Below are positions 1 to 50,511 of a stretch of 50,511 bases of DNA, piece after piece (position 1 is the stretch's first letter; every line of letters begins with the position of its first letter). Below the pieces are notes generated by a model. The model did not search any database. It saw nothing but the letters and a program-made list of their open reading frames with translations, and had not been told where the DNA came from. The stretch covers positions 1 to 50,511 of the forward strand of contig JANXCH010000020.1 of the NCBI GenBank assembly GCA_025060295.1, in the 5' to 3' direction. The stretch comes from Dehalococcoidia bacterium. Its GTDB lineage: Bacteria > Chloroflexota > Dehalococcoidia > Lucifugimonadales > HRBIN23. The translations under genes were made by a program, and so were the position numbers.

Positions 1-33
1 CCTCCCCCTTCGCCTTGGTAGATTCCCCTACAC

Positions 34-63
34 TTGACCCCTTTCGCCTTTTGTGTCTACCAT
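34..63 (+). promoter_or_regulatory. Predicted sigma-70-like promoter of the hemCDB operon
   Basis: A TTGACC -35 box at 34-39 and a TACCAT -10 box at 58-63 are 18 bases apart, just upstream of the hemC ATG at 94. The TTG of the -35 could be read as an upstream in-frame start of hemC. The promoter match and normal hemC length argue against that. Confidence 0.5.
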
Positions 64-93
64 CTCCCCAGAGGCCTCCTTTCGGACGGTGGC

Positions 94-1008
94 ATGGCAT
101 CCTTATCCCAGCAACCGCCGCGCCCCCTGGTGGTGGGCACCCGGGGCAGCCCCCTGGCCTTGGTCCAGGCCCAGCAGGTGCTCCAGCGCCTGCACGCCTT
201 AGGCGTCCCGGCCACTCTTCAGCCTATCCGCACCAGCGGGGATAGGGGTCAGCGTCGGGGAGTAGGTGTGTTCGTCAAGGAGCTGGAGGAGGCCCTCCTG
301 CACGGGCAGGTGGATCTGGCGGTCCACAGCCTCAAGGATATGCCCACCCAGCAACCGCCCGGCCTGCGCATGGCCGCCGTCCTGGAGCGGGCTGATGCCC
401 GCGATGCTCTTGTGTCGCCTTTCGGCTCATTAGACCGTCTCCCCGCCCGAGCCCGTGTGGGCTGTGGAAGCCCACGCCGCATCGCCCAACTGCGCGCCCT
501 GCGCCCAGATTTGGACTACATCCCCATCACGGGCAACGTGGATACCCGCCTGCGCAAACTGGACGCCGGCCTCTACGAGGCGATTGTGCTGGCCCTGGCT
601 GGGCTTCTCCGCATGGGGTGGGAAGGGCGCGCCACCCAGGTGTTCTCCTTCGCTGAGATGCTCCCTGCCCCCGGTCAGGGCGCCATCGCGCTGGAGGTGC
701 GGGAGGGGGATGCCTACGCCACTCGCCTGGCCCAGGCCCTCAACCACTGGCCCACTTGGTGGAGTGTCCTTGCGGAGCGGGCCTTTTTGCGCGCGTTGGG
801 CGGGGGATGCCGTGTGCCCATCGCCGCCTATGCCCATGTCCAGGACCAGCGCCTTGTCCTGGACGGCTTGGCCATCACCCCCGACGGGCAGACCTGCATC
901 CGCGGCCAGGTGGAGGGTCTCCCCGCGGATGCCGAAGCGTTGGGGGTGGCCCTGGCCCAGGACCTGCTCCGCCGAGGGGCCAACCGCTTGGTGGGAAGCC
1001 CGGTATGA
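94..1008 (+). CDS. hemC: Hydroxymethylbilane synthase (porphobilinogen deaminase)
   Basis: The cytosolic enzyme joins four porphobilinogens into hydroxymethylbilane, the linear precursor of uroporphyrinogen III. The 304-residue product has the usual length. It shows the N-terminal GTRGSPLAL motif, catalytic aspartate D82 in SLKDMPT, the GNVDTRLRKLD cofactor/substrate loop (148-158), and the dipyrromethane-attachment cysteine C239 in GGGCRVPIAAYA. The ATG at 94 is chosen over an upstream TTG at 34, because the TTG lies in a -35 element and the extra 20 residues are not family-like. The stop overlaps the hemD start by four bases (ATGA), indicating translational coupling in a hemC-hemD-hemB operon. 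Confidence 0.96.
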   Translation: MASLSQQPPRPLVVGTRGSPLALVQAQQVLQRLHALGVPATLQPIRTSGDRGQRRGVGVFVKELEEALLHGQVDLAVHSLKDMPTQQPPGLRMAAVLERADARDALVSPFGSLDRLPARARVGCGSPRRIAQLRALRPDLDYIPITGNVDTRLRKLDAGLYEAIVLALAGLLRMGWEGRATQVFSFAEMLPAPGQGAIALEVREGDAYATRLAQALNHWPTWWSVLAERAFLRALGGGCRVPIAAYAHVQDQRLVLDGLAITPDGQTCIRGQVEGLPADAEALGVALAQDLLRRGANRLVGSPV

Positions 1009-1829
1009 CAGCCTCCAAACCACTTCACGGTTGGCGTATCCTGGTAACTCGCCCCGAGGGTCAGGCTCATACCCTGGCCCAGCGCTTGCGCTCCCTGGGC
1101 GCCCAGCCCCTCCTGCTCCCTGTTATGCGTATCCTGCCCCCCGAGGACTGGTCGGCGGTAGACGACGCCCTGCGCCGTGCTTCCGCCTTTGACTGGATCG
1201 TGTTCACCAGTGTCAACGGGGTGCGGTACGGCATGGAGCGCCTGGGGGCTTTAGGCTTCACCCCGGACTCTTTGAGCACCGTGCGCATTGCTGTGGTGGG
1301 CCCGGCGACGGCCCGCGCCGTCCAGCGCTGGGGGCTGAAGCCCGCCGCCCTTCCCCTTGAGTTCCGCACTGAAGCCATCGCCGATGCCCTGGGCGACGTG
1401 GAGGGACAGCGTATCCTCCTCCTACGGGCAGAAGGGGCACGTCAGGCCCTTGTCCACATCCTCAAGGAGCGGGGGGCGCAGGTAACCGAGGTGGGCGTCT
1501 ATCGGGTGCTCCCCGTCTCGGACGGAAGGGGTGTGGAGCGGCTCCTGTCTCCCGTGCCGGATCTGGTTACCCTGACAAGCCCCTCCACCGCCCGAGCCCT
1601 CGCCGCCCTTGTCCGCTCCCTGCCGTTCCCTCTCCCCTTAGAGCGCCTGCCGGCCGTGTGCATCGGCCCTGTTACCGCTGCTGCCGCCCGGGAGGAGGGC
1701 TTCCCCGTGGTGGGCACGGCCCGACGGTATGTGGAAGAGGGTTTGGTGGAAGCCGTGCTGGAGGCTGTCCAGCGCCTCAAACCGCCCATTTGGTGGACGG
1801 AGGTGGGTTATGACCCTGGTCACCAGTAA
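1005..1829 (+). CDS. hemD: Uroporphyrinogen-III synthase
   Basis: HemD closes hydroxymethylbilane with inversion of ring D to give uroporphyrinogen III. The 274-residue protein begins with the typical LVTRPEGQAHTLAQRL segment. It carries FTSVNGVRYGMERL, a VVGPATARAV strand-turn, LLLRAEGARQAL, and a second-domain TLTSPSTARAL followed by CIGPVTAAAAREEG, all usual landmarks of this poorly conserved family. The ATG at 1005 lies inside the hemC stop region, and the end overlaps hemB by 20 bases. Identity rests on these motifs plus the position between hemC and hemB. Confidence 0.93.
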   Translation: MTASKPLHGWRILVTRPEGQAHTLAQRLRSLGAQPLLLPVMRILPPEDWSAVDDALRRASAFDWIVFTSVNGVRYGMERLGALGFTPDSLSTVRIAVVGPATARAVQRWGLKPAALPLEFRTEAIADALGDVEGQRILLLRAEGARQALVHILKERGAQVTEVGVYRVLPVSDGRGVERLLSPVPDLVTLTSPSTARALAALVRSLPFPLPLERLPAVCIGPVTAAAAREEGFPVVGTARRYVEEGLVEAVLEAVQRLKPPIWWTEVGYDPGHQ

Positions 1830-2811
1830 TGCAGTTGCCCCAGCCGATCGCCTGCGCCGTCTACGGCGCACCCCGGCCCTACGACGCCTGGTGCGGGAGA
1901 CGACCCTTACCCCCGCCGACTTCATCTACCCCCTCTTTATCTGTCCCGGGGTGGACAGGGAGGAGCCGGTGCCCAGTATGCCCGGCATCTCCCGCCTCTC
2001 GGTGGACCGGGCGGCTAAAGAGGCGGAGGAGGTGGCGCGTCTGGGCATCCCCGCCGTGCTCCTGTTCGGGGTTCCCCAGGAGAAGGATGCCTTCGCGCGC
2101 CACGCCTACGCTCCCCAGGGTTTAGTGCCCCAGGCAGTGCGCAAAATCAAAGAGGCGGTGCCCCACCTGGTGGTGCTCACCGATATCTGCGTCTGCTCGT
2201 ATACCGACCACGGACATTGCGGGGTTGTCCGCAACGGCACCGTGGACAACGACGAGACCCTGACGATACTAGCCCGTATGGCCCTGGCCCACGCCGAGGC
2301 GGGGGCGGATATCGTTGCTCCCAGCGCCATGATGGATGGGCAGGTGGGGGCTATCCGGGAGGCCCTGGACAAGGCGGGTTTCCAGGAGGTGGCCATTATG
2401 GGCTATTCGGCCAAGTTCGCCTCAGCCTTTTACGGCCCCTTCCGGGAGGCTGCGGATTCCACCCCCCAGTTCGGTGATCGCAAGGCCTACCAGATGGACC
2501 CGGCCAACGCCCGGGAGGCTCTGCGGGAGATTGAGCGGGACATCGTGCAAGGGGCTGACATCGTGATGGTGAAGCCCGCCTTGGCCTATTTAGACATCAT
2601 CCGGTGGGCACGGGAGCGGTTTGACCACCCCTTGGGGGCCTACAATGTGAGTGGGGAATACGCCATGCTCAAGGCGGCGGGGCGTCTGGGGTGGCTCAAC
2701 GAGCGGGCGGTGGTGCTGGAGGTGCTCACCGCCATCAAACGGGCTGGGGCCGATTGTATCCTCACCTACTTCGCCAAGGACGCCGTGCGCTGGCTGCAGG
2801 AGGAGGGCTAA
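1810..2811 (+). CDS. hemB: Delta-aminolevulinic acid dehydratase (porphobilinogen synthase)
   Basis: HemB condenses two 5-aminolevulinates into porphobilinogen, the substrate of HemC, so the operon covers three consecutive tetrapyrrole steps. The 333-residue protein has both Schiff-base lysines, K202 in GYSAKFASAFYGPF and K255 in DIVMVKPALAY. It also has the zinc-type cysteine cluster C127/C129/C137 in ICVCSYTDHGHCGVV, so a zinc-dependent enzyme is expected. The ATG at 1810 gives a conventional N-terminus, and the longer frame from 1729 reads through hemD. No glutamyl-tRNA reductase (hemA) or hemL is present in the window. Confidence 0.96.
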   Translation: MTLVTSNAVAPADRLRRLRRTPALRRLVRETTLTPADFIYPLFICPGVDREEPVPSMPGISRLSVDRAAKEAEEVARLGIPAVLLFGVPQEKDAFARHAYAPQGLVPQAVRKIKEAVPHLVVLTDICVCSYTDHGHCGVVRNGTVDNDETLTILARMALAHAEAGADIVAPSAMMDGQVGAIREALDKAGFQEVAIMGYSAKFASAFYGPFREAADSTPQFGDRKAYQMDPANAREALREIERDIVQGADIVMVKPALAYLDIIRWARERFDHPLGAYNVSGEYAMLKAAGRLGWLNERAVVLEVLTAIKRAGADCILTYFAKDAVRWLQEEG

Positions 2812-2868
2812 CGGATGTGTCCGCAACCCTTCTCCACCTCCTGCCCTCAATGGTAGTATGGAAATGCT

Positions 2869-4824
<1,956 letters not shown>

Positions 4825-4901
4825 CCTGACCCCTCCTGGCCCTGAAAAAGTGTGTTCTCCCTCAAGGGTAGCGCGGAGAGCGCGCAGGCGCAACCGCCGG
4901 C

Positions 4902-7034
4902 CTAGATGGGGCACAAGGTGCCAGCGGGACATCCGCCCCCGTATTCGGGATGCACCAGCACGAAGGGGATGACCTCCCCGTGCTTCACATCGCCCCCCAG
5001 ATAAAGCACCTGCTGGCTCTTGCTTCCATAGCGATACACTGTGATGCCTTTACATTTCAGTTCCCACGCCAAGAGGAAAGCCGTTTTGACATCCTCCACT
5101 GTTGCATCGTGGGGGAGGTTGATGGTCTTGGAGACGGCGTTCTCGGTGTGCCTCTGGAAGGCGGCCTGCATCCGCACATGCCATTGGGGAGCGATGTCAA
5201 AGTCGGTAACGAACAGACGACGCAGGTCGGGGGGCAAGTGCTCCATGTCGCGGATGGAGCCTTTACGGGCGACCTGCTCCCATAAGGCGTCAGAGGCCAC
5301 ACCTCGCGCCTCTATCGCCTGGCGGAAGGCGCTGTTCACTTCCAACAGGCGCATCCCCTCCATCGCCTCCCGCACATAGACCAGGGCGAACAGAGGCTCA
5401 ATGCCCGAGGAGCACCCCGCGATGAGGCTCAGTGTGCCGGTAGGGGCGATGCTGGTAACGGTGGCGTTGCGCCGGGGGGTGGCACCCACAGTGTCCCATC
5501 GGCTCCCCCGAAAGTTGGGGAAGGGGCCACGCTCCTGGGCCAGCAGACGGCTGGCGCGGTCGGCCTCCTGGGCGATGAAGCCCATGACCTGCTCGGCCAT
5601 GCCCACACCATCGCTACTGTCGTAGGGGATACCTAAGGCAATAAGGGTATCGGCCCAGCCCATGACCCCCAAACCCACCTTGCGGTTGGCACGGGCGGCC
5701 TGCTCCAATTGGGGGATGGGATAGCGGTTGACCTGAATGACATTGTCCAGAAAGCGAATGGCCCAATGCACCGTCTCCCGCAGCCGTTCCCAATCTATCT
5801 GGCGGTTTTTGACATAATGGGAGAGATTAATGGAACCTAAGTTGCACGACTCGTAGGGGAGAAGGGGCACCTCCCCGCAGGGGTTGGTGGCCTCAATGGT
5901 GCCCACATGGGGCGTCGGGTTGTGGCGATTGATTTCGTCTATGAAAATGATGCCCGGGTCGCCTGTGCGCCACGCCTGGGTGCAGATGAGGTCAAACACC
6001 ACCCGCGCCGGCACGCGGCGCACCTCTTTGCCCGTGCGAGGATTGACCAAAGCGTAGTCTGCCCCGGTGGCCAAGGCGTCCATAAAGGCATCGGTGATGG
6101 CCACAGAGATGTTGAAGTTGGCCAGCACCCCCTCCTGGGCCTTCGCCTGAATGAACTCCAGGATGTCGGGATGGTGAACGCTCAAGATGCCCATATTGGC
6201 ACCCCGGCGCTTGCCCCCTTGCTTGATGACCTCGGTGGCCGTGTCATAGATGCGCATAAAGGAGACCGGCCCCGAGGCCATGCCACCCGTGGAACGCACT
6301 CTATCCCCCCTGGGGCGCAGGCGCGAAAAGGAGAAGCCCGTCCCCCCACCCGACTGGTGCACCAGAGCGGCGTGTTTGAGGGTATCAAAAATGGATACCA
6401 GGGAATCCTCTATGGGGAGGACGAAGCAAGCGGAGAGTTGGCCCAAAGGGGTGTCGGCGTTCATGAGGGTCGGGGAGTTGGGGAGGAAGTCCAGGCGGAG
6501 CATCATCCCCAGAAAGCGCTCTTCCCATCTCTCCCGCTCCTCCCGGCTTGCTCCAAACTCCTCCTCCGCCCGGGCTATGGCCCGTGCCACCCTTTGGAAC
6601 ATCTGGAGGGGCGTCTCGATGACGCGCCCCTCCTCGTCCTTCAGCAGGTAGCGCTGTTCCAACACTTTGACGGCGTTGACCGAGAGTTTCAGTTCGTCTA
6701 GCCCCACGCCCAGAAGTCTTTTGGCCTGGCGCATCTGGGCCCTCTGCTGGCGATAGAGGATGTAGGCTTTGGCGGCTTGCGCCAAGCCGCTCTGGATCAG
6801 CACCTCCTCCACAGTGTCCTGCACCTCCTCCACATGGGGGATGGAGCCGTAAGGGAGGCGTTGGGCGAGGCGCTGAACAACCTGGTCGGCGAGGCGGTGG
6901 GCTAGATCACTGTCGGGCGTGCCGACGGCGGCCAGGGCTTTCCCGATGGCCGTGGCGATGCGCTCGGGGTCAAAGGCTTCCAGGGGGCCGTGGCGCTTGC
7001 GGATGAAACGAAACGGGGCGTGCGGGGCGTGCAT
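4902..7034 (-). CDS. nrdJ: Adenosylcobalamin-dependent (class II) ribonucleotide reductase, ATP-cone form
   Basis: The enzyme reduces ribonucleotides to deoxyribonucleotides using a B12-derived radical. The 710-residue protein has an N-terminal ATP-cone (about residues 8-100, allosteric activity control). The catalytic barrel has LDFLPNSPTLMNA, LSACFVLP, the GGGTGFSFSRLRP loop and the radical-site motif ATNPCGEVPLLPYESCNLGSIN, then APTGTLSLIAGCSSGIEP. It ends in GGGCPAGTLCPI, a cysteine pair suited to re-reducing the active-site disulfide. The ATG at 7034 has GGGGGAGAGGAG just upstream and is preferred to a GTG 24 bases earlier. A second, distinct class II reductase lies at 11034-13406. No NrdR box was found ahead of this copy. 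Confidence 0.93.
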   Translation of the reverse strand: MHAPHAPFRFIRKRHGPLEAFDPERIATAIGKALAAVGTPDSDLAHRLADQVVQRLAQRLPYGSIPHVEEVQDTVEEVLIQSGLAQAAKAYILYRQQRAQMRQAKRLLGVGLDELKLSVNAVKVLEQRYLLKDEEGRVIETPLQMFQRVARAIARAEEEFGASREERERWEERFLGMMLRLDFLPNSPTLMNADTPLGQLSACFVLPIEDSLVSIFDTLKHAALVHQSGGGTGFSFSRLRPRGDRVRSTGGMASGPVSFMRIYDTATEVIKQGGKRRGANMGILSVHHPDILEFIQAKAQEGVLANFNISVAITDAFMDALATGADYALVNPRTGKEVRRVPARVVFDLICTQAWRTGDPGIIFIDEINRHNPTPHVGTIEATNPCGEVPLLPYESCNLGSINLSHYVKNRQIDWERLRETVHWAIRFLDNVIQVNRYPIPQLEQAARANRKVGLGVMGWADTLIALGIPYDSSDGVGMAEQVMGFIAQEADRASRLLAQERGPFPNFRGSRWDTVGATPRRNATVTSIAPTGTLSLIAGCSSGIEPLFALVYVREAMEGMRLLEVNSAFRQAIEARGVASDALWEQVARKGSIRDMEHLPPDLRRLFVTDFDIAPQWHVRMQAAFQRHTENAVSKTINLPHDATVEDVKTAFLLAWELKCKGITVYRYGSKSQQVLYLGGDVKHGEVIPFVLVHPEYGGGCPAGTLCPI

Positions 7035-7078
7035 GGGCTCCTCTCCCCCTTGTCTCACAGCCTAGCATAAGCGCCGTG

Positions 7079-7131
7079 CGCCCCCATCGCCCTGGGCCGT
7101 GGTTCGGTCTGAGGGGCGATGAGTGGGGGCG
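7079..7131 (-). terminator. Large inverted repeat between fusA and nrdJ, possible terminator
   Basis: CGCCCCC at 7079-7085 pairs with 7125-7131, and ATCGCCC at 7086-7092 pairs with 7114-7120, giving 14 base pairs with a four-base bulge (7121-7124). It follows the fusA stop on the minus strand. There is no clear T-run, so intrinsic termination is uncertain. Confidence 0.45.
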
Positions 7132-7136
7132 TGTCG

Positions 7137-9206
7137 CTAGGATCGCACCAGCACTTTCTGGGCGATGGACTCGGGGATTTCCTGGTAGTGGTGGAACTGT
7201 AAGGAGTAACTGGCGCGCCCCTGGGTGAGGGAGCGGAGCACCGTGGCGTAGCCGAAGGTTTCGGCCAAGGGCACCAGCGCCCGGATGATGTGAGTGTCGC
7301 CCACTCCCTCCAGGGACTGCACTTGGGCACGGCGGGCGTTCAGGTCGCCCAGCACATCCCCTAAGTATTCCGCGGGGGTAACCACCTCCAGGGCCATAAT
7401 CGGCTCCAACAGCACGGGGGTGCCCCGCTTGAGGGCCTCCCGCATGGCCATACTCCCCGCCACCTTGAAGGCCATGTCCGAGGAGTCCACAGGGTGGTAA
7501 CTGCCATCCACCAGGGTTACCTTGACATCCACCACCGGGTAGCCGCCCAGAACACCATTTTCCAAAGCCTCGCGGACGCCCTGCTCCACCGCAGGGATAT
7601 ACTCTTTGGGGACGACGCCGCCCACGATACGGTTCTCAAACTGGAACCCGCTCCCGCGGGGCAGGGGCTCCACCTCCAGCCACACATGGCCATACTGCCC
7701 CCGCCCCCCGGTCTGACGGATGAAGCGCCCCTCCACCCGCACGGGCTGGGTGATGGTCTCCCGATAGGAGACCTTGGGGCGTCCCACCCGCGCCTGGACG
7801 CCAAACTCCCGGCGCATGCGGTCCACCAGCACCTCCAGGTGCAGCTCCCCCATACCCGAGATGAGCGTCTCCCCTGTTTCGGGGTCGTAGCGCACCTTGA
7901 AGGTGGGGTCCTCCTCGGCCAGACGGCGCAGGGCCGTGTCCAGGTGCTCCTGATCGGCCTTGGTGCGCGGTTCCACCGACACCGAGATCACCGGCTCGGG
8001 GAAGCGGGGAGGCTCCAGCACCAGGGGGGCATCCTCCAGGCAGAGGGTATCACCGGTGAAGGTATTCTTGAGGCCGATGACGGCTCCGATGTGTCCCGCT
8101 TCGAGGGCCTCCACATCCTCTCGGTGCTGGGCGTGCATGCGCACTACTCGTCCCAGGCGCTCGCGAAGGCCCTTGCTAGCGTTGTAGACCACCGCCCCGG
8201 CTTTGGCTACACCCGAATAGACCCGGATATACACCAGACGCCCGATATACGGGTCGGTCATCACCTTGAAGGCGAGGGCGCACAGGGGCTGGTCGGTCCG
8301 AGGGAGACGTTCCACCGTTTCGCCTGTGCGGGGATCAGTGCCTTTGACAGGAGGCATATCCAGAGGAGAGGGGAGGTAGGCCACGATGGCGTCCAGGAGG
8401 GGCTGGATGCCCTTGTTACGCAGGGCTGCTCCGCACAGCACGGGCACCAAAGTGTAGGAGAGGGTAGCGCGGCGGAGGGCTTGATAGATCTCCTCCTTAG
8501 AGATCGGGACCCCCTCCAGGTATTTGGCCAGAAGGGCATCGTCGGTTTCGGCGACCCGTTCAATGAGGCGTTCCCGCCACTGGCGAGCCCGCTCCTGCAC
8601 CTCCGGGGGAATGGGCGCCTCCAGGGGAGGTTTGGGCTCGTCGGTGTCGTAGATATAGGCCTTCTGTTCTATGAGGTCCACGACGCCCCGAAAAGCGCTT
8701 TCGGCCCCGATGGGGATTTGCACGGGGACGGGGCGCACTCGCAGGCGATGGGCGATCATATCCACCGTGCGGAAAAAGTCGGCCCCTGTGCGGTCCATCT
8801 TATTGACGAAGCAGATGCGGGGGACGCGATAGCGGTCGGCCTGGCGCCACACGGTTTCGGTCTGGGGTTGAACGCCCGCTACGGCGTCGAAAATGACCAC
8901 CCCCCCGTCCAGAACGCGCAGACTGCGCTCCACCTCAGCCGTGAAGTCCACGTGTCCGGGGGTATCAATGATGTTGATGTGATGGTTCCGCCAGTAGCAC
9001 ACCGTGGCGGCGGCGGTGATGGTGATGCCCCGCTCCCGTTCCTGGGGCATCCAGTCCATCACAGCGGTGCCGGCGTCCACCTCCCCGATTTTATAGGTGC
9101 GGCCGGTAAAGTAGAGGACACGCTCGGTAACAGTGGTCTTGCCCGCATCAATGTGGGCGATGAATCCGATATTGCGGACGAGCTCCAAGGGCACAGAAGG
9201 GGACAT
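7137..9206 (-). CDS. fusA: Translation elongation factor G
   Basis: EF-G is the ribosomal translocase GTPase. The 689-residue protein has G1 AHIDAGKTT, switch-[10 protein letters not shown] and NKMDRTG in the G domain, then domain II, and the domain III-V segments [30 protein letters not shown] and [12 protein letters not shown]. The length is normal. The ATG at 9206 begins the family-like [22 protein letters not shown], while an upstream in-frame start at 9320 would read through rpsG. It is the last gene of rpsL-rpsG-fusA. The tuf gene that often follows is replaced by the nrdJ gene. Confidence 0.97.
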
Positions 9207-9237
9207 AGGGGTCTCTGCTCCTCTAGAGGTGGGGAGA

Positions 9238-9705
9238 TTACCACCGGTAGTGGACGAAGGCGCGGTTGGCCTCGGCCATCTTATGCAGGTCTTCGCGGCG
9301 TTTGACCGCCGCCCCCTCACCCTTGGCGGCGTCCAGGATTTCGGCGGCCAAACGCTCCTCCATAGGGCGGCCTTTGCGGGCGCGGGCGGCTTGCACCAAC
9401 CAGCGCATGGCCAGGGAACGCCCGCGCAGGGGGTGAACCTCCACCGGGACTTGGTAAGTGGCTCCGCCCACCCGGCGAGGCTTCACCTGGAGGAGGGGGG
9501 TAGCGCGGCGGATGGCTTCCTCTACCACCTCCACGGGGTGGCGGTTGGCCTGGTTCTCGATGCGCGCCAATGCCCGGTAGACGATGCGTTGGGCAACGGT
9601 CTTCTTGCCCCGTTGCATGACCTTGTTGATCAGGCGGGCAATGGTCTCGCTATTGTAGATGGGGTCGGGTTTGACGGGTCGGGGTTCTGCCCGATGGCGA
9701 CGCAT
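9238..9705 (-). CDS. rpsG: 30S ribosomal protein S7
   Basis: S7 nucleates assembly of the 3' major domain of 16S rRNA and lines the mRNA exit/E-site region. The 155-residue protein starts [19 protein letters not shown] and contains [45 protein letters not shown] and a basic C-terminus ending [15 protein letters not shown] (written in full as two overlapping family motifs). It lies 5 bases after rpsL and 31 bases before fusA in the conserved str order. Confidence 0.97.
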
Positions 9706-9710
9706 CCTGG

Positions 9711-10160
9711 CTACCCTGCTGTGCCTTCGGCGGGAGTGGCACCCTTCTTAGCCTTTTTAGCACCGTATTTGCTGCGCCCCTGGCGGCGATTGGCCACCCC
9801 TGCGGCATCAATAGCACCCCGGATGATGTGGTAACGCACCCCTGGCAGGTCGGGGACGCGCCCTCCACGCACCAACACCACCGAGTGCTCCTGGAGGTTG
9901 TGGCCTTCGCCCGGGATGTAGGCGGTGATCTCTACACCGTTGGTCAGGCGCACGCGGGCGATCTTACGTAGGGCGGAGTTGGGCTTCTTGGGGGTCATAG
10001 TGCGCACCACCGTGCACACCCCCCGCCGCTGGGGTGCCCCCACAGGGTCGTAGACCCGTTGGTTCTTCAGGGAGTTGTACCTAAAGTGTAAGGCTGGAGC
10101 CTTGCTCTTGGAACGAGAGCGGCTCCGCCCCTTCCGCACCAGTTGATTGATAGTCGGCAT
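9711..10160 (-). CDS. rpsL: 30S ribosomal protein S12
   Basis: S12 sits at the decoding centre and sets translational accuracy. The 149-residue protein has [12 protein letters not shown], the [11 protein letters not shown] loop (K58, equivalent to E. coli K42/43) and [12 protein letters not shown] followed by [12 protein letters not shown]. At residue 103, where nearly all bacteria have lysine (E. coli K87/88), the codon is CCC for proline. The aspartate that RimO methylthiolates follows it intact. A roughly 15-residue insertion after residue 23 is common in Gram-positive-type S12. The C-terminus carries a lysine-rich tail. It is the promoter-proximal gene of rpsL-rpsG-fusA. Confidence 0.97.
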
Positions 10161-10192
10161 ATGTCTCCCGTTGAGGGGAATGCTCTGAAGTT

Positions 10193-10221
10193 ACTGTAGC
10201 AAACGGTTTACGCCTCGTCAA
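10193..10221 (-). promoter_or_regulatory. Promoter of the rpsL-rpsG-fusA operon
   Basis: Reading the minus strand, TTGACG (10216-10221) and TACAGT (10193-10198) are separated by exactly 17 bases. The predicted transcript starts about 25 bases before the rpsL ATG, leaving a short leader with a GGGAG ribosome-binding site. Confidence 0.7.
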
Positions 10222-10325
10222 TAGGCGCAGGGAGGCCTGGTGTGCGTGGAGGCGGCGGATGGCGGGAACGCGGGCGCTGTCCCCCTGAGCGTCGCCCGAC
10301 GACACAACTCCCTGGCCCACCCCGC

Positions 10326-10354
10326 TTGACAAATCCCTCCCTTTCTGTTAGGGT
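10326..10354 (+). promoter_or_regulatory. Predicted promoter of the nrdR-nrdJ operon
   Basis: A perfect TTGACA at 10326-10331 is followed after 17 bases by TAGGGT (10349-10354), a weak -10. The region between this and the rpsL promoter (10222-10325) shows nothing else I can name. The NrdR boxes begin 16 bases downstream of the -10, where a bound repressor would block initiation or early elongation. Confidence 0.55.
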
Positions 10355-10370
10355 ATGAGGCACACAGCGA

Positions 10371-10417
10371 CCACAATATCTTGTGGCACATATGTTCTAA
10401 ACCACAACTTACTGGGT
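10371..10417 (+). promoter_or_regulatory. Tandem NrdR boxes
   Basis: Box 1 at 10371-10386 reads CCACAATATCTTGTGG, a near-perfect palindrome matching the known NrdR-box pattern (acaCwAtATaTwGtgt) at about 13 of 16 positions. Box 2 at 10402-10417 reads CCACAACTTACTGGGT, with about 11 of 16 matches. The two start 31 bases apart, three helical turns, which is the typical spacing of paired NrdR boxes. They lie between the promoter and nrdR, implying autoregulation of nrdR together with the downstream reductase. Confidence 0.8.
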
Positions 10418-10438
10418 GCTGTTTCAGACGCGGGTTAG

Positions 10439-10456
10439 CCAGTGTTCGGACACTGG
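10439..10456 (+). other. Hairpin in the nrdR leader
   Basis: CCAGTGT and ACACTGG form a perfect 7-bp stem around the loop TCGG, ending 15 bases before the nrdR ATG and next to its GGGGTAAGG ribosome-binding site. There is no T-run. It may affect mRNA stability or translation, but no function is shown. Confidence 0.4.
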
Positions 10457-10471
10457 TAAAGGGGTAAGGCT

Positions 10472-10993
10472 ATGCGCTGTCCTCGCTGTGGGCATCCCGA
10501 CTCCCGGGTAGTGGACTCCCGGGATGCGGAGGAGGGCATCCGCCGGCGCCGAGAGTGTGCCCGGTGTGGTCTGCGCTATACCACCTACGAGCGGGTGCAG
10601 ACCACCGCCTTGCTGGTGGTGAAGCGGGATGGACGGCGGGAGGAGTTCAACCGAGAGAAGGTGAAACGGGGCATGCTCATCGCTTGCACCAAGCGCCCTG
10701 TGCCTGTGGACGCCATTGATAAGGCGGTGGAGGCCATTGAGCAGGACCTGCAACGCTTGGGGCGGGCGGAGGTGCCCTCGTCCCTTATCGGGGAGATGGT
10801 GATGGAGCACTTGAAGCGCTTGGATCGAGTGGCCTATGTGCGCTTCGCCAGCGTCTACCGCAACTTCCAGGATGTGGGGAGTTTCCGGGAGGCGGTGGAT
10901 GCCCTCGAGGGGGAGCAGGCCAAGCCCCCCGCCGGCCAGTTGCCTTTGCCCCTGGACGGGAAAGTTCCCCGCCGCACCAAACACCTGCGCTAG
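10472..10993 (+). CDS. nrdR: Transcriptional repressor NrdR
   Basis: NrdR senses ATP/dATP through an ATP-cone and represses ribonucleotide reductase genes at NrdR boxes. The 173-residue protein has an N-terminal zinc ribbon with C3, C6, C29 and C32 and the signature DSRDAEEGIRRRREC. The ATP-cone runs from about residue 47 (LLVVKRDGRREEFNREKVKRG) to 140 (VRFASVYRNFQDV). A proline/arginine-rich tail of about 25 residues follows. Two NrdR boxes precede it and a reductase gene starts 40 bases after it, so target and regulator share a transcript. Confidence 0.96.
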   Translation: MRCPRCGHPDSRVVDSRDAEEGIRRRRECARCGLRYTTYERVQTTALLVVKRDGRREEFNREKVKRGMLIACTKRPVPVDAIDKAVEAIEQDLQRLGRAEVPSSLIGEMVMEHLKRLDRVAYVRFASVYRNFQDVGSFREAVDALEGEQAKPPAGQLPLPLDGKVPRRTKHLR

Positions 10994-11033
10994 CACCCCA
11001 CGCTGATGCCGTCAGCACGGTAAGGAGGGAGGT

Positions 11034-13406
11034 ATGACCGTATCCGTGTCGCCTGCTGTTAGCCCCATCATCGCCCCAGAGTTCCGACAGCGTCTTCTGC
11101 GTGCCCTGCAGCAAGCCCATCTCACCGCCCCGCCCAAGCACCTGGACCTCACCGACAATGCCCTGCGGGTCCTGCAGGCCCGCTACTTCCTGCGGGACAA
11201 AAACGGGCAGGTCAGTGAAGACGCTCAGGGCATGTTCCGCCGGGTGGCCCGCGCCATCGCCCAGGTGGAGACCCTTTACGATCCTAAGGCCGATGTGCAG
11301 GCCCTGGAGGACGCCTTCTATGGGATGATGGCCCGCCTGGAGTTCCTCCCCAACTCCCCCACCCTGATGAACGCGGGCACGGGGGCCGGCACCCTCTCGG
11401 CCTGCTTCGTCATCGGCTTGGAGGACACCATGGAAGGCATCATGGACACGGCCAAGCACGCCGCCATGGTGCAGAAGTTCGGCGGGGGCACCGGCTTCGC
11501 CCTCTCCAAGATCCGCCCCAAGGGGGCTCCCATCTCCACCACCCACGGCAAGGCGTGCGGGCCGGTGGCAGTTCTGCGCCACCTGTCGTCGGTCTCCAAA
11601 CTGGTTACCCAGGGCGGGAAGCGGGACGGGGCCAATATGGCGGTTATGGATGTGCGTCACCCCGACATCATGGAGTTCATCACCTGCAAGCGCAAAGAGG
11701 GGGAGATCCATAACTTCAACATCTCTGTGGGCGTGGACACGGAGTTCATGGAGAAGGTGGAGCGAGGGGAGGACTATGACCTCATCGACCCGCGCACGGG
11801 CCAGGTGGTGGGCCGCCTGAATGCTCGGAAGGTGTTCAAGGAGATTGTCTACGGGGCGTGGCTGAACGGCGAGCCGGGGATGCTCTTCATGGACCGCATC
11901 AACCAGGACAACGCTACCCCCCACCTGGGCAAAATCATGGCCACCAACCCCTGCGGGGAACAGCCCCTCCTGCCCTACGAGTCGTGCAACCTGGGGTCTA
12001 TCAACCTGGCCAAGTTCCTGCGCTACACCCCCGACGCCGTGGAGATCGATTGGGAGCGCCTGCGCCAGACTATCCGCTTGGCGGTGCGCTTCTTGGACAA
12101 TGTGATTGACGCCAACAAATACGCCATCCCCGAAATTGAGCGGATGACCAAACTGACCCGCAAGATCGGTCTGGGGATTATGGGGTGGGCTGATGCCTTG
12201 TTCCGCCTGGGCATCCCCTATGACTCCGAGGAGGCTCTGGCCCTAGCGCGGCAGGTGATCTCCTTCTTCCGCCGCGAGGCCGATGCTATGTCGGCTGAAC
12301 TGGCCCAGCAGAGGGGTCCTTTCCCCGCCTTCAAGGGGAGCATTCACGACAAGCCCGGCGCTCCGCCCCTGCGCAACGCCTGGCGCCTAAGCATCGCCCC
12401 CACTGGCACCATCTCCATGATCGCAGGGTGCTCCTCGGGCATTGAGCCGGTGTTTGCTCTGGTGTTCCGCAAGCACAACATCTTGGGGGGCCAGACCCTC
12501 TACTACATTGACCAGACCTTCGAGGCCGTGGCGCGGGCCGAGGGCTTCTACAGCGATGCCCTGATGGAGCACTTGGCCATGGGCAAATCCCTCCAGGAGC
12601 GCACCGAGGTGCCCGCGTGGGTGCGCCGCCTGTTCGTTACCGCCCCCGACATCAGCCCCGAATGGCACGTGCGCATGCAGGCGGCCTTCCAGGAGTTTGT
12701 GGATTCGGGTATCTCCAAGACCATCAACTTCCCCAATAGCGCCACGCAAGAGGATGTGTGGCGGGCGTATATCCTGGCCTGGAAGCTGGGATGCAAAGGC
12801 ATAACCGTCTACCGTGCGGGTAGTCGGGAGCAGGAGGTGCTCACCGCCGGCACGACGAGCAAGCCCCAGGAGGCGGCCGCGGCCCCGCCTTCAGGGACCC
12901 CCCAGCCCTATCTGCGCCCTCGGGAGCGCCCCGTGGTCATGACCGGGCGCACCGAGCGCATCCGCACCGGGCACGGGAACATGTATGTAACCATCAACTC
13001 CGACGAGCAGGGGAGGCCTTTTGAGGTGTTCGTGGCGTTGGGTAAGGCAGGCGGATGCGACAGCGCCCAGCTGGAGGCCATCGCCCGTCTGGTCTCCCTG
13101 GCCTTGCGGTCGGGTGTGGACCCCCAAGCCATTGTAGAGCAGTTGCGGGGGATTACCTGCTGCCCCGCCTGGGACGGGGGGGTGCAGGTGAAGTCGGCTC
13201 CCGATGCCTTGGCGCTCGCCCTGGGGCGGGCCATCGGGAAGGAGCCCCCGCGCCCCGAAGCCATCCAGCCGTCGCTCCTTCCACGCAACGGCGACCACCA
13301 GAGGCCCACGGGCAACTGGGGGGTGTGCAAGAAGTGCAACGGCCCTCTGGTCTACCAGGAGGGATGCCTGACCTGCCGGGCATGCGGGTATAGCGAGTGC
13401 GGGTGA
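11034..13406 (+). CDS. nrdJ: Vitamin B12-dependent ribonucleotide reductase, TSCPD form
   Basis: This is a second class II reductase of 790 residues, distinct from the copy at 4902-7034. It lacks an N-terminal ATP-cone and starts near the catalytic core, with LEFLPNSPTLMNAGTG, FGGGTGFALSKIRPKG, ATNPCGEQPLLPYESCNLGSIN (written here as two joined motifs) and APTGTISMIAGCSSGIEP. After the barrel come a TSCPD domain (about 640-740, NMYVTINSDEQGRPFEVFV through RGITCCPAWDGG) and a C-terminal cysteine cluster (C765, C768, C778, C781, C784, C789) likely used for zinc binding or active-site re-reduction. AAGGAGGGAGGT precedes the ATG. Tandem NrdR boxes upstream suggest NrdR control with nrdR. Confidence 0.95.
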   Translation: MTVSVSPAVSPIIAPEFRQRLLRALQQAHLTAPPKHLDLTDNALRVLQARYFLRDKNGQVSEDAQGMFRRVARAIAQVETLYDPKADVQALEDAFYGMMARLEFLPNSPTLMNAGTGAGTLSACFVIGLEDTMEGIMDTAKHAAMVQKFGGGTGFALSKIRPKGAPISTTHGKACGPVAVLRHLSSVSKLVTQGGKRDGANMAVMDVRHPDIMEFITCKRKEGEIHNFNISVGVDTEFMEKVERGEDYDLIDPRTGQVVGRLNARKVFKEIVYGAWLNGEPGMLFMDRINQDNATPHLGKIMATNPCGEQPLLPYESCNLGSINLAKFLRYTPDAVEIDWERLRQTIRLAVRFLDNVIDANKYAIPEIERMTKLTRKIGLGIMGWADALFRLGIPYDSEEALALARQVISFFRREADAMSAELAQQRGPFPAFKGSIHDKPGAPPLRNAWRLSIAPTGTISMIAGCSSGIEPVFALVFRKHNILGGQTLYYIDQTFEAVARAEGFYSDALMEHLAMGKSLQERTEVPAWVRRLFVTAPDISPEWHVRMQAAFQEFVDSGISKTINFPNSATQEDVWRAYILAWKLGCKGITVYRAGSREQEVLTAGTTSKPQEAAAAPPSGTPQPYLRPRERPVVMTGRTERIRTGHGNMYVTINSDEQGRPFEVFVALGKAGGCDSAQLEAIARLVSLALRSGVDPQAIVEQLRGITCCPAWDGGVQVKSAPDALALALGRAIGKEPPRPEAIQPSLLPRNGDHQRPTGNWGVCKKCNGPLVYQEGCLTCRACGYSECG

Positions 13407-13418
13407 AAGGAGGTAACG

Positions 13419-13574
13419 ATGGAGTCTCCAGGAGCATTACTGTTTATAGGAGGCCTGCTATGGACAAGTCTGGGGGGAGGAGGGTGGTTGTTGTTTCGCA
13501 CCCCGTGGTTTGGTATAGCGGGTAGCCCCGGCGCCGTGCTTATGGTCCTCGGCGCATTCTTGTACACGGCCTGA
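13419..13574 (+). CDS. Small two-helix membrane protein of unknown function
   Basis: A 51-codon frame starts at ATG 13419, preceded by AAAGGAGGT at the ideal distance, and ends TGA at 13574. Its N-terminal hydrophobic stretch (residues 5-27, including GALLFIGGLLWTSLGGGGW) is followed by a short FRTPWFG turn and a second hydrophobic stretch (about 37-50, GAVLMVLGAFLY). It begins 12 bases after the B12 reductase, so it is probably on the nrdR-nrdJ transcript. I recognise no family. The strong ribosome-binding site and two clean membrane segments are the case for it being real. Confidence 0.6.
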   Translation: MESPGALLFIGGLLWTSLGGGGWLLFRTPWFGIAGSPGAVLMVLGAFLYTA

Positions 13575-13597
13575 TTATCAGCCCAGAGGGCCCATAA

Positions 13598-13628
13598 CTG
13601 GGGCAGTATCTCTGTGGCGGCGCCCCAG
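13598..13628 (+). repeat. Inverted repeat before the methyltransferase
   Basis: CTGGGGC (13598-13604) and GCCCCAG (13622-13628) are perfect inverted copies around a 17-base loop. It could be a weak transcript end after the small membrane protein gene. There is no T-run. Confidence 0.3.
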
Positions 13629-13657
13629 ATAAACGCCTAGAGAGCCGTCCATAGGTT

Positions 13658-14623
13658 ATGCGGGATCGCCCCTGGTGCCGACGGTGTGGGAACCGTAACG
13701 ACGCGATGGCGGGTGTGTGCCACCGCTGTGGGGCGCCTTTGCGCCCGCCTAAGGCCACGGCGAAAAAGGCCAAAAAAACACGGCGTCACCCCCCGGAGAG
13801 CATAGGAGACTGGCTTGCCCAGGACTCCCACGCAGGGGGGGCGAGCCTCTTGCCGGTAGACTGCATCCTCTGCGGGGACTGTCGGGAGATACTTCCCCAA
13901 TGGCCCTCCCAAAGCGTGGATATCATCATCACCTCACCCCCCTACAACTTCGGGCTGGACGGCTACGACCGCTATGAGGACACCCAGGATTGGGAGGCCT
14001 ACTTCGCCACTCTGGGGCAGGTGTTTCACGAGTGCGCTCGTTTATTGAAGCCGGGGGGGCGCATCTGTGTGGTCGTCCAGCCTCTCTACTCGGACTATGT
14101 GCCCACCCACCATCGGGTCGCCCGCCTATTGGAGCAGGCGGGCCTGCTGTTCTACGCCGAAATCCTCTGGGAGAAGCACAACTACAACGCCAAGTACACG
14201 GCGTGGGGGAGTTGGAAGAGCCCCCGTATGCCCTACTTGAAATATACCTGGGAGTTTGTGGAGGTGTTCGCCAAGGGCTCCCGCAGGAAGCCCGGCCCCC
14301 AGGACGCGGTGGACATCACTGCCGAGGAGTTCAAGAGGTGGGTGCGGGCGCGGTGGGACATCGCCCCCGAAAGCCGGATGCGCATGTTCGGCCACCCCTC
14401 CATGTTCCCGGAGGCGCTGGTGGAGCGCTTACTGAAGCTGTTCAGTTATCGGGGGGATGTGGTGCTGGACCCCTTCAACGGGGCGGGGACGACGACCGTG
14501 GTGGCTGCGCGGCTGGGGCGTCGGTATATCGGCATAGACATCTCGGAGCGCTACTGCCAGGTGGCGAGGGAACGGCTGGCGCAAGCGGCTCTGGGCATGC
14601 GCCCCGCCCTTCTGCTACAGTAG
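13658..14623 (+). CDS. Zinc-ribbon-fused DNA methyltransferase (N4-cytosine/N6-adenine type)
   Basis: The 321-residue protein has an N-terminal zinc ribbon (C7, C10, C21, C24), a lysine-rich linker (about 32-42) and a SAM-dependent DNA methyltransferase domain. The catalytic motif TSPPYN (92-97) comes before the SAM-binding DPFNGAGTT (271-279) and YIGIDISERYC, the order of beta-class enzymes such as CcrM. TSPPY is compatible with N4-cytosine or N6-adenine methylation. No restriction endonuclease lies beside it, so it looks solitary. The start is the first ATG that keeps both CxxC pairs, and its ribosome-binding site is weak. The recognition sequence cannot be predicted. Confidence 0.85.
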   Translation: MRDRPWCRRCGNRNDAMAGVCHRCGAPLRPPKATAKKAKKTRRHPPESIGDWLAQDSHAGGASLLPVDCILCGDCREILPQWPSQSVDIIITSPPYNFGLDGYDRYEDTQDWEAYFATLGQVFHECARLLKPGGRICVVVQPLYSDYVPTHHRVARLLEQAGLLFYAEILWEKHNYNAKYTAWGSWKSPRMPYLKYTWEFVEVFAKGSRRKPGPQDAVDITAEEFKRWVRARWDIAPESRMRMFGHPSMFPEALVERLLKLFSYRGDVVLDPFNGAGTTTVVAARLGRRYIGIDISERYCQVARERLAQAALGMRPALLLQ

Positions 14624-14643
14624 GAGCGTCGGGAGCGTGCACC

Positions 14644-15645
14644 ATGCCCATGCCCATCCTCATCACCATGGGTGACCCCAATGGCATTGGGCCCGAAGTG
14701 GTGGCCAAGGCTTTGGCGGATCCCCCCTGTCCCATAGAGCGGTTGGTGGTAGTCGGCTCACGGCCGGTTTTAGAGAAGGCGTTGCGTCTCGTAGGGGTAT
14801 CCTTGCACCTTAGGACTATCCCTCGGCTAGAGGATGCGGGTGAGGGGGATGGCACCGTGGCGGTGCTCGACCCCGAGGACTTCTCTCCCGCTGACCTGGC
14901 CCCCGGGCAGGTGTCGGCCAAGGCGGGGGCGGCCAGCGTGAACTGGGTGCTCCTATCCGGACGCCTTTGCCTGGAGGGGAAGGCTGTGGGCATGGCCACG
15001 GCTCCGATTCATAAAGAGGCGGCCGCCTTGGCGGGCTACCGGGAGGTGGGTCATACGGAGCTGCTGGCACACCTGGCCGGCGCCCCTAAGGTCTACACCA
15101 TGCTCATGACGGGCCGTTTGCGGGTGGTCCACTTGACTACCCATCGCTCCCTCCGTCGGGCGTGTGACGCCGTGACCCAGGAGGCGGTGCTGGCGGCCAT
15201 CCGCACCACCCATGCGCACTTCACCCGCTGGGGGATGCCCTCGGCCCGCATCGCTGTGGCCGCGTTGAATCCCCACGCCGGTGAAGGGGGCCTGTTGGGG
15301 ACGGAGGAGATAGAACACATCGCCCCCGCGGTCGCCCAAGCCCAGAAAGAGGGCATCGCCTGCGTCGGCCCGTTGCCTGCGGACAGCGTGTTCTATCACG
15401 CCATTCAGGGGCGTTACGATGTGGTGCTCGCCATGTATCACGACCAGGGGCACATCCCGGTCAAGGTGCACGGATTTGAGCGCAGTGTGAGCGTGAACCT
15501 CGGTTTGCCCTTCATTCGTACATCGGTGGACCACGGCACCGCCTTTGACATTGCCTGGCAGGGAAAGGCTCTAGCCACCTCTATGCAGGAGGCCATCCGC
15601 ACCGCCTTCTCGTTAGGGGTGGAAGGGCGCTTGCCCCTCGCTTAG
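14644..15645 (+). CDS. pdxA: 4-hydroxythreonine-4-phosphate dehydrogenase (PdxA family)
   Basis: PdxA oxidises 4-phosphohydroxy-L-threonine in the DXP-dependent pyridoxal phosphate pathway. The 333-residue protein starts PILITMGDPNGIGPEV and has the three metal-binding histidine regions GHTELLAHLAG, ALNPHAGEGG and AMYHDQGHIPVK, then SVNLGLPFIRTSVDHGTAFD near the C-terminus. The ATG at 14644 is 20 bases after the methyltransferase stop. No other B6 gene is nearby, so a PdxA2-type D-threonate/erythronate 4-phosphate dehydrogenase is an alternative that motifs alone cannot exclude. Confidence 0.88.
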   Translation: MPMPILITMGDPNGIGPEVVAKALADPPCPIERLVVVGSRPVLEKALRLVGVSLHLRTIPRLEDAGEGDGTVAVLDPEDFSPADLAPGQVSAKAGAASVNWVLLSGRLCLEGKAVGMATAPIHKEAAALAGYREVGHTELLAHLAGAPKVYTMLMTGRLRVVHLTTHRSLRRACDAVTQEAVLAAIRTTHAHFTRWGMPSARIAVAALNPHAGEGGLLGTEEIEHIAPAVAQAQKEGIACVGPLPADSVFYHAIQGRYDVVLAMYHDQGHIPVKVHGFERSVSVNLGLPFIRTSVDHGTAFDIAWQGKALATSMQEAIRTAFSLGVEGRLPLA

Positions 15646-15659
15646 CCCTTCTTGGGGGC

Positions 15660-15688
15660 TTTACAGGGTTGCGGGGTTATGGCATAAT
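15660..15688 (+). promoter_or_regulatory. Promoter of the S10-spc ribosomal protein operon
   Basis: TTTACA at 15660-15665 and CATAAT at 15683-15688 are exactly 17 bases apart, each matching five of six consensus positions. It lies directly after the pdxA stop and gives rpsJ a leader of about 100 bases. Confidence 0.75.
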
Positions 15689-15724
15689 AACCTTTGGCTC
15701 TGTGCAACAGTGGGTACACCAGGA

Positions 15725-15745
15725 GCAGGGGGCTGTGCCCCCTGC
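15725..15745 (+). other. Strong hairpin in the rpsJ leader
   Basis: GCAGGGGGC (15725-15733) and GCCCCCTGC (15737-15745) form a perfect 9-bp GC-rich stem closed by the loop TGT. It lies about 30 bases into the predicted transcript and 50 bases before rpsJ. Position suggests an autoregulatory or attenuator element like those in S10 operon leaders elsewhere, but it does not match a leader class I can name. Confidence 0.5.
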
Positions 15746-15795
15746 CTCGTTCCTGACCCGGGAAGGGAGCCACCACAGCAAGGGGAGCGAATCCT

Positions 15796-16110
15796 ATGGC
15801 TAGACAGCGACCACGCATCCGCATTGTGTTGCGGGCCTTTGACCACCGCATCTTGGACCAGTCGGCCCGGCAAATTGTGGAGGTGGCCGAGCGCACGGGT
15901 GCGGTGGTGGCGGGGCCTGTGCCTTTGCCCACGCGCGTAAAGCGTTTCTGCGTGATCCGCTCCCCCCATATTGACAAGGACTCCCGAGAGCATTTCGAGC
16001 TGCGCATCCACAAGCGCCTCATTGATGTGCTGGAACCCACCTCCAAGACCCTGGAGACCCTCTCCCGCCTGAATATGCCGGCCGGGGTAGACATCCAGGT
16101 GAAAGCTTAG
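15796..16110 (+). CDS. rpsJ: 30S ribosomal protein S10
   Basis: S10 belongs to the 30S head and, as NusE, to the antitermination complex. The 104-residue protein has [18 protein letters not shown], the extended loop [29 protein letters not shown] (two adjoining motifs) and [17 protein letters not shown]. An AGGGGAG ribosome-binding site lies about nine bases before the ATG. It is the first gene of a 21-gene ribosomal run with small gaps or overlaps through rplO, followed by secY and adk. Confidence 0.97.
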
Positions 16111-16118
16111 AGGGTGCT

Positions 16119-16802
16119 ATGGCCATCGCTGGTCTTCTGGGCAAAAAGATAGGGATGACCCAACACTTCCAGCCGGACGGACGGCCGGTGGCGGTCACGG
16201 CTATCCAGGCGGGGCCGTGCTGGGTCACCCAGGTGCGCACCCAGGCCAAAGACGGCTATACGGCGGTGCAGTTGGGGTTTGAGGAGGTGGGCACCCTCAA
16301 GGAGGGGGTGCGCCTGAAGGACCTGCGCCCCGCCGACCTGAAGCCCCTGAACCGTCCGGAGGCGGGGCACCTGCGCCCAGTGGGGCGCCTCCTGCGCCAC
16401 CTGCGGGAGGTGCGGGTGGACGATTTAGGCGATGTGCAAGTGGGCCAGAAGGTCAGCGTGGACATTTTCCAGCCCGGCGACTTGGTGGATGTGGAGGGGC
16501 GCTCCAAGGGGAGGGGCTTCGCCGGTGTTGTCAAGCGCCATCACTTCCAGGGCGGTCCCAAAACCCACGGCCAGAGCGACCGCCACCGTGCTCCTGGCTC
16601 CGTCGGCTCCACCACCTTCCCGGGCAGGGTGCTCAAAGGGTTGCGCATGGCCGGGCACATGGGCCATCAGCGGGTAACCGTCCGGAACCTGGAGGTGGTG
16701 GCTGTGGACGCGGAGCGCAACTTGCTCTTGGTGAAAGGTGCGGTGCCCGGCCCGGTCAATGGTCTTGTGTTCATCCGCCGGGCTAAGGCCGCCGAGAAGT
16801 AG
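16119..16802 (+). CDS. rplC: 50S ribosomal protein L3
   Basis: L3 binds near the 23S 3' end and reaches toward the peptidyl transferase centre. The 227-residue protein starts [13 protein letters not shown] and has the [18 protein letters not shown] and [15 protein letters not shown] motifs; the second contains the segment targeted by L3 glutamine methylation in some bacteria. It follows rpsJ by 8 bases. Confidence 0.97.
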
Positions 16803-16808
16803 GGGACT

Positions 16809-17459
16809 ATGGAACTGCCGGTCAAAAACCAAAGCGGTGAAGTGGTGGGGCAGGTCACCCTCAACGACCAGGTGTTCGGCCTGCCCATGAATCACGCTCT
16901 GGTGCATCAGGTGATCGTCGCCCAACAGGCTAATCGGCGTGTGGGCACCCACGACACCAAAACGCGGGGAGAGGTGAGCGGGGGCGGGCGGAAGCCCTGG
17001 CCCCAGAAGCACACCGGCCGTGCCCGCCACGGAAGTATTCGCGAACCCCAGTGGCGTCACGGGGGGGTGGCCTTCGGTCCCCATCCCAGGGATTATCATC
17101 AGCGCATCCCCAAGCGCATGCGCCGTTTGGCCATCAAACTGCTCCTTTCGGATAAGGTGCGCTCAGGCCACATCACCCTTTTGGACAACCTCTCCGTCAA
17201 CGGCAAGACGAAGGAGATGGTGGCGCTTTTACAGGCCTTGGGCATCAGCAAGAAATGTTTGGTGGTTACCGACACAGCCGACCCGAAGGTGGCCGCTGCC
17301 ACCCGTAATTTGCCCTCTGTGAAATCCCTCCCTGCCCATACCCTGAACGCTTTAGATTTGATAACCTACCCTCATCTCCTCTTGACCGTGCCCGCTGTGC
17401 GTCGGATCGAGGCGCTGTGGGCCCAGGAGCGCCCTCGGCGGGCCGCCCAGGTGGCGTAA
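16809..17459 (+). CDS. rplD: 50S ribosomal protein L4
   Basis: L4 lines the peptide exit tunnel and represses the S10 operon in E. coli. The 216-residue protein has the tunnel-loop sequence [19 protein letters not shown], the FGPHPRDY segment and a C-terminal RNA-binding domain with [13 protein letters not shown]. It follows rplC by 6 bases. A conserved leader hairpin upstream of rpsJ is a possible site for L4-type feedback, which is only inference. Confidence 0.96.
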
Positions 17460-17474
17460 AGGAAAGGCAGTCCC

Positions 17475-17768
17475 ATGACCGACATCGCCCAACTGACCAA
17501 CGTGCTGCGTCGCCCCCTCATCACCGAGAAGTCCTATCGCTTGCAGGAGCAGGGGCGTTACTCCTTTGAGGTGGATCCCCGGGCCAACAAAGGGTTAATT
17601 AAGCAGGCGGTGGAGCGCCTGTTTGGGGTGGATGTGGTGCGGGTGAACGTCATGTGGGTGAAGGGGAAGAGAAAGCGCTTGGGCCCCCGCTGGGTGCAGA
17701 AGCCTGGCTATAAGAAAGCCATCGTTACCCTCAAGCCTGGTCAGAAAATCCCCATCTTGGAAGGCTAA
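17475..17768 (+). CDS. rplW: 50S ribosomal protein L23
   Basis: L23 sits at the tunnel exit and docks trigger factor and the translocon. The 97-residue protein begins with [20 protein letters not shown] and carries [33 protein letters not shown] and a C-terminal [14 protein letters not shown] strand. The ATG at 17475 has GGAAAGG upstream. Confidence 0.96.
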
Positions 17769-17770
17769 CT

Positions 17771-18619
17771 ATGGGACTGAAGACGATGAAGCCCGTTACC
17801 CCTGGCCTACGGGCGGCAGTGCTCCCCGACTTCTCCGAAATCACCAAGGAGGAGCCGGAGAAGCACCTTTTAGAGCCTTTGCGCAAGAGCGGCGGGCGCA
17901 ACAACCAGGGCCGTATCACCACGCGCCACCGGGGGGGCGGGCATAAGCGCATGTATCGGCGCATTGACTTCAAGCGCTATGACCGGCTCAACCAACCGGC
18001 GCACGTTATCGCCATTGAATACGACCCTAACCGCACGGCCCGATTGGCTTTGCTTCAATATGCCGATGGGGAGCGTCGGTATATCCTGTGGCCGTTGGGT
18101 GTCAAGGTGGGTGACACCCTCATGGCTGGCCCCGAGGCAGAGGTGAAGCCGGGCAATGCTTTGCCCTTGCGCCTTATTCCCATTGGCACCTTGGTGCATA
18201 ACATTGAGTTGCACCCGGGGAAGGGGGGGCAAATTGTGCGGAGCGCAGGGGCAGCCGCTCAAATCCTAGCCCGTGAGGAGCGGTATACTCTTGTGCGTCT
18301 GCCCTCGGGGGAGGTGCGGCGCATCCTGGGGGAATGCTACGCCACCATCGGCCAGGTGGGGAATGTGGAGCACCAAAATGTCAGCCTGGGCAAGGCGGGA
18401 CGTCGCCGCTGGAAAGGGTGGCGGCCGGAGGTGCGGGGGAAGGCCATGAGCCCTCGCGACCACCCCCACGGAGGCGGAGAGGGGCGTAACCCCATCGGCC
18501 TCAAAGGCCCCAAGACCAAGTGGGGCAAGCCTGCCTTAGGTGTGAAAACACGTCGCAACAAGAAGACCGACCGATTCATTGTCAAACGGAGGAGGATCGG
18601 CTATGGGGCGGTCGGCTAA
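17771..18619 (+). CDS. rplB: 50S ribosomal protein L2
   Basis: L2 supports subunit association and peptidyl transferase architecture. The 282-residue protein has [35 protein letters not shown], and the conserved C-terminal [16 protein letters not shown] segment containing the functionally important histidine. It starts two bases after rplW. Its last 17 bases overlap the rpsS start. Confidence 0.97.
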
Positions 18620-18899
18620 AAAGGGGCCCTTTGTGGACCCCAAACTGCTTCAGCGTGTGCAGGCGGCGCGACGGAGCGGGGAGAAGGTGGTGATCAAGAC
18701 TTGGTCCCGGGCATCCATGATTGTGCCGGAGATGGTGGGGCTGACCATCGCCGTCCACGATGGGCGCCGCCACATCCCCGTGTATATCACCGAAAACATG
18801 GTGGGGCACCGCCTGGGGGAGTTCGCCCCCACCCGCACCTTCCGCGGCCATTCGTCTCGTGCCGAAAAAACCACGGGCGTCACCAAGACCGCCTCCTAG
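18603..18899 (+). CDS. rpsS: 30S ribosomal protein S19
   Basis: S19 is in the 30S head near the A-site finger. The 98-residue protein has [58 protein letters not shown] (two adjoining motifs) and [11 protein letters not shown] 18603 is preferred to 18579 because AGGAGG lies just before it and the product then starts like other S19 proteins. Confidence 0.96.
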
Positions 18900-18908
18900 G
18901 AGTTGCGT

Positions 18909-19256
18909 ATGCCTGTGCGTGCCGTCATTAAGAACTACGGCCAGTCTCCTAAAAAGGTGCGGCGGGTGCTGGGCCTTATCCGGGGCAAGAAGGTCGGCGA
19001 AGCCGAGGCCATCCTGCGGTATATCCCCAGCCCCTCGGCTCGTGCGGTGCTCAAAGCCCTTCAGTCGGCTCTCGCCAACGCCGAGCACAACCACATGCTC
19101 GCGGCCGATGACCTGCGCATCGTCGCAGCCTATGCCGACGATGGCCCCCGCTTGAAGCGGGCCCGTCCCCAGGCGCGGGGGCGTATCAATCCTATCCTCA
19201 AACGCACCTGCCACATTACCATCGTGGTGGACGAGGAGGCCACAGGTGGGCCATAA
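18909..19256 (+). CDS. rplV: 50S ribosomal protein L22
   Basis: L22 has a tunnel-lining beta hairpin and binds all 23S domains. The 115-residue protein shows KNYGQSPKKVRRVLGLIRGK, ALQSALANAEHNHML and the hairpin region RLKRARPQARGRINPILKRT. The ATG at 18909 is preferred to TTG 18903, which would leave almost no room for the TAGGAG ribosome-binding site. Confidence 0.96.
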   Translation: MPVRAVIKNYGQSPKKVRRVLGLIRGKKVGEAEAILRYIPSPSARAVLKALQSALANAEHNHMLAADDLRIVAAYADDGPRLKRARPQARGRINPILKRTCHITIVVDEEATGGP

Positions 19257-19995
19257 GACGCATCCTATTGGCTTCCGCCTGGGGGTAGGACTCGGCCAGA
19301 CCCTTATCAAGGACTGGCAGACCCATTGGTTCGCCCCCAAGGGCACCCAGTATCGCCAGAACTTGCTCGAGGACCTGCGCATCCGCCACGCCATCGCCGA
19401 GTCCTATGGGCGCGACGCCGCCATCAGTAAGGTGGAGATTGAGCGGGACTCCCAACAGGTGCGGGTCACTATCCACACCGCTCGGCCGGGTGTGGTGATT
19501 GGGCGGGACGGCAAACGCATTCGTGATCTGGGTAAGGCCCTGGAGGCCCTCACCACCCAAAAGGTCAAAGTGGATGTGAAGGAGATAGAGAAGCCGGAAC
19601 TGGAGGCGCTCTTGGTGGCCCGCAGTGTGGCCGAGCAATTGGAGAAGCGGGTAGGGCACCGCCGCGCCATGCTCCAGGCCGCCACGCGCGCCATGCAGGC
19701 CGGGGCTCGGGGGGTCAAGATCGCCGTGGCAGGGCGCTTGGGTGGTGCGGAGATCGCACGACGGGAGAAGGTCATGATGGGGCGTTTGCCTCTGCACACC
19801 ATCCGCGCCGATGTGGACTTTGCCGTGGCCGAGGCCCTGACCATCATGGGGCGCATCGGTGTGAAGGTGTGGATCTACAGGGGCGATGTGCTCCCGCCCA
19901 GTATGGCCGAGGCAGCAGTTACCCCCGAAGAGGCGCGGCCCATCCAAGTTACCATTCCTGCGGAAGCCACCGAGTCTGCAGAGGGGGCAGAGTAA
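19246..19995 (+). CDS. rpsC: 30S ribosomal protein S3
   Basis: S3 forms part of the mRNA entry channel and its helicase activity. The 249-residue protein starts GHKTHPIGFRLGVG and has the KH domain with RPGVVIGRDGKRIRDLGKAL, GARGVKIAVAGRLGGAEIAR and GVKVWIYRGDVLP. An acidic, alanine-rich tail of about 30 residues follows. The GTG start at 19246 overlaps rplV by 11 bases. Confidence 0.96.
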   Translation: MGHKTHPIGFRLGVGLGQTLIKDWQTHWFAPKGTQYRQNLLEDLRIRHAIAESYGRDAAISKVEIERDSQQVRVTIHTARPGVVIGRDGKRIRDLGKALEALTTQKVKVDVKEIEKPELEALLVARSVAEQLEKRVGHRRAMLQAATRAMQAGARGVKIAVAGRLGGAEIARREKVMMGRLPLHTIRADVDFAVAEALTIMGRIGVKVWIYRGDVLPPSMAEAAVTPEEARPIQVTIPAEATESAEGAE

Positions 19996-20433
19996 ATGCT
20001 CCAGCCCAAGCGTGTCAAATATCGTAAAGCCCATCGGGGGCGGCGCAAGGGCCTTTCCACCGGCGCCACGACCCTGGAGTTCGGGGAGTGGGGGCTGAAG
20101 GCCCTGGAGCCCTGCTGGCTCACCGCCCGTCAGATCGAGGCGGCCCGCCGTGCCATCTCCCGCCACCTGAAGCGGGGCGGCCAGGTGTGGATTCGCGTGT
20201 TCCCCGATAAGCCCGTGACCAGAAAGCCCCTGGAGACCCGCATGGGCGGGGGTAAAGGAGCCGTGGACCACTGGGTCGCTGTGGTGAAACGGGGGCGCAT
20301 CCTGTTTGAGGTGGGGGGGCTTTCCCAAGACTTAGCCCTGGAGGCGTTGCGCCAGGCGGCCGACAAACTGCCCATCCCTGTCAAGGTGGTCCACCGCTCC
20401 GACTTCCTGGAGGCCCCCGCCGAGGAGGCGTAA
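19996..20433 (+). CDS. rplP: 50S ribosomal protein L16
   Basis: L16 contacts the A-site tRNA elbow. The 145-residue protein starts [19 protein letters not shown] and has [40 protein letters not shown] and [13 protein letters not shown]. It begins immediately after the rpsC stop with no gap. Confidence 0.97.
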
Positions 20434-20434
20434 A

Positions 20435-20653
20435 ATGCCCGCTCTGCGCCTGGCAGACATCCGTGCCCGCTCCACCGAGGACCTGCAAAAAGAGGTCCAA
20501 AACCTTTACCGCGAACTGGCTAACTTGCGGTGGCGCTGGCACACCCGCCAACTGGAGAACTACGAAGAGATCAAGCGCGTTCGCAAAACCATCGCCCGCG
20601 TCCTGACCGTTTTACGGGAGCGGGAACTGGGGATATCCCATGCCACGCAATAA
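20435..20653 (+). CDS. rpmC: 50S ribosomal protein L29
   Basis: L29 lies at the tunnel exit beside L23. The 72-residue helical-hairpin protein has IRARSTEDLQKEVQNLYREL and KRVRKTIARVLTVLRERE. It is one base after rplP and overlaps rpsQ by 14 bases. Confidence 0.95.
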   Translation: MPALRLADIRARSTEDLQKEVQNLYRELANLRWRWHTRQLENYEEIKRVRKTIARVLTVLRERELGISHATQ

Positions 20654-20975
20654 GGAATATGTGGGGCGCGTCATTAGCGCCAAGATGCAGAAGACCGTAG
20701 TGGTGGCGGTGGAATGGGTTCAGCATCACCCCTTGTATAAGAAGGCCATCCGCCGCATCACCAAACTCTATGCCCATGATCCGCGCCAGGAGTGCCGCTT
20801 GGGGGATGTGGTGCGGGTGATAGAGGTGCGCCCCCTCTCCAAGACCAAGCGCTGGGTGGTGAAGGAGATTCTGCGTCGGGGCGCGGTGCCTGAAGTGGCC
20901 CCCACGGCTATTGGGCAGGAGGTGGAGCATCCCCTGACGCCCTCTGCCACCCCCGCGGAAGGAGGCCAGCCGTGA
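20640..20975 (+). CDS. rpsQ: 30S ribosomal protein S17
   Basis: S17 is a primary 16S binder with an OB fold. The 111-residue protein shows [55 protein letters not shown] and then a C-terminal tail of roughly 25 residues rich in Pro, Thr and Glu beyond the usual length. It overlaps rpmC by 14 bases and rplN by 4. Confidence 0.95.
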
Positions 20976-21346
20976 TTCAACGCTACACCCGCCTGGTGGT
21001 GGCCGATAACTCCGGCGCCAAAGTCATTATGTGCATCAACATCCCAGGCTACGGCTACCGCCGGTATGCTCAGCTCGGGGATATCATCATCGCCTCGGTG
21101 AAGGAGGCTATCCCCAACGCCCCGGACGCGGTGAAGAAGGGCAAGGTGGTGCGGGCAGTGATTGTCCGCCAGAGCCAGCCCTACCGGCGCCCCGATGGCA
21201 CCTATGTGCGTTTTGACGACAACGCTGCCGTCATCCTCGGGGAAGGGAAGAACCCCCTGGGGAGCCGGGTGTTGGGCCCCGTCGCCCGGGAACTGCGCGA
21301 CCGCGACTTCACCCGTATCCTCTCCCTGGCACCCGAGGTGGTATAG
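20972..21346 (+). CDS. rplN: 50S ribosomal protein L14
   Basis: L14 forms an intersubunit bridge and is the RsfS silencing target. The 124-residue protein has [45 protein letters not shown] and [27 protein letters not shown] (joined motifs). The GTG start overlaps the rpsQ stop. Confidence 0.97.
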
Positions 21347-21361
21347 GCTGGAGGCACACCT

Positions 21362-21688
21362 ATGGCCCTAAAAATCCGCAAAGGGGATACTGTGATGGTC
21401 ATGGTAGGCAAGGACCGGGGTAAGAAGGGCCGCGTCCAGCGGGTCTTCCCTAAGGAACAACGCATCCTGGTGGAGGGGGTGAATATCCTGAAGCGTCATC
21501 TGCGCCGTCGCCCCGGGGTGCGTCAAGCGGGGATTGTGGCGTTAGAGGCGCCTATTCATTGGTCTAAGGTGCGTCTGGTGTGCCCCCATTGCCAGAAGCC
21601 GGTGCGAGTGGGGTTTCGCACCCTGGAGGACGGGCGTAAAGTGAGGGTTTGCAAGAAATGCAGCGAGACGATCGAGATCAGCCGGTAA
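21362..21688 (+). CDS. rplX: 50S ribosomal protein L24
   Basis: L24 initiates 50S assembly. The 108-residue protein begins with the KOW motif [21 protein letters not shown]. It carries [33 protein letters not shown] and a second CxxC (CKKC), so a Cys4 zinc site is likely. Its 3' end overlaps the likely rplE start by about 31 bases. Confidence 0.96.
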
Positions 21689-22515
21689 GCACGCAAGGAC
21701 AAGAGGCGGTCGCCCCCCCCGCACGCCCCCGGCGTGCGGGGCGGCGTGCCCCCGAGGGGCATCCCTCGGAGCACCCCACGGCCGACACGTCTGCAGAGTC
21801 TCCCCGTCGGCGCGCCAAAGGGGGGGGTGCCCCTTCTGAGGCACCTGCGGCTCCCACGCCCGCGCCCGCATCCGCCCGCCCCGAGGCGCGCCCGGCTAAG
21901 GGCAGGCCCCCCGGAGAGGAGGCACCGCCTCCGCCCCAGGGGAGGGTTATCCCGCGCCTCCTGCGTCTGTATCGGGAGGAGGTGGTGCCCACCCTCATGC
22001 GGGAGTTCGGGTACCGCAATCCGTATGAGGCTCCCCGCATCACAAAGGTGGTGCTGAACATCGGCCTGGGGGAGGCGGTTACTAACCCCAAGGCGGTGGA
22101 GTTCGCTGTGCGCGACCTCTCCCTCATTGCGGGGCAGAAGCCCGTGGTAACACGGGCCAAGAAGGCTATCGCCTCCTTCAAGGTGCGGCGGGGCCAACCG
22201 GTGGGGGTAATGTGCACTCTGCGGGGCGACCGCATGTACTTCTTCTTGGAGAAGTTGTTCTTCGCCGCTCTGCCCCGTATTCGCGATTTTCGGGGCACAC
22301 CGCGTCACGCCTTTGACGGGCGGGGCAACTACTCCCTGGGAGTAGCAGAGCAGATTATCTTCCCCGAAATTGAATACGGCCAGATAGACCGCTTGCGGGG
22401 CCTGCAGGTGAACATCTGCACCACGGCTCGCACAGATCGGGAGGGGGCACGCCTCCTGGAGCTATTGGGGATGCCTTTCGCACGGGAACGCTCCGGGGGC
22501 GGGGGCTCTCCATAA
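21658..22515 (+). CDS. rplE: 50S ribosomal protein L5 with a long N-terminal extension
   Basis: L5 binds 5S rRNA in the central protuberance. The L5 core begins at about residue 97 ([20 protein letters not shown]) and carries [53 protein letters not shown] and the C-terminal [18 protein letters not shown]. Ahead of it lie about 95 residues rich in Pro, Ala, Arg, Gly and Glu. The frame is open from inside rplX (ATG 21658 or TTG 21649), and no ATG, GTG or TTG sits at the normal L5 start, so the extension appears to be translated. Typical L5 is about 180 residues; this is 285. Confidence 0.88.
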
Positions 22516-22584
22516 CGGAACGCACGGCCTTTTCCACGTGCTCACAGGACACGCTAGAATAGAAAAAAGGAGCGGGGTTCGTCC

Positions 22585-22770
22585 ATGGCACGCAAAGCGA
22601 TGATCGCCAAGGCGTTGCGGACGCCCAAGTACGCTGTCCGCAAGCGCAACCGGTGCTCCCTGTGTGGGAGGCCCAGGGCATACATTCGCCACTTCGGGCT
22701 GTGCCGCATCTGTTTCCGCACTCTCGCCCTGAGGGGGGAACTGCCCGGGGTGCGTAAGGCCAGCTGGTAG
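22585..22770 (+). CDS. rpsN: 30S ribosomal protein S14, zinc-binding type
   Basis: S14 completes the 30S head. The 61-residue protein is the short type Z form, with the zinc cluster [20 protein letters not shown]. It starts after the longest gap inside the operon (69 bases). That gap contains TAGAAT (22555-22560), a possible -10 with only a weak -35 partner, and AAGGAG about 14 bases before the ATG. Confidence 0.97.
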
Positions 22771-22781
22771 GGGAACCAACC

Positions 22782-23177
22782 ATGCTCACCGACCCCATCG
22801 CGGACATGCTCACGCGCATCCGTAACGCTTTGCTGGTGCGCAAGGAAGAGGTCCTCGTGCCCTCTTCCCGTTTGAAGAGGGAGATTGCGCGTGTGCTGAA
22901 AGAGGAGGGCTTCATTCGGGGGTATGAGGAGGTGCAGGCGGGGGCAGGTAAGGCCTTGAAGATCTACCTGGCCTACACGCCCAGTAAGGAGCCGCTGATT
23001 CACGGCTTGCGGCGGGTCAGCAAGCCTGGCCTGCGGGTCTATGTGGGTAAAGGCGCTATCCCCCGCTCCCGAGGCCGCCTGGGTGTGGCCATCCTCACCA
23101 CATCCCAGGGCGTCCTGACCGGCCACGAGGCCCGCCGACGGGGCATCGGGGGCGAAGTGTTGTGCATTGTGTGGTAA
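22782..23177 (+). CDS. rpsH: 30S ribosomal protein S8
   Basis: S8 binds the central domain of 16S rRNA and represses the spc operon in E. coli. The 131-residue protein starts MLTDPIADMLTRIRNALLV and has RVSKPGLRVYVGKG and the C-terminal GVAILTTSQGVLTGHEARR. It follows rpsN by 11 bases. Confidence 0.97.
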   Translation: MLTDPIADMLTRIRNALLVRKEEVLVPSSRLKREIARVLKEEGFIRGYEEVQAGAGKALKIYLAYTPSKEPLIHGLRRVSKPGLRVYVGKGAIPRSRGRLGVAILTTSQGVLTGHEARRRGIGGEVLCIVW

Positions 23178-23186
23178 GGAGTAGCC

Positions 23187-23732
23187 ATGTCCCGCGTCGG
23201 TCGCCGCCCGGTTCCTATCCCCAAGGGTGTCCAGGTCACTGTGGAACCCGGCAATCGGGTAACCGTGAAGGGGCCACTGGGCACCCTGACCCACACCTTC
23301 TCCCCTCGCCTAACAATTCAGGTGCGCGACGGGGCCATTGTGGTGGAGCGGGCCTCGGACGACGGGCGCGACCGTGCCCTGCACGGTCTGACCCGTGCCG
23401 TCCTGCACAATATGGTGATCGGGGTAACCCAGGGATATCAGAAGGCCCTGGAGATCACCGGTGTAGGCTATCGTGCCGAACTGCGCGGCTCCACTCTGGT
23501 GCTCCAGGTAGGGATGTCGTATCGCCCGGAGGTGGTGCCCCCGCCGGGGGTCAAACTAGCCGTGGAGGGGGGCAACCGCATCGTCGTCTCGGGCATAGAC
23601 AAACAGGTGGTCGGGCAGGTGGCTGCCTCCATCCGCGCCATCCGCCCTGCTGACCCCTACAAGGGGAAGGGTATCCGCTATGCCGGCGAGGTTATCTCCC
23701 TGAAGCCGGGCAAGAAGGCTGCAAAGAAGTAG
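23187..23732 (+). CDS. rplF: 50S ribosomal protein L6
   Basis: L6 has two related domains near the sarcin-ricin loop. The 181-residue protein starts [19 protein letters not shown] and contains [33 protein letters not shown] and the C-terminal [20 protein letters not shown]. Spacing to rpsH is 9 bases. Confidence 0.97.
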
Positions 23733-23745
23733 GCGTGGAAGGGCT

Positions 23746-24150
23746 ATGGTAAGGATCACAACGCGCACCAAGTGGCCCATCCCCATCAAGTGGAACACCC
23801 CCCGTCTGCGGCGTATTCGCCGCCACTTACGCATTCGCAAAAAGGTGCAGGGCACCCCCGCACGCCCCCGTCTGGCGGTCTTCCGCAGTAATAAGCATAT
23901 CTATGCCCAGATCATAGACGACACGCGAGGGCATACCCTCGTCAGCGCTTCGGACATGGATCGGGAGGTGCGCTCCCAGGGCGCCGGCAAGCGGAAGACG
24001 GAACGTGCCGCCTTGGTCGGGCGTCTGCTGGCCCAGCGGGCTACAGCTGCGGGCATACAGAAGGTGGTGTTCGACCGCGGGGGGTTCCGGTACCAAGGGC
24101 GGGTGAAAGCCCTGGCCGATGCTGCTCGGGAAGGAGGTCTGCAGTTCTGA
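23746..24150 (+). CDS. rplR: 50S ribosomal protein L18
   Basis: L18 brings 5S rRNA to the central protuberance with L5. The 134-residue protein has about 15 extra N-terminal residues before [20 protein letters not shown], then [18 protein letters not shown] and [20 protein letters not shown]. Its stop overlaps the rpsE start by one base (TGATG). Confidence 0.96.
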
Positions 24151-24680
24151 TGGCATCTCCCTATGAGCGCGCGCCCAAAATCAAGGCCGAAGACCTGCCG
24201 GAGGCGAACCTGCAGGAGAAGGTGATTATGATACGGCGAGTGGCCAAGGTCACGGCAGGGGGCAAACACCTGCGGTTCAACGCTTTGGTGGTGGTGGGAG
24301 ACGGGCGGGGGCACGTGGGCATCGGCCTGGGGAAGGCCGACGCGGTCCCCGATGCCGTGCGCAAGGGCCAGGCTATCGCCCGACGGAACATGATTCGGGT
24401 GCCCTTGGTAGGCTCTACCATCCCTCACGAAGTCATCGCCAAGTTTGATGCCTCCACGGTGATGCTGCGCCCCGCTGTGGCGGGTACAGGGGTGGTGGCG
24501 GGGGCAACAGTGCGGGCGGTTGTGGAGGCGGCAGGCATCCGTGATATCCTCACCAAAGCCCTGGGCAACACCAATCCTGTCAACCTGGCCAAGGCCACTA
24601 TGGATGCTCTGGCGTCCCTGCAAAGCCCCGAGGAGGCCCTGGCCCAAAGGGAGGCGGTGAAGACCGCCTCCGCTGCATAG
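24150..24680 (+). CDS. rpsE: 30S ribosomal protein S5
   Basis: S5 is a fidelity protein beside S4 and S12. The 176-residue protein has [59 protein letters not shown] and a C-terminal [11 protein letters not shown]-like helix ([13 protein letters not shown]). The dsRNA-binding and domain-2 motifs are intact. It is translationally coupled to rplR. Confidence 0.97.
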
Positions 24681-24689
24681 GGGTGCCCG

Positions 24690-24911
24690 ATGGGTAAAGT
24701 GCTGCGCATCACCCTGGTGCGGAGCCCTATCGGCTCCAAAGCCTACCACAAGAAGACTTTGGAGACCTTGGGCTTACGCCGACTATCTCAAAGTGTTCTG
24801 CGGGAGGACTCGCCCTCCTTGCAAGGCTTGCTCCACACCGTGCGGCACCTCGTCCGGGTGGAGGAGATGCCTGAAGAGCCGTCCGCGAAGCCCCCCAATG
24901 AAATGAGGTAG
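24690..24911 (+). CDS. rpmD: 50S ribosomal protein L30
   Basis: L30 is a small 23S-binding protein. The 73-residue product shows LRITLVRSPIGSKAYHKKTL and ETLGLRRLSQSVLREDSPS, then HTVRHLVRVEE. A short charged tail extends it beyond the usual 60 residues. It is 9 bases after rpsE. Confidence 0.94.
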   Translation: MGKVLRITLVRSPIGSKAYHKKTLETLGLRRLSQSVLREDSPSLQGLLHTVRHLVRVEEMPEEPSAKPPNEMR

Positions 24912-24918
24912 GCGAGGT

Positions 24919-25392
24919 ATGGTGCAGTTGCATAACCTCCGGCCCCAACCGGGGGCGCGGCGCCCCCGTCGGCGGATCGGGCGAGGCACAGGCAGTGGAC
25001 GGGGCGACCTGTCTGGCCGTGGGCGGGGTGGACAGAAGGCCCGCTCCGGTAAAGGGCCACGCCCCGGCTTTGAGGGCGGACAGACACCCCTCATCCTGCG
25101 CCTTCCCCACAAGCGCGGTTTCCATAACCCCTTCCCCAAGACCTATCAGATTGTCCACCTGGGCGACCTGGATGCCCGTTTCTCCTCTGGGGAGGAGGTT
25201 ACGGTGGAACGCATGGTTCAGGCGGGGCTGGTGCGCCACCCCGATAGGCCCGTCAAAGTGCTGGCCGATGGCGACCTGACTAAACCCCTGAGGGTGGTGG
25301 CACACCGCTTCTCGGCTACCGCTCGCCAGAAGGTGCTGTCTGCCGGGGGGCAGGTGGAGGAACTAGAGGCCTCTCCGACACCGGAGGCGTAG
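24919..25392 (+). CDS. rplO: 50S ribosomal protein L15
   Basis: L15 is a late-assembling 50S protein. The 157-residue protein has LHNLRPQPGARRPRRRIGRG, SGRGDLSGRGRGGQKARSG, FEGGQTPLILRLPHKRGF and the C-terminal VLADGDLTKPLRVVAHRFS. It lies 7 bases after rpmD and 3 before secY. Confidence 0.96.
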   Translation: MVQLHNLRPQPGARRPRRRIGRGTGSGRGDLSGRGRGGQKARSGKGPRPGFEGGQTPLILRLPHKRGFHNPFPKTYQIVHLGDLDARFSSGEEVTVERMVQAGLVRHPDRPVKVLADGDLTKPLRVVAHRFSATARQKVLSAGGQVEELEASPTPEA

Positions 25393-25395
25393 CCT

Positions 25396-26736
25396 ATGGC
25401 GACGCAGGTAACCCGCACAGGGCCCCAGGGGCCAGGGCTTCTCCAAGCGGTCTTTGACGCCTTCCGCATCCCCGACCTGCGCCAGCGGATTCTGTTCACC
25501 TTCGCCATGCTGGTGGTGTTCCGCTTCGTGGCCCATGTCCCCGTGCCGGGGGTGGATAGGGCGGCCCTCGAGGGCCTCTTCCGTGAGAACCAACTGCTGG
25601 GGATGCTGGACCTGTTCAGTGGGGGAGCCTTGCGCAACCTGAGCGTGGCGGCCATGGGGGTCTACCCCTATATCACCGCCAGCATAGTCCTGCAACTGCT
25701 GGTGCCGGTTATCCCCGCCCTGCGCACCCTCTCCAAAGAGGGGGGCGAGTTGGGACGCCAACGCCTCAACCAGATTACCCACTGGATGACGGTGCCCATC
25801 GCCCTATTGCAGGCGTATGGACAACTGCTCGTGCTCCAACAGGCGCGCGTGCTGGAGGGGTTCGGCTTGGGCCCCGGGGCCGATCCCTTGGGCACCGTGG
25901 CTATGGTCATCTCCATGACGGCGGGCACCATGTTTCTCGTGTGGCTGGGGGAACTGATCACCGAGCGGGGCATCGGCAACGGGATTTCCCTTATCATCTT
26001 TGGGGGTATTGTGGCCAACATCCCCCAGATTGTGAGCCAGGGGTTTGTGGAGCGCCAGAACACGGGCGGTCTCATCCTGCTGGGCATCATCGGCCTGGCC
26101 ATTGTGGCCCTCATCGTCTTGTTCACCGAGGCCCAGCGCCGTATCCCCGTCCAGTATGGGCGCACGGTGTTTCGGGGGGGTGTGATTCGGCGGGCAGCGG
26201 GGGCCTCCTACATCCCCATGCGGGTCAACAGCGCCGGGATGATTCCCCTCATCTTCGCCTTCTCCATCCTTATCCTGCCCGCCACAGTGGCCCAATATTT
26301 CAACACGGGGGGCGACTCCTTCGGCACGCGCCTGGCCGCCACCATCGTGCGCATCTTTGACTCGACCCACTGGTTCTATTGGGTGATGCTATTCATTCTG
26401 GTGGTGCTCTTTACTTTCTTCTACACTATGGTGATCTACTCCCAGATGAACCTGGCCGAGAACCTGCAAAAGGGCGGGGGGTTCATCCCCGGCATTCGTC
26501 CCGGCAAGCCCACCGAGGAGTACCTGAGCAAGGTGATCGTGCGCATCACCTGGGCGGGGGCCTTATTCCTAGGGTTTGTGGCCGTCCTGCCCTACCTGGC
26601 TGCCCTTATTACCGATGTGCGGGCGGTGCAACTTTCCAGCACGGCTCTCCTGATTGTGGTGGGCGTGGCCCTGGACACCATGCGTCAGTTGGAGGCCCAA
26701 CTGTTAATGCGCCACTATGAGGGGTTTATCCGATGA
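25396..26736 (+). CDS. secY: Protein translocase subunit SecY
   Basis: SecY is the central channel of the Sec translocon in the cytoplasmic membrane. The 446-residue protein has about ten hydrophobic segments. It also has the pore-region AMGVYPYITASIVLQLL, the GIGNGISLIIFGGIVANIP loop, AQRRIPVQYGRTVFRGG, and the cytosolic LQKGGGFIPGIRPGKPTEEYL segment. Position between rplO and adk is the classic spc order. No secE or secG is in the window. Confidence 0.97.
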   Translation: MATQVTRTGPQGPGLLQAVFDAFRIPDLRQRILFTFAMLVVFRFVAHVPVPGVDRAALEGLFRENQLLGMLDLFSGGALRNLSVAAMGVYPYITASIVLQLLVPVIPALRTLSKEGGELGRQRLNQITHWMTVPIALLQAYGQLLVLQQARVLEGFGLGPGADPLGTVAMVISMTAGTMFLVWLGELITERGIGNGISLIIFGGIVANIPQIVSQGFVERQNTGGLILLGIIGLAIVALIVLFTEAQRRIPVQYGRTVFRGGVIRRAAGASYIPMRVNSAGMIPLIFAFSILILPATVAQYFNTGGDSFGTRLAATIVRIFDSTHWFYWVMLFILVVLFTFFYTMVIYSQMNLAENLQKGGGFIPGIRPGKPTEEYLSKVIVRITWAGALFLGFVAVLPYLAALITDVRAVQLSSTALLIVVGVALDTMRQLEAQLLMRHYEGFIR

Positions 26737-26743
26737 GGGCTCT

Positions 26744-27424
26744 ATGCGGGTGATTGTGCTGCTCGGGCCACCCGGGGCGGGGAAGGGCACCCAGGCCTCT
26801 CTCCTCGCCCAACGCCTGGGCCTGGTGCACATTGCCACGGGCGACCTTCTGCGGGAGCATCAGCGTCAGGGCACCCCTTTGGGCCTCCAAGCCCGCTCCT
26901 ACATGGAGAAAGGCCTTCTGGTGCCCGACGAGGTGGTCATTGGCATGCTGTTGGAACGCCTGGGGCGGCCTGATTGCCAGGAGCGGGGGTGCGTGTTGGA
27001 TGGGTTTCCCCGTACCCTCCCCCAGGCACAGGCCTTGGATACTGCCTTGCGCCCGCACGGGGTGGAGCGCGTGGTGCTGGTAAAGGTATCGGAGGGGGAG
27101 CTGGTGCGTCGCTTGGGGGGGCGCTGGATCTGTAAGGTGTGCCAACGCCCATACCACCTGGTGAGCAACCCGCCGAAGATTGCTGGCCGCTGTGATGTGG
27201 ACGGTGGGGAACTGTTCCAACGGGAGGACGACCGTCCCGAGGCGGTGCGCCAGCGCTTCCAGGTCTACCAGGAGCAGACCGCCCCTCTGGTAGCCTACTA
27301 CCGGGGACAAGGGAAACTGGTGGAGGTGAACGGGGAGGGGAGCCTGGAGGCCGTCCACCGCGCCATTGTGGATGCCCTGGCATCTCCCATCGGTGCCCCC
27401 CAACGCGGGGGGAAATCCCTTTAG
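26744..27424 (+). CDS. adk: Adenylate kinase
   Basis: Adk interconverts ATP plus AMP with two ADP. The 226-residue long-lid enzyme has the P-loop LLGPPGAGKGTQ, AMP-binding HIATGDLLREH, CVLDGFPRTLPQAQAL, and a lid with metal-binding C-x2-C and C-x2-D pairs (CKVC and CDVD), then REDDRPEAVRQRFQVY. ATG 26744 is chosen over 26717, which overlaps secY and adds nine non-family residues. The conserved neighbours map, infA and the alpha operon do not follow; moaD does. Confidence 0.96.
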   Translation: MRVIVLLGPPGAGKGTQASLLAQRLGLVHIATGDLLREHQRQGTPLGLQARSYMEKGLLVPDEVVIGMLLERLGRPDCQERGCVLDGFPRTLPQAQALDTALRPHGVERVVLVKVSEGELVRRLGGRWICKVCQRPYHLVSNPPKIAGRCDVDGGELFQREDDRPEAVRQRFQVYQEQTAPLVAYYRGQGKLVEVNGEGSLEAVHRAIVDALASPIGAPQRGGKSL

Positions 27425-27448
27425 CACTATAGGGTTGGCCTCGCCCCC

Positions 27449-27467
27449 TCTCCGAATAGTTCGGGGA
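27449..27467 (+). other. Short hairpin between adk and moaD
   Basis: Bases 27449-27456 pair with 27460-27467 around a three-base TAG loop (one G-T pair). It lies 25 bases after the adk stop and could help end the ribosomal operon transcript. No T-run follows. Confidence 0.35.
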
Positions 27468-27493
27468 ACGCTATCCTGCGGCAGGAGGGGGAT

Positions 27494-27751
27494 GTGCGGG
27501 TAACGGTGCGCCTGTTTGCCCTGTATCGGGAGCGCTTGGGGACGGATGCTCTTATCCTGGAGGTGCCGGAGGGGGCACGGGTCGCCGACCTGCTCCCAGT
27601 GTTGACCCGACTCTACCCCCGCCTGCTCCCCCTTGTGGAGAATACACGTGTGGCGGTGAACTTGGAGTTTGCCGAGCTTTCCCAAGTGCTGCAGGCAGGG
27701 GATGAGGTAGCCCTTATCCCGCCGGTGAGTGGAGGGGCGCTGTGCTCCTAA
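27494..27751 (+). CDS. moaD: Molybdopterin synthase sulfur-carrier subunit MoaD-like
   Basis: MoaD normally carries a C-terminal Gly-Gly thiocarboxylate that MoaE uses to make molybdopterin. The 85-residue ubiquitin-like protein has the strand pattern VTVRLFALYRERLG and ends ALIPPVSGGALCS. The conserved GG (80-81) is followed by four extra residues, ALCS, which overlap the moaE start. Activation would then require trimming, or the true protein ends differently. GTG 27494 is the start, since an ATG two bases earlier is out of frame and stops at once. AGGAGG lies directly upstream. Confidence 0.85.
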   Translation: MRVTVRLFALYRERLGTDALILEVPEGARVADLLPVLTRLYPRLLPLVENTRVAVNLEFAELSQVLQAGDEVALIPPVSGGALCS

Positions 27752-28185
27752 TCACCTACGACCCTTTGAATCCCGAGGCGATAACCCACCTGGTGCGCCA
27801 CCCCAGCAACGGGGGCGTGGTAACCTTTTTGGGCACCACCCGTAACCACACCAATGGCCGACGCGTTGTGTATTTGGAGTACGAGGCGTACATCCCCATG
27901 GCCCAGCGGAAACTGGCGCAAGTGGTGGAGGAGGCCCGCCAGCGGTTCGGCGTGCCCCATGTTGCCGTGGCCCATCGCCTGGGCAGGCTGGAGGTGGGGG
28001 AAATCTCCCTGGTGGTGGCTGTGGGCTCCCCTCACCGTCGGGAGGCCTTCGCTGCCATCGCCTACATCGTAGACCGCATCAAGCAGGATGTGCCCATTTG
28101 GAAGAAAGAGGTCTTTGAGGATGGGGCGGTGTGGGTGGGCAGTGATCAAGCGACGACTGCACCTGTGTCCAGTGAGGGGGCATAA
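27742..28185 (+). CDS. moaE: Molybdopterin synthase catalytic subunit MoaE
   Basis: MoaE converts cyclic pyranopterin monophosphate to molybdopterin using sulfur from MoaD. The 147-residue protein has GGVVTFLGTTRNHTNGR, VVYLEYEAYIPMAQRKL, VAVAHRLGRLEVGEISLVVA and the lysine-containing active-site stretch DRIKQDVPIWKKEVFEDG. The GTG start overlaps the end of moaD by 10 bases. The rest of the cofactor pathway is not in the window. Confidence 0.95.
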   Translation: MLLITYDPLNPEAITHLVRHPSNGGVVTFLGTTRNHTNGRRVVYLEYEAYIPMAQRKLAQVVEEARQRFGVPHVAVAHRLGRLEVGEISLVVAVGSPHRREAFAAIAYIVDRIKQDVPIWKKEVFEDGAVWVGSDQATTAPVSSEGA

Positions 28186-28197
28186 GGGGGCACGCAT

Positions 28198-29820
28198 CTA
28201 CCCGAACAGGGCATCCCCGTCTTGGGCCGACAACGCCCGGGACGCCACGGCCTCGTAAAAGGCGGGGCCGTAGGGGCGCACCCGCACCAACACGGGTACG
28301 GGCACGGCTTCCCCGAAGATGAGGGCCTGCTGTTTCGCCTCCATAGAGGCCAGCACCGCTTTCAGCTCCCGCCCCCCGGGCGTCCGCTCCACCACGGCGT
28401 CCAAGTCCTGCTCGTCGTCCAGTTTGCACACGATGCGGGTGCCCAATTGACTGCGCACCTCGGGGTCTATCTGGCTAGGGCGCTGATCTATCACCAGAAG
28501 GGTAACATAATACTTGCGCATCTCCCGGGCGATGGTGCCGAAGGTGGTCAGGCGGGCTACCGAGGGGGCTAGGAACTTATGAGCCTCCTCAATGACGATC
28601 AGCAGGGGTTTGGGCTTTTTGGCCTGATCCGTCTGTGCCTCCTCACTTTGTTGCACATACCGCTCGTGGATACGACGGGTGAGGTAGTTGGCCACGAGCA
28701 CATAGGCGGTCAGGTCATCCCGGTAGCGCCCGAACTCCAGCACCACCGTCATCCCGCGGGCTAGAGTGTGCAGAATGGTCTGCACCGACGAGACCTCTTC
28801 GTCCTTGTCGGTGAGGAAGGGGTAACGCTGGATGGGCCGTAGGTGTCGCCAGAGGGCGTCCATGGTGCTGGCCGAGGCAGCGATGGCTTCGCGCAGAGCC
28901 TTCCACGCCTCAGCGTGGGCGCGCCGCGCACAGAAAGTGTCCAGCCACCCCTGGCCCAGGTGATCGCGCAGGGCGAATACCGTCTCCACCTGCACATCGG
29001 TGAGGTTCAAAGTGGCCTGCAGAAGGGCGATGTCCTCTGGCTCCAGCGCGGTGCGGGGAATGTGCACCACGTGGTCGGGGGTAACACCCCGTCGCCGTGT
29101 CCACTCCTCGTCTAAGGTGAACAGGGCTACCTTGGAGGGGAACAACTGCTTCAAGCCCTTCACAGTATGCCCCTCCTCACTGCGGGCCTGCCAGCCGTAG
29201 TCGTTGTGCATGTCAAACACCAGAATCCCCGCTGTGCCAGTCTGCAGGATGCCCGCCAGCAGGATGCGGGCAAGAAACGACTTGCCCGACCCCGTCTTGC
29301 CAAAGATGCCGTTGCTCCGCATCACGAAAAGGGGCAGGTTGAGGCAGACCTTAGCGTCTAGGTCCAGGGGGTTACCCACCCAGAAATGCTGGTCATCTTC
29401 CGTGCCGTAGATAGCGGCCACATCGGCTGGGGTGGCCAGGTGGACGGGGGCGAAATGGCCGGGGATACTCCGCGCCGGTTGCACTGTGGAGGAGGAGGTG
29501 CCCACCAAGGGCAGGGTAACGCTTGGGCGCAGGGTGAGGACTGCGTAAGCGACGCTTCCCCGCGCCGCCTGGGCCAGTAAGGATGACCCCTTGTCCACCA
29601 GCAAGGGCAGGGAGGGGTCGCTGGCCTTCAGTTCAATGTTGGTAACTACGCCCACAAAACGATGGGTTTCGCCCACCACGGTGGCCAAAATGCCCGCCTT
29701 CACCTCCTCGGGCGAGACGGCCGGGTCCAGTTTCACCGCCAAGCCCTCGGCCAGGGAGCCCCCGATCACCTGCCCCAAGTAGCGCCCGGCGTGTTCCGGC
29801 AGATGCGGGCGTCCGATCAT
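28198..29820 (-). CDS. herA: HerA-type DNA translocase/helicase ATPase
   Basis: HerA is a hexameric FtsK-like DNA pump that works with the NurA nuclease in DNA-end resection. The 540-residue protein has an N-terminal HAS-barrel-like beta region (about 10-110), Walker A GKTGSGKS (174-181), DMHNDYG, Walker B LLIVIEEAH (406-413) and the C-terminal VIDQRPSQIDPEVRSQLGTR segment. It is the last gene of a minus-strand operon selB-nurA-HAS protein-herA and overlaps the HAS gene by four bases. Confidence 0.9.
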   Translation of the reverse strand: MIGRPHLPEHAGRYLGQVIGGSLAEGLAVKLDPAVSPEEVKAGILATVVGETHRFVGVVTNIELKASDPSLPLLVDKGSSLLAQAARGSVAYAVLTLRPSVTLPLVGTSSSTVQPARSIPGHFAPVHLATPADVAAIYGTEDDQHFWVGNPLDLDAKVCLNLPLFVMRSNGIFGKTGSGKSFLARILLAGILQTGTAGILVFDMHNDYGWQARSEEGHTVKGLKQLFPSKVALFTLDEEWTRRRGVTPDHVVHIPRTALEPEDIALLQATLNLTDVQVETVFALRDHLGQGWLDTFCARRAHAEAWKALREAIAASASTMDALWRHLRPIQRYPFLTDKDEEVSSVQTILHTLARGMTVVLEFGRYRDDLTAYVLVANYLTRRIHERYVQQSEEAQTDQAKKPKPLLIVIEEAHKFLAPSVARLTTFGTIAREMRKYYVTLLVIDQRPSQIDPEVRSQLGTRIVCKLDDEQDLDAVVERTPGGRELKAVLASMEAKQQALIFGEAVPVPVLVRVRPYGPAFYEAVASRALSAQDGDALFG

Positions 29821-30407
29821 AGGGCGAGCCTCCGCAGGATGGCGTGCAGACGTGGGGCATCGCGCGACAACTCTATCGCCAAGGCATACCCCGCCCGTCG
29901 CAGGAAGGCCTCACGTCCTTCGGGGCTGATGGCCGCCGATGCCCGCAAAAAAGCTGCTAACGCTTCATCCGCCTCCACCGTCCCCGGGGCCAGGAGCAGG
30001 TGCAGGAAGGACAGATCTTGTAGGAAGGTCTGGACCACCGCAGGGCGCACACTGTAGACAAAGGCGTGCAGCCGGGGGGGCAAAGGGGGTAGCCCCGGGC
30101 GCAGGGCGTCGCCCTCCTGATAGCCCACTACACGGCTCTCAAAATGTGTGGTCAGCAAACGCTCCCAATGGGGGTTCTCCTGAAAGAGGACCTCCTCATC
30201 GTGGGCATCGGCACCTCGGGCCACCACGACCCGCCCCGGATCCAGGGGGCCGGAGGTTACGGACACCACCACACCATAGACCAAAGGTTGCCCTGCACAC
30301 ACCAGGGTCCCCAATGGTGGGGCCTGGTGAAGACGGTAGCACTGGGTGGTAAAGGAGGCGGTGGCCGTCGCTACCACCTCACCGATGCGTTCCCCTCGGA
30401 TCTCCAC
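29817..30407 (-). CDS. HAS-barrel-like protein between nurA and herA, unknown function
   Basis: The 196-residue protein begins with a strand-rich segment (GEVVATATASFTTQCYRLHQ, PPLGTLVCAGQPLVYGVVVS) that resembles the HAS-barrel domain at the N-terminus of HerA-type ATPases. The C-terminal half (about 100-196) is helical, without motifs I recognise. It overlaps herA by four bases and begins 9 bases after nurA, so it is made with both. By known HerA biology, HAS barrels dock NurA, so an adaptor or clamp role is a reasonable inference and not shown. Confidence 0.75.
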   Translation of the reverse strand: MEIRGERIGEVVATATASFTTQCYRLHQAPPLGTLVCAGQPLVYGVVVSVTSGPLDPGRVVVARGADAHDEEVLFQENPHWERLLTTHFESRVVGYQEGDALRPGLPPLPPRLHAFVYSVRPAVVQTFLQDLSFLHLLLAPGTVEADEALAAFLRASAAISPEGREAFLRRAGYALAIELSRDAPRLHAILRRLAL

Positions 30408-30416
30408 GCTCTCCCC

Positions 30417-31628
30417 CTACAGGCTGCGCAGGCGCTTGGAGCGCTGTTTCTCGGAGGTATACACAGGCAGATGGCGCTGGGCCAAACTCTCCTCTACCAG
30501 CAGGCGAAAGGCCTCCCTATCGGCCGAGGATATCACCGCTTGCTCGTGGGCCTCTTGAAGGACGAGGGGATATCCGTCTCCGCGGCGCACCTGCTCCAGG
30601 AGGGAGGCGTGAAGCAAGCCGACGAGCATTGGCTGGCGGGCGCACCAGGCGGGCATCTCCACCCGCACCACTTCCGGGCCAGCGTGTAGGTAAAAGAAAT
30701 AGATAGCCTGGTTGGCTCCATACTCCTCACGCACCAGCACGGAGAGGGAGCGGAACAGGCCCGAGCGCTGGCCTGGCTCCAGCAATCGGCGGAATAAATC
30801 GCGGTCGGTAAAACCCCGCGCCACTGCACACGGACAGGTCGGTTCCCTCTCCGGTGCAACCAGGGAGGGGCATTCCCCCGGTGGCGAGGTGCACAAGGCC
30901 AAGCGCAGCGTGTTGATGACCTCGGCGCTGTTAGGGAGGCTGATATAGCCCCCCACTGCCAGGGGGAAGCGTCCCGCCTGGAGGCGTAGAGTCTCCAGCC
31001 CCTGCAGGAACACGGCGCGCACAAACCGCTGGCGCACCACCTCCGGCCATTGGCCCCCCTCTGGTGCCCACAGCACCAGAGAGCCATCCACCAAGCCCAC
31101 GGTGGGGTAGGGTGGAGTGCATCGCTGCACCAGGGACGCTAAGGCCTGCACCTCCAACCCAGAGCGGTAGAGGGTCACCAGTGCCCCCTCTACCACAATG
31201 GTCTTGCGCGTGGCGATGTCGTAGAGGTGGAGGTCTGCGGAGTCGGCAAACAGGTGGGGGGTGGATTCCAACAGGGGAGGCTCTTCGGCACCATAGGTGA
31301 TGGCCACCCGCCCGATGTTGATGAGATAGCAACGAAGGGGAAGGTGGCGGTTGAGGTCTATGTGGGAGCCGTCGGTGGCCAAGGCACGCCAGGGATAGGG
31401 AAGGGATGGCGGGTCATAGGCCGATGGCAAAGGGTCTAGCGGCTCGGCGGGCAGGAACGGGAGACGGCGGGGGCTCTCCTGCGCAGCCCGCCGGAGGGCC
31501 TCAAGGGGCAGCGTGCGGGCAAAGGCGGCGAGGGCGTCCAGACGGGCCATATACTCCGCTAACCCCTGGCGCAGGCGTTCGGCCACGGCTTCCAGTTGGC
31601 GCATGGTGGCAGGCAAATCCAGGCTCAT
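30417..31628 (-). CDS. nurA: NurA-type 5'-3' nuclease
   Basis: NurA is a Mn-dependent 5'-3' exonuclease and endonuclease that partners HerA. The 403-residue protein has an N-terminal helical region and the first catalytic motif ATDGSHID (84-91, D86). The second acidic motif is GLVDGSLVLW (D181), and a C-terminal PLVLQEAHEQAVISSADREA segment lies where NurA proteins carry their last acidic and histidine residues. Its ATG overlaps the selB stop (ATGA), so it is translationally coupled to selB and co-expressed with the HAS protein and HerA. Confidence 0.85.
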   Translation of the reverse strand: MSLDLPATMRQLEAVAERLRQGLAEYMARLDALAAFARTLPLEALRRAAQESPRRLPFLPAEPLDPLPSAYDPPSLPYPWRALATDGSHIDLNRHLPLRCYLINIGRVAITYGAEEPPLLESTPHLFADSADLHLYDIATRKTIVVEGALVTLYRSGLEVQALASLVQRCTPPYPTVGLVDGSLVLWAPEGGQWPEVVRQRFVRAVFLQGLETLRLQAGRFPLAVGGYISLPNSAEVINTLRLALCTSPPGECPSLVAPEREPTCPCAVARGFTDRDLFRRLLEPGQRSGLFRSLSVLVREEYGANQAIYFFYLHAGPEVVRVEMPAWCARQPMLVGLLHASLLEQVRRGDGYPLVLQEAHEQAVISSADREAFRLLVEESLAQRHLPVYTSEKQRSKRLRSL

Positions 31629-33490
31629 GGTCCCCCCACCAGCACCCGCTCGTCCCCAACCCGACGGGTGATGCGCTTCTGATCAAGGTATTCCGTGAGA
31701 GCTAGGGCGTACTTACGAGAGGTGCCGAACATATCCCGCACCTGGGCAACAGTGATGCTCCCGTGCTGGCGCAGGTAAGCCACGATGCGCTGTTGCATCT
31801 CCTGATAGGCGCGGGCAGAGAACACCACCCCCTCCGCCACTTTTACCACCTTTCCCTCCTCGGCCAGGAAGGCCAGCACCTCAGCGTCGAGGCTCGGAGC
31901 AGGTGGGGCAAAGGGGGAGGCCTCCAAGGCTTGGAGGAAGGCGGTGGCTTCGGCCTCCTGAACAGGGGAAAGACGGGGTGTGTGACTGGCCAAGCGCACG
32001 AGGGCACCTACCTCTGACAGGATCCCCTCCCGCACCAGGGCAGACAGGACGGCACTATAGGGGCCCGCGTCCAGCCCCAAGCGGGCACGCAGATCCTCCC
32101 GAGGCATGCCCTTGCGCAGGGGGTACTGGGTATGGAAGGTCTGCAAGATCTCCACGACCCGCCGGCGCAGGTTGTCCCATCCCTCACGGCCGATGAACCA
32201 CTCACCCGGTGCCGAGGAGGCGGTCAGTACCAGCACCTCCCCCCGCGCCTGCAAATTCTCCAGGGCTGTGGCCACTTGGTCCAGGGAAAGGGTAGCCTGT
32301 TGGGCGAGGGTGTGGCGCTCCTGGGGAACCGGCCCCGCCAGCAGGGAGCGGACAACCTCCTCTGGGGAGGCTCTCAGGAGAAGGGCGAGGCGTTGCAGGG
32401 TTGGGGCGTGGCGGCGCCGATGGCGGGGCGGGTGGGCATCCAGGACAATACCCCCACCCAAAGTGTGCTGGGAGGAGCGGACAATGAAGACGTCTCCCCG
32501 CACAACTGGCAGGGGGGATTCCAGGCGAATTTGCGCCCATCCGCTGGCCCCGGCCTCCAAAGTGTCGGCCTCCAGCAGGCGTAAACGCGCTAGGACTTCG
32601 GCTGTGCCCGTGTGGAAAGTGACGCCCATGTTGTGGCGCAAAGGGTGAGGTGCCCACCGGGCCGAGCGGAGGTGCACATCCACTAGGGATGTGGGCGTGA
32701 GCCACCCGGGTAGGGTGAGCACCTCCCCTCGGAAGATTTCGTGGTGTTCCGCACCCGTGAGGTTCACAGCGGCCCGACTCCCCGGCGGAATGGACTCCAC
32801 CCGCTGGCGATGGCGATGGAGACCACGGATGCGCACCCGCCGCTGCAGGAGCACCAGTTCCATCTCCATCCCCACCATTAGGGAGCCGTCCAGAAGGGTG
32901 CCCGTAACAACGGTGCCAAAGCCAGGCATCACAAAGGCGCGGTCAATGGGCAAGCGGGGACGCCCGTGGTCGGGGCGGGGAGGCGTGGCATCCAGAAGAC
33001 GATCCAAGGTGGCTTTCAAGTCGTCCAGCCCTTGGCCGGTCACCGAGGAGACGCTCACGATGGGGGCATCCTCCAACACGGTGCCCTGCAGGGTCTTCTG
33101 GACCTCCTCCTGGACCAACGCCAACCAGTCGGGTTCCACGAGGTCGGCCTTGGTCAGCACCACCACCCCCCGCTTCACCTGAAGCAGGTCTAAGATGGCC
33201 ACGTGCTCCCGCGTTTGGGGCATCACACCTTCGTCGGCGGCCACCACAAGCATCACCAGGTCTATACCCCCCACCCCGGCCAACATGTTGCGGATGAACC
33301 GCTCATGGCCCGGCACATCCACAATGCTTACCTCGCGCCCCGAGGGGAGACGAAGCCAGGCGAAGCCCAAGTCAATGGTCATCTCCCGTTCTTTCTCCTC
33401 CCGGAGACGGTCGGGATCTATGCCCGTCAGAGCCTTGACCAGGGTGGACTTGCCGTGGTCCACGTGGCCAGCGGTGCCAAGGACGAACAT
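31625..33490 (-). CDS. selB: Selenocysteine-specific elongation factor SelB
   Basis: SelB delivers selenocysteyl-tRNA to UGA codons marked by a SECIS hairpin. The 621-residue protein starts [21 protein letters not shown]. It has [47 protein letters not shown]-Tu-like domains II and III ([14 protein letters not shown]), and a C-terminal half of tandem winged-helix domains that binds SECIS RNA. ATG 33490 is chosen over 33568 because it begins the canonical GTPase. selA, selD and tRNA-Sec are not in this window. A matching in-frame UGA gene lies at 38678-39853. Confidence 0.95.
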
Positions 33491-33591
33491 GGCCGTACCC
33501 GAACAGGTGTTCCCTACAAAGGATAGCATATCGCCCCACCTTGACGGCAAGATACGCCTCTGCCACACTAGAGCGGAGGAGGCAGGAGCAG

Positions 33592-34272
33592 GTGATTATA
33601 GACCTGCATACTCATACCTATCCCAAGTCGGATGACAGTTTCTTGACCCTGGAGGCGTTGGTGGCGCAGGCCAAGGCGGTGGGCCTGGACGGCATCTGCC
33701 TCACCGACCACGACCAGTTCTGGGATGTCCAAGACCTCCAGGCCTTGGCTGATCGTTGGGACTTCCCCCTGTTTCCCGGGTGCGAGGTAACCACCGAGGA
33801 GGGGCACCTTTTGGTGTTTGGGCTGGATCGCTATATCTTTGGGATGCACAAAGCCTCCTTCGTACAGGACCTCGTACGGGAATACCGGGGGGCGCTGCTG
33901 GTAGCCCACCCCTACCGGCGCAAGTTCTTCGAAGAGGAGAGCAGGGATCCCCTAACCTATGAGAACATGGTGCGGCGGGCTTGCGAGAGCAGTGTGTTCC
34001 GCTTTTGTCATGGCGTGGAGGTGCTCAACGGGCGCGGCTCCCTGATGGAGAACGCCTTTTCCCAAGAGGTGGCCCGTCGCTTCCACTTACCTGGCAGCGG
34101 AGCCAGCGACGCCCACCGCCTTGAGGACGTCGGCACGTGCGCCACCGAGTTCCCCAGCAGGATACGCACCCTTCGCGATCTGATAGATAACCTTCGGGCC
34201 GGCACCTTCCGCCCCGTGTGGCTGGGACGGGCCATTTTCCGCGAGCCGGTGCCTCACAGGGTCTCCCCGTGA
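33592..34272 (+). CDS. PHP-domain metal-dependent phosphoesterase
   Basis: The 226-residue protein has the PHP metal motifs: DLHTHT at the start, [21 protein letters not shown] and [10 protein letters not shown] near the C-terminus. These bind a two- or three-metal centre in phosphoesterases related to histidinol-phosphate phosphatase and YciV/TrpH. GTG 33592 follows GCAGGAGCAG closely and starts directly at the first strand; an upstream TTG (33541) adds an unstructured leader. It is divergent from selB and shares a GTGA overlap with the ABC ATPase. The substrate is unknown. Confidence 0.8.
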
Positions 34273-35243
34273 CGCCTCTGCTGGAAGTGCGCAACCTCCA
34301 CACCCACTTCTTCACGCGCGAGGGTGTGGTGAAGGCGGTCAACGGTGTCTCGTTCTCCCTGCAGCCGGGGCAAACCTTGGGCCTGGTAGGGGAGAGTGGC
34401 TCGGGCAAGACCGTTACCGCCCTCTCCATTCTGCGCCTTGTCCCTTTCCCCGGGCGCATCGTGCAGGGTGCAGTGGTCTACCGCGGACGCAATCTGCTGG
34501 AGGCCTCCGAAGACGAGTTGCGGCACCTGCGGGGGCGGGAAATTGCTATGGTCTTCCAAAACCCCCATTCGGCTCTCAACCCGGTGCTGCCCGTCGGTGT
34601 GCAGGTGGAGGAGGTGCTCCAGGCCCATACCCGTATGCCGAGGAAGGAGGTGCAACGGCGTGTCCGGGACTTGATGTATCAAATGGGCTTGCCCGACCCG
34701 GAGCGGGTGGCTGTCCAATATCCCTTCCAGTTGAGCGGGGGTATGGCTCAGCGGGTGATGTTAGCCATGGCCCTGTGCCTGGAGCCCAAAGTCCTTATCG
34801 CCGACGAGCCGACCTCCAACCTGGATGTAACTCTGCAGGCGGACATCCTCCAGCGCCTGCGCACCTTGCAAAAGGAACGGGGTACAGCCATCCTCCTTAT
34901 TACCCACGATATGGGGGTGGTGGCCCGGGTGGCCCACTGGGTGGCCGTCATGTATGCGGGCACCATTGTGGAGCATGGCCCCATCATTCCCCTCTTCCAG
35001 CGCCCCGTCCACCCCTACACCTGGGGGTTGTTTCAGGCCCTCCCCCGCTTGGACAAGCCAGACCAAGCTCTGCGTCCCCTGCGGGGCACACCTCCCAACC
35101 TGGTGGACTTGCCCGACCAGTGTCCTTTCATCCCCCGTTGCTCCAAGGCCATAGCTGTGTGCCGCACCAACCCCCGCCCTCCCCTCCAAGAGGTGGAGGG
35201 GGGGCACTGGGCAGCCTGCTATAACCATATGCGCTATGAATAG
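34269..35243 (+). CDS. Oligopeptide/dipeptide-type ABC transporter ATPase
   Basis: The 324-residue protein has Walker A GESGSGKT, Q-loop VFQNPHSALNPVLPV, signature LSGGMAQRV, Walker B LIADEPTSNLDVTL and the H-loop LLITHDMGVVARVAHW. The C-terminal OppD/DppD extension has a cysteine motif starting CPFIPRC. The usual LSGGMRQR is slightly altered. No permease, solute-binding protein or second ATPase is adjacent, so its partners must be elsewhere. GTG 34269 overlaps the PHP stop. It is convergent with holA, with a 10-base overlap. Confidence 0.87.
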   Translation: MTPLLEVRNLHTHFFTREGVVKAVNGVSFSLQPGQTLGLVGESGSGKTVTALSILRLVPFPGRIVQGAVVYRGRNLLEASEDELRHLRGREIAMVFQNPHSALNPVLPVGVQVEEVLQAHTRMPRKEVQRRVRDLMYQMGLPDPERVAVQYPFQLSGGMAQRVMLAMALCLEPKVLIADEPTSNLDVTLQADILQRLRTLQKERGTAILLITHDMGVVARVAHWVAVMYAGTIVEHGPIIPLFQRPVHPYTWGLFQALPRLDKPDQALRPLRGTPPNLVDLPDQCPFIPRCSKAIAVCRTNPRPPLQEVEGGHWAACYNHMRYE

Positions 35244-36253
35244 CCCGTGGCCCCCAGACGGCAGAGGTCAGCCACCAGTGTGGTCAGTGCCACCTCCTCA
35301 TCCTGTACCCCCTGCTTGATGGACAGGTCGGTGTGCAGGAGGCGGTCGTAGAACAGGGCAACTCGCTGAAGGCTGATGCGCTCCGCTCGGCGCAAGACCT
35401 GGCGTACCCTCTGCTCGGGTAAGGCTAGGGCTTCTTGGATGGCACTCACGGGTGCTCCCTCCGAGCGCATCTCCCGTGCTATGGCCAGCGCCCGCAGCTC
35501 CCTGCCCACAAGGGCCAGGATACCGCTCACCGTTTCACCCTGCTGGAGGAGAATGTGCACCAGGGCCAGGGCGCGGGTGCTGTCGCCGGCGAAAAGGGCG
35601 TCCAACAGGCGGAACACCGTTGTCCCCCCTGCGGGCAAAGCCGTTTCAACTTCGGAGCGCGTGAGGGAGCGGTTGGGGAAAAGGAGGGCCAGTTTATCCA
35701 GGTGGCTGGTGGCCATCCAGAGGTCGGGCCAAGTGTGTTCAACCAGAGCGTTCACCCCCTCGCTGGTGAGGGTGAGGCTCCGAGCGTGCGCCTCCTCCTC
35801 CAGGAAGCGGGCCATCTCGTGATAGGAGAGGCGTTCGAAGGCCTCCACCCGCACCAAAGGCTCCAGACCCCAGAGTGTCTGCACAAGGGGATGGTCGTTG
35901 CGAAGGGCTCCCTCCCAAAAAAGCAGGCGTGTGAAGGGCGGAATCTCCACTAGCCGTTTGAGGGTGTCCCGCCAGGGGTTCAGACTGGCATCGCTTTGAC
36001 GACGGCCTCGCTCTCCTCCCCACCGTCCCAGGAGGTCGCGTACCACCACGATGCGCAGGTTGCCCAGAAAGGGGGGCGTCCAGCACGCCGTCCGCAAAGC
36101 ATCAGGGGTAAGGTTTTCCCCCTCTAACCGCTGGAGGTTGAGCCCCTCTCCGAGTTCGCCCGCTTGGACTAGAAGGCGCTGGAGCATGTCGTGCACCGCC
36201 CGGTGCACCCGGTAACTGTCGGCTCCGTAGAAAAGGAAAACCCGAGGCTCCAT
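35234..36253 (-). CDS. holA: DNA polymerase III subunit delta
   Basis: HolA opens the sliding clamp within the clamp loader. The 339-residue protein has the N-terminal VFLFYGADSYRVHRAV region, PPFLGNLRIVVVRDLL, the middle WPDLWMATSHLDKLALL segment typical of delta subunits, TTVFRLLDALFAGDSTRAL and a C-terminal helical collar with LLHTDLSIKQGVQDEEVAL. Length and motif order fit the family. The 3' end overlaps the ABC ATPase gene convergently. Confidence 0.88.
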   Translation of the reverse strand: MEPRVFLFYGADSYRVHRAVHDMLQRLLVQAGELGEGLNLQRLEGENLTPDALRTACWTPPFLGNLRIVVVRDLLGRWGGERGRRQSDASLNPWRDTLKRLVEIPPFTRLLFWEGALRNDHPLVQTLWGLEPLVRVEAFERLSYHEMARFLEEEAHARSLTLTSEGVNALVEHTWPDLWMATSHLDKLALLFPNRSLTRSEVETALPAGGTTVFRLLDALFAGDSTRALALVHILLQQGETVSGILALVGRELRALAIAREMRSEGAPVSAIQEALALPEQRVRQVLRRAERISLQRVALFYDRLLHTDLSIKQGVQDEEVALTTLVADLCRLGATGYS

Positions 36254-36333
36254 ACCACACCCGATCCTAGTGTAGGGGGAAACCCTGGGGAGGGTGCTAG
36301 GGTAAAATGGGCGTAGGGATCGAAGGGGAGGGT

Positions 36334-37422
36334 ATGGATATCGGGATCATCGGTTTCCCCCTCAGTGGCAAGACGACCCTTTTTGAGGCACTGACAGGGG
36401 GAAAGGGTGCGCCGGTGGGGCGTGGGCGTCTGCATAGCGTGGTGGGAACGGCGCACTTGCCCGAGCCGCGTCTGGCCCAGTTGGCCGGTATCTTCCATTC
36501 TCGTCGCCTTACCTACCCTGAGGTGCGCTACCACGATTTCCCGGTGGGCGAGGGGGGGAGCCGCAGTCTCCTATTTGGCGGAGACCTGCTCAATGCCATG
36601 CAGGAGATGGACTGTCTCTTGGCGGTGGTGCGTGCCTTTGAGCATCCCACCGTCCCTACGCCTCCCAAAGGCGTGGATCCTCGGCGCGACCTGGCCGACC
36701 TGGAGGCCGAACTGCTTCTGGCGGACCTGTCGGTGGTGGAGCGGCGCCTTCAGCGCCTGGAGCAGGCCCTGAAAGGGGCCAAGCCCCACGAGCGTTCCGC
36801 CCTGCTCCACGAGCAGGGTGTCTTACAGCAGGTGTGGCAGGCTCTGGAGGCGGGGCGTCCTTTGCGGAGCATCCCCCTCAGCAAGGAGGAGGGGCGTCTG
36901 CTGGCCAACTTCCACCTCTTGACGGCTAAGCCCCTCCTCGTGGTGGTCAACATCGGCGAGGAAGACCTCCCCCGCCAAAAAGCCATTGAGGATGCCCTGG
37001 ATACGCCCCCGCGGGAAGGCCGTCGCGTGGTGGCCCTGTGCGCCCGCCTAGAGCGCGACCTTGCCCTCATGCCATCCCAGGAGGCCCAAGCCTTCCGCGC
37101 CAGCATGGGCCTGGAGGAGGATGGGGTAAGCCGTGTCGTCCGTGCCCTCGTGCATCTGCTTTCCCTGCTCACCTTTTTCACCGGCAACCAGGAGGAGGTG
37201 CGGGCGTGGCTGGTGCCCCAGGGCACATCCGCAGTGGAGGCGGCGGGACGTATTCACTCCGATATGGAACGGGGCTTTATCCGCGCCGAGGTGATTCCCT
37301 GGGATGTGCTGGTGGCCTGCGGGAGTATGGCTGAGGCGCGGCGACGGGGCCTCCTGCGCTCCGAGGGGAAGACCTACCGCGTGCAGGATGGGGATGTGGT
37401 GCACATCCTCTTTAGCGTGTAG
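36334..37422 (+). CDS. Divergent YchF-like (Obg-related) GTPase/ATPase
   Basis: The 362-residue protein has a P-loop GFPLSGKTTLFEAL, a VVVNIGEEDL motif in the NxxE position of YchF and a C-terminal TGS-like domain (LTFFTGNQEEVRAW through VQDGDVVHILFSV). In true YchF the P-loop is GLPNVGKST and switch II is FVDIAGL; here those are altered, and switch II is YHDFPVGEGG. It is therefore a YchF relative, perhaps a lineage paralogue. ATG 36334 is preceded by GGGGAGGG. A ribosome-associated nucleotide switch role is inferred only from the family. Confidence 0.75.
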   Translation: MDIGIIGFPLSGKTTLFEALTGGKGAPVGRGRLHSVVGTAHLPEPRLAQLAGIFHSRRLTYPEVRYHDFPVGEGGSRSLLFGGDLLNAMQEMDCLLAVVRAFEHPTVPTPPKGVDPRRDLADLEAELLLADLSVVERRLQRLEQALKGAKPHERSALLHEQGVLQQVWQALEAGRPLRSIPLSKEEGRLLANFHLLTAKPLLVVVNIGEEDLPRQKAIEDALDTPPREGRRVVALCARLERDLALMPSQEAQAFRASMGLEEDGVSRVVRALVHLLSLLTFFTGNQEEVRAWLVPQGTSAVEAAGRIHSDMERGFIRAEVIPWDVLVACGSMAEARRRGLLRSEGKTYRVQDGDVVHILFSV

Positions 37423-37430
37423 GAGGCGGC

Positions 37431-38663
37431 GTGGCCTTCGGACTGTATCTGCACATCCCCTTCTGTGCCACAAAGTGCCCCTATTGCGACTTCAATACCT
37501 ACCAGGGGATCTTGACCCTTCTCCCAACCTACTTGGAGGCTTTGCGTCGGGAGATTCTCCTCTGGGGTGAGGCCCTTCAGCATCGCACGGCTGACACCCT
37601 TTACCTGGGCGGTGGCACCCCCTCACTCCTATCCCCGTGCCAACTGGCGTCCCTGTTGGACACAGTGCGAACGGCGTTTCGTGTGGCGCCGGGTGCGGAG
37701 GTTACCGCCGAGGCCAACCCCGATGACATCACGTTGGAGTGGTGTGCCGGGGCACGCCAGGCGGGTATCAACCGCCTGAGCATAGGTGTCCAGAGCCTCA
37801 ACGACCGCCACTTGCGCCTGTTGGGGCGTCGCCACACAGCCCGGGATGCGCAAGCGGCCTACGCCACGGCGCGGCAAGCCGGCTTCACCAACATCAACCT
37901 GGACCTGATGTTCGGCCTGCCATACCAGACTTTGGAGGACTGGCAGGAAACCCTCCAACAGGCCGTAGCCCTGCGGCCGGAACATCTGTCAGCTTACTGC
38001 CTGACCCTTGAGGAGGGGACACCTCTGGAGCACTGGGTGCGCCAGGGCCGTCTACCCACCCCCGACCCCGATCTCTCTGCCGATATGTATACCTGGGCTG
38101 AGGCATTCTTGGAGCAAGAAGGCTACCAGCACTATGAGATTTCCAACTGGTCACGGCCTGGCTATTTATCCCGCCACAACCTGCTCTACTGGACGGGAGG
38201 CGAATACCTAGGGTGTGGGCCGGGTGCCCACTCCTATCTGGGAGGCGTCCGCTTCGCCAACCTGAAAAGCCCCCAGCGCTACATCCGTGCTCTGGGCGGC
38301 GTGCCCCGCTCCTTCCCAGGTTGGGAAAAGCTCCCCGGCTGGTTGGCGGTAGAGTGGGCCGAGGCCCTGGACCCCTGGACTCAAGTGGAGGAGGCGCTTA
38401 TGCTGGGTCTGCGCCTGGTGGAGGGCGTTTCTTGGGAAAGCGTGGAACGGCGCTGCGGTGTTGCCATAACAGCGGCGTTGACTCCCCTGTGGGACGAGGT
38501 GGAGGGGCTGGGGCTGGTGGAACGCACGGAGGGGGGCATTCGCTTGACACCGCGTGGGCGTCTGCTGGGGAACGAGGTCTTTTGGCGCATCGCTGGCTTC
38601 TGTCAAAGGCAGAGGACATCTGCTCTGGTGCGACGCTACCATAACCATGGAAAAGGGGTTTGA
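37431..38663 (+). CDS. hemW: Radical SAM heme chaperone HemW-like protein
   Basis: HemW is a radical-SAM-fold heme chaperone related to HemN. The 410-residue protein has the cluster motif HIPFCATKCPYCDFNTY, LYLGGGTPSLL, ANPDDITLEW, SIGVQSLNDRHLRLLGR, DLMFGLPYQTLEDW and the C-terminal HNLLYWTGGEYLGCGPGAHSY signature. HemN-specific residues were not verified, so coproporphyrinogen dehydrogenase activity is not claimed. GTG 37431 follows TAGGAGGCG, 8 bases after the GTPase gene. Confidence 0.9.
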   Translation: MAFGLYLHIPFCATKCPYCDFNTYQGILTLLPTYLEALRREILLWGEALQHRTADTLYLGGGTPSLLSPCQLASLLDTVRTAFRVAPGAEVTAEANPDDITLEWCAGARQAGINRLSIGVQSLNDRHLRLLGRRHTARDAQAAYATARQAGFTNINLDLMFGLPYQTLEDWQETLQQAVALRPEHLSAYCLTLEEGTPLEHWVRQGRLPTPDPDLSADMYTWAEAFLEQEGYQHYEISNWSRPGYLSRHNLLYWTGGEYLGCGPGAHSYLGGVRFANLKSPQRYIRALGGVPRSFPGWEKLPGWLAVEWAEALDPWTQVEEALMLGLRLVEGVSWESVERRCGVAITAALTPLWDEVEGLGLVERTEGGIRLTPRGRLLGNEVFWRIAGFCQRQRTSALVRRYHNHGKGV

Positions 38664-38677
38664 CATAAGGAGGTGCG

Positions 38678-39853
38678 ATGGACGCTCGGCGTGCAGTGGC
38701 CGACCTGAAGGAGGAGATAGTCTCCCTGCGGCGCGACCTGCATATGCACCCCGAAACGGCCTTCACCGAGGAGCGCACGGCAGCGCTCATAGCGCGGCGT
38801 CTGCGTGGCTTGGGCTACACGGTGCGGGAGAAGGTGGGGAGAACGGGTGTGGTGGCCCTGTTGGAGACAGGGGAGCCTGGCCCCACCCTGGCCATCCGCG
38901 CCGATATAGATGCCCTCCCCATTCAGGAGGTCCCCGGGCGTCCCTACGGCTCCCGTGTGGCGGGCAAGATGCACGCCTGAGGCCACGACGGGCACACGGC
39001 GGTCGCCGTGGCGGTGGCCACCATCCTGGCGCGGAACACACAAGCCCTACGGGGGCGTCTGCTGTTCGTCTTCCAGCCGGCGGAGGAGATTATGCAGGGG
39101 GCACGAGCCATGCTGGAGGATGGGGCTTTCAAGGATCCGCGCCCCGATTGGGTCATCGGCTTCCACGTGGACAACACCGCCCCGGCCGGACGGGTGGGCG
39201 TGCGGGCGGGCACCGTCTGGGCGGCAGCCGACCAACTGCGTCTCACCTTCAAAGGGCGCAGTGCCCACGGTGCCATGCCCCACCTGTCGGTGGATGCCAT
39301 CACCATCACCGCCTTTGCCCTTTCGGCCATCCAGAACATCGTGGCGCGGGAGGTCATCCCCACCCAGCCCGCCGTGGTTACCTTCGGGACGATTCACGGG
39401 GGCACAGCCTTCAACATCGTGGCGGACAAGGTGGAACTGACGGGCACCGTGCGCACCTTTGACGAGCGCCTGCGCTCCTTCATCCTCGAGCGCATAGAAA
39501 CCACCGCCAAAGGGGTCGCCACTGCCCTGCGGGGCGAGGCGGTGGTGGAGCATCTCAACGGGTGTCCCGCAGTATACAACGACGCCGGGGTAACTGCCGT
39601 GGTGCGGCGCGCCGCTGTAGAAACAGTCGGCCCTGAGCGGGTCGTGGAGCCAGACCTGACCACCACCTCCGATGATATGGCCCTCTTTCTCCAAGAGGTG
39701 CCGGGGTGCTACTTCACGGTGGGGACCCACAACCCCTCCAAAGGGGCCACGGGTGCCCACCATAGCCCCGAGTTTGACATCGACGAGGACGCCCTCCCCG
39801 TCGCCGCCGAAATTATGGTGCGCACAGCGTTGGCCTATTTGGGTAAGCGCTAG
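38678..39853 (+). CDS. M20-family metallo-amidohydrolase with predicted selenocysteine (in-frame TGA)
   Basis: The frame encodes 391 residues if TGA at 38978-38980 is decoded as Sec101. M20D amidohydrolases cleave N-acyl or amino-acid conjugates with a two-metal site. Visible motifs are RRDLHMHPE, IRADIDALPI, KMHA-TGA-GHDGHTA, FQPAEE (E136 catalytic, E137 ligand), GFHVD (H163) and AHHSPEFDIDEDAL. In this family the TGA position is normally a metal-binding cysteine in MHACGHDGHTA. AAGGAGGTGCG precedes the ATG. Both sides of the TGA are in one frame, uninterrupted and conserved, a SECIS-like hairpin follows, and selB is 5 kb away. Alternatives are a Cys-to-TGA mutation, a sequencing error, or two fragments. 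Selenocysteine is the best reading. Confidence 0.85.
38978..39019 (+). promoter_or_regulatory. Predicted bacterial SECIS element with its UGA codon
   Basis: The TGA (38978-38980) is followed at once by GGCCAC (38981-38986), which pairs with GTGGCC (39014-39019). Inside, CACGGC (38995-39000) pairs with GCCGTG (39005-39010), closing a GGTC tetraloop at 39001-39004. The apical loop begins 20 bases after the TGA. E. coli fdhF also places GGUC in its SECIS loop at a similar distance. The bulged U of the fdhF element is not obvious. Confidence 0.7.
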
Positions 39854-39965
39854 AGGACTTGACATAAACAGCCAGCTCGTTTCCCGTTTTGGGGCGAGGG
39901 CTTTCTCTCGGGGGGGTAAGGGGGCTTCTAACGGTTCAATGCGCGGGAGAAGACGCCTGCGGCGA

Positions 39966-40418
39966 CTACACTATGCTCTGCTCTAACCACCGGCGCAGGT
40001 CTTGGGCGTGTTCCCGATAGTGCTGGTAGGTATCGGTGCGGAGGCGCTGTTGGATAGCCCGCAGGGCGAAGAGGGTATCAGGAAGCCCCCGCAAAAAGTC
40101 CATCATCTCCCCGTGGTTTTGGTAAAAGTCGGCCAGCACCGCGTCTAGCGACAGGGAGCGTTTACCCTCTACGGCGCGGGCGTTGAAGGCATCAATATCC
40201 CGATATTGGCGCATCCGCCGATGCTCCAGAAAACGCTGGATGTTCTCCACCACCTCCTCCTCCCAGGTGGTGATGTGGCCGCACAGGTCTTTGACCGTCC
40301 AGGAGCCCACCACGCCCGGCACCTCCCATCTGTCGGGCGGGACTTGGTCCAGCACCTCCAGGAGTTCCCGCCAGGCCTGTTCAATCTCTTCCAGGATGCG
40401 CAGCTTGCGGGCCATCAT
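39966..40418 (-). CDS. DinB-like four-helix protein
   Basis: The 150-residue all-helical protein begins MMARKLRILEEIEQAWREL. It has WTVKDLCGHITTWEEEVVEN and a C-terminal DTYQHYREHAQDLRRWLE, with histidines in positions typical of DinB/maleylpyruvate-isomerase-like metal sites (GHITTWEE and YREHAQDL). ATG 40418 follows GAGGAGGAG; upstream frame from 40718 is a shadow of the neighbour. It overlaps the end of the acyl-CoA synthetase gene by 38 bases. DinB-like proteins include thiol-dependent transferases, but the substrate is unknown. Confidence 0.75.
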   Translation of the reverse strand: MMARKLRILEEIEQAWRELLEVLDQVPPDRWEVPGVVGSWTVKDLCGHITTWEEEVVENIQRFLEHRRMRQYRDIDAFNARAVEGKRSLSLDAVLADFYQNHGEMMDFLRGLPDTLFALRAIQQRLRTDTYQHYREHAQDLRRWLEQSIV

Positions 40419-41874
40419 GGGGGGACTCCTCCTCATCCCGCTCACGGTAATAGGTGGCGAGGCGTGCCAGAGACCGAGCGGCACGCCGCACAGTGGGGAA
40501 GGTGGCCACACCCGCGGCGGCCAGGGTCTCCCGCAGTTCCCGGATGATCTCCCTCTGCCAGGGCTGGTGGGCCAGGGTATCCCCCAGCACCACCGCCACG
40601 GGCTTGCAGGCGCGCTGTGCAATTTGGATAAAGGCCTGCACCGTGGCGCGGGTGCGGGGAACCCCATCGGGATGCTCCAAAGGGAAGTGCTCCCCCACAT
40701 TGGCGATGAGTAAGTCAAAGGCGGGGTGGTCTGCCATCATCCCCAGGACGCGCTCCACGGTCAGGGGGCTTCCCAGGAGGATGGAGCCATCAGCCGGGTT
40801 GCTGAGCCAGTCGGCCAAGGAAGGGTCTAGCTCTCGCCAAACCTGGCGCATATCATCGGGGATGGGCACAACCCGTAGGCCGGCCTCCTCGCAGTCGTCG
40901 GCCGAGGCGACGCTGCGCCCTCCCCCACCCCCAACCACGCCCACCCGCACCCCTGCGCTGGGCTTGCAGAAGGCACAGGCGATGGCGGTGTCGATCATCT
41001 CCTCAAGGGTATCCACCCAAATGGCCCCTGCCTGACGCACCAGAGCCTGCCACAATTGGCGCTCCCCTGCCAGGGACGCGGTATGGGAGGCGACGGCGCG
41101 ATGCCCAGCAAGGGTGCGTCCCCCTTTCAAAACGATCACGGGTTTGCTTTTACTTGCTTTGCGCAGAGCTTGGAAAAACCGCCGCCCCTCTCTTGCCCCT
41201 TCAATGTAGGCGCAGATAACCCGGGTATCAAGGTCGTCGGCGAAGTACTCCATAAAATCGGCCTCGTTCAGGTCTGCGGCGTTGCCGTAACTTATCACCT
41301 TACTGAAGCGCAGGCCCCGTAAGGATGCTTCCCAGACCATCTCCACTGCATTGCCCCCGCTTTGGGAGAGCATCCCCACTGGTCCCGCCTCTTTGGGCAA
41401 ACCATGCTTGAAACTGATGCCCATCTTGGGATAGTAGAGGCCCATGCAGTTGGGGCCGATGATGCGGATGCCCGCCTGGCGTGCCCGCCGCAGGAACTCC
41501 TGCTCCAGTTGGGCGGCGTCGGGCCGTCCTGTCTCGCTGAAGCGGGCTGTATAGGAGTGGATTAGGCGCACCCCCTTGCGCACGCACTGATCCACCACCT
41601 CCAAGATGTTGGATGCGGGTATACTGGAGATGACATAATCTATCCGCCCCGGCACAGCCAACAGACTAGGGTATGCCTTCAGTCCGAGGATCTGCGGAGC
41701 GCGGGGGTGAATGGGGTAAATGGAGCCGGGGAAGCCGGCCTCTTGCAGGATGCGCACATAACGATGGCCCATCTTCTCCGGGTCAGGGGAGGCTCCCACG
41801 ACAGCGATGGAGCGGGGGTGCAAAAGGGCATCCAGGTCGCTACGCACAACGGCCTCCTCGGGCAAACCCTGCAT
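40381..41874 (-). CDS. NDP-forming acyl-CoA synthetase alpha-type protein (CoA-binding)
   Basis: The 497-residue protein has an N-terminal CoA-binding Rossmann domain (RSIAVVGASPDPEKMGHRYV and IIGPNCMGLYYPKMG), then two succinyl-CoA-ligase-like domains with GMLSQSGGNAVEMVWEA, VISYGNAADLNEADFMEYFA and the phosphohistidine-type AVASHTASLAGE. It resembles the alpha part of ADP-forming acetyl-CoA synthetases. No ATP-grasp beta subunit is adjacent or fused, so the partner is elsewhere or the function has diverged. ATG 41874 has GGAG upstream; a GTG further in is a possible alternative. Confidence 0.82.
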   Translation of the reverse strand: MQGLPEEAVVRSDLDALLHPRSIAVVGASPDPEKMGHRYVRILQEAGFPGSIYPIHPRAPQILGLKAYPSLLAVPGRIDYVISSIPASNILEVVDQCVRKGVRLIHSYTARFSETGRPDAAQLEQEFLRRARQAGIRIIGPNCMGLYYPKMGISFKHGLPKEAGPVGMLSQSGGNAVEMVWEASLRGLRFSKVISYGNAADLNEADFMEYFADDLDTRVICAYIEGAREGRRFFQALRKASKSKPVIVLKGGRTLAGHRAVASHTASLAGERQLWQALVRQAGAIWVDTLEEMIDTAIACAFCKPSAGVRVGVVGGGGGRSVASADDCEEAGLRVVPIPDDMRQVWRELDPSLADWLSNPADGSILLGSPLTVERVLGMMADHPAFDLLIANVGEHFPLEHPDGVPRTRATVQAFIQIAQRACKPVAVVLGDTLAHQPWQREIIRELRETLAAAGVATFPTVRRAARSLARLATYYRERDEEESPHDGPQAAHPGRD

Positions 41875-41899
41875 CTGGCTCCATTATGGGGCCTGTTTT

Positions 41900-41941
41900 T
41901 TGCGTGGACAAGCGTAATACTAATTGATACCATCCACGCAA
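41900..41941 (+). promoter_or_regulatory. Nine-base inverted repeat in the divergent promoter region
   Basis: TTGCGTGGA (41900-41908) and TCCACGCAA (41933-41941) are perfect inverted copies 24 bases apart, between the minus-strand acyl-CoA synthetase gene and the plus-strand lipoprotein gene. On the minus strand TTGCGT is followed after 16 bases by TATTAC, a plausible promoter for the synthetase gene. The repeat may be an operator. The right arm abuts the lipoprotein ribosome-binding site. Confidence 0.5.
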
Positions 41942-41951
41942 GGAGGGGAGT

Positions 41952-42761
41952 ATGCGTCTCCTTATTGCGACGTGTTGGACAAGCCTGTGGATAAGCCTGG
42001 TCTTGGTGGCGTGTGCACGCGCTCCGGCAGCGGCCCCCACGCCCACACCACGCCCAACACCAACCCCTATAGCCACACCCACACCCTCCCCGGTTGTGGC
42101 TCCCCAGGCCACCCCCCTCCCGAGCACCCCTACTCCACCTCCACTAGCTGCCACGCCCACCCCGACGCCTTCCCCGGCTCCCACACCCACTGCCACTCCG
42201 GCGCCTTCTCGGCCGACCACCGGCCTGGTGCGCCTGGAGGTGGGCGCAGGGAGCGAGGCGCGCTACCGCGTGCGGGAGCAATTGGTGCGCTTGCCCTTTC
42301 CCACAGATGCCGTCGGCACCACACAGGCTGTAACCGGAGCCATTCTGGTGGATCCTATGACCTTGACGGTGCACGAAGGCTCCAAGTTTACTGTTGACCT
42401 GCGCACTTTGCAAAGCGACGAGAGCCGGCGGGATCGTTTCATTCAGCAAAATACCCTAGAGACCCACAGGTATCCCTATGCGGAGTTCGTCCCTCGGCGC
42501 GTGCTGGGGTTGGCGGGGCCTCTGCCCACGCAGGGCACCGCCCGCTTCCAGATAGAGGGGGATATGACGGTGCACGGTGTTACCCGCACTGTGGTATGGG
42601 ATGTGGAGGCTACCTTTAGCCCCACAGGGGTGCAGGCTCAGGCGAAGACCGCTTTCCGTTTCGGGGACTTCCAGATGGAGATTCCTCGGGTGATGGCGGT
42701 GCTAAGTGTGGAGGACAACATCCGCCTGGAGGTGGACCTGCGCCTCGAGCGCAAGGAATGA
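41952..42761 (+). CDS. YceI-domain lipoprotein
   Basis: The 269-residue protein has a signal peptide with lipobox LVAC (C21), so it is predicted to be lipid-anchored outside the membrane. About 65 residues of Pro/Thr/Ala-rich linker follow. The YceI domain (about 100-269) has GTTQAVTGAILVDPMTLTV, TLQSDESRRDRFIQQNTLE, RYPYAEFVP and GDMTVHGVTRTVVWDVEA, the usual YceI order. YceI proteins bind polyisoprenoids or related amphipathic ligands in a beta barrel. The actual ligand here is unknown. The gene is divergent from the acyl-CoA synthetase gene. Confidence 0.88.
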   Translation: MRLLIATCWTSLWISLVLVACARAPAAAPTPTPRPTPTPIATPTPSPVVAPQATPLPSTPTPPPLAATPTPTPSPAPTPTATPAPSRPTTGLVRLEVGAGSEARYRVREQLVRLPFPTDAVGTTQAVTGAILVDPMTLTVHEGSKFTVDLRTLQSDESRRDRFIQQNTLETHRYPYAEFVPRRVLGLAGPLPTQGTARFQIEGDMTVHGVTRTVVWDVEATFSPTGVQAQAKTAFRFGDFQMEIPRVMAVLSVEDNIRLEVDLRLERKE

Positions 42762-42767
42762 GGCAGC

Positions 42768-43283
42768 CTAGCCAGAGCGCTTGAGGAAGCGGGCCATCTC
42801 CTCCCGCGCCTCCCGCTCCTGGATCGCCTCCCGCTTCTCGTACTGGCGTTTGCCTTTGGCCAGGCCCAGTTCCACTTTGGCCAGCCTACCCTTGATGTAG
42901 ACCTTCAGGGGAACAAGGGTCATCCCCCTCCGTGCCAGGGAGCCGATGATATCGTCAATTTGAGCACGGCGTAGGAGGAGTTTGCGGGGGCGTGTGGGCG
43001 GATGGTTATGGGGACCACCCTTGCTGTAGGGGGCGATATGGCAGTTGTAGAGCCATATCTCCCCCCCTTCGGGACGGGCATAGGCGTCCCGAATCTGGAT
43101 ACGCCCCTCCCGAATAGACTTAATCTCTGTTCCCTTCAAAGCGATGCCCGCCTCGTAGGTCTCTAAGATATGGTAGTCGTGGTAGGCCTTCCGATTGACG
43201 GTAATGACCTTGATGGCCGGCTTTCGCTGGGGGGCCGGTGTCTGCGAAGATGGGGCTGTAGGCTGTGGCTTGGGCTTAGGCAC
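42768..43283 (-). CDS. smpB: SsrA-binding protein SmpB
   Basis: SmpB binds tmRNA and rescues stalled ribosomes by trans-translation. The 171-residue protein has a Pro/Lys-rich N-terminal tail, then NRKAYHDYHILETYEAGIAL, LKGTEIKSIREGRIQIRDAY, HIAPYSKGGPHNHPPTRPRK and the C-terminal LGLAKGKRQYEKREAI helix. A strong core match is clear. It starts 5 bases after the ctpA-type gene ends, so they are probably co-transcribed. I found no tmRNA gene in the window. Confidence 0.95.
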   Translation of the reverse strand: MPKPKPQPTAPSSQTPAPQRKPAIKVITVNRKAYHDYHILETYEAGIALKGTEIKSIREGRIQIRDAYARPEGGEIWLYNCHIAPYSKGGPHNHPPTRPRKLLLRRAQIDDIIGSLARRGMTLVPLKVYIKGRLAKVELGLAKGKRQYEKREAIQEREAREEMARFLKRSG

Positions 43284-43287
43284 GGCT

Positions 43288-44490
43288 TTAGCCCTGGGTC
43301 GCCGCGATGGCTTGTTTCAACACCTCCAGGGCCTTCTCTAACTGAGGATCCCCGCGACGGGCGATGGCCGGCACCTCCACATCGGGGGTGAGGCCCTGGC
43401 CTTCAATGAGCCGTCCATTGGGGGTGTACCAATGGGCGTAGGTGTAGTAAAGGCCTCCCCCATCGGACAGGGGCCGCAGAAGGTTCACGCTCCCCTTGCC
43501 CAGGGTCTTGGTGCCCACCACCTGCGCCCGTCCATGATCTTGGAGTGCACCCGCTACCACCTCGCTCCCACTGGCCGAAAACTGGTTGACTAGCACCACC
43601 AGGGGGATATCGGTGGCGATTCCCCCCGGGCGCACCCGCCAATCGGTGCGCCGGCCGTTGCCGTCTACTTCGTACACGACCAGTCCGCTTTTCAGAAAGT
43701 GGCTGGTGATGTTCACCGCCACGCTGAGGTAGCCCCCTGGGTTATTGCGCAAATCCAGCACGATGCCCTTCGCTCCCTTCTGGCGCGCCTCCTGCACCTT
43801 CTGCACGAAACTCGGCTCGGTGTTCTCGTAAAAAGCGCTAATACGGATATAAGCCACCCCATCGCTCATCATGTTCATGAAAACGCTCTCTAAGCGGATG
43901 ATATCCCGCACGATGGTAACCTCTACGGGCTCAGATTCCCCCAGGTGGAGGATGGTAAGGCGCACGGGCGTGCCCCGCGGGCCACGGATGCGGGACACCG
44001 CCTGCATCACCGTCCAGCCGTCGGTTTTCTCTCCGTCCACCGCAAGCACGATATCCCCCGGGCGCAGCCCCGCTTTCTCGGCGGGGCTCCCCGGCATGGG
44101 GTTCAAAATAATCCGGCCATTGCGCAGGAACACCTCCGCCCCTATCCCGCTAAAACTCCCCCGGAAGTCTTGGGACTCCCGCAGGTAGCGATCCGGTGGC
44201 AGGTAGTCGGTGTGGGGATCTTGCAAGGTCTCCAGCATGCCTTTGATTGCGCCCCGTGCCAGGATGTCCGGTTGAATTTTGGACTTGTCCACATACTCTC
44301 GGGAGAGGATGGTGTACGCCTCCCAAAGGGCCTTGAACTCCTTGGGCACCTCTTCGGGTATCTGCACGGAAAGGGCGGGCGGGTGCGTCTGGTCGGGGGT
44401 GGGGGTGGAAGCCGCCTGGGGGGTCTGCCGACACCCTATAACCCCCACGAGAACCGCAATCACAGCCCACAGCAGCCAGTGCCTGCGCAT
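43288..44490 (-). CDS. S41-family C-terminal-processing (PDZ) protease, lipoprotein
   Basis: The 400-residue protein has a signal peptide ending in IGC (C20), a Thr/Pro spacer, a PDZ domain (about 120-200, FSGIGAEVFLRNGRIIL and GLRPGDIVLAVDGEKT), and the S41 domain with LDLRNNPGGYLSVAV, VLVNQFSASGSEVVAGAL (catalytic Ser) and GTKTLGKGSVNLL (catalytic Lys). It ends DVEVPAIARRGDPQLEKAL. It is a CtpA-type tail-specific protease likely anchored outside the membrane. smpB lies downstream in the same direction. Confidence 0.92.
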   Translation of the reverse strand: MRRHWLLWAVIAVLVGVIGCRQTPQAASTPTPDQTHPPALSVQIPEEVPKEFKALWEAYTILSREYVDKSKIQPDILARGAIKGMLETLQDPHTDYLPPDRYLRESQDFRGSFSGIGAEVFLRNGRIILNPMPGSPAEKAGLRPGDIVLAVDGEKTDGWTVMQAVSRIRGPRGTPVRLTILHLGESEPVEVTIVRDIIRLESVFMNMMSDGVAYIRISAFYENTEPSFVQKVQEARQKGAKGIVLDLRNNPGGYLSVAVNITSHFLKSGLVVYEVDGNGRRTDWRVRPGGIATDIPLVVLVNQFSASGSEVVAGALQDHGRAQVVGTKTLGKGSVNLLRPLSDGGGLYYTYAHWYTPNGRLIEGQGLTPDVEVPAIARRGDPQLEKALEVLKQAIAATQG

Positions 44491-44564
44491 ACCGACCTCC
44501 CCCTTGAGGCCCCCGCGCGTGCCTGCGCGGCACGGGGGCTTCTGGGGTCATGCTAGCATACCCG

Positions 44565-44593
44565 TTGACAAGTGAGCAGGTTGGTGTTAGGAT
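44565..44593 (+). promoter_or_regulatory. Promoter of the HMG-CoA-synthase-like gene
   Basis: TTGACA (44565-44570) and TAGGAT (44588-44593) are exactly 17 bases apart. The start codon at 44624 has CGAAGGAGCG before it. It is divergent from the minus-strand ctpA-type gene, whose leader contains an imperfect GC-rich hairpin. Confidence 0.7.
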
Positions 44594-44623
44594 AGGGGCG
44601 GCATTTCACACGAAGGAGCGCCC

Positions 44624-46030
44624 ATGCCTGGAATTCTGGCGTGTGGGGCATACATCCCCCGATTCCGCCTCGGGAAGGAAACTCTCGGCTGGGGCTCGCC
44701 GCAAGAGAAGGCGATCGCCAACTTTGATGAAGACAGTGTAACTATGGCCGTGGCCGCTGCCCAGGACTGCTTGCGTGGCCTGGACAGGAGCCAAATAGAC
44801 GCCCTCTATTTCGCCACCACCACCCCTCCCTACCTAGAACAGCAGGGGTCGGCCCTTATTGCCGAAGCCCTGGACCTTCGCCCCAGTGTGTTCGCCGCTG
44901 ACATCACCAACAACCTGCGGGGAGGCACCATCGCCTTGCGCACCGCCCTGGACGCCGTCCAGGCGGGGAGCGCACGCCAGGCTCTGGTGGTGGCTGCCGA
45001 CTGTCGGATGAGTGCACCTCGGGGCGAGTTGGAGCGCTCTCTGGGGGATGGAGCGGCGGCTGTGCTGGTGGGGCGCGACAAGGGGGTGGCGGAGGTGGTA
45101 GCCAGCCACACCCTCACCGAGCATATGCTGGACACCTGGCGCACCCCCCAGGACACCTTCATCCGCTCCTGGGAGGACCGCTTCATCATGGAGGAGGGCT
45201 ATCAGCGGGTTGTCCCCCAGGTGGTCAGCGAGTTCTCTCAGAAGACCGGTGTCGTGCCCAAGGATATCGCCAAAGTCGCCCTCTACGCCCCCGATGCGCG
45301 CCGCCACCAGGACATGGCCCGTCGCTTGGGCTTCCGCCCCGAGCAGGTGGTGGATCCCCTTTTCGGGAAAATAGGTAACACGGGCGCTGCCTTCACCTTG
45401 ATGCTCCTGGTCAGCGCCTTGGAGACGGCTAAGCCGGGCGAGCGGATTTTGGCCGTCGGCTACGGGGACGGCGGCGATGTCTACCTGTTTCAGGCCACCG
45501 AGCGCGTAGGGGAGGTGAAGCAGAACCGCCGCCTCGTCAGCCGTTACGCCGAGGCCAAGCGTATTCTGCCTACCTACGAGACCTACACCCGCTGGCGTGA
45601 GGTATGGGTCTCTGAGGCGGCGCGTCGGCCTCCGCCCCCTGTCCCCTCGGTATCGGCCCTCTGGCGGGAGAAGGACGAGAACATCCGCTTCTATGGTAGC
45701 CGGTGCACCGCCTGCGGGTACATTCAGTACCCGCCCCAACGGGTCTGCACCAAGTGCCAGACCGCTGACCAGATGACCCCTATCCGTCTGGCCGAAACCT
45801 ACGGCACGGTGTTTACGTATTCTATGGACTATCTGGCCGGCACGATAGATACCCCATTGGTGGTGGCAGTGGTAAACTTTGAGGGGGGCGGGCGCTGGCT
45901 GGGGATGATGACGGACCGGGAACTGCACGAGGTGCGCATTGGGATGCCGGTGGAGCTAACCTTCCGCAAACTGCGCACCGTGGGCGGCATCCACAACTAC
46001 TACTGGAAGTGTATGCCGGTGCGGGCCTAG
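44624..46030 (+). CDS. HMG-CoA-synthase-like protein with C-terminal OB/zinc-ribbon domain, catalytic Cys missing
   Basis: The 468-residue protein has a thiolase-fold HMG-CoA-synthase-like body (GILACGAYIPRFRLGKETLG, DGAAAVLVGRDKGVAEVVAS, GNTGAAFTLMLLVSALETAK, AVGYGDGG). A C-terminal DUF35-like zinc ribbon and OB fold follow (CTACGYIQYPPQRVCTKC, then VFTYSMDYLAGTIDTPLVV). In canonical HMG-CoA synthase the catalytic motif is ACYGGT-like; here it is NNLRGGT, with Leu98 in place of Cys. The usual histidine region reads VALYAPDARR. It may be a non-catalytic scaffold, or an enzyme with different chemistry. A thiolase gene follows 37 bases later. Confidence 0.82.
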   Translation: MPGILACGAYIPRFRLGKETLGWGSPQEKAIANFDEDSVTMAVAAAQDCLRGLDRSQIDALYFATTTPPYLEQQGSALIAEALDLRPSVFAADITNNLRGGTIALRTALDAVQAGSARQALVVAADCRMSAPRGELERSLGDGAAAVLVGRDKGVAEVVASHTLTEHMLDTWRTPQDTFIRSWEDRFIMEEGYQRVVPQVVSEFSQKTGVVPKDIAKVALYAPDARRHQDMARRLGFRPEQVVDPLFGKIGNTGAAFTLMLLVSALETAKPGERILAVGYGDGGDVYLFQATERVGEVKQNRRLVSRYAEAKRILPTYETYTRWREVWVSEAARRPPPPVPSVSALWREKDENIRFYGSRCTACGYIQYPPQRVCTKCQTADQMTPIRLAETYGTVFTYSMDYLAGTIDTPLVVAVVNFEGGGRWLGMMTDRELHEVRIGMPVELTFRKLRTVGGIHNYYWKCMPVRA

Positions 46031-46067
46031 CCTGCCCAGGACGAACAGGCAGAAAGGAGGACAGCGC

Positions 46068-47246
46068 ATGGAGAGCATCCGGGACCGGGTGGCCATTATA
46101 GGCATGGGGTGCACGAAGTTCGGCGAGCGATGGGACGCCGACGGCATAGACCTGATGGTGGAGGCCGCCTACGAAGCCTACCAGGACGCGGGCATCTCTC
46201 CTAAGGATATCCAGGCGGCATGGGTGGGCACGGTGGGCACCTTTAGCACCGGCCAGGGCCTGGCCGAGGCCCTCAAACTGGACTACATCCCCATCACCCG
46301 CTGCGAGAACGCCTGCGCCACCGCTACCGACGCCTTCCGCAACGCCTGCTACGCCGTGGCGGCGGGTATCTACGACATCGTGCTGGCCATGGGTGTGGAG
46401 AAACAGAAGGATTCGGGCGCCTCGGGCTTAGTTGTTCCGCGTGGGCCCAGTAGCGATGTGGAGCCTCCCACGCCGCCCCCTGCCCAGTTTGCGTTGGCGG
46501 CGACCCGCTACGCCCATCATTACGGCATTCCCATGGACCAGTTGAAGCGCATCCTGGCCAAAATTGCCGTCAAGAACCACCACAACGGCACCCTCAACCC
46601 CAAGGCCCACTTCCAGCGGGAGGTGACCGAGGAGCAGGTGCTCAACGCCCCCATGATCGCCTGGCCCCTGGGCTTGTATGACTGCTGTGGCGTCTCCGAC
46701 GGGGCTGCGGCCGCTATCATTGTGCGTGCCGATTGGGCCAAGAACTTCCGCGACGACTATGTGTTGGTGAAGGGATTGGGCCTGGCAGTGGGTGGCAAGC
46801 AGGGCCTCCTCCATGATGATTACGACTTCATTCACTTCCCCGAAAACATCAAGGCTGCCCACATCGCCTATCAAGAGGCCGGCGTCAAGAACCCCCGCAA
46901 GGAGATCGACCTGGCTATCGTCCACGACTGTTTCACCATCACTGAGTTGATCCTCTACGAAGATTTGGGCTTCACGGAGCGGGGGCGGGGCCCGGCGGAA
47001 GTGGAGGCCGGCACCTTCACCCTAGAGGGCGAACTGCCCGTCAATACCGACGGTGGGTTGAAGTGCTTTGGCCACCCCATCGGTGCCAGCGGCATCCGCA
47101 TGATCTACGAGGTCTATAAGCAACTGCAGGGTAAGGCGGGCCCGCGGCAAATCAAGAAAACCCCGCGCCTGGGGCTTACCCACAACCTGGGTGGACGGCC
47201 CGGCTCCTTCACGGGGGCGGTGGCCATCTTCGGACGCCGGGACTAA
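46068..47246 (+). CDS. Thiolase-family acetyl-CoA acetyltransferase
   Basis: The 392-residue protein resembles SCP2/lipid-transfer-type thiolases. It has AIIGMGCTKFGE, the active-site region ENACATATDAFRNAC, AHFQREVTEEQVLNAP, HDCFTITELILYEDLG and the C-terminal GGLKCFGHPIGASGIRMIYE, giving the Cys and His needed for acyl transfer. AAAGGAGG precedes the ATG. In archaea, a thiolase, an HMG-CoA synthase and a DUF35 protein form a channelling complex; here DUF35 is fused to the upstream HMG-CoA-synthase-like partner. Substrate is not determined. Confidence 0.87.
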   Translation: MESIRDRVAIIGMGCTKFGERWDADGIDLMVEAAYEAYQDAGISPKDIQAAWVGTVGTFSTGQGLAEALKLDYIPITRCENACATATDAFRNACYAVAAGIYDIVLAMGVEKQKDSGASGLVVPRGPSSDVEPPTPPPAQFALAATRYAHHYGIPMDQLKRILAKIAVKNHHNGTLNPKAHFQREVTEEQVLNAPMIAWPLGLYDCCGVSDGAAAAIIVRADWAKNFRDDYVLVKGLGLAVGGKQGLLHDDYDFIHFPENIKAAHIAYQEAGVKNPRKEIDLAIVHDCFTITELILYEDLGFTERGRGPAEVEAGTFTLEGELPVNTDGGLKCFGHPIGASGIRMIYEVYKQLQGKAGPRQIKKTPRLGLTHNLGGRPGSFTGAVAIFGRRD

Positions 47247-47268
47247 ACGCAGGTTTGCACATCGGGGG

Positions 47269-47295
47269 GAGGGCCGGGCCGCGTGCCCGGCCTTC
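47269..47295 (+). terminator. Probable terminator after the thiolase gene
   Basis: GAGGGCCGGGC (47269-47279) pairs with GCCCGGCCTTC (47285-47295) with one G-T pair and a five-base loop; flanking G and C extend the stem. CTTTG follows. It sits between the thiolase stop and citrate synthase. Confidence 0.6.
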
Positions 47296-47356
47296 CTTTG
47301 CCCACCCCCGGCGGGGGTAGCGCTGGATGTCAGAACACCACGCAGGAGTCAAAGAT

Positions 47357-48538
47357 ATGACTCAGGACATGACCCAACAGAAAGGCGTCCACATTCACCG
47401 GGGCCTTAAGGATGTATACATTGACACTACGGAAGCCAGTTATATAGACGGGAGCGCGGGCAAACTCCTCTATAGAGGGTACAATATCCACGACTTGGCC
47501 GAGAAATCCACCTTTGAAGAGGTGATCTACCTGCTCCTTTATGGGCACCTTCCTACCCGCGCCCAACTGCAAGACCTGGACAACACTTTACGCGCCTCGC
47601 GATACCTGCCTCCCGAGGTGGTGCAGGTAATTCGCCTGGTGCAGAGGGCCCATCCCATGGATGTTCTGCGGACGGCAGTCTCTGCTCTGTCCGCCTTTGA
47701 CCCCGATGTCAACGACTTCTCCAAAGAGGCTACCATCCGGAAGGGTGTTCGCCTTACTGCTCAGGCGGCCACCATTGTGGCTTACCACGACCGCATCCGC
47801 AAAGGGCTTGAGCCTGTCCCCCCTAACCCTCGCCTCAACCACGCCGCCAACTTCCTCTGGATGCTTTTCGGGAAGGAGCCCGACCCCGAGGAGGCGCGCC
47901 TTTTGGACGTGGACTTTATTCTCCACGCCGAGCACGGGGCCAACGCCAGTGCCTTCGCTGCTCGGGTAACCGCCTCCACGATGAGCGATCTCCACTCGGC
48001 CATCGTGAGCGGCATCGGCACCCTCAAGGGACCCCTGCACGGCGGGGCGGCGGAGGCGGTGATGCATATGGTCAAAGAGGTAGCCGACCCCGAGCGGGCC
48101 AAGGCCTGGGCGGCGGAGCACCTGGCCCGGGGCGAGCGCATTATGGGCTTCGGGCACCGCGTCTATAAGGCCGAGGATCCCCGCGCCCGCCACCTGCGGG
48201 AGCGCTCCCGCTGGCTGGGGGAGAAGAAGGGTCAACCCCAGTGGTTCCAAATCCTCCAGCGCTTCGAAAACGAGGTCATGGCCCCCTATCGGGCCAAGGG
48301 CATCTATGTGAATGTGGATTTCTACGCAGGATCTATTTACTACCTGCTGGGCATCCCCGAAGACCTGTTTATCCCCATCTTCGCCATGGGGCGCATCCCT
48401 GGCTGGACGCTCCAGGTGTTGGAGCAGTGGCGGGACAACATCCTCCTGCGTCCCCTTCTGCTGTACACCGGCCCCATGGACCTGCGATATATCCCCATAG
48501 ACCAGCGGGAGAATCAGGCGCAAAGGGCCGCATCCTGA
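47357..48538 (+). CDS. Citrate synthase (citrate/2-methylcitrate synthase family)
   Basis: The enzyme condenses acetyl-CoA or propionyl-CoA with oxaloacetate. The product is 393 residues from ATG 47357, which has CAGGAG upstream; ATG 47327 would add 10 residues with no ribosome-binding site. Visible motifs are YIDGSAGKLLYRGYNIHDLA, LKGPLHGGAAEAVMHM (catalytic His), MGFGHRVYKAEDPRA (second His) and VNVDFYAGSIYYLLGIPEDL (catalytic Asp region). Sequence alone does not separate citrate from methylcitrate synthase. It follows a probable terminator. Confidence 0.92.
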   Translation: MTQDMTQQKGVHIHRGLKDVYIDTTEASYIDGSAGKLLYRGYNIHDLAEKSTFEEVIYLLLYGHLPTRAQLQDLDNTLRASRYLPPEVVQVIRLVQRAHPMDVLRTAVSALSAFDPDVNDFSKEATIRKGVRLTAQAATIVAYHDRIRKGLEPVPPNPRLNHAANFLWMLFGKEPDPEEARLLDVDFILHAEHGANASAFAARVTASTMSDLHSAIVSGIGTLKGPLHGGAAEAVMHMVKEVADPERAKAWAAEHLARGERIMGFGHRVYKAEDPRARHLRERSRWLGEKKGQPQWFQILQRFENEVMAPYRAKGIYVNVDFYAGSIYYLLGIPEDLFIPIFAMGRIPGWTLQVLEQWRDNILLRPLLLYTGPMDLRYIPIDQRENQAQRAAS

Positions 48539-48542
48539 CGGC

Positions 48543-48565
48543 TGCACCCGGGCCGACACGGTGCA
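48543..48565 (+). repeat. Hairpin and direct repeat after citrate synthase
   Basis: TGCACC (48543-48548) and GGTGCA (48560-48565) can form a short stem directly after the stop codon, and TGCACCCGGG occurs twice (48543-48552, 48562-48571). It could assist termination, but it has no T-run. The remaining intergenic bases to 48754 show no gene I can support. Confidence 0.35.
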
Positions 48566-48754
48566 CCCGGGCGTAGCGCATGGGGTTGAGGCTGCGAGAG
48601 GGGGAGCCAGTGGCTATACAGACCCCACGCCCCGAAGGCCTGGCCGACCTCGACGCCAAACTGTCCCCGCACCGCTACCAGGCGGTTATGTCAACGGGGG
48701 TGCTCTACATAACAGATATAGGGCGAATAACCCTCGCCCGCCGTCCTGTGCTTC

Positions 48755-49069
48755 CTACCGCACTGGTATCCATCCCCGCCCCTGGTTCCCCTCCTGCAGG
48801 CTCCCGTCGTAGACCTCTTCTGTCTGGAGCCTTGTGCGGCGTGCTACCCCTTCAGTGATGTCCAAGAGCACCACCCAGCCGTCAGCGCAGGCTACGCTCA
48901 GTAAACCGGGGCCCAGGCTTACTGCGCGTCGAGGTGGGGCCTCCAAGACATTGCCCGGCCCCACCAAGAGCACCAGCACCGGCTGATACCCCTGGGCGTG
49001 GTGGGATGGTTGGAGAATACGCAACCCTTCGGGGGAAACATCGTAATAAAGGCGTGGGGCAACAGCCAT
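48755..49069 (-). CDS. Hypothetical 104-residue protein
   Basis: ATG 49069 has GGAGCGGAGGTGG closely upstream on the minus strand. The product has a beta-rich look: RLYYDVSPEGLRIL, QPVLVLLVGPGNVLEAP, VSLGPGLLSVACADGWVVLL and TEEVYDGSLQEGNQ. No family is recognised. A longer frame from 49255 would run into the neighbouring membrane protein gene. Codon use in this frame looks coding-like. A plus-strand frame over 48580-48858 partly overlaps it and looks less convincing. Confidence 0.5.
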   Translation of the reverse strand: MAVAPRLYYDVSPEGLRILQPSHHAQGYQPVLVLLVGPGNVLEAPPRRAVSLGPGLLSVACADGWVVLLDITEGVARRTRLQTEEVYDGSLQEGNQGRGWIPVR

Positions 49070-49127
49070 CGCATCCACCTCCGCTCCCGGGACACACCGG
49101 GAGAGCCTATCGGGGATAAGGATACCC

Positions 49128-49155
49128 TGCCCCCCTTGGCGGGACAAGGGGGGCA
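49128..49155 (-). terminator. Perfect 11-bp inverted repeat after the Yip1-like gene
   Basis: TGCCCCCCTTG (49128-49138) and CAAGGGGGGCA (49145-49155) form a perfect 11-bp stem around a six-base loop. It lies between two minus-strand genes, 30 bases after the Yip1-like stop. There is no downstream T-run on either strand, so it may end or stabilise a transcript. Confidence 0.5.
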
Positions 49156-49185
49156 GGTGTAGGACAACACACCTTCCCCCTCGTG

Positions 49186-49716
49186 TTAGCCCCCGAATAA
49201 GGTGTCTATCAGCACCACTTGCACGAGCGTCAGCACAATGGCATTGACCAACCACCCCAACCCTGTAACCACAACAGCCCGCAGGGTGCTCTTATAGTCC
49301 AAGGCCTGGCGCACGGCGATGACCATTGCGATCCAGGTCCAGATCGTCGCCACCAGGTAAACGAGAAACCGGAAAGCAGGGACAGGGACCAGCGCCAGCA
49401 CGCTTATCAGACGCGGGGTGCTGGCAAAGCCCATGACGCGCGCCAACTGCCCCCAATCGGCGTGGGTCTGCGCCTCTTTCCACAGCCGTCCCCCAATTAG
49501 GTAGTTCAGGTACGCCCACAGCCCCCATCCCAAAAGCCCCATCCCAATCCCCACAAGAAGCCCCACTACGCCCCCTTCCGTGAGCCCTCCGATCCCGGTG
49601 GCCAGGCTAGAGAGGACCACCACTACCATAGCCTGACCTGTGGCTTTAGAATCGGCCTCCACCTCCTCGTAAAGGGACGCGTCCAAACGGGCAGCACGCC
49701 ACATACGATTGAGCAT
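49186..49716 (-). CDS. Yip1-domain membrane protein
   Basis: The 176-residue protein has a cytosolic N-terminus (MLNRMWRAARLDASLYEEVE) and about five hydrophobic segments. These include AMVVVVLSSLATGIGG, GLLVGIGMGLLGWGLWAYL, FLVYLVATIWTWIAMVIAV and AIVLTLVQVVLIDTLF. The pattern and the FASTPRLISVLALVPVP segment fit Yip1-type membrane proteins. Its function is unknown. Confidence 0.75.
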   Translation of the reverse strand: MLNRMWRAARLDASLYEEVEADSKATGQAMVVVVLSSLATGIGGLTEGGVVGLLVGIGMGLLGWGLWAYLNYLIGGRLWKEAQTHADWGQLARVMGFASTPRLISVLALVPVPAFRFLVYLVATIWTWIAMVIAVRQALDYKSTLRAVVVTGLGWLVNAIVLTLVQVVLIDTLFGG

Positions 49717-49788
49717 ACCGCTGGTTCCTCCTGTGGTGGGCGGATTGTATTCCGCCCCGTTATATACCGTATCCAGTTGGACGAGGGT

Positions 49789-50511
49789 TTAGTTCACAAA
49801 GTGTACGACCCTTCGGCTCTCCTCCACTTCGTGGATTGTCTCTGCCAGCACCTCACAGAGGGTATCAAGGCCCCATCTGTGGGCGGCGGATACCAGAACC
49901 GTCTTCTCCCGCACGGACAGGCCTAACGCACTCACTGCGGGGGACACCTGCACAGGGGCGAGTTTATCCACCTTGTTAAGGGCCAACACCCGGGGCTTGG
50001 TGGCTAGCCCCAGGCTCTCCAGAGTTTCATCCACCACTTGAACCTGCTGCCGGGCATTGCGATGGGTTATGTCTACCACGTGCAGGAGCACGGTGGCCTC
50101 CTCCAGTTCCTCCAGGGTAGCGTGGAAAGCTGCCACAAGCGTAGGGGGCAACTTGTGAATGAAGCCCACCGTGTCCGTTAGCAGGGCGAACGTCCCATCG
50201 GGCAAAACGATGCGCCGAGTTACTGGGTCCAGGGTCGAGAAAAGGCGGTCCTCCGCACGCACAGCGGCATGGGTCAATGCATTGAACAGGGTGCTCTTGC
50301 CGGCATTGGTATAGCCGACCAAAGAGACCACAGGCAAGCCGGCAGTCCGCCGACGGGTACGCTGGACAGTCCTCTGTGCCCGCACCTCTTGAAGGGCGTT
50401 CTCCAGGCGTTGAATGCGCTTGCGGATAAGGCGACGGTCGGTCTCCAACTGGCTTTCGCCGGGCCCCCGGGTGCCGATGCCACCCCCAAGCCGCTCCAGG
50501 TGTGCCCACTG
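49789..50511 (-). CDS. hflX: Ribosome-associated GTPase HflX, C-terminal part
   Basis: The frame is open to the right edge, so the N-terminus lies outside the window; 240 residues are visible. It contains GGGIGTRGPGESQLETDRRL (the HflX linker), the helical arm, G1 VSLVGYTNAGKSTLFNALT, the TLDPVTRRIVLPDG switch, LTDTVGFIHKLPPTLVAAF and NKVDKL. HflX binds 50S subunits and splits stalled ribosomes. A TTG at 50448 is an internal codon and not the start. Confidence 0.93.
   Translation of the reverse strand, partial: QWAHLERLGGGIGTRGPGESQLETDRRLIRKRIQRLENALQEVRAQRTVQRTRRRTAGLPVVSLVGYTNAGKSTLFNALTHAAVRAEDRLFSTLDPVTRRIVLPDGTFALLTDTVGFIHKLPPTLVAAFHATLEELEEATVLLHVVDITHRNARQQVQVVDETLESLGLATKPRVLALNKVDKLAPVQVSPAVSALGLSVREKTVLVSAAHRWGLDTLCEVLAETIHEVEESRRVVHFVN

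Follow-up and report, generated by a model that had tools for sequence, protein, structure and literature searches.

The gene at 38678-39853 of the window (the whole stretch of 50,511 nucleotides analysed here) is interrupted by a single TGA within an otherwise open frame, which raises the question of whether this triplet specifies selenocysteine (Sec) in a metallohydrolase or marks a damaged gene. Translation with TGA read as U gave a single open protein of 391 residues, whose sole TGA is codon 101, in the context KMHA-U-GHDGHTA, and whose frame ends with TAG at 39853 with no other lesion. The protein scores far above the TIGR01891 cut-off (354.9 against 153.75 bits) and also matches PF01546 and PF07687, the M20 and dimerisation domains. 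GC3 is 0.80 on the 5' side of the TGA and 0.81 on the 3' side, and identity to the Cys homologues 3' of the TGA is not below that of Cys-Cys pairs (58.3% to L012, for example). The open translation and the profile score confirm what the initial annotation had described, one TGA at the Cys of MHACGHDGHTA in a frame that is otherwise intact; the strong ribosome-binding site that it placed before the start codon is also there, and this gene shows no random decay, a feature that it had named as counter-evidence if seen in close relatives. As argued below, this is very probably the selenoprotein form of the M20D / N-acyl-amino-acid hydrolase family, in which a hairpin-directed Sec replaces the metal-bridging Cys. 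The features on which this reading is based are listed in the Table.

Table. Positions in the window of the M20D gene, its predicted functional sites and selB
Feature	Position	Strand	Details
M20D amidohydrolase gene	38678..39853	+	391 codons, putative Sec at codon 101, TAG end; TIGR01891 354.9 bits
Shine-Dalgarno AAGGAGGT	38667..38674	+	judged by eye; strong
In-frame TGA, Sec candidate	38978..38980	+	Cys column of MHACGHDGHTA; aligned to Cys of 1ysj, 4ewt, 1xmb and 6slf
SECIS-like stem-loop directly 3' of UGA	38981..39019	+	-23.8 kcal/mol over 42 nt
Upper minihelix CACGGC-GGUC-GCCGUG	38995..39010	+	apical loop GGUC 39001-39004, +21 from UGA
His103 (CGH), predicted metal ligand	38984..38986	+	M20D family knowledge and alignment
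Glu136-Glu137 (QPAEE), predicted general base and metal ligand	39083..39088	+	M20D family knowledge and alignment
His163, predicted metal ligand	39164..39166	+	M20D family knowledge and alignment
His361-His362 (AHHSPEF), predicted C-terminal metal ligand site	39758..39763	+	M20D family knowledge and alignment
selB, Sec-specific elongation factor	31625..33568	-	343 bits, with matches to both the N- and the C-terminal part of the profile

Analysis of the genome that carries the gene (1.61 Mb, 95.7% complete) revealed a tRNA-Sec with anticodon UCA together with SelA, SelB and SelD. The selB gene lies in the same window, as had been noted before, and is adjoined by genes for a HerA-like helicase and a NurA nuclease (28198-31628, minus strand). 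The selD gene (L069, G000:C23:54384-55304) is itself UGA-coded (the TGA occupies the established Sec position, CAG*AAK), indicating that the genome encodes at least one further, conventional selenoprotein. The initial annotation had regarded the absence of selA, selD or tRNA-Sec as an argument against Sec, and all three are present.

The recurrence of the TGA was explored by scanning approximately 85,000 species genomes with a degenerate nucleotide pattern encoding [MVL]H[AS]-TGA-GHDxH, which gave 12 matches. Ten of these are true M20D genes, distributed among Planctomycetota (three), Methylomirabilota (two) and Chloroflexota, Poribacteria, Armatimonadota, Myxococcota and Clostridia (one each), and all ten come from metagenome-assembled genomes; the remaining two (L043 and L044) are unrelated sequence, in genomes without SelA and SelB. 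SelA scored above its cut-off in all ten UGA-M20D genomes. SelB did so in nine and is represented by a fragment in the remaining one; SelD passed its cut-off in eight, while the UCA tRNA-Sec was found in nine (10 of 11 when our genome is counted). Given that the share of bacteria able to decode Sec is about 21.5% (PMC5029168), ten of ten would be expected by chance with a probability of only about 2e-7. The initial annotation had proposed looking for a TGA at the same column in other Sec-decoding genomes, and the answer, ten genomes in seven phyla, bears it out. On this comparison, the same Cys/Sec swap appears to have taken place in at least seven bacterial phyla. Two of the features by which a selenoprotein is recognised were found in this comparison: a UGA in frame at a column otherwise conserved as Cys, and UGA homologues with conserved flanking sequence in several organisms.

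Most of the other genomes with a UGA-M20D gene likewise have a UGA-coded selD. One of them, G060 (the genome of L042), has SelA, SelB and the UGA-coded SelD, and no tRNA-Sec was found in this bin, which is probably incomplete. Two of the UGA genes show additional damage. L045, from Poribacteria, has an extra in-frame TAG around 2606-2608, at the conserved Gln of DALPIQE, due to an assembly error or to early decay; L048, from Myxococcota, misses the N-terminal LRRDLHxHPE block in frame (around 4700-4830, minus strand) through a deletion, a frameshift or an assembly error. An exact motif scan of viral contigs gave no match.

A third Methylomirabilota species also has UGA at the M20D Cys column. 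Among the three species dN/dS is 0.16-0.20 after the UGA and 0.17-0.28 before it, with no other stop, and these values indicate that the part beyond the UGA is translated and used, at least in the Methylomirabilota clade. The UGA genes are scattered over several separate parts of a tree built from 91 M20D proteins, and the UGA rows need nine changes, at least five of which are forced by well supported branches. The Cys/Sec exchange was therefore repeated, whether by gain of Sec, by return to Cys or by both. One single change behind all UGA forms is unsupported by this tree, in which gains are not separable from repeated reversions.

Directly after the UGA, our gene has a stem-loop with a G in its small apical loop, the arrangement that the bSECIS criterion describes; the SECIS loop of E. 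coli fdhF is GGUCU. Of the 12 UGA genes, 8 have a hairpin with a GGUC loop on at least five stem pairs after the UGA; among the Cys homologues, 1 of 106 has one after the corresponding codon (Fisher p 6e-9, the sequences being related and not independent). The UGA gene of Armatimonadota forms CACCGC-GGUC-GCGGUG at the same distance as our hairpin, with one compensated pair. No convincing hairpin was seen after the UGA of the Clostridia gene (L051), and an Rfam search at our own gene returned no known element. When tested against a synonymous-codon null our hairpin is not significant (P 0.58), since the AVAVAVA codons of a GC-rich gene fold into hairpins easily; this null is weak gene by gene, and the hairpin argument is consequently based on how rarely such hairpins occur in actual Cys homologues. 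Additionally, two Cys genes of the Poribacteria phylum, L154 and L155, carry a hairpin just after the Cys codon (GCCATCGGCCTGATGGC in L154) that is close to the GCCATCGGTCTGATGGC of the UGA genes, and it is possible, from this resemblance, that it is a relic of a Sec-to-Cys reversion. The machinery, the recurrence of the TGA column and the hairpin after the UGA all support the selenoprotein reading of this M20 amidohydrolase that the initial annotation had put forward.

It is unlikely that our gene is instead a recent nonsense pseudogene, or contains an assembly error in its Cys codon, and has no connection with the genuine Sec forms of other genomes, even though its close relatives offer some ground for this. 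An M20D gene occurs in 68 of 250 genomes of its order, and among those checked (a set that leaves out G1126, at 39% identity) the UGA at the Cys column is unmatched outside our genome. The closest homologue, with 60% identity, has Cys at this column, and our hairpin alone fails to beat the synonymous-codon null. A search of a same-genus genome found no close copy of the gene. TGA counts for G1149 (L159) and G531 (L116) were discarded, as they lie away from the Cys column, which reads TGC in both; some Cys relatives in the order also decode Sec, such as G013 and G021, which have SelA and SelD. A pseudogene or an error, however, is at odds with the lack of any other lesion, with an identity to Cys homologues after the UGA as high as in Cys-Cys pairs, with a genome that decodes Sec and has a Sec SelD, and with a hairpin that shares its loop and distance, with one compensated base pair, with that of the Armatimonadota UGA gene. 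Moreover, a chance TGA exactly on the Cys column is improbable, because TGA recurs at the same column in ten further M20D genes, each in a genome that decodes Sec.

We regard as very unlikely that the UGA is read as another residue, such as Cys or Trp, or that it acts as a regulatory stop yielding a fragment of 100 residues: UGA is generally known as a leaky stop, but the column is Cys in all other homologues compared, SelA and SelB occur in the genome of every UGA gene, and a product of 100 residues would end before the other metal ligands. That sequencing errors in metagenome bins produced the entire UGA-M20D set, as the origin of all ten matches in such bins and the extra damage in L045 and L048 might suggest, is hardly credible given the perfect co-occurrence with SelA, the absence of SelA and SelB from both chance-match genomes, the UGA kept in three species with dN/dS of at most 0.20 after it, and the enrichment of the hairpin relative to Cys homologues.

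The Cys/His/Glu/His/His ligand columns of M20D are all kept in our protein, except that Cys is replaced by the putative Sec. From family knowledge and the alignment, we take the MHACGHD cysteine to be the bridging cysteine of the M20D aminoacylase CsAga. In that enzyme the cysteine bridges two zinc ions (PMC11511702), and Sec would accordingly be a ligand shared by both metals in a hydrolase that is not a redox enzyme; the ligand roles in the Table were assigned from M20D family knowledge and the same study. In the proposed mechanism, SelB and tRNA-Sec would decode UGA 101 as selenocysteine, directed by the hairpin with the GGUC loop that starts directly after the UGA, and the Sec would occupy the place of the Cys that bridges the two active-site metal ions in Cys homologues. 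His103, Glu137, His163 and His361/362 are the predicted other ligands of the metal pair. As judged from the aligned residues, Sec at codon 101 most likely bridges the two metals, which would activate a water molecule for the hydrolysis of an amide bond. We infer the actual insertion of Sec, the Se-metal coordination and the amide hydrolysis. Selenolates are softer than thiolates, and selenols are stronger acids than thiols; the exchange could alter the metal preference of the site or its resistance to irreversible oxidation. The gene neighbours of the UGA genes revealed no shared partner and no hint of the substrate.

Redox enzymes make up most of the selenoproteins known so far, and redox-active cysteines are regarded as the evolutionary source of bacterial Sec (PMC1794560). 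We consider it likely that Sec bridges the metals of a dinuclear site here, in an enzyme whose chemistry is purely hydrolytic, and that the exchange arose (or reverted) several times across phyla, so that selection can favour Sec for non-redox metal-site chemistry. If so, the use of Sec would extend to hydrolysis through a dinuclear metallohydrolase, and a clean Cys/Sec pair, repeated in nature, would be available for testing what selenium contributes at a metal site. Annotation would truncate genes of this kind at the UGA, and the UGA-M20D set draws attention to them as a class.

The initial annotation knew of no established M20 selenoprotein family, and this agrees with a prokaryotic inventory of 2026, whose 119 selenoprotein families and subfamilies include no M20 or amidohydrolase family (PMC13188914), and with our literature searches, which found no M20 selenoprotein, although other literature or database annotations could still contain one. 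Our protein resembles the M20D enzymes YxeP (1ysj, 249 bits), ILL2 (1xmb), CsAga (6slf) and HipO in fold family, domain order, MHACGHD motif and ligand residues; the four best solved M20D relatives all have Cys, whereas our gene has UGA followed by the SECIS-like hairpin. The YgeY family (NF009555) belongs to the M20 superfamily as well and is linked to selenium by gene context, but our protein reaches only 36 bits on NF009555, against a cut-off of 321. We know of no Sec in the YgeY family. The Sec form of SelD is UGA-coded in the same genome as the M20D gene and differs from it in having an unrelated fold and a catalytic Sec in a flexible loop, outside any metal pair. FdhA (Mo/W) and the NiFeSe hydrogenase (Ni) are bacterial selenoproteins in which Sec is placed directly on the active-site metal (PMC13188914), as suggested for our enzyme; these two are redox enzymes, however, whereas ours would be a hydrolase in which Sec bridges two metal ions.
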